In this document: piece after piece, positions 1-44,523 of the stretch | Layout of the letters: every line of letters begins with the position of its first letter | Numbering within the stretch: the stretch's first letter is position 1 | NCBI RefSeq assembly: GCF_008245225.1 | Contig: NZ_VTAW01000028.1 | Location: 1 to 44,523 of the forward strand | Direction of reading: 5' to 3' | DNA: 44,523 nt | Source: Natrialba swarupiae | Lineage (GTDB): Archaea > Halobacteriota > Halobacteria > Halobacteriales > Natrialbaceae | Made by a program: the position numbers and the translations under genes | Notes under the pieces: generated by a model | Told to the model about the DNA's origin: nothing | Database searches by the model: none | What the model saw: only the letters and a program-made list of their open reading frames with translations

Positions 1-95
1 CCCTTCTCGGAGCGCACCGCGGCGTTCTCCTCTTTCTTGAACTCGAACCGGGCTTCAGTGTCGGTTTCTTTGAGGTGGTCTTGTTCGGAACTCAT
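1..95 (-). CDS. sufB: Fe-S cluster assembly protein SufB, N-terminal fragment
   Basis: Only the first 31-32 codons are inside the window; the gene runs off the left edge. The start is the ATG at 95-93, and the protein opens MSSEQDHLKETDTEARFEF, the usual N-terminus of haloarchaeal SufB. It lies 61 bp downstream of sufC on the same strand, the normal sufC-sufB(-sufD) order. In the family, SufB is the scaffold on which [4Fe-4S] clusters are built in the SufBC2D complex; none of the catalytic region is visible here, so the call rests on the N-terminus and synteny. Confidence 0.85.
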   Translation of the reverse strand, partial: MSSEQDHLKETDTEARFEFKKEENAAVRSEK

Positions 96-156
96 AATGT
101 GATTGTGTATGTGGTTACGGCTGTAGGGTTATTACCGTTGTTCTAGCTGAATTTGG

Positions 157-1062
157 TTACGCCGTGCCGTAGACCTCTTCGCGAACCCAGTCGTACCCCT
201 TGTCCTCTAACTCCTCGGCGAGTTCGGGACCGCCACTTTTGGCGATCTGGCCGTCGAGCATCACGTGGACGTGATCGGGCTCGACGTAGTCGAGAATACG
301 CTGGTAGTGGGTAATCTGGAGAATGCCGGTGCCCTGCTCGTCGCGAAGGGCGTTGATGCCGTTCGAGACGTCTTGGAGTCGGTCGATGTCCAGCCCGGAG
401 TCGATCTCGTCTAAGACGGCGACCGACGGCTCGAGGATGGCGGCCTGGAGGACCTCGTTCTGCTTTTTCTCGCCGCCGGAAAAGCCCGCGTTGAGGTATC
501 GGCGGGCGAACTTCTCGTCCATGTCGAGTTGCTCCATCTTCTCCTGGAGAATCTCCTGGAACTCGGCGACGCCGACCTCGCCGTCGTCCGCGGGGCCCTC
601 CATCGGCGAACTCTCGAATCCCTCGTCGTCTTCGTCGGCTTCGCCGTCGTCTTCCTCGAAGAGTTCCTCGCGTTCTTCGATCTTGGCGTTGAGCGCCGTC
701 CGGAGGAAGTTCGTCATCGTGACACCTTCGATCTCCGCGGGATACTGGAACCCGAGGAAGACGCCGAGTGCGGCACGTTCGTTGGGCTCGAGATCCAGCA
801 GGTTCCAGGTTCGCTGGTCCTCGTCGATCTCGATCTCGTCACCGAACTCGTCGTCCTCGAGATGGACCAAGACCTCGCCGTCGGTGACCTCGTAAGCGGG
901 ATGTCCGGCGATGACCTTTGCGGTCGTCGACTTGCCGGAGCCGTTCGGCCCCATCAGGGCGTGGATCTCGCCCGATTCGACCTCGAGGTCGACACCCTCG
1001 AGAATCTTCTCGTCGCCCTCAGCCACTTCCGCGTGCAGGTTGCGTAGTTCGAGACGTGCCAT
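157..1062 (-). CDS. sufC: Fe-S cluster assembly ATPase SufC
   Basis: This 301-residue ABC-type ATPase drives the SufBCD Fe-S scaffold in the cytoplasm; it is not a transporter and has no membrane segment. Visible motifs are Walker A GPNGSGKST (residues 38-46), the Q-loop region near FLGFQYPAEIEG (a SufC hallmark), signature FSGGEKKQNE and Walker B VAVLDEIDSGLD. Bacterial SufC is about 250 residues; the extra length is an acidic insert around residues 129-166, a common haloarchaeal elaboration. The ATG at 1062 is supported by a TATA-like element at 1097-1110, which puts transcription start about 10 nt upstream. It heads an operon with sufB. A palindrome just upstream of the promoter suggests regulation, plausibly by iron or redox state (inference). 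Confidence 0.95.
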   Translation of the reverse strand: MARLELRNLHAEVAEGDEKILEGVDLEVESGEIHALMGPNGSGKSTTAKVIAGHPAYEVTDGEVLVHLEDDEFGDEIEIDEDQRTWNLLDLEPNERAALGVFLGFQYPAEIEGVTMTNFLRTALNAKIEEREELFEEDDGEADEDDEGFESSPMEGPADDGEVGVAEFQEILQEKMEQLDMDEKFARRYLNAGFSGGEKKQNEVLQAAILEPSVAVLDEIDSGLDIDRLQDVSNGINALRDEQGTGILQITHYQRILDYVEPDHVHVMLDGQIAKSGGPELAEELEDKGYDWVREEVYGTA

Positions 1063-1096
1063 AGTACTCTGTCATATGAAGGGTGGGTCGTCCGAC

Positions 1097-1171
1097 TCAT
1101 AACGGTTTCGTATCCAACTGGATACGGTCTCGAATGCGAAATATTCGTTCTGGCGAACGGGCGAAATATTC
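1097..1171 (-). promoter_or_regulatory. suf operon promoter with palindromic operator and repeated A/T boxes
   Basis: Read on the minus strand, 1110-1097 is CGAAACCGTTATGA, a BRE/TATA-like element about 25-30 bp from the inferred sufC transcription start. Abutting it, 1109-1126 is an 18-bp near-perfect palindrome, CGTATCCA-ac-TGGATACG. Further upstream an 11-bp direct repeat GCGAAATATTC occurs at 1136-1146 and 1161-1171, exactly 25 bp apart. A hairpin AGTTCC/GGAACT lies at 1188-1206. The rest of the 1063-1410 gap has no convincing gene. The palindrome position fits an upstream activator or a blocker of TFB binding; the regulator is not known from the sequence. Confidence 0.5.
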
Positions 1172-1410
1172 CGCAACACGGAAAAATAGTTCCTCTTAAG
1201 GGAACTGAACAGCGTCGATAGCTATCGCTCTTGTCACTTTCATGTCGTACTTTCAATTAGTCTCACCCGACAAATCTCTCGGTTGAACACGAGGGTGACG
1301 TCGTCGCAAGCCGACCGTTCGCTCTCGCTCGTCGGCTGTCCCGAATCTTGTCCTCGGCGACGGCGATCCCGATTCCCCGTCTCTCGGGGCGTCGTTTCGC
1401 GGAACTCTCA

Positions 1411-4131
1411 CTACATGAAACTGTCGAGGCCAGTCTGTTCCTGACCCGATTTGACCTCCTCCCAGGAGACGCCGAGTGCCTCGAGGATGCGCTCTATCGG
1501 CCCTTTGAGGGTCTTCTCGAGCATTTTGTCGTAGTCGATCTCGAACCCGTCGGGGATCTGGTCGTCGTACTCGAAACAGATCACGTCGGGGTCGCGTTTG
1601 AACGCGCCGTAGAGGTGATCGTGCTGTGGGTCGAATCCCTCCTCGTTTTCCATCCGGCGGAAGAACGCAGGATCGACCCGGTCGAGATAGAGGCGCTTCG
1701 GTTTGCTCCCCCGCTGGAAGTTGGTGCCCAACAGGAGGTTCGCGTACTTCGCGCCGCGAACCTGGGCCGTGTCGGTGTCGTAGTTGTCGAGACGTTTGCC
1801 GATCCCCCCCGGGATAGCGATCTCCTCGAGGCTCACGTCGCCTGCGAGGACGTCCTGGATGACGCCGTTGAGGTACTCCTTTGCCCCTTCGACGTCGCCT
1901 TCCTTGACGACCATCTCGATGACCTCGTGCTGGACTTCCTTGGTGATCGGGGCAATGTCCGAGCGCTGGTACTCGAAGCCGACAATGTCGACGGTGTCGA
2001 CGTCCTTGCCCTCCTTCCAGGTGATGTGGCCGGCGTAGCGTTTCTTCTTGCCGGCCTGGAAGAACCGCCGGTAGAGCTTCTCGAATTCGATCTGGAACCG
2101 ATGGCGTTCTGCGTTTAGATCCTCGCGGGCGAAGTCGTCGTACCGGCCGTTGATGTGTTCCTCGATCTCGAACGATTGCTCGAGGGCGTCTTCTTTGGGA
2201 ACGCCGGGACCGAGCTCGAGCATGACGCTGTCGGTATCTCCATATGCAACCTGATAGTTCAGTTCGTTTGCGGCAGTTTCCGTAAACTCGATTACTTCAC
2301 GGCCAGTGGCCGTAATAGCCGATGCCGCTTCCTTATCGTATAGTCTGAACTGTTCCCAACCTGACACACCGTAGAGCGAGTTCATGATAACCTTCACTGC
2401 ACCCTGCTGGCGGTCGTACTGCTCGTACTCGGGAGTGCCGGGCTCGTACTGGTTCCGAAGCTCTTTCTTCTCTTCGCGCTCGGCGAGCAGTTCCTCGATC
2501 ATCTGGCGGTTCACGCCGTCGGGTTCTTTCTGGAAGTGAGTCCCCGTCGGCGCTTCGTAGGTCTCGCCACCGTACGCCTCGGGATCGACTTTCGTCTCCG
2601 GTGAGGCGTTGATCGTCACCATACACATCGGGTACAGCGACTTCAGGTCCAGGACGGTGACGTTCTCCTTGACGCCAGTGATCGGCTCGAAGACGGCTCC
2701 ACCCTCGTACTCCTCGCCTGCATCTTGCTGGCCCTTCGAGGGCAGTGCGAACTGTCCGTACGCCTGGTGGAGGACGTACATGTCGACCGCGTCGCCGGGC
2801 GTCGGGGCGTCTTCTAACTTGCAGCCGACGAACGCGCGCACCTCGTCCCAGAACGGGATGATCGACTGCTGGCGGTCGAGTTCGACACAGAGTTCGACGT
2901 CCCGAAGGTTGTACTCGAGCAACTGCGTCGGATCGTCCTCCCAGAGGTCGCCGATGTCGCCGGTGTAGCGTTCCTTGCCGACGCCGAGTTCGCTCTCGCC
3001 GACGGCGTCGAGACGGTAGGAGTCCAGTTCCGAGAACACCATCCGCTGGTAGCCATACAGCAGGTCGAAGACGACTCGGCCTTTGATGTCGGGCCCGCCC
3101 CAGTTGCTCCGCCAGACCTCGTCGACACGAGAGAGACGATCGATCGAGAGATCGTAGTCGTGGTGTGGCCCCTGTAGCTCCTCGAGGCGATCCAGGAGGT
3201 AGGGTGCGTCGAAATCCTCGAAATTCCACCCGCAGGTGACGTCTGGATCGGTTTCTTCGATATACTCGATGAACGCCTCGAGCATGGCTTCTTCCGCGTC
3301 GAAGGCCCGAACCGCGTGGTCGATGTCGCCCTCGATCGGCTCGTACTCGGTGATCTCGTCGGGGATGTCGCCATCCCCATCGCCTGCCGCACAGACCCAC
3401 ATGACGTACTCGTCACGGTAAGAGTCGTGGCTGGTAAGACAGACGATCGGTTCCTCGCCGTCCTCGGGGAAGCCGTGGCGGTCCTCGACCTCGATGTCGA
3501 ACGTCAGGACGCGTGGGTCGGCATCGACGTCCACGGATTCGACTTCGTCGTGGGGGACGACGAGCGAATCGTCGTCGGCGCGTCGTTCCGGAACGCGAAC
3601 CCCGCTTCTGACGTCCTTGTCGATCAGAAAACGGTTCGGAAAGAGAATGTCCGCTTCGTAGTGTTCGAAGTCGTCACGGATCTGTCCGACGTCCCGTGGC
3701 GTCTGGCCGAAGATCTTCGTAAGCTTCTCCCCACGGATACTCTCGTAGGGCTTGCCGTTCTCGTCTTCCGCTTCGCTTCTCGTGATCCGGTCGTACTCCT
3801 CCTCGGGCGGACGCTCGAGCGTGCTCGTCGGCGCATAGAAGTAGGGTTCGAAGCCGACGACCTGCACGTGCTCAAGTTCGCCGTCTGTGGTTCGACCGAA
3901 CACGTGCATGATCGGCCGTTCCTCGTCGCCATAACCTGCAACCGTGTAGTCGACCTGCATCACGGCCAGCTCGAGTTCACCCTCGGGTTCGGGAAGGGTC
4001 TCAGCGACGACGTCGATCACGTCAGCGGCGTTCGATCCACCGTTTCCGGCGACGGCGACTGCCTCCTTGTCCGGCCGGTCTTCAGGCTCCGCGGCGAACT
4101 CCGCGAGACCGGTCTGGCCCGCCTCAGTCAT
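1411..4131 (-). CDS. polB: family B replicative DNA polymerase PolB
   Basis: This 906-residue DNA-directed DNA polymerase carries 3'-5' proofreading. Exonuclease motifs are FDIEVEDRHG (about residue 210, D/E metal ligands), WNFEDFDAPYL and YNLRDVELCV. Polymerase motif A is DLKSLYPM (about 494) and motif C YGDTDSV (about 629); KVIMNSLYG is motif B. The C-terminus QTGLDSFM fits a PCNA-interacting PIP box (Q-x-x-L-x-x-F). No intein interrupts motifs A-C, although haloarchaeal polB often carries one. The frame is open up to 4350, but the ATG at 4131 is chosen because a TATA box (4156-4162) lies about 26 bp upstream, giving a leaderless mRNA, and the upstream codons are only the antisense of the next gene. 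Confidence 0.96.
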   Translation of the reverse strand: MTEAGQTGLAEFAAEPEDRPDKEAVAVAGNGGSNAADVIDVVAETLPEPEGELELAVMQVDYTVAGYGDEERPIMHVFGRTTDGELEHVQVVGFEPYFYAPTSTLERPPEEEYDRITRSEAEDENGKPYESIRGEKLTKIFGQTPRDVGQIRDDFEHYEADILFPNRFLIDKDVRSGVRVPERRADDDSLVVPHDEVESVDVDADPRVLTFDIEVEDRHGFPEDGEEPIVCLTSHDSYRDEYVMWVCAAGDGDGDIPDEITEYEPIEGDIDHAVRAFDAEEAMLEAFIEYIEETDPDVTCGWNFEDFDAPYLLDRLEELQGPHHDYDLSIDRLSRVDEVWRSNWGGPDIKGRVVFDLLYGYQRMVFSELDSYRLDAVGESELGVGKERYTGDIGDLWEDDPTQLLEYNLRDVELCVELDRQQSIIPFWDEVRAFVGCKLEDAPTPGDAVDMYVLHQAYGQFALPSKGQQDAGEEYEGGAVFEPITGVKENVTVLDLKSLYPMCMVTINASPETKVDPEAYGGETYEAPTGTHFQKEPDGVNRQMIEELLAEREEKKELRNQYEPGTPEYEQYDRQQGAVKVIMNSLYGVSGWEQFRLYDKEAASAITATGREVIEFTETAANELNYQVAYGDTDSVMLELGPGVPKEDALEQSFEIEEHINGRYDDFAREDLNAERHRFQIEFEKLYRRFFQAGKKKRYAGHITWKEGKDVDTVDIVGFEYQRSDIAPITKEVQHEVIEMVVKEGDVEGAKEYLNGVIQDVLAGDVSLEEIAIPGGIGKRLDNYDTDTAQVRGAKYANLLLGTNFQRGSKPKRLYLDRVDPAFFRRMENEEGFDPQHDHLYGAFKRDPDVICFEYDDQIPDGFEIDYDKMLEKTLKGPIERILEALGVSWEEVKSGQEQTGLDSFM

Positions 4132-4270
4132 GATATTCGACTTTGCAACCCCCGGATAAAAACCCCTGCAATCCGACTGTAATGGGTCACGCTCAGTGCC
4201 CGTTCGTCGTTCGAACGTGATATGCCGTGAGCAAAAAGACATATAATATGGTAACACATAGCATGAACTG

Positions 4271-4456
4271 GTGTCTGATGTGTCTTCCCTGAACGACGAC
4301 GACGTGATGGATCGGAGCGAGCGAGGAACCGTCCCCGAGGGAACCGCCACGATCGAGTGCTACGAGATTGACGACGGCGTCGTCTTCTACGATGCCGAGA
4401 ACCCACTTGCCTGGGTCGAGACGTCCCAGACGCTCACGCTCGCGGATCTCGCCTGA
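4271..4456 (+). CDS. small haloarchaeal conserved protein (DUF7331-like)
   Basis: This acidic protein of 61 residues has no membrane segment. Its core, CYEIDDGVVFYDAENPLAWVE, matches from memory a small haloarchaeal family listed as DUF7331, function unknown. The GTG start at 4271 is favoured because a TATA box (ATATAATATG, 4241-4250) sits about 25 bp upstream, so the mRNA would be leaderless. It is divergent from polB, with 139 bp between the two starts, and precedes a membrane protein and a winged-helix protein on the same strand. The family number is recalled, not checked. Confidence 0.75.
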   Translation: MSDVSSLNDDDVMDRSERGTVPEGTATIECYEIDDGVVFYDAENPLAWVETSQTLTLADLA

Positions 4457-4548
4457 ACGTCTCGAGCGCCGTCGCCCCCCGTACGTCGACGGCAACCGTA
4501 TCAGCTGAAACGCGAATCCTTTTGCTCCTGGTTCCCCTCCGTTCGGAC

Positions 4549-5073
4549 GTGATCGACGAACGGTCCGAGAACGAGCCGGACGAGTACGACCCGGAGGCCG
4601 AGTTCCGGGATCCCAACAGTGACTCGCTCACGATACCGCGCGTCGAGACCGAAGACGCCGGATCGACGCTCACCGAGGACCTGAAGTCGGATTTCGGTAT
4701 CGGATCGGGAAACCCACACGAGCCGTCGATCGATACCTCCGACGTGCCGGCGGAGCTCAAGCGAACGTTCTGGGCGATCGTTCTCGTCGTCAACGCGGCG
4801 GTCTTCGCCGTCTCACTCGGTGTCATTTTTCTGATCTTCCACGGGATTTCGAACCACGCGATCGCGCTGTTGGTCGGTGGCGTTCTCCTGTTCGGGATGG
4901 CACACCGCCGTTACAGGAACTACCGAGCGTCACAGGACGACTCGCGTTCCACTGACGGCCGGGACGAACCGAGGACGGACGGCGACGAAAATGAATCCGA
5001 TCTGTCACGCTCCGAAACGACTTCAAGGGACGTCTCCGAAGGGTACACACCGGACGACACCGACCATTCATGA
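4549..5073 (+). CDS. haloarchaeal two-helix membrane protein (DUF7322-like)
   Basis: This 174-residue protein has an acidic N-terminal region of about 75 residues (PDEYDPEAEFRDP motif typical of the family), then two hydrophobic helices (TFWAIVLVVNAAVFAVSLGV and the ISNHAIALLVGGVLLFGMA stretch), a basic RRYRNYR stop-transfer and a charged tail. Function is unknown. The GTG at 4549 fits a TATA-like CCTTTT (about 4518-4523) some 27 bp upstream; an in-frame TTG at 4522 is the alternative and would add nine residues. Its stop overlaps the next ATG (ATGA), so it is translationally coupled to the winged-helix protein that follows. Confidence 0.7.
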   Translation: MIDERSENEPDEYDPEAEFRDPNSDSLTIPRVETEDAGSTLTEDLKSDFGIGSGNPHEPSIDTSDVPAELKRTFWAIVLVVNAAVFAVSLGVIFLIFHGISNHAIALLVGGVLLFGMAHRRYRNYRASQDDSRSTDGRDEPRTDGDENESDLSRSETTSRDVSEGYTPDDTDHS

Positions 5074-5540
5074 AAACCGTCCAGGACGACACCGGCAAGC
5101 GGTACCTGTTGCTTAAACGATCCGAATACGCGAGTCTCGTTCGTGACCCACAGAACGGAAACGAGTGTTACGTCCAAAACGACCGACTCGAGTCGATCGA
5201 CGGGACTGGCACACTCGAGGCCACAGCATGGACCATCTCCGAACCCGTTCGGACGTTCCTCACGACCGTCCACGACGAGGAGACACTCGGCTTGCTCCTC
5301 GAACTCGACGATCGCGGTCCACTTCGGGTGAAAACGTTACTCGACAGCTACGACCGCTGTGAGAGCGACCTTCACGGTCGACTGACAGTGTTGACCTCGG
5401 CCGACTTGCTCGAGGAGACGGACGTCAGCGGCGAACGCGGATACCGACTCACCGAACGATGTGAGACTGCCCTCGAGTCGATACTGGATACGGGCGACCG
5501 CGCCAGCCAACCGGTGACCCGCATCGAAGGCGAACCGTAA
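5070..5540 (+). CDS. winged-helix domain protein (DUF7346-like)
   Basis: The product has 156 residues. The N-terminal 55 residues (KTVQDDTGKRYLLLKRS...RLESIDG) form a small beta-rich module. The rest looks like a winged helix that judges successive strata of a regulatory decision: RVKTLLDSYDRCESDLHGRLTVLTSADLLEE followed by a wing GERGYRLTERCETALE. The family is haloarchaea-specific and, from memory, often sits beside rad50-mre11, as here (convergent with rad50, 24 bp between stops). Role unknown; a regulator of the repair genes is only a guess from location. The 4-bp ATGA overlap with the preceding membrane-protein gene fixes the start. Confidence 0.75.
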   Translation: MKTVQDDTGKRYLLLKRSEYASLVRDPQNGNECYVQNDRLESIDGTGTLEATAWTISEPVRTFLTTVHDEETLGLLLELDDRGPLRVKTLLDSYDRCESDLHGRLTVLTSADLLEETDVSGERGYRLTERCETALESILDTGDRASQPVTRIEGEP

Positions 5541-5564
5541 GCCACCAGACTCCGATTTCGACTG

Positions 5565-8243
5565 CTACTCCGGCGCAAGCAGCGCCGCTTCCGGGGGCCC
5601 ACCACGCTCGAGGCGTGACCGATTCGACGTGGCGTCTTTCTCGACGCGGACCAGCGAGTCCGCCGCCCCGACGAGTTCCTCGTCGTGGCTGACGACGACG
5701 ATCTGTTCGACCCCGAGTTCCCGCATCGATTCGACGAGTGCGATGAGCTGGGTGACGTGGCCCGAGTCGAGAAAGACCGTCGGCTCGTCGAGGATCAACG
5801 GCGGCATCGGCGCAGCCCCCTCGACGCCTTCAGCGAGCAGGCGATAGATCGCACACCGCAGGCTCAAGTTGAACAGCGCCCGCTCGCCGCCGGATAGCTG
5901 CTCGGGGTCGAGACACTCGCCGTCTTTCTGATACACGGTCAACCGGTAGTCGCCGTCCAGATCGATCGAGGCGTACGAGTCGTTCCGGTAGACCAGGTCG
6001 AACGTCTCGTTGAGCAGCCGCTCGAGCGTCTCGACGTTGCGCTGGCGAAGTTCCGCCCGAAGATCCCCGTACGTCGTCTGCAGCGTCTGTGCTTCCTCGT
6101 ACAACGACTCGAGTCGGTCCGCCCGGTGTTGGAGGCGCTCGAGGCGGTCGCGAAGCCGCTCGAGCTCCTCGAGTTCGTTCTCGACCGCCCCGATGGCGTT
6201 CTGGACGTCGTCGTGTCGCTCCTCGAGCTCCACGAGCTTCTCGTCGACTTGCTCGAGGTAGTGGTCGGCGTTTTGCTTGTCTTCACGGGCCGTCTGGACC
6301 CGCCTCTCGTCGAACTCGGACTCGAGGTCGCGTTTGCGCTCGCGTTTGCTCGAAAGCGTCTCGCGGCGCTCGTCGTTCAACTGCTGCCAGTCCTGTCGGC
6401 GTTCGCGGAGGTTCTCGATCTCGGTCTCGAGATCGTCGCGTCTGTCGTCGATATCCTCGATACGACGCAGTGACTCCAGTGTGTCCTTGATCTCGCTTCG
6501 CTCGCCGTTGATTTCGCCGAGTTGGGCCCGCTTCTCGGCGAGGTCGTCCTCGTGGTCGCCGGCCTCCTCGCGTTTCGCGTCGGCGTCGGCCTCGTACTCG
6601 TCGGCGTCTTCGAGCAGTTGCAGACGCTGCTCTCGGCGCTCCGCGAGCGTCTCGCGTTTCTCTTCGAGTAACTGTGTGACGGTATCGCGGTTGTCCTCGA
6701 GCCGGTCGACGCGGCGCTCGTCCTCGCGGCGGTCCTCGGCACGTTCGATCCGCTCGTCGAGCTCTTCGCGTTCGGTCTCGAGTTCCTCGAGGCGTTGTTC
6801 GAGCGTCTCGAGTTCCTCGCGTCTGTCTTCGAGTACGTCGACGTGTGGCGAGTCCGTCACGGGTTGGCCACACTCGGGACACTTCCCCTCCTCGAGGAGT
6901 CGTTCGCCCTCGTCGATGGCGTTCTCGGCGGCTCTGATGTCGGCAGTGACGTCGCCGATCTCGTCGGTCAGTCCCTCTCGTACGGTCTCGAGTTCCGCGA
7001 GATGGGCGGCGGCGTCGCCGAACTCGATGGGCGCTGCATCGAACCGTTCGCGTATCGACTGGACCTCGTCGTCGAGTTCGTCGAGTTTCTCCTCGCGGTC
7101 CGCGATGTCGTCTTCGTCGCTGTCGATCCGTTCGCCGAGGTCGTCGGCGTCCGCGCGGGCCTCGGTCGCCTGGGACTCGAGATCGTCGGCCTCCTCGCGG
7201 AGTCGCTCGATCTCGCCGTTGGCTTTCGTGATCGCGACCCGGACCTCCTCCAGATCGTCCCGTAGATCCTCGTCGCGAGCCTCGAGGTCCGCAACGTGCT
7301 CTTCGACGCCGTCGGAGTCGCTACGTTCGAGGTCGACCTCGCTCAGTCGTTTCTCGCGTTCCTCGGCCAGCTCCTCGCGTTCGTCCTCGCGGTCCCGGAT
7401 TCGGTCTTTCGCGTCCTCACGCTGCTGGGACGTCTCGGATATCTTCGACCGTAGCTCCTCGATTTCGTCCTCGAGGTCGGCGATCTCCTCGCGAGTCTCC
7501 TCGTGGCGCTCGAGGACGTCCTCGGCCGCGTCGCGCGTTTGCTCCGCCTGCTCGCGTTGAGTCTCGTAGTGGTCGATCTCCTCCGAGATCTCGCTGCGTC
7601 GTGACTCGAGACCGTTCAGTCGCTCGTGGAGCTCCTTGTCCTCTTTCCGTTCGACCTGCGTGCGGACGTCCTCGAGGACCTCCTGTTGGCCGTCGAGTAC
7701 CGTTTTGACGCCGAGACGGGCATCGCTCGCCCGTTCGCGGTACTCCTCGAGTGCGCCGAGTTGCAGGAGGTCGTCAATCATGTCCTGGCGCTCGCTCGGC
7801 GAGGCGTGGATGAGTTTGTTGACCTCGCCCTGGCGGACGTACGCGCAGTTGACGAACGCGTCGGCGTCCATCCGCAGGAGTTCCGTCACTCGCCGACGAA
7901 CGTCGCGAGCGCCCTCGATCGTCCCATCCGGTGTCTCGAGGACACACTTCGTGGTGGTCGCCCGGTCGCCCCGAAGCGAGAGGCGGCGTTCGACGTGGTA
8001 TTCCCGGCCGTCGTGGGTGAACCAGACCTCGATCTCCGCGCTGTCCTCTCCGATCGTGATGACGTCGTCGAGCGTCCGATCGTCGAGCGCCTTCGAGCCG
8101 TACAGTGCGAAGAAGACTCCCTCGAGCAGCGTCGACTTGCCGCTGCCGTTGACGCCGTGGACGACGGTGACGCCGTCCTCGAGTCGCAGGTCGGCGTCGC
8201 CGTAGCACTTGAAGTTCTCCAGGCGGATTCGGTCGACTCTCAC
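5565..8243 (-). CDS. rad50: DNA double-strand break repair ATPase Rad50
   Basis: This 892-residue SMC-like ATPase partners Mre11 in DNA end tethering and resection. Walker A GVNGSGKST lies at residues 30-38. It is followed by a very long acidic/basic heptad coiled coil, the zinc hook CPECGQP near residues 454-457 that dimerises two Rad50 molecules, a second coiled-coil arm, the signature LSGGERALFNLS (about 783), Walker B LILDEPTVFLD (about 813) and the D-loop/His-switch region VVSHDEEL. All elements are complete. It overlaps the end of mre11 by 4 bp, so the pair is co-transcribed and translationally coupled. The strong coiled-coil codon bias produces long open frames on the opposite strand that are not genes. 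Confidence 0.97.
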   Translation of the reverse strand: MRVDRIRLENFKCYGDADLRLEDGVTVVHGVNGSGKSTLLEGVFFALYGSKALDDRTLDDVITIGEDSAEIEVWFTHDGREYHVERRLSLRGDRATTTKCVLETPDGTIEGARDVRRRVTELLRMDADAFVNCAYVRQGEVNKLIHASPSERQDMIDDLLQLGALEEYRERASDARLGVKTVLDGQQEVLEDVRTQVERKEDKELHERLNGLESRRSEISEEIDHYETQREQAEQTRDAAEDVLERHEETREEIADLEDEIEELRSKISETSQQREDAKDRIRDREDEREELAEEREKRLSEVDLERSDSDGVEEHVADLEARDEDLRDDLEEVRVAITKANGEIERLREEADDLESQATEARADADDLGERIDSDEDDIADREEKLDELDDEVQSIRERFDAAPIEFGDAAAHLAELETVREGLTDEIGDVTADIRAAENAIDEGERLLEEGKCPECGQPVTDSPHVDVLEDRREELETLEQRLEELETEREELDERIERAEDRREDERRVDRLEDNRDTVTQLLEEKRETLAERREQRLQLLEDADEYEADADAKREEAGDHEDDLAEKRAQLGEINGERSEIKDTLESLRRIEDIDDRRDDLETEIENLRERRQDWQQLNDERRETLSSKRERKRDLESEFDERRVQTAREDKQNADHYLEQVDEKLVELEERHDDVQNAIGAVENELEELERLRDRLERLQHRADRLESLYEEAQTLQTTYGDLRAELRQRNVETLERLLNETFDLVYRNDSYASIDLDGDYRLTVYQKDGECLDPEQLSGGERALFNLSLRCAIYRLLAEGVEGAAPMPPLILDEPTVFLDSGHVTQLIALVESMRELGVEQIVVVSHDEELVGAADSLVRVEKDATSNRSRLERGGPPEAALLAPE

Positions 8244-9616
8244 GCGAAATCACCCAGCGATGCATCCGCCGGTTCGTCGACCGGTTCTGTCTCTTCGGCC
8301 TGCTCGGTCGTATCGTTCCCCTCCGGGGAACCGACTTCGGTCGCGGCGTCGTCCTCCTCGTCGGCGGCAGTGTCCTCTCGGTCGGCGTCGTCGCCCCTCT
8401 GCTCGGTGGTCGCGTCCGGTTCGTCGCCGTTCTCGCCGTCCGTACCCGAAAGGTGGTCCGCGACGGTCGTCACCGTCTCCGGGTCGCGTTCGGGTGCCGG
8501 GTCGAACGCCGCGTCGTCGTCCTCGAGCAGGTCTCGAACCCGCCGTTCGACCGTCTCGCGGACGTTCGAGTCCGGGAGTTCGTCCTCGCGGACGGTGCGA
8601 TCGATCTCGAGGGCGGCGTCGCTCAGCCCGAGTTCGCGGACCCGCTCGCGGACGGCGTCGTCCGGATCGGCAAAGCTGACGGTGACCGCCTCGTCCTCGT
8701 CGGGGAGTTCGCGGCGGTCGTTGACGCGGGCGACTAACGCGTCGCGGTCGGTCGCCAGTTCTTCGATCGCCGCGGGTGCGATCGGCCGGCCTGCCCCCTC
8801 GATCGTGACGACGACGACCGCCTCCGCGAGGTCGTGTTGGCGCACTCGGTCCTGCACGCGGTCGACGCCCTCGCCCTCCTCGAGTTCGACGTCGACAAAG
8901 ACGAACTCGCGCGTCGAGGGGAGTCCACGGCGGCTGATCGCGACGTCGTCTGCGAACTCGACGATGTTGTAGCCTCGGCCCTCACGTTCGCTGGCGCTCG
9001 CGCGTTCGGTAGACCCGCAGTAGGTGACCCAGGTGTCGAGCACCTCCGCGGTGCCGGGGGCGTGGTTGTCCCCGAGCAAGAGGGCGTCGAAGTCGACAGT
9101 CGCGTCCTCGAGCAGGGTCTCGGTGTCCCAGTCCGCGTGGGCGAACGGCTCGAACAGGCCGTGGCTCACGAGCGTCGCGTGATCGGCCTCCTCGGGGACG
9201 GGATCAAACTCGTAGCTGAGGTCGTCCCGTCGCGACCGGGGAACGAAGTCGAGCCCGTAGAAGGCGGCGTCACCGACCACCGTTGGCTCGGCACCGAGTC
9301 TGGTCGCGAGGCCGAGGTCGGCAAAGAGGTCGAGCCACTGAGCGTCGCGTTTCCCCTCGTGGTTGCCGACGACTGCCAAGAACGGAATGTCGGCGTCGGC
9401 GAGCGTCCGGAGTACGTCGACGGTTCCCTGGAGGTCGATCAGCCCCGGCCGGCGGTCGTGAAAGAGGTCACCCGCGTGGACCACGGCGTCGACGTCGTCG
9501 TCGACCGCGTCCTCGACAACGCTCCGGAACGCCTCGAGGAAATCCCGTCGTCGTTCGGGCGCGTTGTACTGTTGATACCCGATGTGGGTGTCGCCCGTAT
9601 GTATCACCCGCGTCAT
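8240..9616 (-). CDS. mre11: DNA double-strand break repair nuclease Mre11
   Basis: This 458-residue Mn-dependent exo/endonuclease is the partner of Rad50. Phosphodiesterase motifs are intact: HTGDTHIG (D9, H11), HAGDLFHDRRP (D50), VVGNHE (N85, H86), SHGLF and LLGDNHAPG. The C-terminal half is long and acidic, ending in about 90 low-complexity D/E/T residues, typical of haloarchaeal Mre11. Unlike most genes here it is not leaderless: a Shine-Dalgarno GGAGGGAT lies just before the ATG at 9616, and a TATA-like CCTTTACTTT (about 9670) would give a leader near 30 nt. The stop overlaps rad50 by 4 bp. Confidence 0.97.
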   Translation of the reverse strand: MTRVIHTGDTHIGYQQYNAPERRRDFLEAFRSVVEDAVDDDVDAVVHAGDLFHDRRPGLIDLQGTVDVLRTLADADIPFLAVVGNHEGKRDAQWLDLFADLGLATRLGAEPTVVGDAAFYGLDFVPRSRRDDLSYEFDPVPEEADHATLVSHGLFEPFAHADWDTETLLEDATVDFDALLLGDNHAPGTAEVLDTWVTYCGSTERASASEREGRGYNIVEFADDVAISRRGLPSTREFVFVDVELEEGEGVDRVQDRVRQHDLAEAVVVVTIEGAGRPIAPAAIEELATDRDALVARVNDRRELPDEDEAVTVSFADPDDAVRERVRELGLSDAALEIDRTVREDELPDSNVRETVERRVRDLLEDDDAAFDPAPERDPETVTTVADHLSGTDGENGDEPDATTEQRGDDADREDTAADEEDDAATEVGSPEGNDTTEQAEETEPVDEPADASLGDFA

Positions 9617-9730
9617 CTATCCCTCCATTGGCGTGTCGCCCCTATAGGGATTCCGCGACCGGAGCGAAAGTAAAGGGGCGTCTCGATGTCGGAGCTGTAC
9701 ACCCGAAGCGAGAGAGAAACGGAGAGTGCG

Positions 9731-10000
9731 TTAGGCGTCGATATCCAGCGTGTAGAGGCGTTTTCGCGCGTCGGAGAAAGAAAACCGGGAGTCGATCACG
9801 TTCTCCTCGTCGAGGCGATTCAGCGCGTAGCGAACCGTCCGCGAGGGGAGAAGCGTCTCGTCTGCGATCTGCTGTTGGGTCATCGTCTCGTTGTACTCTA
9901 AGACCTTCGCGACGAGTTTCGCACTCGGCGGGAGGTCGCGAACGTCGTCCCACGTCCCTCGTTGCTCGGCGTCCTGTCGAAACGTCTCTGAAGCACTCAT
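9731..10000 (-). CDS. winged helix-turn-helix DNA-binding protein
   Basis: This 89-residue single-domain regulator has PPSAKLVAKVLEYNE as helix 1, MTQQQIADETLLPSRTVRYALNRL as the helix-turn-helix (T-Q-Q-Q-I-A, recognition helix SRTVRYAL) and a wing VIDSRFSFSDARKRLYTLD. It resembles the MarR/TrmB-like minimal winged helices common in haloarchaea, without an effector domain. It is divergent from pan with 124 bp between starts and could regulate pan or itself (inference from location). It lies 114 bp from the mre11 start on the same strand. No ligand or DNA target can be read from the sequence. Confidence 0.8.
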   Translation of the reverse strand: MSASETFRQDAEQRGTWDDVRDLPPSAKLVAKVLEYNETMTQQQIADETLLPSRTVRYALNRLDEENVIDSRFSFSDARKRLYTLDIDA

Positions 10001-10124
10001 CGTCTACCTATTCCGAATACGAGGTAATAATATTTACTGTTTCGTTTAATGCTTGGGAGTTATCTCCCACGGCGAATCGTTTCGACCCGAAGCCTCTTAT
10101 GAACCAACACCCAAAGCTTGGGTG

Positions 10125-11342
10125 ATGACCGACACTGTGGACGACGTCGACCTCCCATACGACGAGGACGAGGCGTCCCAACAGGAGAAGATCCAGGCGC
10201 TCGAGGAACGGCTGGAGATCCTCGAGGCGCAAAACGAGGAGATGCGAGACAAACTCCTCGACGCGAACGCCGAGAACAACAAGTACCAGCAGAAACTCGA
10301 GCGGCTCACACACGAGAACAAGAAGCTCAAGCAATCCCCGCTGTTCGTCGCCACGATCCAGGAGATCACGGACGAAGGCGTCATTATCAAACAACACGGG
10401 AACAACCAGGAGGCGCTGACCGAAGTCACCGACGAGATGCGCGAGGAACTCGAACCGGACGCGCGCGTCGCGGTCAACAACTCACTCTCTATCGTCAAGT
10501 CTCTCTCGAACGAAACCGACGTGCGCGCTCGCGTGATGGAAGTCACCGAGAGTCCGGACGTCAGCTACGAGGACATCGGCGGCCTCGAAGAGCAGATGCA
10601 GGAGGTCCGCGAGACCGTCGAAATGCCCCTCGAGAGCCCCGAGATGTTCGACGACGTCGGAATCGATCCGCCGAGCGGCGTGTTGCTGTACGGCCCGCCG
10701 GGGACGGGCAAGACGATGCTCGCGAAGGCCGTCGCGAACCAGACCGACGCCACCTTCATCAAGATGGCCGGCTCCGAACTCGTCCACAAGTTCATCGGCG
10801 AGGGCGCGAAGCTGGTGCGTGATCTGTTCAAGGTCGCCCGCGAGCACGAACCCGCGGTGATCTTCATCGACGAGATCGACGCCATAGCCGCAAAACGAAC
10901 CGAGTCGAAGACCTCGGGCGACGCAGAGGTCCAGCGGACGATGATGCAACTCCTCTCCGAGATGGACGGCTTCGAGGAACGCGGCGAGATCCGCATCATC
11001 GCCGCGACCAACCGCTTCGACATGCTCGACCGTGCGATCTTGCGCCCGGGCCGGTTCGACCGCCTCATCGAGGTGCCCAAGCCGAACCAGGAGGGTCGCG
11101 AGATCATCTTCGAGATCCACACCCGCGGCATGAACGTCGCCGACGACGTCGAGTTCACCGAACTCGCGGACGAAGCGGACGAAGCCTCCGGTGCCGACAT
11201 CAAGGCGATCTGCACCGAAGCGGGGATGTTCGCCATCCGCGACGACCGAACCGAGATTAGGATGGAGGACTTCCGTAGCGCCTGGGAGAAGATCCAGGCC
11301 GACTCGGACGCATCCGACGAAGTCTCCAAGACGTTCGCCTAG
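10125..11342 (+). CDS. pan: proteasome-activating nucleotidase PAN
   Basis: This 405-residue AAA ATPase forms the hexameric unfoldase that feeds substrates to the archaeal 20S proteasome. It has an N-terminal coiled coil (about residues 15-70, KIQALEERLEILEAQNEEM), an OB-fold domain (SPLFVATIQEITDEGVIIK), Walker A GPPGTGKT (about 190-197), Walker B VIFIDEIDAI, sensor/second region IIAATNRFD and arginine finger RPGRFDR. The C-terminus TFA is a weak version of the HbYX motif that opens the proteasome gate. The ATG at 10125 is preferred over upstream in-frame codons because the TATA element CTCTTATGA (10094-10102) sits about 25-28 bp before it. Haloarchaea often have two PAN paralogues; which one this is cannot be told. 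Confidence 0.95.
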   Translation: MTDTVDDVDLPYDEDEASQQEKIQALEERLEILEAQNEEMRDKLLDANAENNKYQQKLERLTHENKKLKQSPLFVATIQEITDEGVIIKQHGNNQEALTEVTDEMREELEPDARVAVNNSLSIVKSLSNETDVRARVMEVTESPDVSYEDIGGLEEQMQEVRETVEMPLESPEMFDDVGIDPPSGVLLYGPPGTGKTMLAKAVANQTDATFIKMAGSELVHKFIGEGAKLVRDLFKVAREHEPAVIFIDEIDAIAAKRTESKTSGDAEVQRTMMQLLSEMDGFEERGEIRIIAATNRFDMLDRAILRPGRFDRLIEVPKPNQEGREIIFEIHTRGMNVADDVEFTELADEADEASGADIKAICTEAGMFAIRDDRTEIRMEDFRSAWEKIQADSDASDEVSKTFA

Positions 11343-11430
11343 ACCCTCTCCGTTTTCCGCTTCGAATCGCGTTTTCGCGATCGCTCGACCTCGAGTCGCG
11401 TCTCAGCCGTCTCCGACTCCAGACTCGTCC

Positions 11431-11568
11431 TCACAGCGCCGCGAACACGAGCCACGGGACGACGAACAGTGCGAGCGTCAACACGGCGAGAATCAGGAGG
11501 TAGCCGACGCCCGTTCCGGCTGCGGCGATCCACGACGGATGATCGAACGCGTTGCGATCGATTGCCAT
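11431..11568 (-). CDS. very small single-pass membrane protein
   Basis: This 45-residue protein opens MAIDRNAFDHPSWIAAAG and then is one long hydrophobic helix (GVGYLLILAVLTLALFVVPWLVFAAL) running to the C-terminus. It is convergent with pan and divergent from guaAa. The start at 11568 is supported by a TATA box (GTTTATCC on the minus strand, about 11591-11597) some 25 bp upstream, i.e. a leaderless mRNA. Function unknown. The clear promoter, the start and the clean topology argue that it is real despite its size. Confidence 0.65.
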   Translation of the reverse strand: MAIDRNAFDHPSWIAAAGTGVGYLLILAVLTLALFVVPWLVFAAL

Positions 11569-11667
11569 ACGAATCGATGTGCAGTCGGGAGGATAAACGT
11601 ACCGGAGCCCGAGAGATCGGATCGGTTTTCGGACCGTTTTTACCACCTGAGCGGCTAGGAGCCGCCA

Positions 11668-12222
11668 ATGACGAAGATCGTCGTGGTCGACAACCACGGA
11701 CAGTTTACGCATCTGGAGCGCCGGGCGCTTCGGGACCTCGGCGTCGAGACGGAATTGGTCGACAACGAGACGGCTCCGGAAGAGGTCGACGCCGACGGTG
11801 TCGTTCTCTCGGGTGGACCGGATATGGATCGCATCGGCAAGTCGGCGGCGTATCTCGAGAGCGATCTCCCCGTGTTAGGGATCTGTCTCGGCATGCAACT
11901 GATCGCCGAGGAACTCGGCGGTCGCGTCGGCGGCGGCGAGTATGGTGGGTACGCCGACGTCACCGTCGATATCGTCGACGAGGACGATCCGCTTACCGGC
12001 TCGCTTCACCCCGAGACGCGGGTCTGGGCGAGCCACGCCGACGAAGTCAAGGAACTCCCCGACGGGTTCGAGTTGACCGGGAAAAGCGACGTCTGTGACG
12101 TCGAGGCGATGAGCGACACCGACCGCGATCTCTACGGCGTCCAGTGGCACCCGGAGGTCGCACATACCGAGGAAGGCGACGAAATCTTCGAGAACTTCCT
12201 CGAGATCTGCGAGTCCAACTGA
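11668..12222 (+). CDS. guaAa: GMP synthase, glutamine amidotransferase subunit A
   Basis: This 184-residue class-I glutamine amidotransferase hydrolyses glutamine and passes ammonia to the ATP-pyrophosphatase subunit GuaAb to turn XMP into GMP. Archaea keep the two halves as separate proteins, and the length matches subunit A. The catalytic nucleophile is the Cys of GICLGMQ (residue 73); the His and Glu of the triad are in WHPEVAHTEEGDE near residues 160-162. A TATA-like GTTTTTACC about 30 bp upstream and AGGAG just before the ATG support the start. The synthetase subunit is not in the window. Confidence 0.93.
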   Translation: MTKIVVVDNHGQFTHLERRALRDLGVETELVDNETAPEEVDADGVVLSGGPDMDRIGKSAAYLESDLPVLGICLGMQLIAEELGGRVGGGEYGGYADVTVDIVDEDDPLTGSLHPETRVWASHADEVKELPDGFELTGKSDVCDVEAMSDTDRDLYGVQWHPEVAHTEEGDEIFENFLEICESN

Positions 12223-12293
12223 CGGGCGTCCAGTCGTTCGTTACTTCGCGCATCTGCCTCTCTCCGACTCTCGTGGACCGCTGATCCGATCTC

Positions 12294-12839
12294 TCACCGC
12301 TCTTTGGCCGCCAAGAGATCCGTGTGAACGACGGCCCGATACTGACTGTCGGTCGCGGCCTCGAGTCGATCGAGCAACGCCGTCACGCGAGAGAACGACT
12401 CGGGACGTTCGAACGGATCGTCGACGTCCTGGTCGCGGCGCCGACAGAGCCCGACGAACGAAACGAGCGCGGGACGGGTGCCGGGGAGCGCGTAGACGAC
12501 GCCGAGGTCGGCGTCGTCCTCGAACTGGTCGAGCCAGTGGTCGATCACCGGTTCGGCCACGCGACGCGGTCGTCGTCGTTCGTCGGCGAGTTCCGCCGCG
12601 TCGATGTCGTGGTCTTCGAGTACCGAATCGAGAGCCGCCTGGACCTCGTCGACGTTCTCCTCGAACGACGGTGCGTCGGCCTCGGCCTCGAGTAACGTCG
12701 CGAACGCCTCGAGTTCCTCGCGTCTGACGGCGACGGGGTAGACGAACTCGTGGGTCTCCTTCGGGAGTGCGTACGACTTCCCCTCGACGCCCTGTTCGCC
12801 GGGGCCCGAACTCCCCAGCATCAGGTCGAGTATTCCCAT
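12294..12839 (-). CDS. conserved haloarchaeal protein of unknown function
   Basis: This acidic protein of 181 residues has no membrane helix or recognised domain. It opens MGILDLMLGSSGPGEQG and contains two helical stretches (EELEAFATLLEAEADAPSFEENVDEVQAAL; AEPVIDHWLDQFEDDADLGVVYALPG). A basic RRRPRR patch lies in the middle. The ATG at 12839 is fixed by a TATA box (ACTTATTC on the minus strand, about 12862-12869) roughly 26 bp upstream. It is convergent with guaAa and follows the SprT-like gene on the same strand with 95 bp between, so it has its own promoter. Confidence 0.7.
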   Translation of the reverse strand: MGILDLMLGSSGPGEQGVEGKSYALPKETHEFVYPVAVRREELEAFATLLEAEADAPSFEENVDEVQAALDSVLEDHDIDAAELADERRRPRRVAEPVIDHWLDQFEDDADLGVVYALPGTRPALVSFVGLCRRRDQDVDDPFERPESFSRVTALLDRLEAATDSQYRAVVHTDLLAAKER

Positions 12840-12934
12840 GGCTACAACAGGTCCGCTGAGCCGAATAAGTGTTCCGCGAACGCACCCCGTTCGCGGTGGT
12901 TCTGGGCGGCGATCGCGGCTGTCGCGACAGGCGA

Positions 12935-13507
12935 CTACCACTCCTCTCCGAGTGCCGACTTCGCGCCGCCGTAACCACTCGAGGTCGTCCACGTCCGACC
13001 GCTGTCGGCGTGTTCGACCTCGTAGGTGCCGCCACAACAGCCACACCAGTACCGACCGGGAGAGGTCACCGGCTTCGAGGCCCGGTGGCGCGTCGCCGTC
13101 CACTCGCAGTCGGTCTCGAGACACCGGAGGACGTATCTCGGCTCGGCGAACGACCGGCAGTGACGCGGCGCGTCGAGCGTCGCAGCCTTCTCGCGAAAGC
13201 GGGAACCGTGACCCGATTCGCCAAACTGCTGGAACTCCCAGGCGTGGACGAGTTCGTGTCTGACGACCGCGGCGAACTCCTCCCACTCGTAGCGCTCGTA
13301 GGCCCGCCGCGTGAGGACGATCGTCGCCACTTCCCGGCGTGTATTCCACCGACAGGCACCCGCACGGCGTTTCGCCCGCGCCGAGACCGACCACTCGAGG
13401 GCCCCGAGGTCGACCTCGAGGTCGTACTCGCGGCTGACGCCCCGGGCGTGAATCCGCGCCCTGGCCAGGATCTCGTCGTCGATCGTGAGCCGTTCGCCGT
13501 CGGTCAC
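12935..13507 (-). CDS. SprT-like zinc metalloprotein
   Basis: This 190-residue SprT-family protein has the metzincin-type motif HELVHAWE (H84, E85, H88) in the expected mid-protein position, preceded by a beta-rich region (TIVLTRRAYERYEWEEF). A C-terminal zinc-ribbon pair (RCLETDCEW and YWCGCCGGTYEVEH) completes the fold. The eukaryotic relative Spartan degrades DNA-protein crosslinks, and a comparable repair protease role here is inferred, not shown. The start is GTG at 13507. It is divergent from the nucleoside-phosphorylase-like gene, 60 bp between starts. Confidence 0.88.
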   Translation of the reverse strand: MTDGERLTIDDEILARARIHARGVSREYDLEVDLGALEWSVSARAKRRAGACRWNTRREVATIVLTRRAYERYEWEEFAAVVRHELVHAWEFQQFGESGHGSRFREKAATLDAPRHCRSFAEPRYVLRCLETDCEWTATRHRASKPVTSPGRYWCGCCGGTYEVEHADSGRTWTTSSGYGGAKSALGEEW

Positions 13508-13567
13508 GGGCCGACCGAGGGAGTGGCGGTCCGAAATTCTTTCCGTTTACCCCACGAGGTCGTGGTC

Positions 13568-14587
13568 ATGAGCGACGATCCGACTACGACCGGTGGCGCG
13601 GCCGAGGCCGACCCGAGCGCCAATCGGGACCGTCCGACCCCCCGACCGGCGGACCCCGACGACCCGGTCCAGCCCTCCGCGCTCGTCCTCCCGGCGGCCG
13701 CCGAGGAGCCGCTCGACGAACGCCGACCCTGGCTCGAGCGCCGAGATCTCGAGGCTGCCTACGAGATTCCGGGTGCCGACACGCCGCTATATCTCACACC
13801 GGGCGGGGTCGCGATCACGACGACGGGAATCGGCAAGAGCGACGCGGCCACGACCGTGACCGCGTTGCTCGCGAACCCGGCCATCGATCTCGAGTCGGCG
13901 TACGTCGTCTCCTGTGGAATCGCCGGCGCGTCGCCGGCCACGGCCGCGCTCGGCTCCGTCGCGGTCGCCGACGTCGTCGTCGACTGGGATCGAAAACACC
14001 GCTGGGACCGCGGTGCGGAGTCCGTCGCCGGAGCCGACGACGGTGACGCCGCCGAATTCGAAACGATCGACCTCCTCGCGTACCGGCCCCGCGATTACGT
14101 CTCCCACCTCGACGACCGAGTCGTCGAGACCGGCCTCCGTGGTGCCCGATCCGTCGCGCTTGTCGAGAACGACGAAACGCTCGCCTACCAGCGCCGGTAC
14201 CCGGACGCGCCGGAAACCGGCCCGATCGTCGGCGTCGGAACGACCGTTACAGGCGACGAGTTCTGGCACGGCGAGCGCTACGCGCGGGAGGTCGACCACC
14301 TCTGTGAACGCTACGGCGTCGATCCCTACGTAACGACGCAGATGGAAGACGCCGCGACGGCGACCGCACTCGAGCGATTCGGTCTACTCGAGCGCTACGT
14401 GAGCGTGCGTGCGATCGCGAACTACGACCGACCGTCGCCGGGCGAATCCGTCGAGGAGAGTTTCGACGGGAACGAGGCGAGTCTGGCGCTCGCGATCGAA
14501 AACGCCGCCCGCGCCGGCGACGGGGTCGTCGACGAACTCGTCTCGAGCGATCCACTCGGGATACGGGAGGGCGGCGTCTCGAGTTAA
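13568..14587 (+). CDS. purine nucleoside permease/phosphorylase-fold (NUP) protein
   Basis: This 339-residue soluble protein belongs to the purine nucleoside phosphorylase fold and is most like the NUP family: VAITTTGIGKSDAATTVTALLANPAIDLESAYVVSCGIAG is cut here in parts (TTGIGKSDAATTVTALL; YVVSCGIAGASP) and is followed by TTQMEDAATATAL and IRAIANYDRPSPGES-type substrate-pocket motifs. The first 70 residues are a proline/aspartate-rich haloarchaeal extension. Despite the family name there is no membrane helix or signal peptide, so nucleoside cleavage or binding is likelier than transport (inference). The ATG at 13568 is chosen over an open upstream frame, which is only antisense to the SprT gene. 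Its stop overlaps the convergent carboxylase by 4 bp. Confidence 0.8.
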   Translation: MSDDPTTTGGAAEADPSANRDRPTPRPADPDDPVQPSALVLPAAAEEPLDERRPWLERRDLEAAYEIPGADTPLYLTPGGVAITTTGIGKSDAATTVTALLANPAIDLESAYVVSCGIAGASPATAALGSVAVADVVVDWDRKHRWDRGAESVAGADDGDAAEFETIDLLAYRPRDYVSHLDDRVVETGLRGARSVALVENDETLAYQRRYPDAPETGPIVGVGTTVTGDEFWHGERYAREVDHLCERYGVDPYVTTQMEDAATATALERFGLLERYVSVRAIANYDRPSPGESVEESFDGNEASLALAIENAARAGDGVVDELVSSDPLGIREGGVSS

Positions 14588-16356
14588 ATGACCGTGCCGT
14601 GTTTCTTCCGCGGGAGTGATTTCTCGACGTCCTCATAGAACGCAAAGCGTGCGGCCAGCTCCTCGCGGAGCTCACTCGGCGGAACGATTTCGTCGATGAC
14701 GACCTCGCTGGCCATCCGATGGACGTCGATGTCCTCGCGGTACTCCTCGCGCAGTTCGCGCTCGCGTCGCTCCCGTTTTTCGGGGTCGTCGATCTCGGAA
14801 AGTTTGCGGGCGTAGACGGCGTTGACCGCCGCCTCGGGACCCATGATTGCGATCTCGCCGGACGGGAGGCCGATGACGCTCTCGGGATCGTACGCTGGAC
14901 CCCCCATCGCGTAGATCCCCGCGCCGTAGGCCTTGCGGACGACGACCGTCTGTTTCGGCACCGTCGCCGACGACGTCGCGTAGATCATCTTCTTGCCCGC
15001 CTCGAGGATTCCCTCCGTCTCGACCTGCGAACCGGCCATGAATCCGGGGGTATCACAGAGGTAGAGCAGCGGGACGTTGAACGCGTCACACGTCCAGATA
15101 AACTCCGCCGCCTTCTCGGCGGCGTCGGGGAAGATCGCCCCCGCACGGTGGGCCGGTTGATTGGCGACGATGCCGATCGGGCGGCCGTCGATCCGGGCGA
15201 ACGCGGTGAGGATCTCCGCGCCGTAATCGGGGCGTAACTCGAAGTAGGTGCCGCCATCGACGACCCGCTCGACGACGTCCAGCACGTCGTATCCCTCGTT
15301 TGGGTGCTGTGGGACGACGGCGTCGATTCCTGCTGGCGAACGATCGGGCGGCGTCGGTTCGCCGCGTGGCGGCGTCTCGTCGGCGTTGTCCGGGAGGTAG
15401 GTGATCAACTGCGCGACGAGTTCGCGGGCGTGTTCTTCGTCTTCGGCGACCAGGTCCGCCGAGCCTGACTCCCGGGCGTGGACCTGGGGGCCGCCCAGCG
15501 CCTCGAGGTCGATCTCCTCGCCGGTCACCATCTGGACCATTCGTGGCGAGGCAATCGCCATCGCTGACATGTTCTCGACCATGATCGTGAAGTCGGCGAA
15601 GACCGGCGTGTACGCCGCGCCGGCGATACACGGCCCGTAGAGCACGCAGATCTGGGGGACGCGACCGGAGAGCATCGAGTGGTTGTAGTAGTACTTGCCG
15701 ATCCCCTCGCGATTGGCGAAGAAGCCGGTCTGCTGGTCGATTCGACCGCCCGAGGAGTCCATCAGATAGAGCACCGGCCGACCGGTCTTCAGAGCCCGCT
15801 GTTGCATTCGGAGGAACTTCTCGACGCCCTTTGCGGCCATACTGCCGCGTTTGACCGTGTAGTCGTTGGCCATGAAGTGAACGTCCCGCCCCTCGAACGT
15901 CGCCGCGCCGGTGATGAGTCCGTCCGCCGGCAGCCGGTCGTCCGTCTCCTCACCGACGCCCTCGGGATGCCAGTCGTCGAACGCCCCAAAGCGCCCATCC
16001 TCGAAGAGCAATTCGTTCCCGTCGTCGCCGAACCACAGCTCGAGTCGGTCGCGGACGAACAGTTTCTCCCCTTCCTCGAGTTGTTCCCGGTAGCGTTCGG
16101 GGCCACCTTCGTAGATGTCCTCGATTTCCTCACGAAGCCGTCGTTCGCGGTCGGTCGGCTCGAGTTCGTCGGTCTCCGATTCCGTCCGGTCGGCTGGTGA
16201 GGGGCTCGCCGACTCGTCGTCGAACTCGTGGACGACCGCCGGCTCGTCGTCGTCGCCGACGTACACTTCGACGGTGTCGCCGACGTGTTCGGCCAACGCG
16301 GCGGCGACGGCCGATGCTTCATCGTCGGTCGCCTCCCCGGCGATTCGAACGTTCAT
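14584..16356 (-). CDS. acyl-CoA carboxylase carboxyltransferase subunit with N-terminal extension
   Basis: This 590-residue carboxyltransferase moves carboxyl from biotin to acetyl- or propionyl-CoA (PccB/methylmalonyl-CoA type). It has two crotonase-fold halves with oxyanion glycines, YGPCIAGAAYTPVFADF in the N half and AYGAGIYAMGGPAYDP in the C half, plus VANQPAHRAGAIFPDAAEKAA. A normal PccB has about 515-520 residues. The extra is N-terminal: residues 1-45 resemble the small haloarchaeal 'acc operon'/PccX polypeptide, then an acidic linker to residue 75. The ATG at 16356 has a TATA (GTTTTTGTC, about 16379-16387) about 25 bp upstream, so this extension is in the transcript. The biotin carboxylase subunit is not in the window. 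Confidence 0.92.
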   Translation of the reverse strand: MNVRIAGEATDDEASAVAAALAEHVGDTVEVYVGDDDEPAVVHEFDDESASPSPADRTESETDELEPTDRERRLREEIEDIYEGGPERYREQLEEGEKLFVRDRLELWFGDDGNELLFEDGRFGAFDDWHPEGVGEETDDRLPADGLITGAATFEGRDVHFMANDYTVKRGSMAAKGVEKFLRMQQRALKTGRPVLYLMDSSGGRIDQQTGFFANREGIGKYYYNHSMLSGRVPQICVLYGPCIAGAAYTPVFADFTIMVENMSAMAIASPRMVQMVTGEEIDLEALGGPQVHARESGSADLVAEDEEHARELVAQLITYLPDNADETPPRGEPTPPDRSPAGIDAVVPQHPNEGYDVLDVVERVVDGGTYFELRPDYGAEILTAFARIDGRPIGIVANQPAHRAGAIFPDAAEKAAEFIWTCDAFNVPLLYLCDTPGFMAGSQVETEGILEAGKKMIYATSSATVPKQTVVVRKAYGAGIYAMGGPAYDPESVIGLPSGEIAIMGPEAAVNAVYARKLSEIDDPEKRERRERELREEYREDIDVHRMASEVVIDEIVPPSELREELAARFAFYEDVEKSLPRKKHGTVI

Positions 16357-17091
16357 AACAGTTGGTCGATGGAGAGAGACAAAAACCCAGCGCGGATCGG
16401 ACCGTGATACGGTGGCAAAATGGTTGCTCTGTCAGCGACCTGGCGGTCAGCGAGGACCAATCGAGGGCGGTCGCGTCGGATCGTGGATGTGGGCGACTCG
16501 TCGGCGGCGCGTGGGGCGGAGAGGGGAGTGGCCCGCGCGACTCCATCACTGTGGTCGGTCCCCATCGGAGCGGTGGGGAAAGAGGGGATGTCGGGCGTGG
16601 CGCGGGGCCTCCAGAGAGTGGACCGTGCCTCCGTGGTCACCAACACGGAGACGATAGATCGTTGTCGGATGACGTACACCAACGCTTGCGTTCAGTGGTT
16701 CAGCTATTATACGGTTTCCTCTCAATCGGTACCGCAGAACCCGCGACACGTCTGCGATTTCAGCGGTAACACGGTACAGCAATCCGCAAATATGTTCGTC
16801 GTCGAACTGATCCACACCGACCGTACTCGAGCGGCCAGTCCAACGCTGCTCGCCGCTCGTCCGCGAGCGAAAGCAGACCACCGTCACTGTCTTCGATAGT
16901 GACGTCCGTCGATGTCACGGCGGTGGCCGTCGACGACACGTCCGGCGGCAGTTGCAGGCAGAACGCCCTTCGCCCAGTTTCGCCTCCTAGTAGGATAGCG
17001 AACGACTCTCTCCGTGTACGTGAACGTTAGCTTTGGTCGACCGAGACACAGTTGGGGACAGCGCCGGTTCGACGCCGAACCTGAGGATCAA
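16357..17091. other. gene-poor interval between the carboxylase and the trypsin-like gene
   Basis: Several open frames cross this stretch on both strands, but none has a recognisable domain, a promoter in register or consistent codon bias. On the minus strand, about 16990-16765, one frame reads like coding sequence (an LQLPPDVSSTATAVTSTDV stretch) before it hits stops, so a decayed gene is possible. The only firm signal is the leaderless promoter of the carboxylase at 16379-16387. Confidence 0.4.
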
Positions 17092-18249
17092 ATGGAGCGA
17101 CTCGTCCATCGTCTCACGACGCTTCGTACCCGCCTCGAGTCGGGGATGGACCGTCGCGAGTTCCTTCGAACCGTCGCGACGAGTGGCTACGCCGTCGGCG
17201 TCGCCCACCTCCTCGGCGTCGAGGACTTTCTCGGCGTCGACGACGGCGAGGTGCCGATCGTCACGGCGCTCGTCAGAGACGACCCCGACGATCCGTCTTC
17301 GCTCCGGGAGCGAACCCGTTCCGTTTCGGCCGAGTGGTACGCCGCCGTCGAGAAAGCGTTCGAACTCAACGAGTTACTGGCCAGGGTCGGATTTACCGGG
17401 TATCTCGGCAGCGCCGTCGTCCCGGGTAACTACGACAGCGCGACCGCGAGCGTCTCGATCGGCGTCTCCAGCGAGGGTCAGTCGATTCCCGAGATGATCG
17501 AGGAGTTCGCCGATGGGGTCTCGATCGACACGGAGGGTATTATTCGCCTCGAGCGGATGGAAGACGGCCCGGATTTTACCGAACCGCGACTGATGGAGCG
17601 GCTTCCCGACGGAGACGTCCCCAGCGGATTCGCTTGTGAGACGCCGTCGAGTGTGGCGACGCTGGCCCCCGCATTGTACCACCCCAACGCGAATGGGCCG
17701 TTGTTCGCCACCGCCGAACACGCGTTTAAATCAATGTCGACGCTCGACGGCGAGACGCTCGGGCTTCCGATCGGCAGCGGTGAAACCCTCGAGTTAGGAA
17801 CCGTCGTCCAGTCCCATCCGATCGAAGACGTCGCGGTCGTCGAACCGAACGGCGGGGTACTCCCCTCGAGTCGGATCGTTGCCCCCTCGGTCGCGCGAGT
17901 CCGAGGGCAATACACCAAGTACGGGCTCGCCGACCTCATCGCCCGAGATGAGGAACTCGAGAAGGTGGGTGCGCTCACCGGCCACACGACGGGGCAGATT
18001 CAGGGGATCGACGCCGTTACCTGCTTTACCGACGACTTCTGTCGTCGGGGGCAGATCCGCTGGGGCGGAGAGATGGATCTCACCGACGGGGACAGCGGCT
18101 CGGTGAGCTACCATCCCGATCCAGAGGGCGAAGACGGTGACGTTCTCATCGCTGGGTTCAACAACGCTCGCACCTGGTGGCCGGGTCAAAGCTACGTCTG
18201 GGGAGTGTCGGCGTACAGGCTGACCGAACAGCACGGCTATCACTTCTAG
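17092..18249 (+). CDS. exported trypsin-like serine protease-fold protein
   Basis: The protein has about 385 residues with a Tat-like signal (MDRREFLRTVATSGYAVGVAH) beginning at residue 19, with acidic sequence after it. The chymotrypsin-type triad can be placed: His in TAEHAF (about 210), Asp in IEDVAVVE (about 246) and Ser in DGDSGSVSY (about 335), so a secreted endopeptidase is likely. Cysteines in VTCFTDDFCRRG could form a disulphide or bind a ligand. Three starts are possible in one frame: GTG 17014, ATG 17092 and ATG 17146. None has an ideal TATA; 17146 would place the twin arginine at the very N-terminus. Four bases separate it from the membrane-protein gene downstream, which implies an operon. 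Confidence 0.72.
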   Translation: MERLVHRLTTLRTRLESGMDRREFLRTVATSGYAVGVAHLLGVEDFLGVDDGEVPIVTALVRDDPDDPSSLRERTRSVSAEWYAAVEKAFELNELLARVGFTGYLGSAVVPGNYDSATASVSIGVSSEGQSIPEMIEEFADGVSIDTEGIIRLERMEDGPDFTEPRLMERLPDGDVPSGFACETPSSVATLAPALYHPNANGPLFATAEHAFKSMSTLDGETLGLPIGSGETLELGTVVQSHPIEDVAVVEPNGGVLPSSRIVAPSVARVRGQYTKYGLADLIARDEELEKVGALTGHTTGQIQGIDAVTCFTDDFCRRGQIRWGGEMDLTDGDSGSVSYHPDPEGEDGDVLIAGFNNARTWWPGQSYVWGVSAYRLTEQHGYHF

Positions 18250-18253
18250 ATAC

Positions 18254-18655
18254 ATGGCAAAACACGACGATCGGTCGAGCGATTCGGCGTCCGAAGCCGC
18301 CAGCCCAGCCCACAGTTCGGAGCCGGCCAGTGACGGGAACGAGCGCACGCCTGAACCGACCAGCGGCGAAACCAGGCGAGATACCGCCGAATCAAAAAAA
18401 GCGGATACGGAGACCGGAGGTTATCGACAGGACGGCTCGAGTGACGCGTCGGATGGCATCGTAAACACACTCGGCGTCGGCACCCGCCTCGTTCTCGACG
18501 CAGTCGTGATCGCGCTCTGGGTCCTGTTCTTGGCCCTTCTCTTTCTCGGGCGAACCTGGCCGCGGTGGGCGTTCTACGTGGCGCTCGTCGTCGGCGTGGC
18601 CGTTTACGTCAACGTGACCGCACCGTGGACTCGAGGCCGCGCTCAGCGGGATTAG
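18254..18655 (+). CDS. two-helix membrane protein with acidic hydrophilic N-terminus
   Basis: This 133-residue protein has a low-complexity Ser/Glu/Asp/Ala region to about residue 70, then two close transmembrane helices (LVLDAVVIALWVLFLALLFL and WAFYVALVVGVAVYVNVTA) and a short basic tail. No known domain. It starts 4 bp after the stop of the trypsin-like gene, so the two are probably one transcript, and it might anchor or assist that exported protein (inference from location only). Confidence 0.68.
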   Translation: MAKHDDRSSDSASEAASPAHSSEPASDGNERTPEPTSGETRRDTAESKKADTETGGYRQDGSSDASDGIVNTLGVGTRLVLDAVVIALWVLFLALLFLGRTWPRWAFYVALVVGVAVYVNVTAPWTRGRAQRD

Positions 18656-18694
18656 CACCTCAACGCGGAGGATCGCTGAATACGTAACGCGACT

Positions 18695-18755
18695 ATCCTC
18701 CGAGGCGTGGCTCAATTCCCAGAGAGGAAGCCACGACTCAGTCGTGGGTGACCGA
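18695..18755 (+). mobile_element. probable IS200/IS605 (TnpB-type) right-end remnant
   Basis: The sequence GGAAGCCACGACTCAGTCGTGG forms a 7-bp hairpin (CCACGAC 18731-18737, GTCGTGG 18741-18747) preceded by CTCAATTCCCAGAGA. From memory this is the typical right end, and TnpB guide-RNA scaffold end, of haloarchaeal IS200/IS605 elements. No tnpB frame remains next to it, so it would be a scar or a stand-alone guide-RNA-like relic. It also lies at the shared 3' end of two convergent genes, so a terminator function is an alternative. Confidence 0.4.
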
Positions 18756-18791
18756 CGACGTCGATAGTCGATCAGGACAGCGAACGACGGT

Positions 18792-19928
18792 TCAGCGTAG
18801 CAGGGTCTCGATGTTTCGATGCCGAATATTCGCCCACGCATCGAGCTCGAGATCGAACTGTTCGAACAGGGCAAAGTGTGGAATCTGGTGGCCGGGAAAG
18901 AGATAGTCGGTGCCGAAGACGAGTTGATCGTGGTGTCTCTCGAGGAACGTCTGTCCGTACGCTTCGTCGCGGGTGAGCGCGTTCCATCCTCCAAGCGTAG
19001 AGATGTCTCCGTAGATGTTGTCGTACTCCGCGAGTAACTCCCAGACGCGGCCGGGAGCTTCGATCGGCCCCTCCGGAATCCGTCCGAGATCAAGCGCCTC
19101 GACGTCCGCGGACATATGCGACCACCAGCCGTGAGCGTGTGCGACGAAATCGACCTCGGGATACGACGCCAGTACGTTCTCGAGTCGGGGGAGGCCGACC
19201 TCGTCCCGCAACATCTGTCGGTCGGTGTGAAAGAGGATCGGCAACTCGTAGGTCGCACAGAGCTCGTACAGGAGTTCGAGGCGGTCGTCGTCGATATCCA
19301 TCTCCATTTTGAGTTCGCCGAATCCACGTGCGCCGCGGCCGATGTAGTGCTCGAGGCGGTCGGCGGCGTCCGTTTCGTCGACGTCTCGCGGATCGACCGT
19401 ACAGAAAGGAACGAGACGATCGGGGTACGAATCGACCTCGTCGAGCACCCACTCGCTCGGCGCTCGGACCGGATACGCTTCGGGAGCATCGAACGCGAGG
19501 ACGACCGCTCGATCGACGCCGTTGGTATCCATCCACTCGACGAGCTGCTCGGCGAAGAGGGGGTCCCGACCCCGGGCTTCCGTCGGGATAACGTGTGTGT
19601 GGGCGTCGAAGAGGGGGAGGTCGTCGACGGTTTCCGGTTCGTCTTCGTCGGTCGCGGTCTCGTTTTCGTCGCCTTCTGTGCCAGTCTCGGTGATCCCCCG
19701 ATCGTCGGACGGTTCATCGGTCGTCACCGAGGATTTGGACTTCGGTGTCGCCCCATCGGAACCGGTAGATGCACACCCAGCAGCGGCCGCAGAGAGCCCG
19801 ACGCCTGTTATCGCGAGATATTGCCGGCGTGTCGTGGGCAGTGTTGAGTCCAGTGAGTCGCCAGCGTCTGCGCTGCCTGGTTCGGAATCTGCGGACGAAT
19901 CGTCGGAGGTTAGGGACGAACGAGGCAT
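18792..19928 (-). CDS. Tat-exported lipoprotein, amidohydrolase family
   Basis: The product has 378 residues. Residues 33-52 hold a twin-arginine signal TTRRQYLAITGVG and a lipobox AAGC, so it should be exported folded and anchored by a lipid on the outer face of the membrane. A Thr/Glu/Asp linker of about 50 residues follows, as in haloarchaeal lipoproteins. The catalytic part is an amidohydrolase_2 barrel: LFDAHTHVIP (metal His pair), HTDRQ, DFVAHAHGWW and VFGTDYLFPGH (Asp). Substrate unknown; the subfamily includes decarboxylases and hydrolases. The ATG at 19928 follows a TATA (ATCATATATCC on the minus strand, about 19950-19960), leaderless. Confidence 0.85.
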   Translation of the reverse strand: MPRSSLTSDDSSADSEPGSADAGDSLDSTLPTTRRQYLAITGVGLSAAAAGCASTGSDGATPKSKSSVTTDEPSDDRGITETGTEGDENETATDEDEPETVDDLPLFDAHTHVIPTEARGRDPLFAEQLVEWMDTNGVDRAVVLAFDAPEAYPVRAPSEWVLDEVDSYPDRLVPFCTVDPRDVDETDAADRLEHYIGRGARGFGELKMEMDIDDDRLELLYELCATYELPILFHTDRQMLRDEVGLPRLENVLASYPEVDFVAHAHGWWSHMSADVEALDLGRIPEGPIEAPGRVWELLAEYDNIYGDISTLGGWNALTRDEAYGQTFLERHHDQLVFGTDYLFPGHQIPHFALFEQFDLELDAWANIRHRNIETLLR

Positions 19929-20198
19929 AGCCTGTAGCTCTATGGAGCAGGATATATGATTAGCGCGTGTAGCAGGTGCTTAATTTACGCATGTCCAGGC
20001 GATCGAACCTCGGCACGGGATACAGCGCCGTTATGGTCTGTCTTCACCAGGCGGCCCAGGCCGAGTGTCTCGAGGTAGCTACACAGTTACCCGGACACGG
20101 CCTCGCGACGGCTGCGGAACACGGAGTGATGTACGCGAACGTGGCGTGGTCGGCGGACGGAGACCGTAATGGGAGCGACCGTCGACTGACCGGATCGC

Positions 20199-21080
20199 TT
20201 ACGCGAGTGCTGACTCGAGGCGCTCGATCAGGTCGGTGTTGCCGACGTGGAGCGGGACGCGCTCGTGGACGATCTCCGGGTCGATCTCGAGGATCGACTG
20301 AGTGCCGTCCGAGGAGCGGCCGCCGGCCGACTCGATCACGTACGCGATCGGGTTCCCTTCGAACTGGAGGCGGAGTTTGCCGCGGGGACTGTCCTCGAGT
20401 GCGGGGTAAGCGAAGATCCCGCCGTAGGTCAGCACCTGATTGACGTCACCGATCATCGCACCGCCGTATCGTAGCTTGTGATCGGGATTAGATTCGATCT
20501 CGCGGACGTACTCTCGGAAGTCGTCGCTCCAGTGAGGGACACGTCCCCCGAAGCCGTAGACGAGCGGATCGTCGGGCAGAGTCACGTCCTCCTCGACGAC
20601 GGACCGCTCACCGCCGGTGAGTTCGTACTTCGTGACCGTTCCGTCACGGGCGTAGGCCATCGTCGTGATCGGCCCGTAGAGGACGAACCCCGCCGCGACG
20701 AGTGCAGAGCCCGGTGCGGGGAGCGGTTCGTCGTAGATGCCAAACACCGTCCCCATCGTGTTGTTCGACTTGAGGTTCGAGGAGCCGTCGAGAGGGTCGA
20801 CGGCGACGCAGTAGGCCTCGTCCTCGCAGTCGATGATCTCCGATCGCTCCTCGCTTGCGTACTGGGCGACGCCGTCGATCGACGTCAGACGGTCTGCAAG
20901 CAACTCGTCGGCCCAGACGTCAGCCTCGACCTGTGTTTCGCCGCTCGGGTTCTCCTGATCGGCGTCACTCCGTCGACCGACCAGCCCCTGACGGATCTCG
21001 ACCGCCGAGCGAGCGATCGTGGCAACGACGACCTCGACCGGATCGTCCTCTGTCCTGGGGTCGGGATCGGCGACAGTCAT
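20199..21080 (-). CDS. fbp: fructose-1,6-bisphosphatase, class I
   Basis: This 293-residue class-I FBPase removes the C1 phosphate of fructose-1,6-bisphosphate, an irreversible step of gluconeogenesis. The metal/phosphate motif VDPLDGSSNLKSN is intact, with EERSEI upstream and substrate motifs YGGAMIGDVNQVL, GGIFAYPA and SAGGRSSDG downstream, all at the usual spacing. Its ATG follows directly on the stop of the aldolase gene (0 bp gap), so fba-fbp is a two-gene gluconeogenic operon driven by the promoter near 21902. Confidence 0.95.
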   Translation of the reverse strand: MTVADPDPRTEDDPVEVVVATIARSAVEIRQGLVGRRSDADQENPSGETQVEADVWADELLADRLTSIDGVAQYASEERSEIIDCEDEAYCVAVDPLDGSSNLKSNNTMGTVFGIYDEPLPAPGSALVAAGFVLYGPITTMAYARDGTVTKYELTGGERSVVEEDVTLPDDPLVYGFGGRVPHWSDDFREYVREIESNPDHKLRYGGAMIGDVNQVLTYGGIFAYPALEDSPRGKLRLQFEGNPIAYVIESAGGRSSDGTQSILEIDPEIVHERVPLHVGNTDLIERLESALA

Positions 21081-21875
21081 CTATTCGGTTGCCTCGAGTG
21101 CGTCCTCGGCGGGTTCTTCCTCGTAGATAACCTTCTCGAGGGCGTCGAGGATTCGGGTCGGGTCCTCGCGCTGCCAGACGTTTCGTCCGACTGCAAGCCC
21201 TTTCGCGCCGGCCTGAACGGCGGCCTCGACGGTCGAGAGGAACTCGTAGTCCGACGTTTTGGACCCTCCGCTCATGACGACCTTCATGTCGCCGGCGGCC
21301 TTACAGGCGTGTTCCATCGCGTCGGGACTGCCGGGATACTTAACCTTCGCGATGTCAGCACCTAACTCGAGGCCGAGGCGAGTCGCATAGGAGATGACCT
21401 CTGGCTTGGTATCGTTTTTGAGGCCCTGGCCGCGGGGATACGACCACATGACGACGGGGAGATCGTGTTCGCGGGCGTCCTCCTGGACGTTGCGGAACTC
21501 CTCGGCCATCTCGACCTCGTGGTTCGAGCCGCCATAGAGGGTAAAGCCGACGGCGTCGGCGCCGATCTCGGCCGCGTAGTCGACCGAGCAGTTGACCGCC
21601 GAGTCGTACTCACCCATCCAGAGGTTCGAGGTCCCGTTGACCTTCAACAGGAGGTTGACGTCGTCCTCGTAGCTCGGGTAGTACCCCTCGGCGATCCCCT
21701 TCTGGACAGCCATCGCAGTGACCGCATCGTGGGTTGCCGTCTCGAAGACCGTCGACGGGTCGAGTTTTTGCGGAACCTCTTCGAAATCGACCGGTCCGTG
21801 CTCGAGGCCGTGATCCATCGCGAGAATCAGTGACTTTCCATCGCGCACGATCGGGGAATCGTCGATCGGAATCAT
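21081..21875 (-). CDS. fba: fructose-bisphosphate aldolase, archaeal class I
   Basis: This 264-residue TIM-barrel Schiff-base aldolase of the archaeal FbaB/DeoC-like family has LILAMDHGLEHGP near the N-terminus, the Schiff-base lysine in ADIAKVKYPGSPD (about 177-179) and the phosphate-binding MSGGSKTSD and GLAVGRNVWQ loops. The related family that makes aromatic precursors (ADH synthase) is the main alternative, but pairing with fbp favours the gluconeogenic aldolase. TATA TTTATA (minus strand, about 21899-21906) lies about 25 bp before the ATG. A palindrome at 21932-21945 lies just upstream of the promoter. Confidence 0.93.
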   Translation of the reverse strand: MIPIDDSPIVRDGKSLILAMDHGLEHGPVDFEEVPQKLDPSTVFETATHDAVTAMAVQKGIAEGYYPSYEDDVNLLLKVNGTSNLWMGEYDSAVNCSVDYAAEIGADAVGFTLYGGSNHEVEMAEEFRNVQEDAREHDLPVVMWSYPRGQGLKNDTKPEVISYATRLGLELGADIAKVKYPGSPDAMEHACKAAGDMKVVMSGGSKTSDYEFLSTVEAAVQAGAKGLAVGRNVWQREDPTRILDALEKVIYEEEPAEDALEATE

Positions 21876-21931
21876 CTGGTAGATCCTCCAACAGTCGGCT
21901 ATAAATCTCTGGTGATCCTAATTATCAAAAT

Positions 21932-21945
21932 TACTCATTTGAGTA
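21932..21945. promoter_or_regulatory. palindromic TrmB-like site upstream of fba-fbp
   Basis: TACTCA-tt-TGAGTA is a perfect 6-bp-arm palindrome, about 36 bp upstream of the fba TATA box. It reads TACT-N5-GAGTA, close to the TrmB consensus TACT-N7/8-GAGTA I recall from Halobacterium, but with a shorter spacer. TrmB controls glycolytic and gluconeogenic genes, and an upstream position fits activation when sugar is absent. Confidence 0.5.
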
Positions 21946-22082
21946 GTAATCATATCTAGTACCCACTTGATGAGACGAACAGAATGTGGGTACGAACCCC
22001 CAATACGGACTACTGTGAGTCTATACGGGCCGATCACGGTACAGCGACCGATCCCGACAAGATGGTGGGAGAGCAATCGGCC

Positions 22083-22493
22083 TCAGCCAGAGAGACGCCG
22101 GTGTTCGACTTTCATACATCGATCCTGGACGACGTTGCGGCCGTCGCGTTCGGCTCGCTTGGCCGCCTCGTCATCACGAATTCCTTGCTGGGTCCAGATC
22201 GCCCGGACGTCGTCTCGCTCGAGTGCATCGTCGACGATTTCGCTGACCTCCCCGCTTGGGCGGAAGATGCAGACGATGTCGACATCTTCATCGACGTCCG
22301 CAAGCGTATTAGGAACTGACCGGTCGAAAATCTCGTCGGCAAACGGGTTGACCGGAATTACGTCGTACCCCTGCCGGCGAAGATACGCCGGAACGTCGTG
22401 GGCTGCTTTCCCCGGTGTACTCGAGCACCCGACGACGGTGATGGTCTCGGCTGACAGGACATCTCGAAGCGCTTCGTCGGATTCGATCGTCAT
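22083..22493 (-). CDS. CoA-binding domain protein (YccU-like)
   Basis: This 136-residue Rossmann-fold CoA-binding protein has the motif ITVVGCSSTPGKAAHDVPAY (nucleotide loop), then YDVIPVNPFADEIF, VDIVCIFRPSGEV and AIWTQQGIRDDEAAKRAERDG, all typical of the family that resembles the N-terminal domain of succinyl-CoA synthetase alpha. The biochemical role is not known. The frame is complete, and a weak TATA-like GAAAACTTCTC on the minus strand would give a near-leaderless mRNA. Long plus-strand frames over this gene are antisense shadows. Confidence 0.9.
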   Translation of the reverse strand: MTIESDEALRDVLSAETITVVGCSSTPGKAAHDVPAYLRRQGYDVIPVNPFADEIFDRSVPNTLADVDEDVDIVCIFRPSGEVSEIVDDALERDDVRAIWTQQGIRDDEAAKRAERDGRNVVQDRCMKVEHRRLSG

Positions 22494-22567
22494 ACGCAGC
22501 CGTACGTGGCCCAGAGAGAAGTTTTCGGCGGTCTAACGGTCAGCGGAGTACCCGATAATCGATACAG

Positions 22568-23194
22568 TTAGATAGAGAGTCCAGCAGTCGTGATCTCTGG
22601 CTCGTCACCGTCACTCTCTTCGATTTCGATGATGCCGTCGAACAACTGCTTGAGCGTATTCATCGTCTGGGTGTCGTGGGCTGTCGAATCGATGACGTAG
22701 ACGCCCAGCGCGTCCGCACTCTGGATCCGACCCGTGAACACGTGAAGGAACCGAAAAACCGTCTGCAGATCCGAGTACATGAGCAGCGTCGACACCGAGT
22801 GCATGAGCACTCGGTTTTCGGTTACGTTTCGGTCCTCGTAGAACTCCTGGAGAAACTCGGAGAGTTTGATTCCGATCCCCGTCATATCGATCGGTGACGA
22901 GGTGTACTTGATCCGTGGATCGTCGTCGATCGTCCCCATTCCCCGCTGTTTCGTCACACAGTCGACGACGCCGATGTTGGCGTTGTCCGCGTCGATCGTG
23001 TCCGTAAACTCTTCGAGTACCTTCTCCGCACTGTCTTTCGTCGTGACGATGATCGACCCGTCACCACGATTCGTGCCGCTTTTTAGGACGTCGAACGCGA
23101 TTCGACGTTTCCCGGTCATGGGTGGGCCCGCGATGAGAACGTTCGTTCCCGGATCGATCTCGGCGTCAGGAACGACATCTACGAGGTCATACAT
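22568..23194 (-). CDS. RAD55/KaiC-like RecA-fold ATPase
   Basis: This single RecA-type domain of 208 residues has a Walker A-like GPPMTGKRR that carries R where the usual S/T would be, a Walker B-like LGVYVIDSTAH and a central VLMHSVSTLLMYSD strand. The haloarchaeal group includes RAD55-like proteins thought to be regulatory or signalling rather than recombination enzymes. The atypical P-loop makes ATP binding uncertain. The 292 bp upstream contain an A/T-rich TATA-like stretch (about 23286-23296) and no gene. Confidence 0.8.
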   Translation of the reverse strand: MYDLVDVVPDAEIDPGTNVLIAGPPMTGKRRIAFDVLKSGTNRGDGSIIVTTKDSAEKVLEEFTDTIDADNANIGVVDCVTKQRGMGTIDDDPRIKYTSSPIDMTGIGIKLSEFLQEFYEDRNVTENRVLMHSVSTLLMYSDLQTVFRFLHVFTGRIQSADALGVYVIDSTAHDTQTMNTLKQLFDGIIEIEESDGDEPEITTAGLSI

Positions 23195-23486
23195 GCCAAT
23201 TATTCACATCCATGCACAGTTGCAGTGGCGAACGAATCACACCGTCGTCCCTGTACACGTCTGGTAAGAAAATGTCGTATCCTGCTTATAGTATTTTTGA
23301 TTACCGAGCCGTTGTACTCGGTAATTTCGAATCGTACTGACCGTACCGATTCCGTCGTTGACACCAACTGCTATGTCGATGACTGGTGATTACTGTACCC
23401 GCTCGAACGATCACTGGTACCGAACGCTACCAGTCCAGATGAAACTCTCGCCACGAGATGCCAGCCCATACGGACGGTAAACCGTA

Positions 23487-24335
23487 TCAGGTCACTCCAA
23501 ACGCCAGAACTGCCCGTCCGACGACAAACGCAAGCGCTGCCAGAAACATTCCGTACTTGAGCTTCGACTGGCCCGCCGTCGGATCGTCGAAACTTTCGTA
23601 CGCAGCGTACACCATGATCGCGTCGGCAGGGACCACGAGAACGAGGTACGCAATCCCGAAGTATCCAAGCACGTACGGCACCGGACTGGCGAGGACCCCG
23701 ACCACGAGCAACGCCGCCGCGACCTGAAGCGCTCGACGTTCGCCGATCGCAATCGGGAGGGTGTTCAAGCCCTCCTCGCGATCACCCTCGACGTCCTCGA
23801 CATCCTTGACGATCTCTCGTGTCAGAGTCGCGATCGCCGCCAACACGAAGAGGACGACCGACGGTTCGATTCGCTCGACTGCCGCGGCTCCGAACAGGAA
23901 CGTGCTCCCGACCAGATACGCGACGAGTGCGTTTCCCACGCCGGGCAACCCCTTGAAGAATTCCGTATACGCGACGAGCGCGACGAGGTTAATCGCTGCG
24001 ATGGCGAGCGCCTGCCACGGCAACATCAGTGCCAGCGCCACGGCCATTCCGAAGAGAAAGACACTGAACACCAGCGCTGTCCGTGGACTCACTGCCCCAC
24101 GAGGGATCGCCCGATCCGGCTGGTTGATCCGGTCGATCTCACGATCGAAGTAGTCGTTGATTGCGTTCCCGGCACCCACCGCCAACCCAGTTGCGGCGAC
24201 TGCCGCCACCACGTCGAACTGTGCGAGATCCCCGCCAGCGACGAACGCGCCGATGAACGTCAACACACTCGCCGCGATTACGTTCACCGGCCGGGTCAAC
24301 TCGACCAGCCCACGTACCGTCTCGCCCGCTGTCAT
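23487..24335 (-). CDS. ubiA: UbiA-type geranylgeranylglycerol-phosphate geranylgeranyltransferase
   Basis: This 282-residue integral membrane prenyltransferase has about eight or nine helices. The two aspartate-rich motifs are present: NAINDYFDREID for prenyl diphosphate/Mg2+ and KDVEDVEGDREEGLNTLP. The N-terminal ELTRPVNVIAASVL and the length match archaeal DGGGP synthase, which adds the second geranylgeranyl chain in making archaeol lipids. The frame is open to 24392, but the ATG at 24335 is preferred because a TATA (GTTTAAC, about 24360-24366) lies about 26 bp upstream. Other UbiA prenyltransferases (menaquinone) are a less likely alternative. Confidence 0.9.
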   Translation of the reverse strand: MTAGETVRGLVELTRPVNVIAASVLTFIGAFVAGGDLAQFDVVAAVAATGLAVGAGNAINDYFDREIDRINQPDRAIPRGAVSPRTALVFSVFLFGMAVALALMLPWQALAIAAINLVALVAYTEFFKGLPGVGNALVAYLVGSTFLFGAAAVERIEPSVVLFVLAAIATLTREIVKDVEDVEGDREEGLNTLPIAIGERRALQVAAALLVVGVLASPVPYVLGYFGIAYLVLVVPADAIMVYAAYESFDDPTAGQSKLKYGMFLAALAFVVGRAVLAFGVT

Positions 24336-24434
24336 CAACTGGGTGTGCTCAGCGCTGGCGGTTAAACGGTACGATCGCCGGCGGATGTCCAACGAACTCC
24401 GAACAATACCGGTTCCTGTGCTACCGACAGCGGA

Positions 24435-24617
24435 TCAGCGCCACTCCTCGAGATCACAGATCGAGTCGCCGTCGATCGAGAGCCACTTGCTCACCCGCTC
24501 CTCACCGGAGGCGTCGACCGGAACGGCGGTCCAGACCCCCTCGTCGTCAGTGAGCAACTCGAGCTGTTCGTCGCCGAACTTGCCGTCCGATGGAACGGGC
24601 GCGTCGTTCACTCTCAT
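24435..24617 (-). CDS. small haloarchaeal protein (DUF7511-like)
   Basis: This protein of about 60 residues has the core QLELLTDDEGVWTAVP..ERVSKWLSIDGDSICDLEEWR, which matches from memory a small haloarchaeal family (DUF7511) of unknown function. It is acidic, with no helix or zinc motif. Starts at 24662 and 24689 are also open; the ATG at 24617 gives the usual family length but no clear TATA. It lies 99 bp downstream of the ubiA start, on the same strand. Confidence 0.65.
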   Translation of the reverse strand: MRVNDAPVPSDGKFGDEQLELLTDDEGVWTAVPVDASGEERVSKWLSIDGDSICDLEEWR

Positions 24618-24779
24618 AGCGTATTCGAAGGTAGGAACCCGGACACAAAGACCCTTTCCCGTCATTTTCAGCCGCTGGGAATCGACCACTCGAGGGTGAC
24701 TGTCCGCGGTGTGTCGATCGGTGACGAAAGAGGCTGAAACCGAGTGACTTATACGGGGTCGAAGGAAACGAATTGGTGA

Positions 24780-24853
24780 GGGCGCTTAGCTCAGTCTGGA
24801 CAGAGTGCTTGGCTTCGGACCAAGTTGCCGCGGGTTCAAATCCTGCAGCGCCC
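24780..24853 (+). tRNA. tRNA-Arg (anticodon TCG)
   Basis: A full cloverleaf can be drawn. The acceptor is GGGCGCT (24780-24786) with AGCGCCC (24847-24853). The D-arm is AGCTCAGTCTGGACAGAG. The anticodon stem CTTGG/CCAAG encloses loop CTTCGGA, giving anticodon TCG, which reads CGA arginine codons. The T-arm is CGGGTTCAAATCCTG. No intron and no encoded CCA. A TATA-like CTTATACG lies about 30 bp upstream. Its 3' end is the attachment site of the integrated element. Confidence 0.95.
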
Positions 24854-24855
24854 AT
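24842..24855 (+). repeat. attL core (tRNA-Arg 3' end)
   Basis: CCTGCAGCGCCCAT covers the 3' end of tRNA-Arg and two bases beyond. The same 14 bases recur exactly at 43667-43680. Integration leaves the tRNA intact, as expected for tRNA-targeting archaeal elements. Confidence 0.8.
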
Positions 24856-24873
24856 CCGAAATTTACTATCGCG

Positions 24874-24887
24874 CCTGTAGCGCCCAT
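24874..24887 (+). repeat. second, imperfect att copy on the left side
   Basis: CCTGTAGCGCCCAT matches 13 of 14 bases of the att core and lies 32 bp downstream of the tRNA copy. It may be a relic of an earlier integration or a secondary att site. Confidence 0.5.
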
Positions 24888-25116
24888 CGGTCCTCAACTC
24901 CATCAAGAACCAACAGACGGCGTCGAGTCTTTATATACTATATCAGGTGTCTGAGGGGCGCGCCATAGTTTTGGTAACTTGGAGGTCTACGCAGTCTTGC
25001 GGTTTTACGAACGCCAAAGACAACTGGCATATAAGTTAAGCCATCCAGTATATTGAAAGTGATATGAGGATAGTGGGCGCTCTATCGCACAAATAGCGCT
25101 GTTAACGTTTGAATCG

Positions 25117-25356
25117 TTAATAGAGGTCTTCGTTGATTTGGTATACCCCGTTCCCCCTGTTTTCAAGTATATTATGCTCTGTGAGCCGCTTTAACCGATG
25201 ATGGATGTATGTTCGGTCATAATCGAGTCGTTCGGCGAGGTTGGCCGGGACGTCGGCATGGTATTCGCATAATTGGTGGAGGATGCCCCAATCCGCGTCG
25301 TTAAAATCGAGGTCTGGCAAGTCGAGGTCTTCCGGCATATCAGGTGGACTTCTCAT
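25117..25356 (-). CDS. small winged-helix DNA-binding protein
   Basis: This 79-residue protein has an acidic N-terminus, then ADWGILHQLCEYHADVPANLAERLDYDRTYIHHRLKRLTEHNILENRGNGVY in three parts: helix 1 (DADWGILHQLCEY), helix-turn-helix with recognition helix DRTYIHHRLKRLTEH, and wing GNGVYQIN. It is of the minimal ArsR/MarR-like type often carried by haloarchaeal plasmids and viruses. The start at 25356 fits a TATA (ATTTAAACG on +, 25379-25387) about 27 bp away, leaderless. A likely repressor or regulator of element genes; target unknown. The 263 bp between it and the tRNA hold no gene. Confidence 0.8.
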   Translation of the reverse strand: MRSPPDMPEDLDLPDLDFNDADWGILHQLCEYHADVPANLAERLDYDRTYIHHRLKRLTEHNILENRGNGVYQINEDLY

Positions 25357-25414
25357 ACCGGCGTCTACATACCGTCATTATTTAAACGCTGTCGTCGCTC
25401 ATATGGTCCGGACA

Positions 25415-25585
25415 CTACGTTCGCGGCTCAAACTCGACGTCGTATATGGTTCCGCACTTCGGACAGACCACAATGGGCTCAACGACGAATCCTCGTTCGT
25501 CGGTGTGCTCATCTTCGGCCGAAGGCTCTAATAGGCGTCCGCAATCGCATTTCCAGTTGACGACATCCCAGTACGTCGTTTTCAT
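25415..25585 (-). CDS. small zinc-finger-like protein (56 residues)
   Basis: It opens MKTTYWDVVNWKCDCG and contains VCPKCGTIYDVEF; the pair CxC and CPxCG could bind one zinc as a rubredoxin-type knuckle/zinc ribbon. The segment between is acidic. The ATG is at 25585 and the stop at 25415. No other reading explains these four cysteines. It lies upstream of and on the same strand as the winged-helix gene at 25117, 58 bp away. Function unknown; similar small zinc proteins are frequent in archaeal mobile elements. Confidence 0.6.
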   Translation of the reverse strand: MKTTYWDVVNWKCDCGRLLEPSAEDEHTDERGFVVEPIVVCPKCGTIYDVEFEPRT

Positions 25586-25710
25586 ACGCGTATCTCTCGC
25601 CCGGAGGCATTCAGTGTTCTGTTGGACAGATGGAATGACTACTGTATTTCAGACCACCCTACAATATGTGTAGGGCAAAGTTTATTTTTATTGAATTTTA
25701 TGGATGTGGT

Positions 25711-25965
25711 ATGAAGTCGAACACAACCGGTGCGAACGACGAATCGAACTCGAACTACGCGACAAAGGTCAACATCGAAATCCGATGCCCGGACTGCGAG
25801 ACGCCCAACAACGTAGACGCTACAATCACTCGCGACGGAGCCGTAACGGTCGGGAGCTACCTGTGCGGGTTCAACTCGTACCGGGATGGATGCGGCGAAG
25901 ACATATTCGTCGAGCCGTTCCACATGGAGATGACTCAGAGCGTCATCGAAGGAGTTGACGCCTAA
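25711..25965 (+). CDS. zinc-ribbon protein, first gene of a four-gene operon
   Basis: This 84-residue protein opens MKSNTTGANDESNSNYATK and contains IEIRCPDCETPNNVDATITRDG and YLCGFNSYRDGCGEDIFVE, so four cysteines (CPDC, C...C) fit a zinc ribbon. A TATA (GTTTATTTTTATTG, about 25679-25692) lies near 25 bp before the ATG at 25711, leaderless; the in-frame upstream ATG is therefore unlikely. The stop TAA shares a base with the ATG of the next gene (TAATG), so the operon 25711-26760 starts here. Confidence 0.7.
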   Translation: MKSNTTGANDESNSNYATKVNIEIRCPDCETPNNVDATITRDGAVTVGSYLCGFNSYRDGCGEDIFVEPFHMEMTQSVIEGVDA

Positions 25966-26243
25966 TGTCGTCGAATACCTCAAGATACGTCCAACGAGTG
26001 GACCCGACACTCTCGGACGAGGAAATCGTCGAGGAAGCCCGCGCGTTCCTCAACTCGCATGAGTTCCACCGCGGACCATCGCCGGAATCAATCCAAAACC
26101 GGGTTGAGCGAGCGATTGATGAGTTTGAGTATTTCAGCACAAAAGGGGGTGCAGAGGACGCTCAGTGTTCCGCTGACCGAGTTCGAGACGGGTGCAGAGA
26201 CCTTGAAAAATACATCGCCCACAGCTATGGTGGTGACGCCTGA
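25965..26243 (+). CDS. unknown helical protein, operon gene 2
   Basis: This 92-residue protein is charged and mostly helical: PTLSDEEIVEEARAFLNSHEF, then ESIQNRVERAIDEFEYFSTKGG and DRVRDGCRDLEKYIAHSY. No known domain. It overlaps its upstream neighbour by one base and its downstream neighbour by one base, so translation is coupled along the operon. Confidence 0.65.
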   Translation: MSSNTSRYVQRVDPTLSDEEIVEEARAFLNSHEFHRGPSPESIQNRVERAIDEFEYFSTKGGAEDAQCSADRVRDGCRDLEKYIAHSYGGDA

Positions 26244-26578
26244 TGACGTACGATATTACAACCTCTGTTAGAGCGGTCGAAGAGGAACTGAACAGCTACT
26301 CCAACGCGTCTCTTCGTTTAACTCGGAGTGACTGTGACTCAGTCAAAAAATTCGTCATTGCATTCCGAAAGTCCTGTGATACGATGACTGTCCCCGGAGA
26401 GCGCCTCGCAATCATAGTCAACGAGGCCAGTGGAGAGTTCGGCGAGGAACAATGGTTTCGAGTGGCTGCTGCATCAGGCTCTGGTGAGTCTGATGATGAC
26501 CTTTGGGAAGTGGATGGGCGATTGGAAACTGTCGATAACCTCGAAGATGCAGTTTCGGCTGCGGTGAGAAAATTATGA
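26243..26578 (+). CDS. unknown protein, operon gene 3
   Basis: The product has 111 residues. It looks like a compact alpha/beta domain: helix YDITTSVRAVEEELNSY, strand-rich RLAIIVNEASG and EEQWFRVAAASG, and C-terminal helix VDNLEDAVSAAVRKL. No family recognised. The stop overlaps the next ATG by 4 bp (ATGA). Confidence 0.65.
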   Translation: MTYDITTSVRAVEEELNSYSNASLRLTRSDCDSVKKFVIAFRKSCDTMTVPGERLAIIVNEASGEFGEEQWFRVAAASGSGESDDDLWEVDGRLETVDNLEDAVSAAVRKL

Positions 26579-26760
26579 GCGACGGTTTGTTACTCTCCGA
26601 CCGTGAGCAGGAGGCTTGGGAGCTTACCCGAACGATGTCTCGGGACAACGCCGCGGAGGAGATGGGAGTAACCCGCGATACGCTCGAAACGTATCTAGAC
26701 CGGTGCTACTCGAAGCGTAAGCAAGCCCGAGAGACAATTGAGTGGATGAAAGCAGCCTAA
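26575..26760 (+). CDS. small helix-turn-helix protein, operon gene 4
   Basis: The product has 61 residues. LLLSDREQEAWELTRTMSRDNAAEEMGVTRDTLETYLDRCYSK, read in parts, is a LuxR/sigma-4-type helix-turn-helix (REQEAWELTRT; AAEEMGVTRDTLETYLDR). It is probably the regulator of this small operon or of neighbouring element genes. It ends 31 bp from the convergent gene at 26792. Confidence 0.7.
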   Translation: MSDGLLLSDREQEAWELTRTMSRDNAAEEMGVTRDTLETYLDRCYSKRKQARETIEWMKAA

Positions 26761-26791
26761 TAACTTGATTCCTACCGGGACGAGGCTAGAA

Positions 26792-27427
26792 TTAGTAGGA
26801 TTCCTCATCAAAGTATTCTACCCTCTTCACGTTGTTCTTCCCAATCATGACGGGAACACCCTGTGCAACTGCCCGGTTTAGAGTACAAATGTAGTACACA
26901 TCAAAACTGTCTGACGCCGACTCGTAGATGGAAATTGCTGGTTCTCCCACTTTCGGAACGTTGCCTCCGACGGAGACTTCGTAGGTTTGGTCCGTATCAC
27001 CATCGTAGTATTTGACACTATAGATGCGAGGTTCGCGCTTAACTTCACCACGCTGTTTTTCGACGAATTTTGCAGTAGCTTCAAACACTTCCTCGGCCTC
27101 GTCAGCATCCTCAGCATGGGGAATGAAGAACTCCGGCATTGTCGCCTTGTTTTTAGCCAGATGAAATAAATCCTCGTCCATATCCTTCCTCCGACTACTC
27201 GGAATGAGGCACGTTGATGGTTGGGTCGCAGCGTATAGTGGTGGCCGGAGGTCTCGCAGGTGGGCGTCGATGACGATGCAGTAGCGCTCAAGCCCTACGG
27301 TGTAGAACCGACCCGACACATCCTCATGTATGCCGATGACCAGCCCGTGTTCGCCGTGCCACTCAAAATCAGGGTCCAGTTCGTCGGGAATATCGATTCG
27401 TACTCGGTCACCAAGTCGGGGGTACAT
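26792..27427 (-). CDS. fused SH3-like and second unknown domain protein
   Basis: The 211-residue frame joins two parts. Residues 1-62 (GDRVRIDIPDELDPDFEWHG... ending HLRDLRPP) are paralogous to the complete 76-residue protein at 31136-31366, which ends at WRDLRPATL. Residues 83-211 (MDEDLFHLAKNKATMPEFF onward) look like a separate haloarchaeal protein. A Shine-Dalgarno GGAGGAAGG lies just before the internal ATG at 27181. This suggests two genes merged by loss of a stop, with a possible internal product. Function unknown; the first domain resembles small SH3/KOW-like barrels. Confidence 0.65.
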   Translation of the reverse strand: MYPRLGDRVRIDIPDELDPDFEWHGEHGLVIGIHEDVSGRFYTVGLERYCIVIDAHLRDLRPPLYAATQPSTCLIPSSRRKDMDEDLFHLAKNKATMPEFFIPHAEDADEAEEVFEATAKFVEKQRGEVKREPRIYSVKYYDGDTDQTYEVSVGGNVPKVGEPAISIYESASDSFDVYYICTLNRAVAQGVPVMIGKNNVKRVEYFDEESY

Positions 27428-27618
27428 ATCTGCGATTGGTCGCGGTATCGCACTTAAAATCTCATTGGCTCAGTTACAAGGCCCACTCAATATCCCATAC
27501 TGTGATGGCGATGATGCATCATTCGCACAGCGTCATTCTCCTACTTTTCCCCAGTAAGTCGTGTTCTCTTTGCGAGTGTAACCCTTGCAGCGACACTTGG
27601 GACGGCCTGCGAGGTGAA

Positions 27619-27807
27619 TCAATGATGCTGTACTTCCGCTAATTTCTCCACCAAGAGCTCTGGATTATCTAATGCAAGCTCAACGATGGCCTGATAGACT
27701 TCCCATTTTTCTGCGGTCCACACTTCTTCGTGCTTGAGTTCGATTTCAGTGAGTCGACGCTGGAGTTCTCTCCGGTTTCGGACACGGAGGGTAATCTGGT
27801 CACTCAT
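27619..27807 (-). CDS. small helical protein, 62 residues
   Basis: It opens MSDQITLRVRNRRELQRRL and is almost entirely charged helix (EIELKHEEVWTAEKWEVYQAIVELALDNPELLVEKLAEVQ). The N-terminal strand TLRVRN followed by helices resembles small ribbon-helix-helix-like proteins, but this is not certain. Its ATG shares one base with the stop of the gene at 27807-28064 (TGATG), so the two are coupled. Confidence 0.6.
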   Translation of the reverse strand: MSDQITLRVRNRRELQRRLTEIELKHEEVWTAEKWEVYQAIVELALDNPELLVEKLAEVQHH

Positions 27808-28064
27808 CAGTCGCCTACCTCCTCTGCAACCATATCGATGATATCTTGTGGAAGTCGGGTCACAACGCCGGGTTCGTCGAGAGGGCGGACGAGGTAGCAG
27901 AGGTCGCCAGATGACCATCCGCCGAAGTCGATGACGCGGTATTCGACATCGCAGTATTCGATTTCAGCGCCCTTCTCGAAGTATGGGTCAGTGAATCCAC
28001 CGCGGATGCGGGCGATTTCCTCCCCATTCATGTCGCGGATGATTTCTTCAATGTTCTTAGTCAT
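27807..28064 (-). CDS. small acidic protein, 85 residues
   Basis: MTKNIEEIIRDMNGEEIARIRGG leads to a beta-rich middle (GAEIEYCDVEYRVIDFGGWSSGDLCYLVRPL) and a C-terminal helix (LPQDIIDMVAEEVGD). No family recognised. First gene of a two-gene minus-strand unit with the 62-residue protein. The ATG at 28064 is the only one in frame. Confidence 0.6.
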   Translation of the reverse strand: MTKNIEEIIRDMNGEEIARIRGGFTDPYFEKGAEIEYCDVEYRVIDFGGWSSGDLCYLVRPLDEPGVVTRLPQDIIDMVAEEVGD

Positions 28065-28210
28065 GATGTGTTATACCGTTCTAGTTTCCTGCATATTGGT
28101 TTATGGTCGAACAATTTCCAAGATGAAGCCTCTGCTGGTCAATAATATGTGCTCGACGCAAAGTAGCGGTATTACACCAATATAGACCGGCCCGTCACTG
28201 TTACTCTCCT

Positions 28211-29158
28211 TCAGTAGTCATCTAATTTAGTCGGAGTTGTTGAATCAGGGTTCAAAGGAGTGAAATCTGAGTTCAGCAACTTTCTTAGTTCATCTAAAGT
28301 ATGGAATCCTCGGAACCCTTTCTTATAGAGCTTGTCTGGTGACTGTCCATCGTCAATTTCTGATTCATAGAGAAATCGTGGCTTCTCCTGTTCCATAGCG
28401 AAGTTTGCCTGATGGATTGTACCACCGGTTTTTCCAGACGCTCCAATAATTACTGCCGTAGAAATACCAGAGGTAATTCGGTTCCTCTCAACAAATCTTC
28501 CGCGGTGAATACCAACTTTACTGCTTGTTTCGCTCACCAACGCCCCTTTTTTCTGAATTTGTTCACCTAGCTCTCGATTGCTTGCCGGAACGATTTTCTG
28601 GACTTCACCGGGTAAAACAGCAATTGTGTCACCATCGGCTTCTAGTGCCCCTCGGTGAGCAGCGGCGTCCACACCGTTAGCCAAACCGCTCACCACAGTC
28701 TTGTCCATCTCTACGAGTGCCCGGGCAATTTCACGAACAAACTCCAATCTATGCTCAGTTGCACTTCTTGTTCCGACAATCGCGACTCCATCACCAAGCA
28801 AGTTCACATCCCCATCAACATACAAGCAAAGTGGTGGGTCAGCAATCTTCCACAGTCGGTCTGGATATTCAGGAGCGTAAAACGGTACGAACCGGATTCC
28901 GTTTTTCTCGATATTTCTAATGTAATCACTGTAAAAACCTATATCGATAGTTGAAAGCTGACTTAGTATTTCAGACGATAATTCAGAATACTCATCGCCT
29001 TCAAGCTTCTTTATTTTAAGGTAATCCGTGAATATCTCTTGTGATACAACCTCTGGTCCTCTTTCTGTGAACAAGTCCACAAAGAGTTCTAAAACCTCTT
29101 TCGAATTGAGGTTTTGATTATCATTGAGGCCTGCTACGATTGGGTCAAGGTCGTTCAT
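28211..29158 (-). CDS. dprA: DprA/Smf-like SLOG-domain protein
   Basis: This 315-residue DprA-type Rossmann protein has GTRSATEHRLEFVREIARAL, VVSGLANGVDAAAHRGAL, TIAVLPGEVQKIVPASNREL and GRFVERNRITSGISTAVI, the standard Smf motif series (the GxG...S/RN-R-I signature). About 80 N-terminal residues are helical. In bacteria DprA loads RecA on incoming DNA; as SLOG-fold proteins, relatives are also used in nucleotide-based conflict systems. It is translated with the phosphoribosyltransferase upstream (14-bp overlap). In this element an immunity role is more likely than natural competence (inference). Confidence 0.85.
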   Translation of the reverse strand: MNDLDPIVAGLNDNQNLNSKEVLELFVDLFTERGPEVVSQEIFTDYLKIKKLEGDEYSELSSEILSQLSTIDIGFYSDYIRNIEKNGIRFVPFYAPEYPDRLWKIADPPLCLYVDGDVNLLGDGVAIVGTRSATEHRLEFVREIARALVEMDKTVVSGLANGVDAAAHRGALEADGDTIAVLPGEVQKIVPASNRELGEQIQKKGALVSETSSKVGIHRGRFVERNRITSGISTAVIIGASGKTGGTIHQANFAMEQEKPRFLYESEIDDGQSPDKLYKKGFRGFHTLDELRKLLNSDFTPLNPDSTTPTKLDDY

Positions 29159-29888
29159 CTTCGGGAATTTCGTCTTCTGGTATATACACTTCAGCGTCTA
29201 CTAGGTCATCAATATACTCAGTGCGTGCAATTGCGAGCCCGACTACCTTTGAAGCACCAGCTTCTTTGAGAGCCCTCGCGCAATTTTCGAGTGTTGCACC
29301 AGTTGTCACAATATCGTCGATAACGACTGCGAAAGGCGACGTTCTGAAATCCCGGATACATTCGATATTCCCTTCAACATTCACCCATCTTTCTTGAGCA
29401 CCAGTAAGGCTTCTTTGGGAATCATACTCTTCTGATTTGTGGAGGAACTCGTGAAGTGGTATACCCACACGTTCGCTTAACACCTTTCCGATTTTCGTCA
29501 TATGATTTGATTCAGCATCCTTTGTTCCGCGCGGCGGTGGAACAAGGATATCACAGTTTGAGAGATTTCCAAAATCTTCTAACCCCCATTGCAAAATCTC
29601 TGCCATTTCCTCAGTATACTCTCCCGTTTTCACATCATCAATAGCATTTGTTAGCTTATGGTCCCTGAATTCGTATACGTAGATTGTAGCTGTGAAGATT
29701 CTGTCTATATATTCAAACTCATTGTGGCCTTTCATACAGAAACTACAGATTCCAGTCATCTTAGCAAAATATGGCGAAATAGCGTGGCCGCATTTGCTAC
29801 ACTGGTGCTTTGGATGCAATATATCATTCCCTTGAAATTCGCCAATAGAGATAGTATTTTGAGGTACCGGATAATAAGTCGTCATCAT
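29145..29888 (-). CDS. ComF-like phosphoribosyltransferase with zinc ribbon
   Basis: The product has 247 residues. An N-terminal zinc ribbon (CSKCGHAISPYF and GICSFCMKG) precedes a type-I phosphoribosyltransferase domain with the PRPP signature VVIDDIVTTGATL (about residue 190) and PPPRGTKDAESNH upstream; this is the ComFC layout. The start at 29888 (tandem ATGATG) fits a TATA (AAAAATATG on the minus strand, near 29913). The overlap with dprA implies a single transcript. Substrate unknown; together with DprA it resembles paired PRTase-SLOG modules. Confidence 0.85.
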   Translation of the reverse strand: MMTTYYPVPQNTISIGEFQGNDILHPKHQCSKCGHAISPYFAKMTGICSFCMKGHNEFEYIDRIFTATIYVYEFRDHKLTNAIDDVKTGEYTEEMAEILQWGLEDFGNLSNCDILVPPPRGTKDAESNHMTKIGKVLSERVGIPLHEFLHKSEEYDSQRSLTGAQERWVNVEGNIECIRDFRTSPFAVVIDDIVTTGATLENCARALKEAGASKVVGLAIARTEYIDDLVDAEVYIPEDEIPEDERP

Positions 29889-29945
29889 TCATCGATTATC
29901 ACAGTAGCATATTTTTCTTTGGGATATTACCTACGGATAGATAGT

Positions 29946-30323
29946 CTATTTCCGAATCAAGTCTTGCAGTCGTCGACCCGTTTCGACCCCGATGGTCACT
30001 ACTATATCAACAATTGTCCTACATAACCACATTAGCGCAGAGACGAGTATTCCCCCATAGTATCGCATATAGCTATAATCTGACCGCCAGAGGTCTCTCA
30101 GTACTCCTCCGATGAATCGAGCGGCATTCAGCGGCAGGTCAACTAACAGCTTGTACACCAGCGCACCAATTGCAGTCAACCCTCGGTGCGTCAAAATTAA
30201 CAGTGGAGACTCCCCGGTTGACGCGATGTCTCGGCTGACGGGCCGAGTAATACGATTCCCGCACCATGGGTCTCGCAGCCAACCGAGGAAACTACTGGTC
30301 TTTCGCCAGAGAGAGCTTATCAT
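29946..30323 (-). CDS. small membrane-associated protein of unknown function
   Basis: This 125-residue basic protein has one or two hydrophobic helices (LTHRGLTAIGALVYKLLVDLP; YYGGILVSALMWLCRTIVDIVVTIG). A TATA-like CTTAAG (30349-30354) about 26 bp before the ATG at 30323 gives a leaderless mRNA. It lies 57 bp upstream of the phosphoribosyltransferase start on the same strand, so it might be part of that unit, but that gene has its own promoter. No family recognised. Confidence 0.55.
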   Translation of the reverse strand: MISSLWRKTSSFLGWLRDPWCGNRITRPVSRDIASTGESPLLILTHRGLTAIGALVYKLLVDLPLNAARFIGGVLRDLWRSDYSYMRYYGGILVSALMWLCRTIVDIVVTIGVETGRRLQDLIRK

Positions 30324-30714
30324 ATACTAACAAATGATTGTCAACCACTTAAGCCATTCTCAGCGTTTCTTATTTTCGGGTTCTCTTTAGGTCATTAAGG
30401 ATTCACGAGGCCCGTATCTTCAGAGTACTCTTTATCATGATTGAGACATTTCGGTCTATATTCTGAGGTGGGTATCTATCCAAGCCATACTCATACAAAA
30501 AATGGACCTTTTTTGATTTCTGATTACCTTGATTCACCCAGAGGCTTTCTCACTCTTATTCACGGGGGTGTGTCTATACAAAGTAGTCGGCGCGGGGCTC
30601 TCCTGACAGTTGCTGACGATACTGCCGATAATTCGTTGTCGACAGCTACTGTCCTCTAATGTATTTGTTTCCTGACTTTAATTCCAATGGGAGAGCCATG
30701 ATTCTATTTGGCAT
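30324..30714. other. gene-poor stretch of the element
   Basis: No gene is supported. It holds the promoter of the minus-strand membrane protein (30347-30354) and, towards the right, a TATA-like ACTTTAATTCC (about 30675-30685) that would serve the decayed winged-helix gene. A plus-strand frame of 72 codons (30441-30659) lacks a canonical start and coding bias. Confidence 0.4.
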
Positions 30715-31120
30715 ATGAAAATTGGTGAAGGTTTGCGTGACATCGTTCACGCTGTCGGTCGCAAAGACGGCGCAACATCAACTACTGAGATACAGCGAGT
30801 AACCGGGTTCGCCAATTTGTCTGTAAGATATTAATTCGATAAGCTTGAACGGCTTGGGCTCTTCGAGACCGACTACGATGCTTCCGCGATATCCACCGGA
30901 GTCGCCCCTCTCATAATCACTACCCCACTGACTTTGCGTACGAGGAAGTTCATAAAGGATTAACGGTTGAGGTCGAGCGGCGTCGAGCTACTATTGAACC
31001 CGTGGATAACGCAGAGCGACTCGATGAACTATAGCAGCGTGTTTCGATAAGAGAGGAGCAATGCACAATTTAGAGGTTTGAAGCACGGCTACGGGAACTG
31101 AGGCCGCCAATCGAGATGGG
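30715..31120 (+). pseudogene. decayed winged-helix regulator, paralogue of the gene at 36038-36460
   Basis: Reading from the ATG at 30715, IGEGLRDIVHAVGRKDGATS then TTEIQRVTGFANLSVRY matches the intact protein (ENSRDIIYVLEREDGTA; TTDIRRHTGLSNSAVRY). A TAA at 30832-30834 interrupts at the Arg position, the frame resumes with FDKLERLGLFETDYD, and a later frameshift restores TDFAYEEVHKGLTVE...ATIEPVDNAERLDEL against LTDLAREEIQTGLTAE. A second stop and a third follow. It is therefore a degraded copy with at least two stops and one frameshift. Confidence 0.75.
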
Positions 31121-31135
31121 CTCCAAAATAACAGA

Positions 31136-31366
31136 TTAGAGTGTGGCCGGTCGGAGGTCTCGCCATCGGAAGTCCATAGTGGACCCGTGGTCAAACTCCA
31201 CGCGGTAAAGAACACTATCACGCTCGTCTCCGGTCTCGGTCCCTGCATCGTCTTTGACCACGCTTTTGACCACACCGTGCTTCCCGTGGAATTCATCGAA
31301 GTCCGGGTCCGTTTCATCAGGAATGTCAACGCGTACCCGGTCGCCTTCAGTAAATCTCTGACTCAC
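31136..31366 (-). CDS. small SH3/KOW-like barrel protein, third gene of the restriction operon
   Basis: The product has 76 residues. GDRVRVDIPDETDPDFDEFHGKHG.. is a short beta-rich domain with an acidic loop, ending RWRDLRPATL. It is paralogous to the N-terminal part of the protein at 26792-27427. The start is GTG at 31366, overlapping the end of the TBP gene by 4 bp (GTGA), so it is translated with that operon. Such small barrels often bind nucleic acid or ribosomes, but nothing in the sequence shows a partner. Confidence 0.7.
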   Translation of the reverse strand: MSQRFTEGDRVRVDIPDETDPDFDEFHGKHGVVKSVVKDDAGTETGDERDSVLYRVEFDHGSTMDFRWRDLRPATL

Positions 31367-31917
31367 GGCTTGAGTACCTCGTCGACACGGTTTCGAATGT
31401 AATCGAACGCTTCTTCGGCAGCATCAAGAGTTGGTGCTCCCGTCACCACGCACTTGCCCGACCCGAACAGCAGAATCACACACGGATGCTCCGCTGGGCG
31501 ATGCACTAAACCCGGAAATTGCTCGGGTTCGTATTCGCTCTGCTCTAGCCCAAGAGCAATTGATAGCCTATTCAAATCTATAGTGTATTCGAGGTCGGCC
31601 GTACAGACTATGTTATTCACCCTGAATGAGTCATCTTCTGGACGGTCGAGTATGCCTTTATCATTTAGTAATGACAAGAATTGGTCTTTTGTGTCGAAGA
31701 GCTCCGATTCTGAATCCGCACCTGTGATGATGTACTTTCCTGTCCGATACACCGTGATGAGGGGACCGGATTCGTTGAGACGAACGTATAATCCGTGGTA
31801 GTTGTCCGGGTTATACGTCACTTCATATGCCTCTAAATCGTTTGATACTACAGCTACGTCTACTTCGATACCGAGAGTCCCAGTTCCGACGATATTCTCT
31901 ATTTGGACGCTTGTCAT
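31363..31917 (-). CDS. tbp: divergent TATA-box-binding protein (TBP)
   Basis: The 184 residues are two TBP repeats. Repeat 2 is canonical (NNIVCTADL, LSIALGLEQSEYEPEQFPGLV, VILLFGSGKCVVTGAPT). Repeat 1 is divergent (IENIVGTGTLG, YEVTYNPDNYHGLYVRL, ITVYRTGKYIITGA). The four DNA-intercalating Phe of TBP are F134 and F151 in repeat 2 but Y40 and Y57 in repeat 1. It should bind TATA-like DNA with TFB, perhaps with changed specificity or bending (inference). It overlaps the restriction enzyme gene by 4 bp and shares its promoter, an unusual place for a general transcription factor. Confidence 0.85.
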   Translation of the reverse strand: MTSVQIENIVGTGTLGIEVDVAVVSNDLEAYEVTYNPDNYHGLYVRLNESGPLITVYRTGKYIITGADSESELFDTKDQFLSLLNDKGILDRPEDDSFRVNNIVCTADLEYTIDLNRLSIALGLEQSEYEPEQFPGLVHRPAEHPCVILLFGSGKCVVTGAPTLDAAEEAFDYIRNRVDEVLKP

Positions 31918-34900
31918 CGAACCTTGCTTTTCAGTGGGTCCTCTGGGACGAGAATTCTGTCTTCAACAAGCCTCCGGTGTTCCTCGCTCAACTCGAATAA
32001 TTCGTAGACAGCTTCGTGTAACTCGTCCTCCACAGCTTGTAAACGGTTACCTGCCCCATCAGTCGTCTCGACAGCCTGCTGGTGCGCGTCCAACACGGCT
32101 TCTAGTCCTTCCCGGGTTCTCGGGTATTCTGCGTCCAGAAGCTCCGTGAGCGTAGTTATGTTAAGAGCGTTCAGGAGGTCGTAGAAGGATTCAGCGAGGT
32201 CCTCATCGTTAAGGTCGATTGATTGGTGGACATTGAGTCGAATGGTTGAACCGTCGATGTTTGGTTGTAGGTCCGCGTCATTCGCTCCGTCTGAGTCAGG
32301 AATATGAGAAACATATGCTGTACGAGTTAACCCGACTCGGTCCACGTTGGCTGTATCCAGTAGCTTTGACGGGTCACTGAGGAGATTCTCGGCTTCTCTG
32401 TACTCTCTGATGAGGTCCTGCATTCGGCGGGCCGTCGAGTCAATACTTTCCACGAGGTCGTCATCTACGTCGTCATCGTCCGGGTCCGGGATAGGAATGT
32501 CTCCGACGTACTCGGATTTGTATCGAAGATAGTTTCCTCGATACGTGGCTGCGTTCCGTCTGATGTAGAACTGTGCTAAGTCGCTATTCAGAACCCCCGC
32601 CAGATACCACGCGTGGTCCTCGCTTTCAGGCGAGATATAGTACGTTGTGTCCAGACAATAGAACTCCCCGCCTTCATCGACCCAGTAGTTGTTGTAGTAC
32701 GCGATATCCGGTGTAACGATTTTTGTCTGTTCGAACAGGTCGGGGTCTTTCGCTTTGTCGAGTGCCCAGTAGTCTTCGTTCTGCTCTCGGACACAGTATC
32801 TGTCTTCGAGTTCGTCCCGGTTGTCACCATCGTTGTAGTACTCCACAGTGTTCGGGTAGTCGTCAATATCAATTCCGGGTGGAGTGTAGACAACGTAGTC
32901 ACCGTCCCACAAGTCCTCCCATCGTTTCACCTGCTTTCCTCCGAGGATTGGATGAACGAGTTCTTGCTCGATGTCGTACTCGTCGATAGTGTCTTCCTCA
33001 ACGAGGAATACGGGGTTCTTCCCCGTTCGCAGTCCTCGTTCGATTTTGTTCCCGTGCCCGTAGGACCGGAGTTCAGGGCCACGGTCCTCCAGCCAGTTTA
33101 ACACCTCTTGCTCGTCTGCAGGCGCGAACTGCCAGTCAGAATCCGAGACAGCATCCGAGTGAACGGGGTAGGACTGGAGCGGAGGTTGGTCCCCCCATGA
33201 AATCGTGTCCGGTACAGGAATGTCTTCCTCTTCAACTAGACTCGGAATGTCAGGAGACTCTCCCCCCCATTCAACCGGGAGAGCTAGTGCGAGCAGGTCT
33301 ACAACCCGATGGTTCTGCTCTTTCCCAAGGTCGCCAATCCCGTTCCCGTTCCCTGAGTCCCATCCTGAGATAGCATCTGACTCTATCCAGTCCTCCATGG
33401 ATTCGTTGACCGCGACGTACGAGAATCGGTAGTCGTCGACAACGAAGTCTTCCGCAGACCGGATTCCCTCTCGGTTCAGCCCTTCCATCACCATGATTAT
33501 CGGATACGTGGTAGCGTGTGCGAACACGTCCACATCTCCGATGTTCACCATTTCTCCAATTCGATACCGCTGAGGAATCAACTCCCGGGCTCGCTCCCCG
33601 TAGCGGCTGTCAAGGAACTGGTTCGACGTAATGATGCCTAGGTTCCCTCCCTCTCGGAGCCAGTCGCTCGCCTTCTCGATAAACAAGAGGTACAGGTCGT
33701 AATTGTGGTAGGCTGAGTAGTATTCGTTGTAATCCTCTTTCGCCGGGCCTTCCGCGATATTCTGAATCCTAACGTACGGCGGGTTCATCACCACATATCC
33801 GTAGTCCCCCCGATTTTTCGCGCTGTCAGCCTGTCTTCGCTCTTGCTCATACTGACGCAAGAGTGCATCACTGAACGTCGCTGTCACCGAGGTCTGTGTC
33901 TGACTGCGTAAAGAGTCCGTCTGGTAGACGTTGAACCGGTCCAGAGAGTAGTCCGGGTTCTCCTCTTTGACCTCCTTATACAGGTCGATAACTTGGAATA
34001 GGAGGTTCATTTCTGTAATATGGCAGGCGAAGGGATTGATGTCGAACCCCCATAATCGGTCCTGCATGATGTCTACTGCTTCCTCCGGTGGAACGTTTCT
34101 ATCCTTTAGCCTTTCCAGCAGCCGACCAGCAGCACGAACGAGGAATGTCCCACTACCACAAGCAGGGTCGACTAAATCGTGTTCGGGTTGGTCAATCGGC
34201 TGGTCAGACGTGTACCCGACGCGGTCGAGTATGAAGTCAACGACGGATGTTGGTGTATAGAATTCCCCCAGTTCTTTTCGTTCCTCGGGTGGGAGGTGAC
34301 GTTCATACAGGTGACCGAGCACGTCTCGGTCCACATTTTCGAAGTCGTAGTGATTCAGGTGCCAGAACGTTTTCTTGACGACATCATCCAAATCTTCGTC
34401 GTCAGCGTTCAACTCCCAGTCGAAAATCTGCCGGGAATAGAGACGGTCGTAAATCTCGCTCAATTCCTCAGACGCGACATCGAACAGGTCCACATAGTTT
34501 CGGTCAACATACCTTGCAAAATCGTCCCAGAACGCGAAGAAATCAGTCACACCCCCGTCGCTAATCATCTCCTCGGTTAGGTCCTTGTCTTCAGCAATCC
34601 GGATTAACAGAATCTTATTTATCTGGACGTAGATACTCTCTCGGCAGAAAACACGCTTATTCTCATCCGCATCGTTCTCTTGTCGGTTCGACAGGCGTAC
34701 CCACGTCTCGTAGTCAGAATGAAACGCCCGGTACTGCTCGTAGTCATCACGGAGTTCCGCAAGCTGCGATTCCAACTCTGCAATTTCCGTGTCATCTCCA
34801 TGACCCTGTTCTTCTAGCGTTTCAATCTGTGCCTGCAAATCGTCGGCCTTCTCTCTGAACTCTTCGTACCGTTCCTGATATTCGTCGAAAGCACGAACGG

Positions 34901-35552
34901 TGTATGGTGTCCAGTAATCATCCAACACCGTCGTCAGGGTACTCAGTAGATTGTCGAACCCTTCGTCATCAGAAACATCCTGCCGGTCGCTAATTTCAAA
35001 GTCATCGTATCGCTCTGGGTTTACGATATCGGATTTACGGAGCCGGGTTAACTGGCTAATAGAATCTAGTTCTTCCGATGGGATTTCGTCCGTGAGCGAC
35101 TCCCCTACCTCTACATTCCGAACGCGCTCGAAATTAATGGTGGCCAGTAATTCGCCACTCACTCCGTACCGCGTCTCGTCCGCATCCTCTTCGTCACACC
35201 GTCGATAGAGTAGCAGCTTGTCGAAATTAGTGGCGATGAGGTATCGTGTGTATGGACTATCAGACGCGTACTCGAACGCTTGGTCTATTCCAACCTCGAC
35301 GTCCCGGTCCCGACGCTTTGCCTCGATGATTATGACTGGGTGGCGCTCATCGTCGTAGAACCGAACGTCATTCCGGTCGTCCTCTTGGGCGTAGTCTGAC
35401 TCGTCCCATCCCAGCGTTTCGTTGCAAAAAAGAAGACGCGCAAACCGTGGCGTCAGGTCCAGTTCGTTTCGGTCTCCCTCCTCAATTTCGTTGTAAAAAT
35501 CGTTGTACGCACCGATGATGGAGGTTGTAAAGTCCGAAGTGACCGTTGACAT
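31914..35552 (-). CDS. single-chain Eco57I/type IIG restriction-methylase
   Basis: The product has 1212 residues. The N-terminal nuclease domain has a PD-(D/E)xK-type core (DVRFYDDERHPVIIIEAKRR, about 64-78). After an acidic coiled coil comes an N6-adenine methylase: motif I DLVDPACGSGTFLVRAA (about 464) and motif IV VVMNPPYVRIQN (about 587). The C-terminal third is a TaqI-like target recognition region (ILGGKQVKRWED; AGVLNSDLAQFYIRRNAATY). All catalytic residues are present, so a combined endonuclease-methyltransferase is expected; a methylase-dependent phage-defence mode of the PglX type is the alternative. A TATA (TCTTTAACATTT, about 35570-35581) makes the mRNA leaderless. Confidence 0.9.
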   Translation of the reverse strand: MSTVTSDFTTSIIGAYNDFYNEIEEGDRNELDLTPRFARLLFCNETLGWDESDYAQEDDRNDVRFYDDERHPVIIIEAKRRDRDVEVGIDQAFEYASDSPYTRYLIATNFDKLLLYRRCDEEDADETRYGVSGELLATINFERVRNVEVGESLTDEIPSEELDSISQLTRLRKSDIVNPERYDDFEISDRQDVSDDEGFDNLLSTLTTVLDDYWTPYTVRAFDEYQERYEEFREKADDLQAQIETLEEQGHGDDTEIAELESQLAELRDDYEQYRAFHSDYETWVRLSNRQENDADENKRVFCRESIYVQINKILLIRIAEDKDLTEEMISDGGVTDFFAFWDDFARYVDRNYVDLFDVASEELSEIYDRLYSRQIFDWELNADDEDLDDVVKKTFWHLNHYDFENVDRDVLGHLYERHLPPEERKELGEFYTPTSVVDFILDRVGYTSDQPIDQPEHDLVDPACGSGTFLVRAAGRLLERLKDRNVPPEEAVDIMQDRLWGFDINPFACHITEMNLLFQVIDLYKEVKEENPDYSLDRFNVYQTDSLRSQTQTSVTATFSDALLRQYEQERRQADSAKNRGDYGYVVMNPPYVRIQNIAEGPAKEDYNEYYSAYHNYDLYLLFIEKASDWLREGGNLGIITSNQFLDSRYGERARELIPQRYRIGEMVNIGDVDVFAHATTYPIIMVMEGLNREGIRSAEDFVVDDYRFSYVAVNESMEDWIESDAISGWDSGNGNGIGDLGKEQNHRVVDLLALALPVEWGGESPDIPSLVEEEDIPVPDTISWGDQPPLQSYPVHSDAVSDSDWQFAPADEQEVLNWLEDRGPELRSYGHGNKIERGLRTGKNPVFLVEEDTIDEYDIEQELVHPILGGKQVKRWEDLWDGDYVVYTPPGIDIDDYPNTVEYYNDGDNRDELEDRYCVREQNEDYWALDKAKDPDLFEQTKIVTPDIAYYNNYWVDEGGEFYCLDTTYYISPESEDHAWYLAGVLNSDLAQFYIRRNAATYRGNYLRYKSEYVGDIPIPDPDDDDVDDDLVESIDSTARRMQDLIREYREAENLLSDPSKLLDTANVDRVGLTRTAYVSHIPDSDGANDADLQPNIDGSTIRLNVHQSIDLNDEDLAESFYDLLNALNITTLTELLDAEYPRTREGLEAVLDAHQQAVETTDGAGNRLQAVEDELHEAVYELFELSEEHRRLVEDRILVPEDPLKSKVR

Positions 35553-35691
35553 ACCTGCATTCTCTCGCCCCCTAAATGTTAAAGATACGTTTTAACGGCA
35601 ATTCGACTTTCTCCAGCGCGTACTCTGGAAGTTCGCCGTATTCGGCGAAGCACTTATAAATTCTACGACTGCTACGAATCGATGAACGCCC

Positions 35692-36036
35692 ATGGAAGAC
35701 GTTCCCGCGCCCGACTTGGTGAAAGTCGGCACGAAGGATGGCCGCCTCCATCTCCAGCTTGAAAGCTGGTTCTATGACTATGTTACGGTCATCGTCGCTG
35801 CGATTGAGAGAGCCCGAGACCTCCCGGTCAACGCCCGAATCACTGCCCCAGCAGCAGACTTCGGACGTGAGATGCTGGACATCACTCTCTCGCTGCCACA
35901 GTTCGGATTCACGATAACCGTGTGTGCCTTCGCTGCCGCCGAATTCATTGTCCGAAAGGCGATTACAGTGGGTCGGAAGACGACCATCAACGTGCCGACC
36001 ACGACAACTACCGTGACCGCTCACCCACCAGAGTAG
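35692..36036 (+). CDS. unknown protein with one hydrophobic segment
   Basis: The product has 114 residues. It opens MEDVPAPDLVKVGTKDGRL, has a moderately hydrophobic segment (FGFTITVCAFAAAEFIVRKAI) and ends in a Thr/Pro-rich tail. A clear TATA (CACTTATAAATT, 35650-35662) lies about 35 bp before the ATG, favouring this strand over the overlapping antisense frame. It is convergent with the winged-helix gene at 36038, one base between the stops, and divergent from the restriction operon. Function unknown. Confidence 0.65.
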   Translation: MEDVPAPDLVKVGTKDGRLHLQLESWFYDYVTVIVAAIERARDLPVNARITAPAADFGREMLDITLSLPQFGFTITVCAFAAAEFIVRKAITVGRKTTINVPTTTTTVTAHPPE

Positions 36037-36037
36037 A

Positions 36038-36460
36038 CTAACCTCGGAGACGTTTCCGAGTATCCTTCAATACCTCGATGACATCATCCTGCGTCGCATC
36101 GAGCGCATTCAGGAGATGGCGGAGTTGGTTCATTTCGTCTTCGAGCTTCTGGATTCGCTCATGGTTGTCTGCGGGTTCGATGGGGGCCCTTCGCTGCTCG
36201 GATTCTGCGGTCAACCCTGTCTGAATCTCCTCCCGGGCAAGGTCTGTCAACGACGCGACTGTCAGTGGGGCGACGCCCTCGGGAGTTGCGTCAGGGTCGT
36301 GTTCCGTCTCTACCAAGCCGAGGTCTTCGAGTTTACCAAACCGGTATCGAACAGCGGAGTTTGATAGCCCCGTGTGTCGCCGAATATCTGTTGTGGTGGC
36401 TGTACCGTCCTCACGTTCGAGCACGTAGATAATGTCACGAGAGTTTTCATCAATCCTCAT
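36038..36460 (-). CDS. winged-helix regulator with C-terminal coiled coil
   Basis: The product has 140 residues. MRIDENSRDIIYVLEREDG then a winged helix (TTTDIRRHTGLSNSAVRYRFGKLEDLGLVET, helix-turn-helix with recognition helix NSAVRYRFGKL) and a wing; the second half ends in a coiled coil (HERIQKLEDEMNQLRHLLNAL) likely to dimerise it. A TATA (ATATTAAATC on the minus strand, 36478-36487) fixes the start at 36460. It is the intact paralogue of the pseudogene at 30715 and may control the neighbouring restriction operon (inference from location). Confidence 0.8.
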   Translation of the reverse strand: MRIDENSRDIIYVLEREDGTATTTDIRRHTGLSNSAVRYRFGKLEDLGLVETEHDPDATPEGVAPLTVASLTDLAREEIQTGLTAESEQRRAPIEPADNHERIQKLEDEMNQLRHLLNALDATQDDVIEVLKDTRKRLRG

Positions 36461-36647
36461 GTTTGTTAGTGGCGAGTGATTTAATATTGGCTTTGGGGTC
36501 AAAAAACAAAGGCGTTAGAGGGCAGTAGCCGTCGGCAGAAAACCGTTCGGAGTAACCTCAACACCCGTAGACAGTCAGGGCTCCTGACACCCTATACATA
36601 ACAGAGGGGTATACAAGACCTCTTAGAAGAGAGGAAGTGTTAATCAA

Positions 36648-37046
36648 CTATCCGTAAACTTCGGCGTGAGCTTCTCGGAGGTCAGCGATAATATCCTCAA
36701 CCTCGTCTTCGTCCAGATAGTATTCGTAGAGAGCTTTGTTGTCGTCCAAATCGATGCGAGTCGCCAGCTTGGAGAGTGTTTCTTCTCGTTTGCTCTCACG
36801 CTCGACGTAGATTTCAGCGTACAACGGCTCCACTTCGTCTTCGGAAAGGTCAAAGTCCACGTCTGCGTCGAAGGCCTTGCCGTTCAGTTCGAGGGAAATG
36901 TCAAGCATGAACCAGCCGATGCCGTCCCCGACTCCTGTGTCGGGATATATTTCCTGTCCGGTTTTCTCTTCGACTAGCTCACGGAACTGTTCGAGTCTGT
37001 CGTCGTAGGTTGGTTCTGGCACATGTGGACGTTGGACGAGGTGCAT
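36648..37046 (-). CDS. acidic protein of unknown function
   Basis: This protein of 132 residues opens MHLVQRPHVPEPTYDDRLEQF. An alternating pattern (GWFMLDISLELNGKAFDADVDFDLSEDEVEPLY) suggests a beta sheet, followed by helices rich in Glu/Asp/Lys. No domain known. It stands alone on the minus strand, 187 bp from the winged-helix gene. A weak hairpin (about 36621-36640) downstream of its stop might terminate it. Confidence 0.55.
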   Translation of the reverse strand: MHLVQRPHVPEPTYDDRLEQFRELVEEKTGQEIYPDTGVGDGIGWFMLDISLELNGKAFDADVDFDLSEDEVEPLYAEIYVERESKREETLSKLATRIDLDDNKALYEYYLDEDEVEDIIADLREAHAEVYG

Positions 37047-37113
37047 ATGAAAGTATTTGTGAAACTCGCCGTGTCGTATCTTGAGGCAGGGGGCGATGGA
37101 CGATATTTGCTCG

Positions 37114-37239
37114 ATGGCTGTGACAAATAGCTATGAGCGACGGAAGAGGAAAACCAAGACCCCCGAAGCATTCGCTGAACTCTCAGGCGACGATATGAAC
37201 GAGATTGCGGTCGCGTTCCGCGCTGTGCGCATTATTTGA
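37114..37239 (+). CDS. possible 41-residue basic-acidic protein
   Basis: The ATG at 37114 opens MAVTNSYERRKRKTKTPEAF and continues AELSGDDMNEIAVAFRAVRII to a TGA at 37237. A basic head and an amphipathic tail look coding rather than random. No TATA is obvious and no relative is known to me, so it could also be the remnant of a longer gene. Confidence 0.35.
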   Translation: MAVTNSYERRKRKTKTPEAFAELSGDDMNEIAVAFRAVRII

Positions 37240-37347
37240 ACGACGACAATGGGTCAACGAAGAGTACCGTAGTACCCTCAAGTAGTTACCGAGACAAAGT
37301 ATATGACCGCCGTTATTCGTGGATACAGATTGGCGATTTTAGTCCTT

Positions 37348-39075
37348 TCAGACGTTATCCATACTCCAAACTTTGCAAATTATCTCTGCCATCTTTTCGC
37401 TACGGTCTCGGATTTGCTCAAGTCCCCACTCATCGTACTCTTCTACGATGGCCTGTGTCATTAAGAAGTCAGTGTTATTCTGATAAATGTTGCATTTCTG
37501 TTCAAACGGATTGTCCGAAGCGGTTTGATTCAATCTATTCTGCAGAAGAGTAAGATTCCCGATTCGCTTTTTGTACTCGTCAAATTCCTCTTCTGAACAG
37601 TTCAGATACTGTTTCCACGGACTGTACTTTTCGGCAGTCCACACCCGCTGTGGGGCAACATGTTCAATGTCAACAGTAGACCGGTCTCCAACCGATTTTT
37701 CACGCCCTCCTGTTCGCATGTAATGTTCCTCTTCAATCCTGTCAAGAATATATTTCGTAAAGTCGTTATTTTTGAACTCCCTGCTCACCACTCGCTCCAT
37801 AATAATGGTATCATTCGGCGCTCTCTTTTCAGCCATACGACGGAGGTATTCGTTAGGGTCTTCACCTCTTTCCATCATTGAACATGTCCTAGACCAGAAA
37901 CGGTCGCGACTAGTGTTCGAATCGCGTCCGGCTATTTTGTCCCGGGTGTTGAGTACTTCTAAGATATTGAGCGCCTCAAGAACATCATCTGCACTCTCAT
38001 AGTCATTTATAATCTTCAGAAGGAGCGTCCGAATCCGGTCATTCTTTATTTGCGTGGACTCTAATTTTGAATTTAGTTCTTGAAGTTTATTTGCTCGAAA
38101 ATTCTCGTTAACCTCACAATTAAATATATCTACATAAGTCCTCGACTTCTTGAGCATATCTTCGAGCATTTCCTCCACTGTTAGACCTTCCTCGGCCAAG
38201 CCTTCGTTCAAAAGCTCATCCACGTAGTCGTAGAGTTTGTTCTTGGACACGTTGTCCTTTGTCTCGGGGCGAGAAATAGACATGAAATAGTGGGAGAAGA
38301 AGCGGTAATTCTGAGTCAGTTCCGGGCGAATGACCGTCATTATTTCTTCCCAGAGATGTTTAACTCGGTCCGCGTCTATCTCGCTATTTTCATTGGCCTC
38401 CATGAACAACCGATTTTTAACAAGGTCGACAGCACCAAGGTCAAGTCCCTTATCGTTTAGACTCTCGAATAACCGAAAAGCAGAAACTTCACTGCCACAC
38501 TCAATCTGAACGAGATAAACAGAGTTTATTAGGGCATCATATATATCCTGAACTTTTTCTGTATCGTGCTTCTCTAATTTCGAATAGTAATATTCGTAAG
38601 CATTTTTCAGTTCCGAGTCGCTAACGAGGTCTGCGTTTCCTTTGAGGATTCGATTAAAATCGCCGTTATGAAACTTGTTGAGTCGTAACTTCTGATGACG
38701 TTCACCCGTTGTACGACTTTGGATTTGTAGAAATCCATCAACTAATTCAGAGAGTTTTTCAAATTCCGAATCTTCTTCAAATCTATCTCGTATTGCACAT
38801 AAGAAAATTGAAATTGTTGTAAGTCGTTGTTGGCCGTCTACTAACTCCAACGCTTTCAAATCGTCATCTTTGTTTTCGATTACAACGATAGAACCTAAGA
38901 AGTGATTATCTCGTTCGCGGGTGAGGGCATACACGTCATCCCACAACTCGGACCACTGGTCCTTTCCCCACGAGTATTCTCGCTGATAATCCGGTACTCG
39001 GATTTGATGTGACCCTTCGAGCACCTCACTGATGTCGTAGTCATCAGCCCCGAGGTTAAACCCTGATGTTGACAT
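37348..39075 (-). CDS. GmrSD-type DUF262/DUF1524 nuclease
   Basis: This 575-residue single-chain fusion has an N-terminal DUF262 (GmrS-like) domain with RVPDYQREYSWGKDQWSELWDDV and the hallmark LVDGQQRLTT (about 78-84). The C-terminal DUF1524 (GmrD-like, HNH/His-Me) part has VDIEHVAPQ (about 468) and GNLTLLQNRLNQ (about 505). The E. coli GmrSD enzyme cuts DNA with glucosylated hydroxymethylcytosine and is classed as type IV restriction; specificity here is unknown. Both active-site regions are intact. The start at 39075 has a TATA (ATTTTATGTGG on the minus strand, 39098-39108) about 26 bp upstream. Confidence 0.88.
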   Translation of the reverse strand: MSTSGFNLGADDYDISEVLEGSHQIRVPDYQREYSWGKDQWSELWDDVYALTRERDNHFLGSIVVIENKDDDLKALELVDGQQRLTTISIFLCAIRDRFEEDSEFEKLSELVDGFLQIQSRTTGERHQKLRLNKFHNGDFNRILKGNADLVSDSELKNAYEYYYSKLEKHDTEKVQDIYDALINSVYLVQIECGSEVSAFRLFESLNDKGLDLGAVDLVKNRLFMEANENSEIDADRVKHLWEEIMTVIRPELTQNYRFFSHYFMSISRPETKDNVSKNKLYDYVDELLNEGLAEEGLTVEEMLEDMLKKSRTYVDIFNCEVNENFRANKLQELNSKLESTQIKNDRIRTLLLKIINDYESADDVLEALNILEVLNTRDKIAGRDSNTSRDRFWSRTCSMMERGEDPNEYLRRMAEKRAPNDTIIMERVVSREFKNNDFTKYILDRIEEEHYMRTGGREKSVGDRSTVDIEHVAPQRVWTAEKYSPWKQYLNCSEEEFDEYKKRIGNLTLLQNRLNQTASDNPFEQKCNIYQNNTDFLMTQAIVEEYDEWGLEQIRDRSEKMAEIICKVWSMDNV

Positions 39076-39201
39076 TATACGCTGAAATAGTATCAAGACC
39101 ACATAAAATCTATCCAATACTTATTTCACTGATTCTCTGTTTGAATTATATCGCCGCTTAAAATGTCACTTGAACTTCTTCTCGGAGCCTCACAAACTTA
39201 A

Positions 39202-39277
39202 CCTACCCAAAAACATCTGTTCTGGGTAAGTTACCCAAAACACCCCCACTTTAAATATCACTAACCCGTAACCCAAG
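39202..39277 (+). promoter_or_regulatory. operator array at the serine recombinase promoter
   Basis: GGGTAA-g-TTACCC (39224-39236) is a perfect palindrome. TACCCAA recurs at 39204-39210 and 39232-39238, and a related GTAACCC is at 39268-39274. The TATA TTTAAATATC (39250-39260) lies between the last two, about 30 bp from the recombinase ATG. Binding across the TATA box would repress; autoregulation by the recombinase or control by an element repressor is likely. Confidence 0.5.
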
Positions 39278-39288
39278 GTGATAAACCA

Positions 39289-40002
39289 ATGAGCCAGAAA
39301 CACATCGCAATCTACGCCCGTGTGTCAACCAGCAAGCAAAACAACGACCGGCAGTTCGATGCCATCCGTGACTACATCGGAGACGACGAGTTCCGCGACG
39401 CAGTCAAATACGCCGACGTAGCTAGCGGCGCGACTAGCGACCGCACCGACTACCAGTGCCTTCTCGGCGAGATACAGTCTGGTACAGTCGAGCGTGTCGT
39501 CTCCTACGAAATTAGCCGTATCTCACGCCGACTCTCTACCGCTGCCGAGTTCATCGACCTGTGCGTTGAGGAAGGCGTACGGCTGGAGACCGTCGCCGAC
39601 AGTTTCCCGACGCTGCGGGGCGACGGTGACATGATGGATAAGATGATGGGCCAGATGGTCGCGTGGTTGATGGAGTACGAAGCGCAGATGATACGCCAGC
39701 GCGTCCAGAGCGGCGTCACCCGCGCCATCGAACAGGGCAAGTGGGTCGGCCGCCCTCCGTTCGGATTCTCGACTGACTCCGACGGTTACCTACAGATAGA
39801 GCCGGAGGAGTACCTCGCCATGCAGTCGGCTATCGAATACGCCCGCGAAAATCCCAGTCAGAGCGTCAATAGCATTGCGCGGGCGCACGACGTTCCGCAG
39901 AGTACACTCAACCGTGTGCTAAAAGACGACGAGCGAGCAGTTCTGTACGTCGATGGGAAAAGTAACGATAACCGTGTGACAACCGCGATTGACGAGTTCT
40001 AA
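39289..40002 (+). CDS. serine recombinase (resolvase/invertase family)
   Basis: The product has 237 residues. The resolvase catalytic domain has IYARVSTSKQ (R11, nucleophile S13), then DYQCLLGEIQSGTVERVV, YEISRISRR and ETVADSFPTL, followed by the long E-helix (WLMEYEAQMIRQRVQSGVTRA) and a C-terminal helix-turn-helix (VNSIARAHDVPQSTLNRVLKD). Such enzymes resolve dimers, invert segments or transpose; no invertible segment was identified around it. The promoter carries several palindromic TACCC sites. A small winged-helix gene follows. Confidence 0.9.
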   Translation: MSQKHIAIYARVSTSKQNNDRQFDAIRDYIGDDEFRDAVKYADVASGATSDRTDYQCLLGEIQSGTVERVVSYEISRISRRLSTAAEFIDLCVEEGVRLETVADSFPTLRGDGDMMDKMMGQMVAWLMEYEAQMIRQRVQSGVTRAIEQGKWVGRPPFGFSTDSDGYLQIEPEEYLAMQSAIEYARENPSQSVNSIARAHDVPQSTLNRVLKDDERAVLYVDGKSNDNRVTTAIDEF

Positions 40003-40132
40003 GTAACCATATGGACGCTGAATACGCCGCGTCAGGTGGGTTACCGAATCTGCTTTGCAGCCTATGTAATTTCACCCCAAATATGGGTTGATTGGGGCAA
40101 GAGATATATACACGTATTTAATATCGAGAATA

Positions 40133-40393
40133 ATGACAGAATCTACGCCCATCACCAGCCGAGATACGGTTTGGGACGCGGTCTTGTTCCACTTGGCATA
40201 TACTGACTCGACTGGATTCAAACGCTCAGACCTCGACTTACCCGACAATGTAAGCACCAACACGGAGAAGCGAACACTGCAATCAATGCGGGCGCTTGGA
40301 TGGCTGAAGAAGGAATCGGAACAGGCTCATACTTGGCAACCCAGTGATAGACTACTCTTCCTTGCGGCGGGTCTCCGGGCACAAGGAGAATAA
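40133..40393 (+). CDS. small winged-helix protein
   Basis: The product has 86 residues. DTVWDAVLFHLAYTDSTGFKRSDLDLPDNVSTNTEKRTLQSMRALGWLKKES, read in parts, fits a winged helix: helix 1 (DAVLFHLAY), a turn with FKRSDLDLP, a recognition helix TEKRTLQSMRALGWL and a wing around THTW-type residues. The ATG at 40133 is preferred because ATATATA (40103-40109) lies about 26 bp upstream. An inverted repeat CCCCAA/TTGGGG (40075-40080, 40092-40097) is in its promoter region and may be its operator. Confidence 0.6.
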   Translation: MTESTPITSRDTVWDAVLFHLAYTDSTGFKRSDLDLPDNVSTNTEKRTLQSMRALGWLKKESEQAHTWQPSDRLLFLAAGLRAQGE

Positions 40394-40455
40394 TACGACT
40401 CAAATATGGGTCGTCTGAGGGAAGACCTATATTCATCAGCTTATACTAGAAACAC

Positions 40456-40674
40456 ATGTGCAAGTTATCTGACAACGCTGGTGCAGCCGACGAGCAGCTA
40501 GAGACAGCCGAAGCCTGCCAATTCCACTTTGGGGGTGAACTCCCTGCCCTCGCTGTCCGACTCCCGGACAGGCGACGAATCAACGTCGACCTCGCGAACG
40601 GGGAAATCTACATCGAAGGGATGGACGTCGAATACATCGACCAACATGAATTCTTCGCGGGTGATGCGGGATGA
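40456..40674 (+). CDS. small protein coupled to the coiled-coil gene
   Basis: The product has 72 residues. It opens MCKLSDNAGAADEQLETAE and contains a beta-rich part (LAVRLPDRRRINVDLANGEIYIEGMDVEYIDQHEFF). No domain known. The stop overlaps the next ATG by 4 bp (ATGA), so it is co-translated with the coiled-coil protein. A TATATTC (about 40428-40434) about 26 bp upstream supports the start. Confidence 0.65.
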   Translation: MCKLSDNAGAADEQLETAEACQFHFGGELPALAVRLPDRRRINVDLANGEIYIEGMDVEYIDQHEFFAGDAG

Positions 40675-41327
40675 GCGATGAAGACCGCGTCGACGACCTC
40701 GAACGTAAGCTCGAAGAGAAGGAAGAGCGAATCGAAACACTGGAAGAGCGACTGGAATCGTTAGAAGCTAAACTCGAAGAAGAACTTAAAGCGCGGACCG
40801 ACCCCATATGGAAAAGGCTCGGGGAAACAAACAAACGGGTCAGCGACCTCGAAAACCTTCGAAGGGTCGACGCCCTCGACCTCGAAGCTCAACTCACCCC
40901 GCTCGAACGCATGCTCATAGGGCAGGACGAGCCCGGAAACGTCGTCGAGCAACGCGCGCTCTGCCTCATGCAAAATTGGGATGAAATAGCGTCCAGAGTG
41001 GCAGAAGGCAAGCAAAACGCAATAGTCGGGCGAGACCCCATCAAGGAGGTTATCGAGCGCGAGTTAGATGTAGACCTGTCGCCCCGGCTCCTCCACCGCG
41101 TCCTCAACGCCTTCGACGCGAAGGACGCCGAACATGGTGAAGGCATGGAATTACTCGGTGACAAAGCCAAGGTCGACAAAACGGAAGACGGCCGTAAGCG
41201 AATCAAAATCGGTGAGCCGGGGAGAGTATACTTCACTGAGGATAAATTCCATGAGGCACTCCGCGAACGCGATGCAGGGCGGTCGATGGAACAGAAACTC
41301 GCCGAGAACAGCGGCGAAGATTACTAA
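40671..41327 (+). CDS. coiled-coil protein of unknown function, next to the iteron-like region
   Basis: The product has 218 residues. The first 75 are a strong coiled coil (DDLERKLEEKEERIETLEE repeats). A globular part follows (LTPLERMLIGQDEPGNVVEQ, RDPIKEVIERELDVDLSPRLLHRVLNAF), which has the look of a winged helix, and a basic C-terminal region (KTEDGRKRIKIGEPGRVYF). It directly precedes a region of palindromes and inverted repeats, so a role in replication or partition of the element, or in binding those repeats, is possible (inference). Not matched to a known Rep or Par family. Confidence 0.7.
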   Translation: MSDEDRVDDLERKLEEKEERIETLEERLESLEAKLEEELKARTDPIWKRLGETNKRVSDLENLRRVDALDLEAQLTPLERMLIGQDEPGNVVEQRALCLMQNWDEIASRVAEGKQNAIVGRDPIKEVIERELDVDLSPRLLHRVLNAFDAKDAEHGEGMELLGDKAKVDKTEDGRKRIKIGEPGRVYFTEDKFHEALRERDAGRSMEQKLAENSGEDY

Positions 41328-41366
41328 ATTGACTACTTTTGTGCGTTAAACCACTGTGGAATTTCT

Positions 41367-41698
41367 CACTTGACAAATTTTGTCAAGTGGACCAATTTGA
41401 ACGGGCATAGGTTGACAAATGTCGTCAACCCACTGGAGGCATATTTGTCAAGCTAAGGCGTTCCTTTATATACCTCACCCTCTCCATACCCCATTTACTA
41501 TAAAGCGAGTAATCATTTCTATCAATTAAGTGATTGTCAGTCTGGCACACTGTGACACACAACATATATATACTACCAACCCACTTGTACATGTAGTTAG
41601 CGTTGAGTATATTATTAGCTAAGTAGTGTAGTGTAGCGAAACGGAGTTAGCTAATAAGCTGGAGGTTGACCCGGAGGGTTGACGACATTTGTCAACCT
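41367..41698. repeat. iteron-like inverted-repeat region, possible origin or partition site
   Basis: CACTTGACAAA-t-TTTGTCAAGTG (41367-41389) is a perfect 11-bp-arm palindrome. A 23-bp sequence at 41409-41431, itself reading TTGAC...GTCAA, recurs exactly in inverse orientation at 41676-41698. Extra half-sites are at 41444-41451 (TTTGTCAA) and 41662-41670. Inside lies a smaller exact inverted repeat, TATTAGCTAA (41613-41622) and TTAGCTAATA (41647-41656). The interval is AT-rich with stretches such as TATATATA, and 41328-41806 has no gene. This is the layout of a replication origin, centromere or a heavily controlled promoter. Confidence 0.55.
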
Positions 41699-41806
41699 CT
41701 CCAACGGCAGTTGCGTCGGGGCTGTATCCCTTGCCTATCTATACTTGAGGCTCTGAATCGACTGAATTACCGTTGAAAAACGAGACTGACATAGCCCGAC
41801 GCCGAA

Positions 41807-41962
41807 TCAGTAAATTTCGTATTCGCTGCATGCCGGGCATCGATGCATCGCAGGGAGGCCATGCGAGTCGAGCGAGGATTTGCACCTGTCGCACAAATGG
41901 ACTCCACAGTTGTCACAGGACGACCGTCCCCATTCTGAGCAAAGGTAGCAACCTGCGGCCAT
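41807..41962 (-). CDS. small double zinc-finger protein (51 residues)
   Basis: MAAGCYLCSEWGRSSCDNCG, then VHLCDRCKSSLDSHG and MHRCPACSEYEIY: nine cysteines and four histidines in a short chain, in the CxxC...CxxC...CxxC...CxxC order of a cross-brace or tandem zinc ribbon. The ATG at 41962 shares one base with the upstream gene's stop (TGATG), which marks it as the last gene of a three-gene operon. Partner unknown; small zinc proteins in elements often bind DNA or protein. Confidence 0.7.
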   Translation of the reverse strand: MAAGCYLCSEWGRSSCDNCGVHLCDRCKSSLDSHGLPAMHRCPACSEYEIY

Positions 41963-42141
41963 CAGTGGTCGAAGATTCCTTTGGGTTTCAATTCGACGTA
42001 GGCTCCCGAAACCTCACTGGTCTGTTTCATTTGCCAGCATTGTAGCTCCCTCGCGATTTCTGCGAGTTCAGAGGGGTCTACTTCATCTGATGCCGAAAAG
42101 TCGACTGAGAGTGCTCCAGCCGTTAATTTCACATGTGGCAT
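41962..42141 (-). CDS. small acidic protein, 59 residues
   Basis: MPHVKLTAGALSVDFSASDE begins a beta-strand-rich start, then the helix VDPSELAEIARELQCWQMK and an end strand GAYVELKPKGIFDH. The ATG at 42141 overlaps the stop of the 63-residue gene by one base, and its own TGA overlaps the zinc-finger ATG by one base. This tight coupling, rather than any motif, is the evidence that it is real. Function unknown. Confidence 0.65.
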   Translation of the reverse strand: MPHVKLTAGALSVDFSASDEVDPSELAEIARELQCWQMKQTSEVSGAYVELKPKGIFDH

Positions 42142-42332
42142 TAGTCGGGCCTCACTACGTTGACGTCTGTCGCCCGAACAAAGGCCATGTCATCCTTGTT
42201 CCAGAGGAACATGAACTGGGTATGGCAGCATTGCGCCACTGATTCGAGGCTGTCCTCTCCGGGTACACCTCTGGCCTTTACATAGACGCGGTCCTCAGCG
42301 GCGAGCATTTCGACCTCTGGTCCTTGTTGCAT
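42141..42332 (-). CDS. small protein, first gene of a three-gene operon
   Basis: The product has 63 residues. It contains QGPEVEMLAAEDRVYVKAR, then CCHTQFMFLWNKDDMAFVRATDVNVVRPD, mostly beta. It begins with the ATG at 42332; the promoter element ACTATATAATA (minus strand, 42355-42365) lies about 25 bp upstream, leaderless. It heads the operon 42332-41807, divergent from the integrase gene. Confidence 0.65.
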   Translation of the reverse strand: MQQGPEVEMLAAEDRVYVKARGVPGEDSLESVAQCCHTQFMFLWNKDDMAFVRATDVNVVRPD

Positions 42333-42466
42333 TACAGCTACTGTATTGTGGGACCACTATTATATAGTTTATGCTGTAATCTAATCGCCGTCAATATGGT
42401 TAAATAGGGGTATCCCATACGAGGAGTTAGAGCGTCGGACAGACGGGCGCTCGCGAGAGTCAAACA

Positions 42467-43543
42467 ATGAGACAAGAACTGGAAGACATCGCCCCACAGG
42501 ACGCACTGGACGACTATCTCGACGACCGAGAAGTTGAGGGGGCCGCGGAGTGGACCCTATACGCACACAAGAGTCGACTCGGGCACTTCGTCGAGTGGTG
42601 CGAAGAGAAGGGCATCGAATCGATGGCCGACCTCCGGTCGTCCCACATGCGCAAGTACCGCAAGTGGCGGAAAGACGAGGGAGACATCAAGAAGGTGACG
42701 CTGAAGACGCAGATGGATACCTTGCGGGTGTTCGTCAAGTGGTGCGAGGACTTCAACCATGCACCGGAAGAACTCCACACTTCGGTCCGGTCACCTAAGC
42801 TCGCCAAAGGGGACAACGTCCGCGAGGAGACCATCGACGGGGACATCTGCATGGACATCCTCGGCCAGCTACGCAAGTACCACTACGCGACCCGGAAACA
42901 CATCGTCTTCGAGCTAATCTGGCATACGACGATGCGCCGCGGCGCTATCCACTCGCTGGACGTCGACGACTTCGACCGAGAGGACCAGCAATTAAAGATT
43001 CGACACCGCCCGAAGGAGGGGACGACGCTCAAGAAGAAGGGAGAATCCGAGCGCATCATCAATCTCTCCGACAAGATGACGGAGGTCCTCGCGGACTGGG
43101 TTGACGACCAGCGTCCGGATGTCGTCGATGAATACGACCGCCGCCCGCTCATCGCGACGGAGCATGGCCGAGCCCACCTGACGACAATCTCTTCGGATAT
43201 CTACTGGGTGACTCGCCCCGGGTTCCGCGGAGAAGACTGCGGTTGCGGGGATGAGTGCCCCGCGACCTGCGCGAACAACGCCTACGCCTGCGAAGACAGC
43301 GTCTCACCGCACACCGTCCGCTCGGCCAGCATCACCTACCATCTGGACCAAGGGTGGCTCATCGACCTCGTCGCCGACCGCGCCGACAACACCGCCGACG
43401 TCATCAAGAAGCACTATGACGCGGCGAACGAGGAAGAACAGGCCCAACGCCGGAAGGAATTCATGGGCCTCCTCGAAGAGGAGGATGAGGAAGACAAAGA
43501 CGACGAGGGAGAAGACGGCGCACCAACCGCAACCGCCGATTAG
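42467..43543 (+). CDS. tyrosine recombinase (integrase) of the element
   Basis: The product has 358 residues. An N-terminal SAM-like core-binding domain (LYAHKSRLGHFVEWCEEKGI; TLKTQMDTLRVFVKWC) precedes the catalytic domain with Arg in TTMRRGAIHSL (about 156), H-x-x-R in SPHTVRSASITY (about 282-285) and the nucleophile in VIKKHYDAA (about 317). A Cys-rich insert DCGCGDECPATCANNAYAC may bind zinc. The tail is acidic, as in haloarchaea. It is intact, not split by the att site, and its stop lies 123 bp before the right att repeat, as expected for the enzyme that integrated this element. Confidence 0.92.
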   Translation: MRQELEDIAPQDALDDYLDDREVEGAAEWTLYAHKSRLGHFVEWCEEKGIESMADLRSSHMRKYRKWRKDEGDIKKVTLKTQMDTLRVFVKWCEDFNHAPEELHTSVRSPKLAKGDNVREETIDGDICMDILGQLRKYHYATRKHIVFELIWHTTMRRGAIHSLDVDDFDREDQQLKIRHRPKEGTTLKKKGESERIINLSDKMTEVLADWVDDQRPDVVDEYDRRPLIATEHGRAHLTTISSDIYWVTRPGFRGEDCGCGDECPATCANNAYACEDSVSPHTVRSASITYHLDQGWLIDLVADRADNTADVIKKHYDAANEEEQAQRRKEFMGLLEEEDEEDKDDEGEDGAPTATAD

Positions 43544-43666
43544 GGCAATTTAACGCAGTCTACGCGCTTGTTAAGGCTGCCTCGAAAGTACCAGATTTAG
43601 TATCAATACGAGAAATAGATAACACTGTTTGTATTCTAGAGACAACTATACACCATCAATATTGCC

Positions 43667-43680
43667 CCTGCAGCGCCCAT
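43667..43680 (+). repeat. attR core
   Basis: Exact copy of the 14-bp att core CCTGCAGCGCCCAT seen at the tRNA-Arg 3' end (24842-24855). It marks the right boundary of the element, just beyond the integrase gene; the spacing predicts an excised circle of about 18,825 bp. Confidence 0.8.
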
Positions 43681-43802
43681 GTTTCTGTCGCGAACAAAAT
43701 CGTGAGCGACAGAGACTGCATCGCGAAGGGTTTGAACGAGACGAGACGCAGCGCGAACGTCGTGAGCGACCGTCTCGGCGTGGTTCACAATCCTGCAGCG
43801 CC
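43681..43802. repeat. palindromic cassette ending in a second tRNA-3'-end copy
   Basis: GTTTCTGTCGC (43681-43691) pairs with GCGACAGAGAC (43706-43716). A second, imperfect stem links TGCATCGCGAAGGGTTTGAAC to GTGGTTCACAATCCTGCAGC, both like tRNA T-arm/3'-end sequence in opposite orientations. The element GCGAAC..GTGAGCGAC occurs twice. The cassette ends in CCTGCAGCGCCAAT (43792-43805), 13 of 14 bases of att. It may be a relic of older integration or a structured tail. Confidence 0.5.
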
Positions 43803-43805
43803 AAT
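43792..43805 (+). repeat. outer imperfect att copy
   Basis: CCTGCAGCGCCAAT differs by one base from the att core and continues the tRNA T-arm leftward (GGTTCACAAT). With 24874-24887 it makes a second pair of att-like copies, one on each side. Confidence 0.5.
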
Positions 43806-43828
43806 CACAGATTTTGTAAAACTGTTCT

Positions 43829-43962
43829 GTTGAAGAGCGATCTACTCAGCTGATATCGGGTTAGAAGGATGAAATCGAGGAAATCGAGGTTAGTATGGAA
43901 ATCGACATCCTCGACTCCATCCTTCTAAGTCGTTCTATCAGCCGAGTAGATCGACATTCAAT
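43829..43962. repeat. MITE-like long inverted repeat
   Basis: The two ends, 43829-43881 and about 43908-43962, are inverted copies of each other over roughly 50 bases with few mismatches (GATCTACTCAGCTGATA against GATCTACTCGGCTGATA; TTAGAAGGATG against TTAGAAGGATG). The loop is about 25 bases and holds a repeated AAATCGAGG. There is no coding capacity. A miniature transposable element is the simplest reading; a strong bidirectional terminator is the alternative. Confidence 0.5.
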
Positions 43963-44028
43963 AGTCACCCAATTATGTCAATAAAGAAACAGTATACAAC
44001 AACTGATACGGTCCACGATGGCTGATTG

Positions 44029-44061
44029 CCGGTCGATCGCCGCCGTTCTTCGATCGACCGG
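44029..44061. repeat. perfect hairpin
   Basis: CCGGTCGATCG (44029-44039) is exactly mirrored by CGATCGACCGG (44051-44061), 11-bp arms and an 11-nt loop. Confidence 0.6.
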
Positions 44062-44111
44062 TTCCGACACATCGCAGTCCGTACGATGGGGAAAATGTAT
44101 CGCTCTGGTGG

Positions 44112-44185
44112 CGTTCCAAACCTGAACTGGTGGGTGGAACCGATGGCCGTCGTCTCGTTTCACCCATCAGTCGACGTTTGGAACG
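44112..44185. repeat. long imperfect inverted repeat
   Basis: Arms of 29 bp match at about 24 positions, beginning with exact CGTTCCAAAC (44112-44121) and GTTTGGAACG (44176-44185), around a 16-base centre. Overlapping open frames on both strands are artefacts of the symmetry. It might be a decayed insertion-sequence end or part of a structured RNA. Confidence 0.5.
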
Positions 44186-44366
44186 GTACTAGCAGTACTT
44201 CCGAAGTATAACCACACGTTCCGTGGTCTACGGCTGGGTCTGACGGATAATCACTCGATTGAGAGAGGAGAACCGTTTGGCCAAGTGGAATTTGTAGAGA
44301 GGAGATCAGATTTTGGTGGTGTAGGCGTGCGTAGAATGGTCGACGAGTGATCAAAAGGATGGCTCA

Positions 44367-44400
44367 AGAGAGCGCTGCCGCTGGAAGCGGCAGGCTCTCT
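44367..44400 (-). terminator. strong stem-loop downstream of the last gene
   Basis: AGAGAGC-g-CTGCCGCT, loop GGA, AGCGGCAG-GCTCTCT: a 15-bp stem with one bulge. Read on the minus strand it lies 12 bp after the stop of the gene at 44413 and is followed by CCTTTTG, which fits a terminator. It could also be a mobile-element hairpin. Confidence 0.5.
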
Positions 44401-44412
44401 GTCTGTTTCCAC

Positions 44413-44523
44413 CTACCAAGGCGAATAGCCTTGGAGCATATACTCGGCTAACTCCTCTGCCCGATCTCGGTCACATCCTTTGTCTTCGATCAATCCTTGA
44501 ATGGCTGACTCACGAACAATCTG
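44413..44523 (-). CDS. C-terminal fragment of an unknown protein
   Basis: The last 36 residues of a gene that enters from the right edge: QIVRESAIQGLIEDKGC, then DRDRAEELAEYMLQGYSPW and a TAG at 44415-44413. The segment is helical and acidic. No family can be named from so little. A stem-loop terminator follows it. Confidence 0.55.
   Translation of the reverse strand, partial: QIVRESAIQGLIEDKGCDRDRAEELAEYMLQGYSPW

What the first reader, a model, noticed from the sequence alone, without database searches (positions are those of the whole stretch)
31136..35552. Restriction-methylase, divergent TBP and SH3-like protein in one overlapping operon
Three genes overlap by 4 bp each (ATGA, GTGA) and share a single TATA promoter: a 1212-residue Eco57I-type enzyme, a full-length two-repeat TATA-binding protein and a small barrel protein. 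A general transcription factor translated together with a restriction enzyme, inside an integrated element, is not part of any defence system I know. The TBP could retarget transcription to element promoters, act as an immunity/antidote timing switch, or sense or sequester DNA during infection. The winged-helix gene at 36038 next door and its dead copy at 30715 may belong to the same module.
Basis: partly seen in the sequence, partly recalled or inferred. Interest (0 to 1): 0.85.

Follow-up and report, generated by a model that had tools for sequence, protein, structure and literature searches.

The report
Transcription factor travelling with restriction systems
Salt-loving archaea carry a separate branch of the basic promoter-binding protein TBP that sits beside anti-virus DNA-methylation systems of many unrelated types and appears to move between genomes together with them, which suggests an unrecognised transcription-level partner of archaeal immunity.

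Summary
The three genes are real: an Eco57I/type IIG-like methylase (31914-35552), a two-repeat TBP (31363-31917) and a 76-aa barrel protein (31136-31366), overlapping by 4 bp each, in a ~19-kb island at tRNA-Arg. The exact trio is rare: one other genome of 391 has all three genes, with the barrel gene elsewhere. The TBP is the important part. It belongs to a distinct haloarchaeal clade ("dTBP"). In a sample chosen by sequence alone, 90 of 100 dTBPs lie beside DNA-methylation defence genes (type I and IIG R-M, DISARM-like, BREX); 1 of 64 conventional haloarchaeal TBPs does. Annotated plasmids and viruses add DUF499 and Eco29kI-type loci, and a Halobacterium NRC-1 plasmid TBP belongs to the clade. 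The dTBP tree follows system type (29 changes; 47-58 shuffled), not host family. dTBP is facultative: a methylase 80% identical to the window's lacks it. The TFB-contacting stirrup is invariant in 94 dTBPs; repeat-1 intercalating Phe residues are mostly Tyr. Best reading: a dedicated transcription factor using host TFB to tune its linked defence operon; function is untested. No description was found in the held library; TOTE/TALON is the nearest precedent. The winged-helix gene is not part of the module.

The parts
31914..35552 (-). Type IIG-like restriction-methyltransferase (1212 aa): N6-MTase core with NPPY motif, TaqI-like specificity domain, N-terminal region with an IIIEAK PD-(D/E)xK-like motif
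   Evidence: nuclease motif read from the sequence only
31363..31917 (-). dTBP: divergent two-repeat TATA-binding protein (184 aa), translationally coupled (ATGA) to the methylase
31136..31366 (-). 76-aa SH3/Tudor-like barrel protein (GTGA overlap); relatives recur near dTBP/methylase operons in other haloarchaea
35553..35600 (-). probable core promoter region of the operon (TTTAAC box about 30 bp upstream of the methylase start)
   Evidence: sequence; compared with L005; not proved
24818..24864 (+). 3' end of tRNA-Arg, probable attachment site of the island
43768..43814 (+). imperfect repeat of the tRNA-Arg 3' end, probable far attachment site
42467..43543 (+). tyrosine recombinase/integrase of the island

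Best explanation
The TBP is one member of a haloarchaeal TBP clade (dTBP) that is a facultative, mobile accessory of methylation-based defence systems. Shown: linkage to many unrelated system types, frequent gene overlap at the 3' end of the system operon, co-segregation with system type rather than host, an intact TFB-contacting surface, and altered repeat-1 DNA-intercalating residues. Inferred: dTBP binds TATA-like DNA with changed preference in the repeat-1 half-site, recruits a host TFB, and so acts as a dedicated promoter-selective general transcription factor. It most likely tunes transcription of its own defence operon (activating it, or capping it as the product accumulates), playing the part that controller proteins play in bacterial restriction systems. 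In the window it would control the type IIG enzyme and the barrel protein translated with it.
For: Linkage: 90/100 dTBPs against 1/64 conventional haloarchaeal TBPs have a recognised defence gene within 5.5 kb and 4 genes (Fisher 2e-33, inflated by relatedness); after clustering dTBPs at 70% identity, 40 of 47 clusters. Placement: 51 of 100 lie directly 3' of a system gene on the same strand, 29 of these overlapping it. The dTBP tree needs 29 changes of system type against 47-58 shuffled, while host family shows no fit (51 against 42-54). Two related haloviruses carry dTBP at an equivalent locus with different R-M systems (type IIG in HRTV-9; N4C-MTase plus Eco29kI in HJTV-2). Repeat-2 stirrup residues E128 and E130-Q133 are 100% kept in 94 dTBPs; repeat-1 Phe43 is Tyr in 72% and Phe60 is Tyr in 89%, while conventional TBPs are 100% Phe at both. 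TBP fold TM 0.85-0.90. Only one TFB-like gene near any dTBP, so host TFBs would be used; the window genome has about eight TFBs and one conventional TBP. Two TBPs with an extra N-terminal domain, winged-helix-like by eye, occur in the set. Diversity of enzyme partners argues for a general role rather than an enzyme subunit.
Against: No promoter element specific to dTBP-bearing operons was found. The conserved AGTCTAAGNAAAGACTA element of DISARM-like operons is also present where dTBP is absent or decayed, so it belongs to the AbrB-DrmMI operon. Many homologous systems lack a detected dTBP (9 of 19 HsdM loci; most loci of the window's methylase family), so it is dispensable. In Halobacterium NRC-1 deletion of tbpC, probably this gene, gave no apparent phenotype (PMC2121645), although the linked methylase there is interrupted by an insertion element. 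No binding or expression data exist.
Confidence: 0.48

Rival explanations
1. dTBP acts on the invader or on the host programme rather than on its own operon: it occupies viral or host promoters when expressed, either blocking viral transcription or shifting host transcription during infection, as a transcriptional arm of the defence system.
For: TFB-binding surface kept and repeat-1 DNA contacts changed; the general partner range fits an effector independent of the enzyme type; loci with two dTBPs occur; haloviruses also carry dTBP. From literature: overexpressing or deleting TbpD of H. salinarum shifts many host transcripts (PMC2121645, PMC2880973), but TbpD has not been shown to be a dTBP.
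Against: In this set dTBP was found almost only in the methylation context, not as an independent defence gene; no target promoters are known.
Confidence: 0.2
2. dTBP is a DNA-binding or DNA-bending subunit or sensor of the defence complex itself, in the way a TBP may serve in TOTE conflict systems, helping the enzymes to load on or recognise unmodified DNA.
For: 4-bp overlaps and 3' position suggest coupled translation; dTBP subclades match system types, as expected for protein-protein co-evolution; TOTE/TALON precedent (PMC12458937).
Against: Partners include unrelated enzymes, and close homologues exist without dTBP; the strictest conservation is on the TFB-contacting face.
Confidence: 0.2
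3. dTBP compensates for adenine methylation: it recognises promoters whose TATA region carries m6A, keeping transcription going in a methylated genome.
For: The common denominator of the linked systems is a DNA methyltransferase; the altered residues contact one half of the TATA box.
Against: Linked systems are likely to differ in recognition sequence, and at least one is annotated as an N4-cytosine system; overlap of methylation sites with TATA boxes should be rare.
Confidence: 0.05
4. dTBP is a passenger: extra TBP genes accumulate in defence islands and on plasmids, and adjacency has no functional meaning.
For: dTBP is dispensable and sometimes decayed (remnant in L251, none detected in L243 and L250; start remnant in L263).
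Against: Conventional TBPs show no such linkage (1/64); frequent gene overlaps; co-segregation with system type; full conservation of the functional surface.
Confidence: 0.07

Closest known systems
TOTE conflict systems and TALON (TPR, OB, TBP, effector; Aravind et al. 2022 as cited in PMC12458937)
   Same: A TBP encoded in a defence operon together with DNA-targeting effectors.
   Different: TALON is reported largely from Chloroflexota, with a TPR-cold-shock (OB) protein; no such partner was recognised next to the haloarchaeal dTBPs, whose partners are R-M, BREX, DISARM-like and DUF499 loci.
Plasmid-borne TBPs of Halobacterium salinarum NRC-1 (tbpA-D on pNRC100)
   Same: The TBP at pNRC100 111987-112532 is a dTBP with the same 4-bp overlap to a helicase-related gene, behind a split methyltransferase. 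It is probably TbpC, inferred from the name 'TATA-box-binding protein C' given to related dTBPs.
   Different: Studied as general transcription factors (PMC2121645); the word 'methylase' does not occur in that text.
Controller (C) proteins of bacterial type II restriction-modification systems
   Same: Small DNA-binding regulator co-encoded with R-M genes (general knowledge).
   Different: C proteins are HTH repressor/activators; dTBP has the fold of a general transcription factor and is not limited to one R-M type.
BREX type 5, DISARM class 1/ARMADA-like and type I R-M of haloarchaea
   Same: These are among the systems with which dTBP is associated.
   Different: Descriptions searched here do not list a TBP component: the 2026 BREX survey PMC12839542 has 0 occurrences of TBP/TATA, and the archaeal R-M survey PMC10609329 has 0.
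TBP-family gene in HF1-like haloviruses and proviruses (Hdep-prov1, PMC7230728; HRTV-9; HJTV-2)
   Same: HRTV-9 and HJTV-2 carry dTBP-like proteins next to R-M genes.
   Different: Noted only as an extra gene in the provirus paper, with no link to R-M drawn in the passages read.

Membership tests
TATA-binding protein (TBP) family | Two TBP repeats and saddle fold | tested here: met
   PF00352 1.4e-42, two stretches; NF001593 199 bits against cut-off 181; TM 0.88-0.90
TATA-binding protein (TBP) family | TFB-contacting stirrup of repeat 2 (EPEQF) | tested here: met
   EPEQ 100% and F 97% conserved in 94 dTBPs
TATA-binding protein (TBP) family | Phe pairs that intercalate in DNA in both repeats | tested here: not met
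   Repeat 2 Phe kept; repeat 1 Phe replaced by Tyr in 72% and 89% of dTBPs and at both positions in the window protein. It is a TBP with altered repeat 1.
TATA-binding protein (TBP) family | Supports transcription initiation | not testable with these tools
   needs in vitro transcription
Type IIG restriction-modification enzyme | Eco57I-type N6-MTase core and target-recognition domain in one chain | tested here: met
   Eco57I and TaqI_C above cut-off; PADLOC hits include REase_MTase_IIG models
Type IIG restriction-modification enzyme | Nuclease domain in the same chain | tested here: inconclusive
   IIIEAK motif in the N-terminus by eye; no nuclease HMM in the window protein, HSDR_N_2 in other dTBP-linked enzymes
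BREX | PglZ and BrxC with PglX | tested here: not met
   No PglZ/BrxC match among the window proteins scanned; PglX models far below cut-off. Met at other dTBP loci, not here.
DISARM | DrmA/DrmB (and DrmMI/DrmD for class 1) | tested here: not met
   No such match listed among the best for the window proteins scanned; DrmMI plus DrmD-like at other dTBP loci, where DrmA/B were not examined
TOTE/TALON conflict system | TPR and OB/cold-shock component with TBP and effector | tested here: inconclusive
   No TPR or OB family among the window proteins scanned; neighbours at other loci were classified only by similarity to selected defence proteins
C-protein-controlled R-M | Autoregulation of the operon by the co-encoded regulator | not testable with these tools
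   no expression data; no dTBP-specific operator found

The most novel reading that the evidence does not exclude
A general transcription factor has been recruited as a portable, enzyme-independent partner of methylation-based immunity in an archaeal class: dTBPs form pre-initiation complexes with host TFBs at selected promoters (own operon, host or virus), giving archaeal R-M, BREX and DISARM-like systems a transcriptional control or effector layer built from a basal factor. It would also explain part of the puzzling TBP multiplicity of haloarchaea as defence-linked, horizontally moved genes.
Probability: 0.55. Interest if true: 0.9.

Novelty: new variant of a known kind. Interest (0 to 1): 0.8.

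Why it matters
Basal transcription factors are normally treated as housekeeping. Here a whole TBP clade behaves like a defence-system gene: it is linked to methylation systems of many unrelated types, its tree follows those systems rather than the host, it is sometimes lost, and it is carried by plasmids and viruses. If confirmed it would reveal a transcription-factor layer in archaeal immunity, give a concrete role to some of the extra TBPs of haloarchaea (a question open since the NRC-1 genome), and supply a marker gene for finding new methylation-based defence systems in archaea. It is testable now in H. salinarum or Haloferax.

Tried and rejected
Trio as a fixed unit: rejected. Winged-helix gene 36038-36502 and its dead copy as module parts: rejected, no homologue near other dTBPs. 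dTBP-specific operator: the inverted repeat AGTCTAAGNAAAGACTA in front of DISARM-like operons looked promising, but 17 of 17 occurrences precede AbrB-DrmMI, including loci where dTBP is absent or decayed; a box TTAC.ATTTT.ATGG-like shared by four IIG_980 operons is too few to interpret. Dedicated TFB partner: only one TFB-like gene near a dTBP. BREX or DISARM membership of the window locus: rejected. Same linkage for TBPs outside Halobacteria: 0 of 20 loci examined, a small sample. The first estimate of how many systems lack dTBP used a strict cut-off (1e-30); divergent TBPs near IIG_980 relatives show that presence was undercounted. The identity of the NRC-1 gene as tbpC could not be verified (one search found no text with the locus tags). 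The supplement of PMC2121645 and the original TOTE paper were not read.

Full report
1. Observation. The three ORFs, their lengths and both 4-bp overlaps are as stated. The 1212-aa protein has Eco57I, N6_Mtase and TaqI_C domains; the 184-aa protein is a two-repeat TBP (1.4e-42); the 76-aa protein matches no family. AlphaFold gives a TBP saddle (pLDDT 92.3; TM 0.88-0.90 to solved TBPs) and a small SH3/Tudor-like barrel (pLDDT 81.2; best PDB match PetP, E 6.5e-4). The locus lies in a lower-GC island of about 19 kb between tRNA-Arg (24780-24854) and an imperfect 47-nt repeat of its 3' end at 43768-43814, with an integrase at 42467-43543. Apart from this gene the genome has one TBP and about eight TFB genes.

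2. The TBP is a separate clade. Relatives by sequence and a maximum-likelihood tree place the window TBP in a group of 19 (support 100/99) apart from the housekeeping TBPs of haloarchaea and other archaea. In 391 Halobacteria genomes about 65 genomes carry strong members (read from the score list, no sharp cut-off). I took the regions around about 100 TBPs chosen only by similarity to the window TBP, including conventional ones as controls.

3. Linkage. Gene neighbourhoods were classified with representatives, several of them checked against Pfam and PADLOC. Of 100 dTBPs, 90 lie within 5.5 kb and four genes of a recognised defence gene: DISARM-like (DrmMI plus BrxHII/DrmD helicase), type I R-M, BREX (BrxC, PglZ, PglX) and several type IIG-like or other methylase families. 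Some of the other ten also have one: L155 corresponds to a record in which the TBP is next to a DUF1156 protein and a DUF499 ATPase. Among 64 conventional haloarchaeal TBPs, one has a weak helicase match; among 20 TBPs from other lineages, none. After clustering dTBPs at 70% identity, 40 of 47 clusters keep the linkage. In 51 cases the dTBP directly follows a system gene on the same strand, 29 of them overlapping it; others are divergent, convergent, upstream or not immediately adjacent. Gene calls were made by a simple script of mine, so gaps and starts are approximate.

4. Named records agree. Halobacterium NRC-1 pNRC100/pNRC200 carry methyltransferase (split by ISH27), helicase and TBP with the same 4-bp overlap; this TBP scores as a dTBP, and the two other full-length TBPs I read from these plasmids have the conventional residues. 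Others: Haloarcula halophila with BrxC, methylase, TBP, PglZ and BrxL; Halanaeroarchaeum and Halococcus with BREX-5 PglX/PglZ; Halobacterium sp. DL1 with type I R-M; Halorubrum virus HRTV-9 with a type IIG enzyme; Haloarcula virus HJTV-2 with N4-cytosine methylase and Eco29kI endonuclease. The two viruses carry their dTBP at an equivalent locus (ribonucleotide reductase on one side, tRNA-Thr and integrase on the other) with different R-M systems.

5. Co-segregation and facultativity. On a tree of 114 TBPs the system label of 90 dTBPs needs 29 changes against 47-58 in 200 shuffles; host family needs 51 against 42-54, and genus shows no fit either. Single systems do not always carry dTBP: 10 of 19 HsdM loci do (one search compared by hand). 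Of 17 occurrences of the DISARM-like operon motif, 11 have a dTBP on the same contig, three cannot be judged because of contig breaks, and three lack an intact one, one of these with a remnant. The window methylase has an 80%-identical homologue with neither TBP nor barrel gene. In the >=66% IIG_980 clade six of seven have the dTBP and the seventh keeps a remnant of its start. These counts use a strict threshold; some relatives counted as lacking carry more divergent TBPs.

6. Residues. Compared with 46 conventional TBPs, 94 dTBPs keep the repeat-2 stirrup E-Y-E-P-E-Q-F-P-G (97-100% per position; E128 and E130-Q133 at 100%) and most minor-groove residues, but replace the repeat-1 intercalating Phe by Tyr (72% and 89%) and Leu58 by Thr (80%). 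From known TBP-TF(II)B-DNA structures (such as 1AIS; general knowledge) the repeat-2 stirrup contacts TFB, so TFB recruitment is probably kept while the repeat-1 half of the DNA site is read differently. No dedicated TFB gene accompanies dTBPs except one possible case.

7. Mechanism. The combination of general partner range, dispensability, 3' operon position or own divergent promoter, kept TFB surface and TBPs with an extra N-terminal domain (judged winged-helix-like by eye, no Pfam match) is best explained by a dedicated transcription factor, most simply a controller of the linked operon. A direct role against viral or host promoters, and a structural role inside the defence complex, remain open. 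I found no dTBP-specific promoter element, and no expression or binding data could be tested.

8. Known or new. Searches of the held library found no description of this association. Two reviews where it would be expected contain no mention of TBP or TATA. The nearest precedent is TOTE/TALON, cited in PMC12458937. In NRC-1, tbpC (probably the dTBP) is dispensable with no apparent phenotype under standard growth (PMC2121645). The library lacks most subscription journals, so novelty is 'not found', not 'proved'.

9. Barrel protein. SH3-like relatives (52-70% identical) occur in about 20 of the fetched loci, mostly near these operons, upstream, downstream or convergent, and a partial copy follows a window-type methylase without dTBP in L246. 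It is a recurrent neighbour of haloarchaeal methylation defence, not specific to dTBP.

Noticed in passing
window 28211-29888 (-): DprA-like and ComF/phosphoribosyltransferase-like pair matching ShosA (8e-60) and ShosT (1e-12): a probable ShosTA-type defence pair in the same island.
   Followed up: partly
window 37348-39117 (-): GmrSD-like protein (GmrSD_N/GmrSD_C) with strong PADLOC HEC-06/Orf5 matches: a further probable defence gene in the island.
   Followed up: no
window 26792-27427 (-): 211-aa protein whose N-terminal part (27242-27412) is a 46% identical paralogue of the 76-aa barrel protein.
   Followed up: no
L226-L242: Conserved inverted repeat AGTCTAAGNAAAGACTA, usually running into a TATA box, in front of AbrB-DrmMI operons: 17 of 17 occurrences in 391 genomes, none of the reversed control pattern; a probable operator.
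   Followed up: yes
L135:7377-8201 and L156:9921-10754: TBPs with an extra N-terminal domain of about 85 aa (winged-helix-like by eye, no Pfam match).
   Followed up: partly
L255 (HRTV-9) and L262 (HJTV-2): Related haloviruses carry different restriction-modification systems plus a dTBP at an equivalent place beside ribonucleotide reductase, tRNA-Thr and integrase.
   Followed up: partly
L174 and L175 (one replicon): Two BREX loci with identical dTBPs about 298 kb apart on one contig.
   Followed up: no
window 41409-41698: 28-nt inverted repeat (93%) with 234 nt between the arms, inside the island.
   Followed up: no
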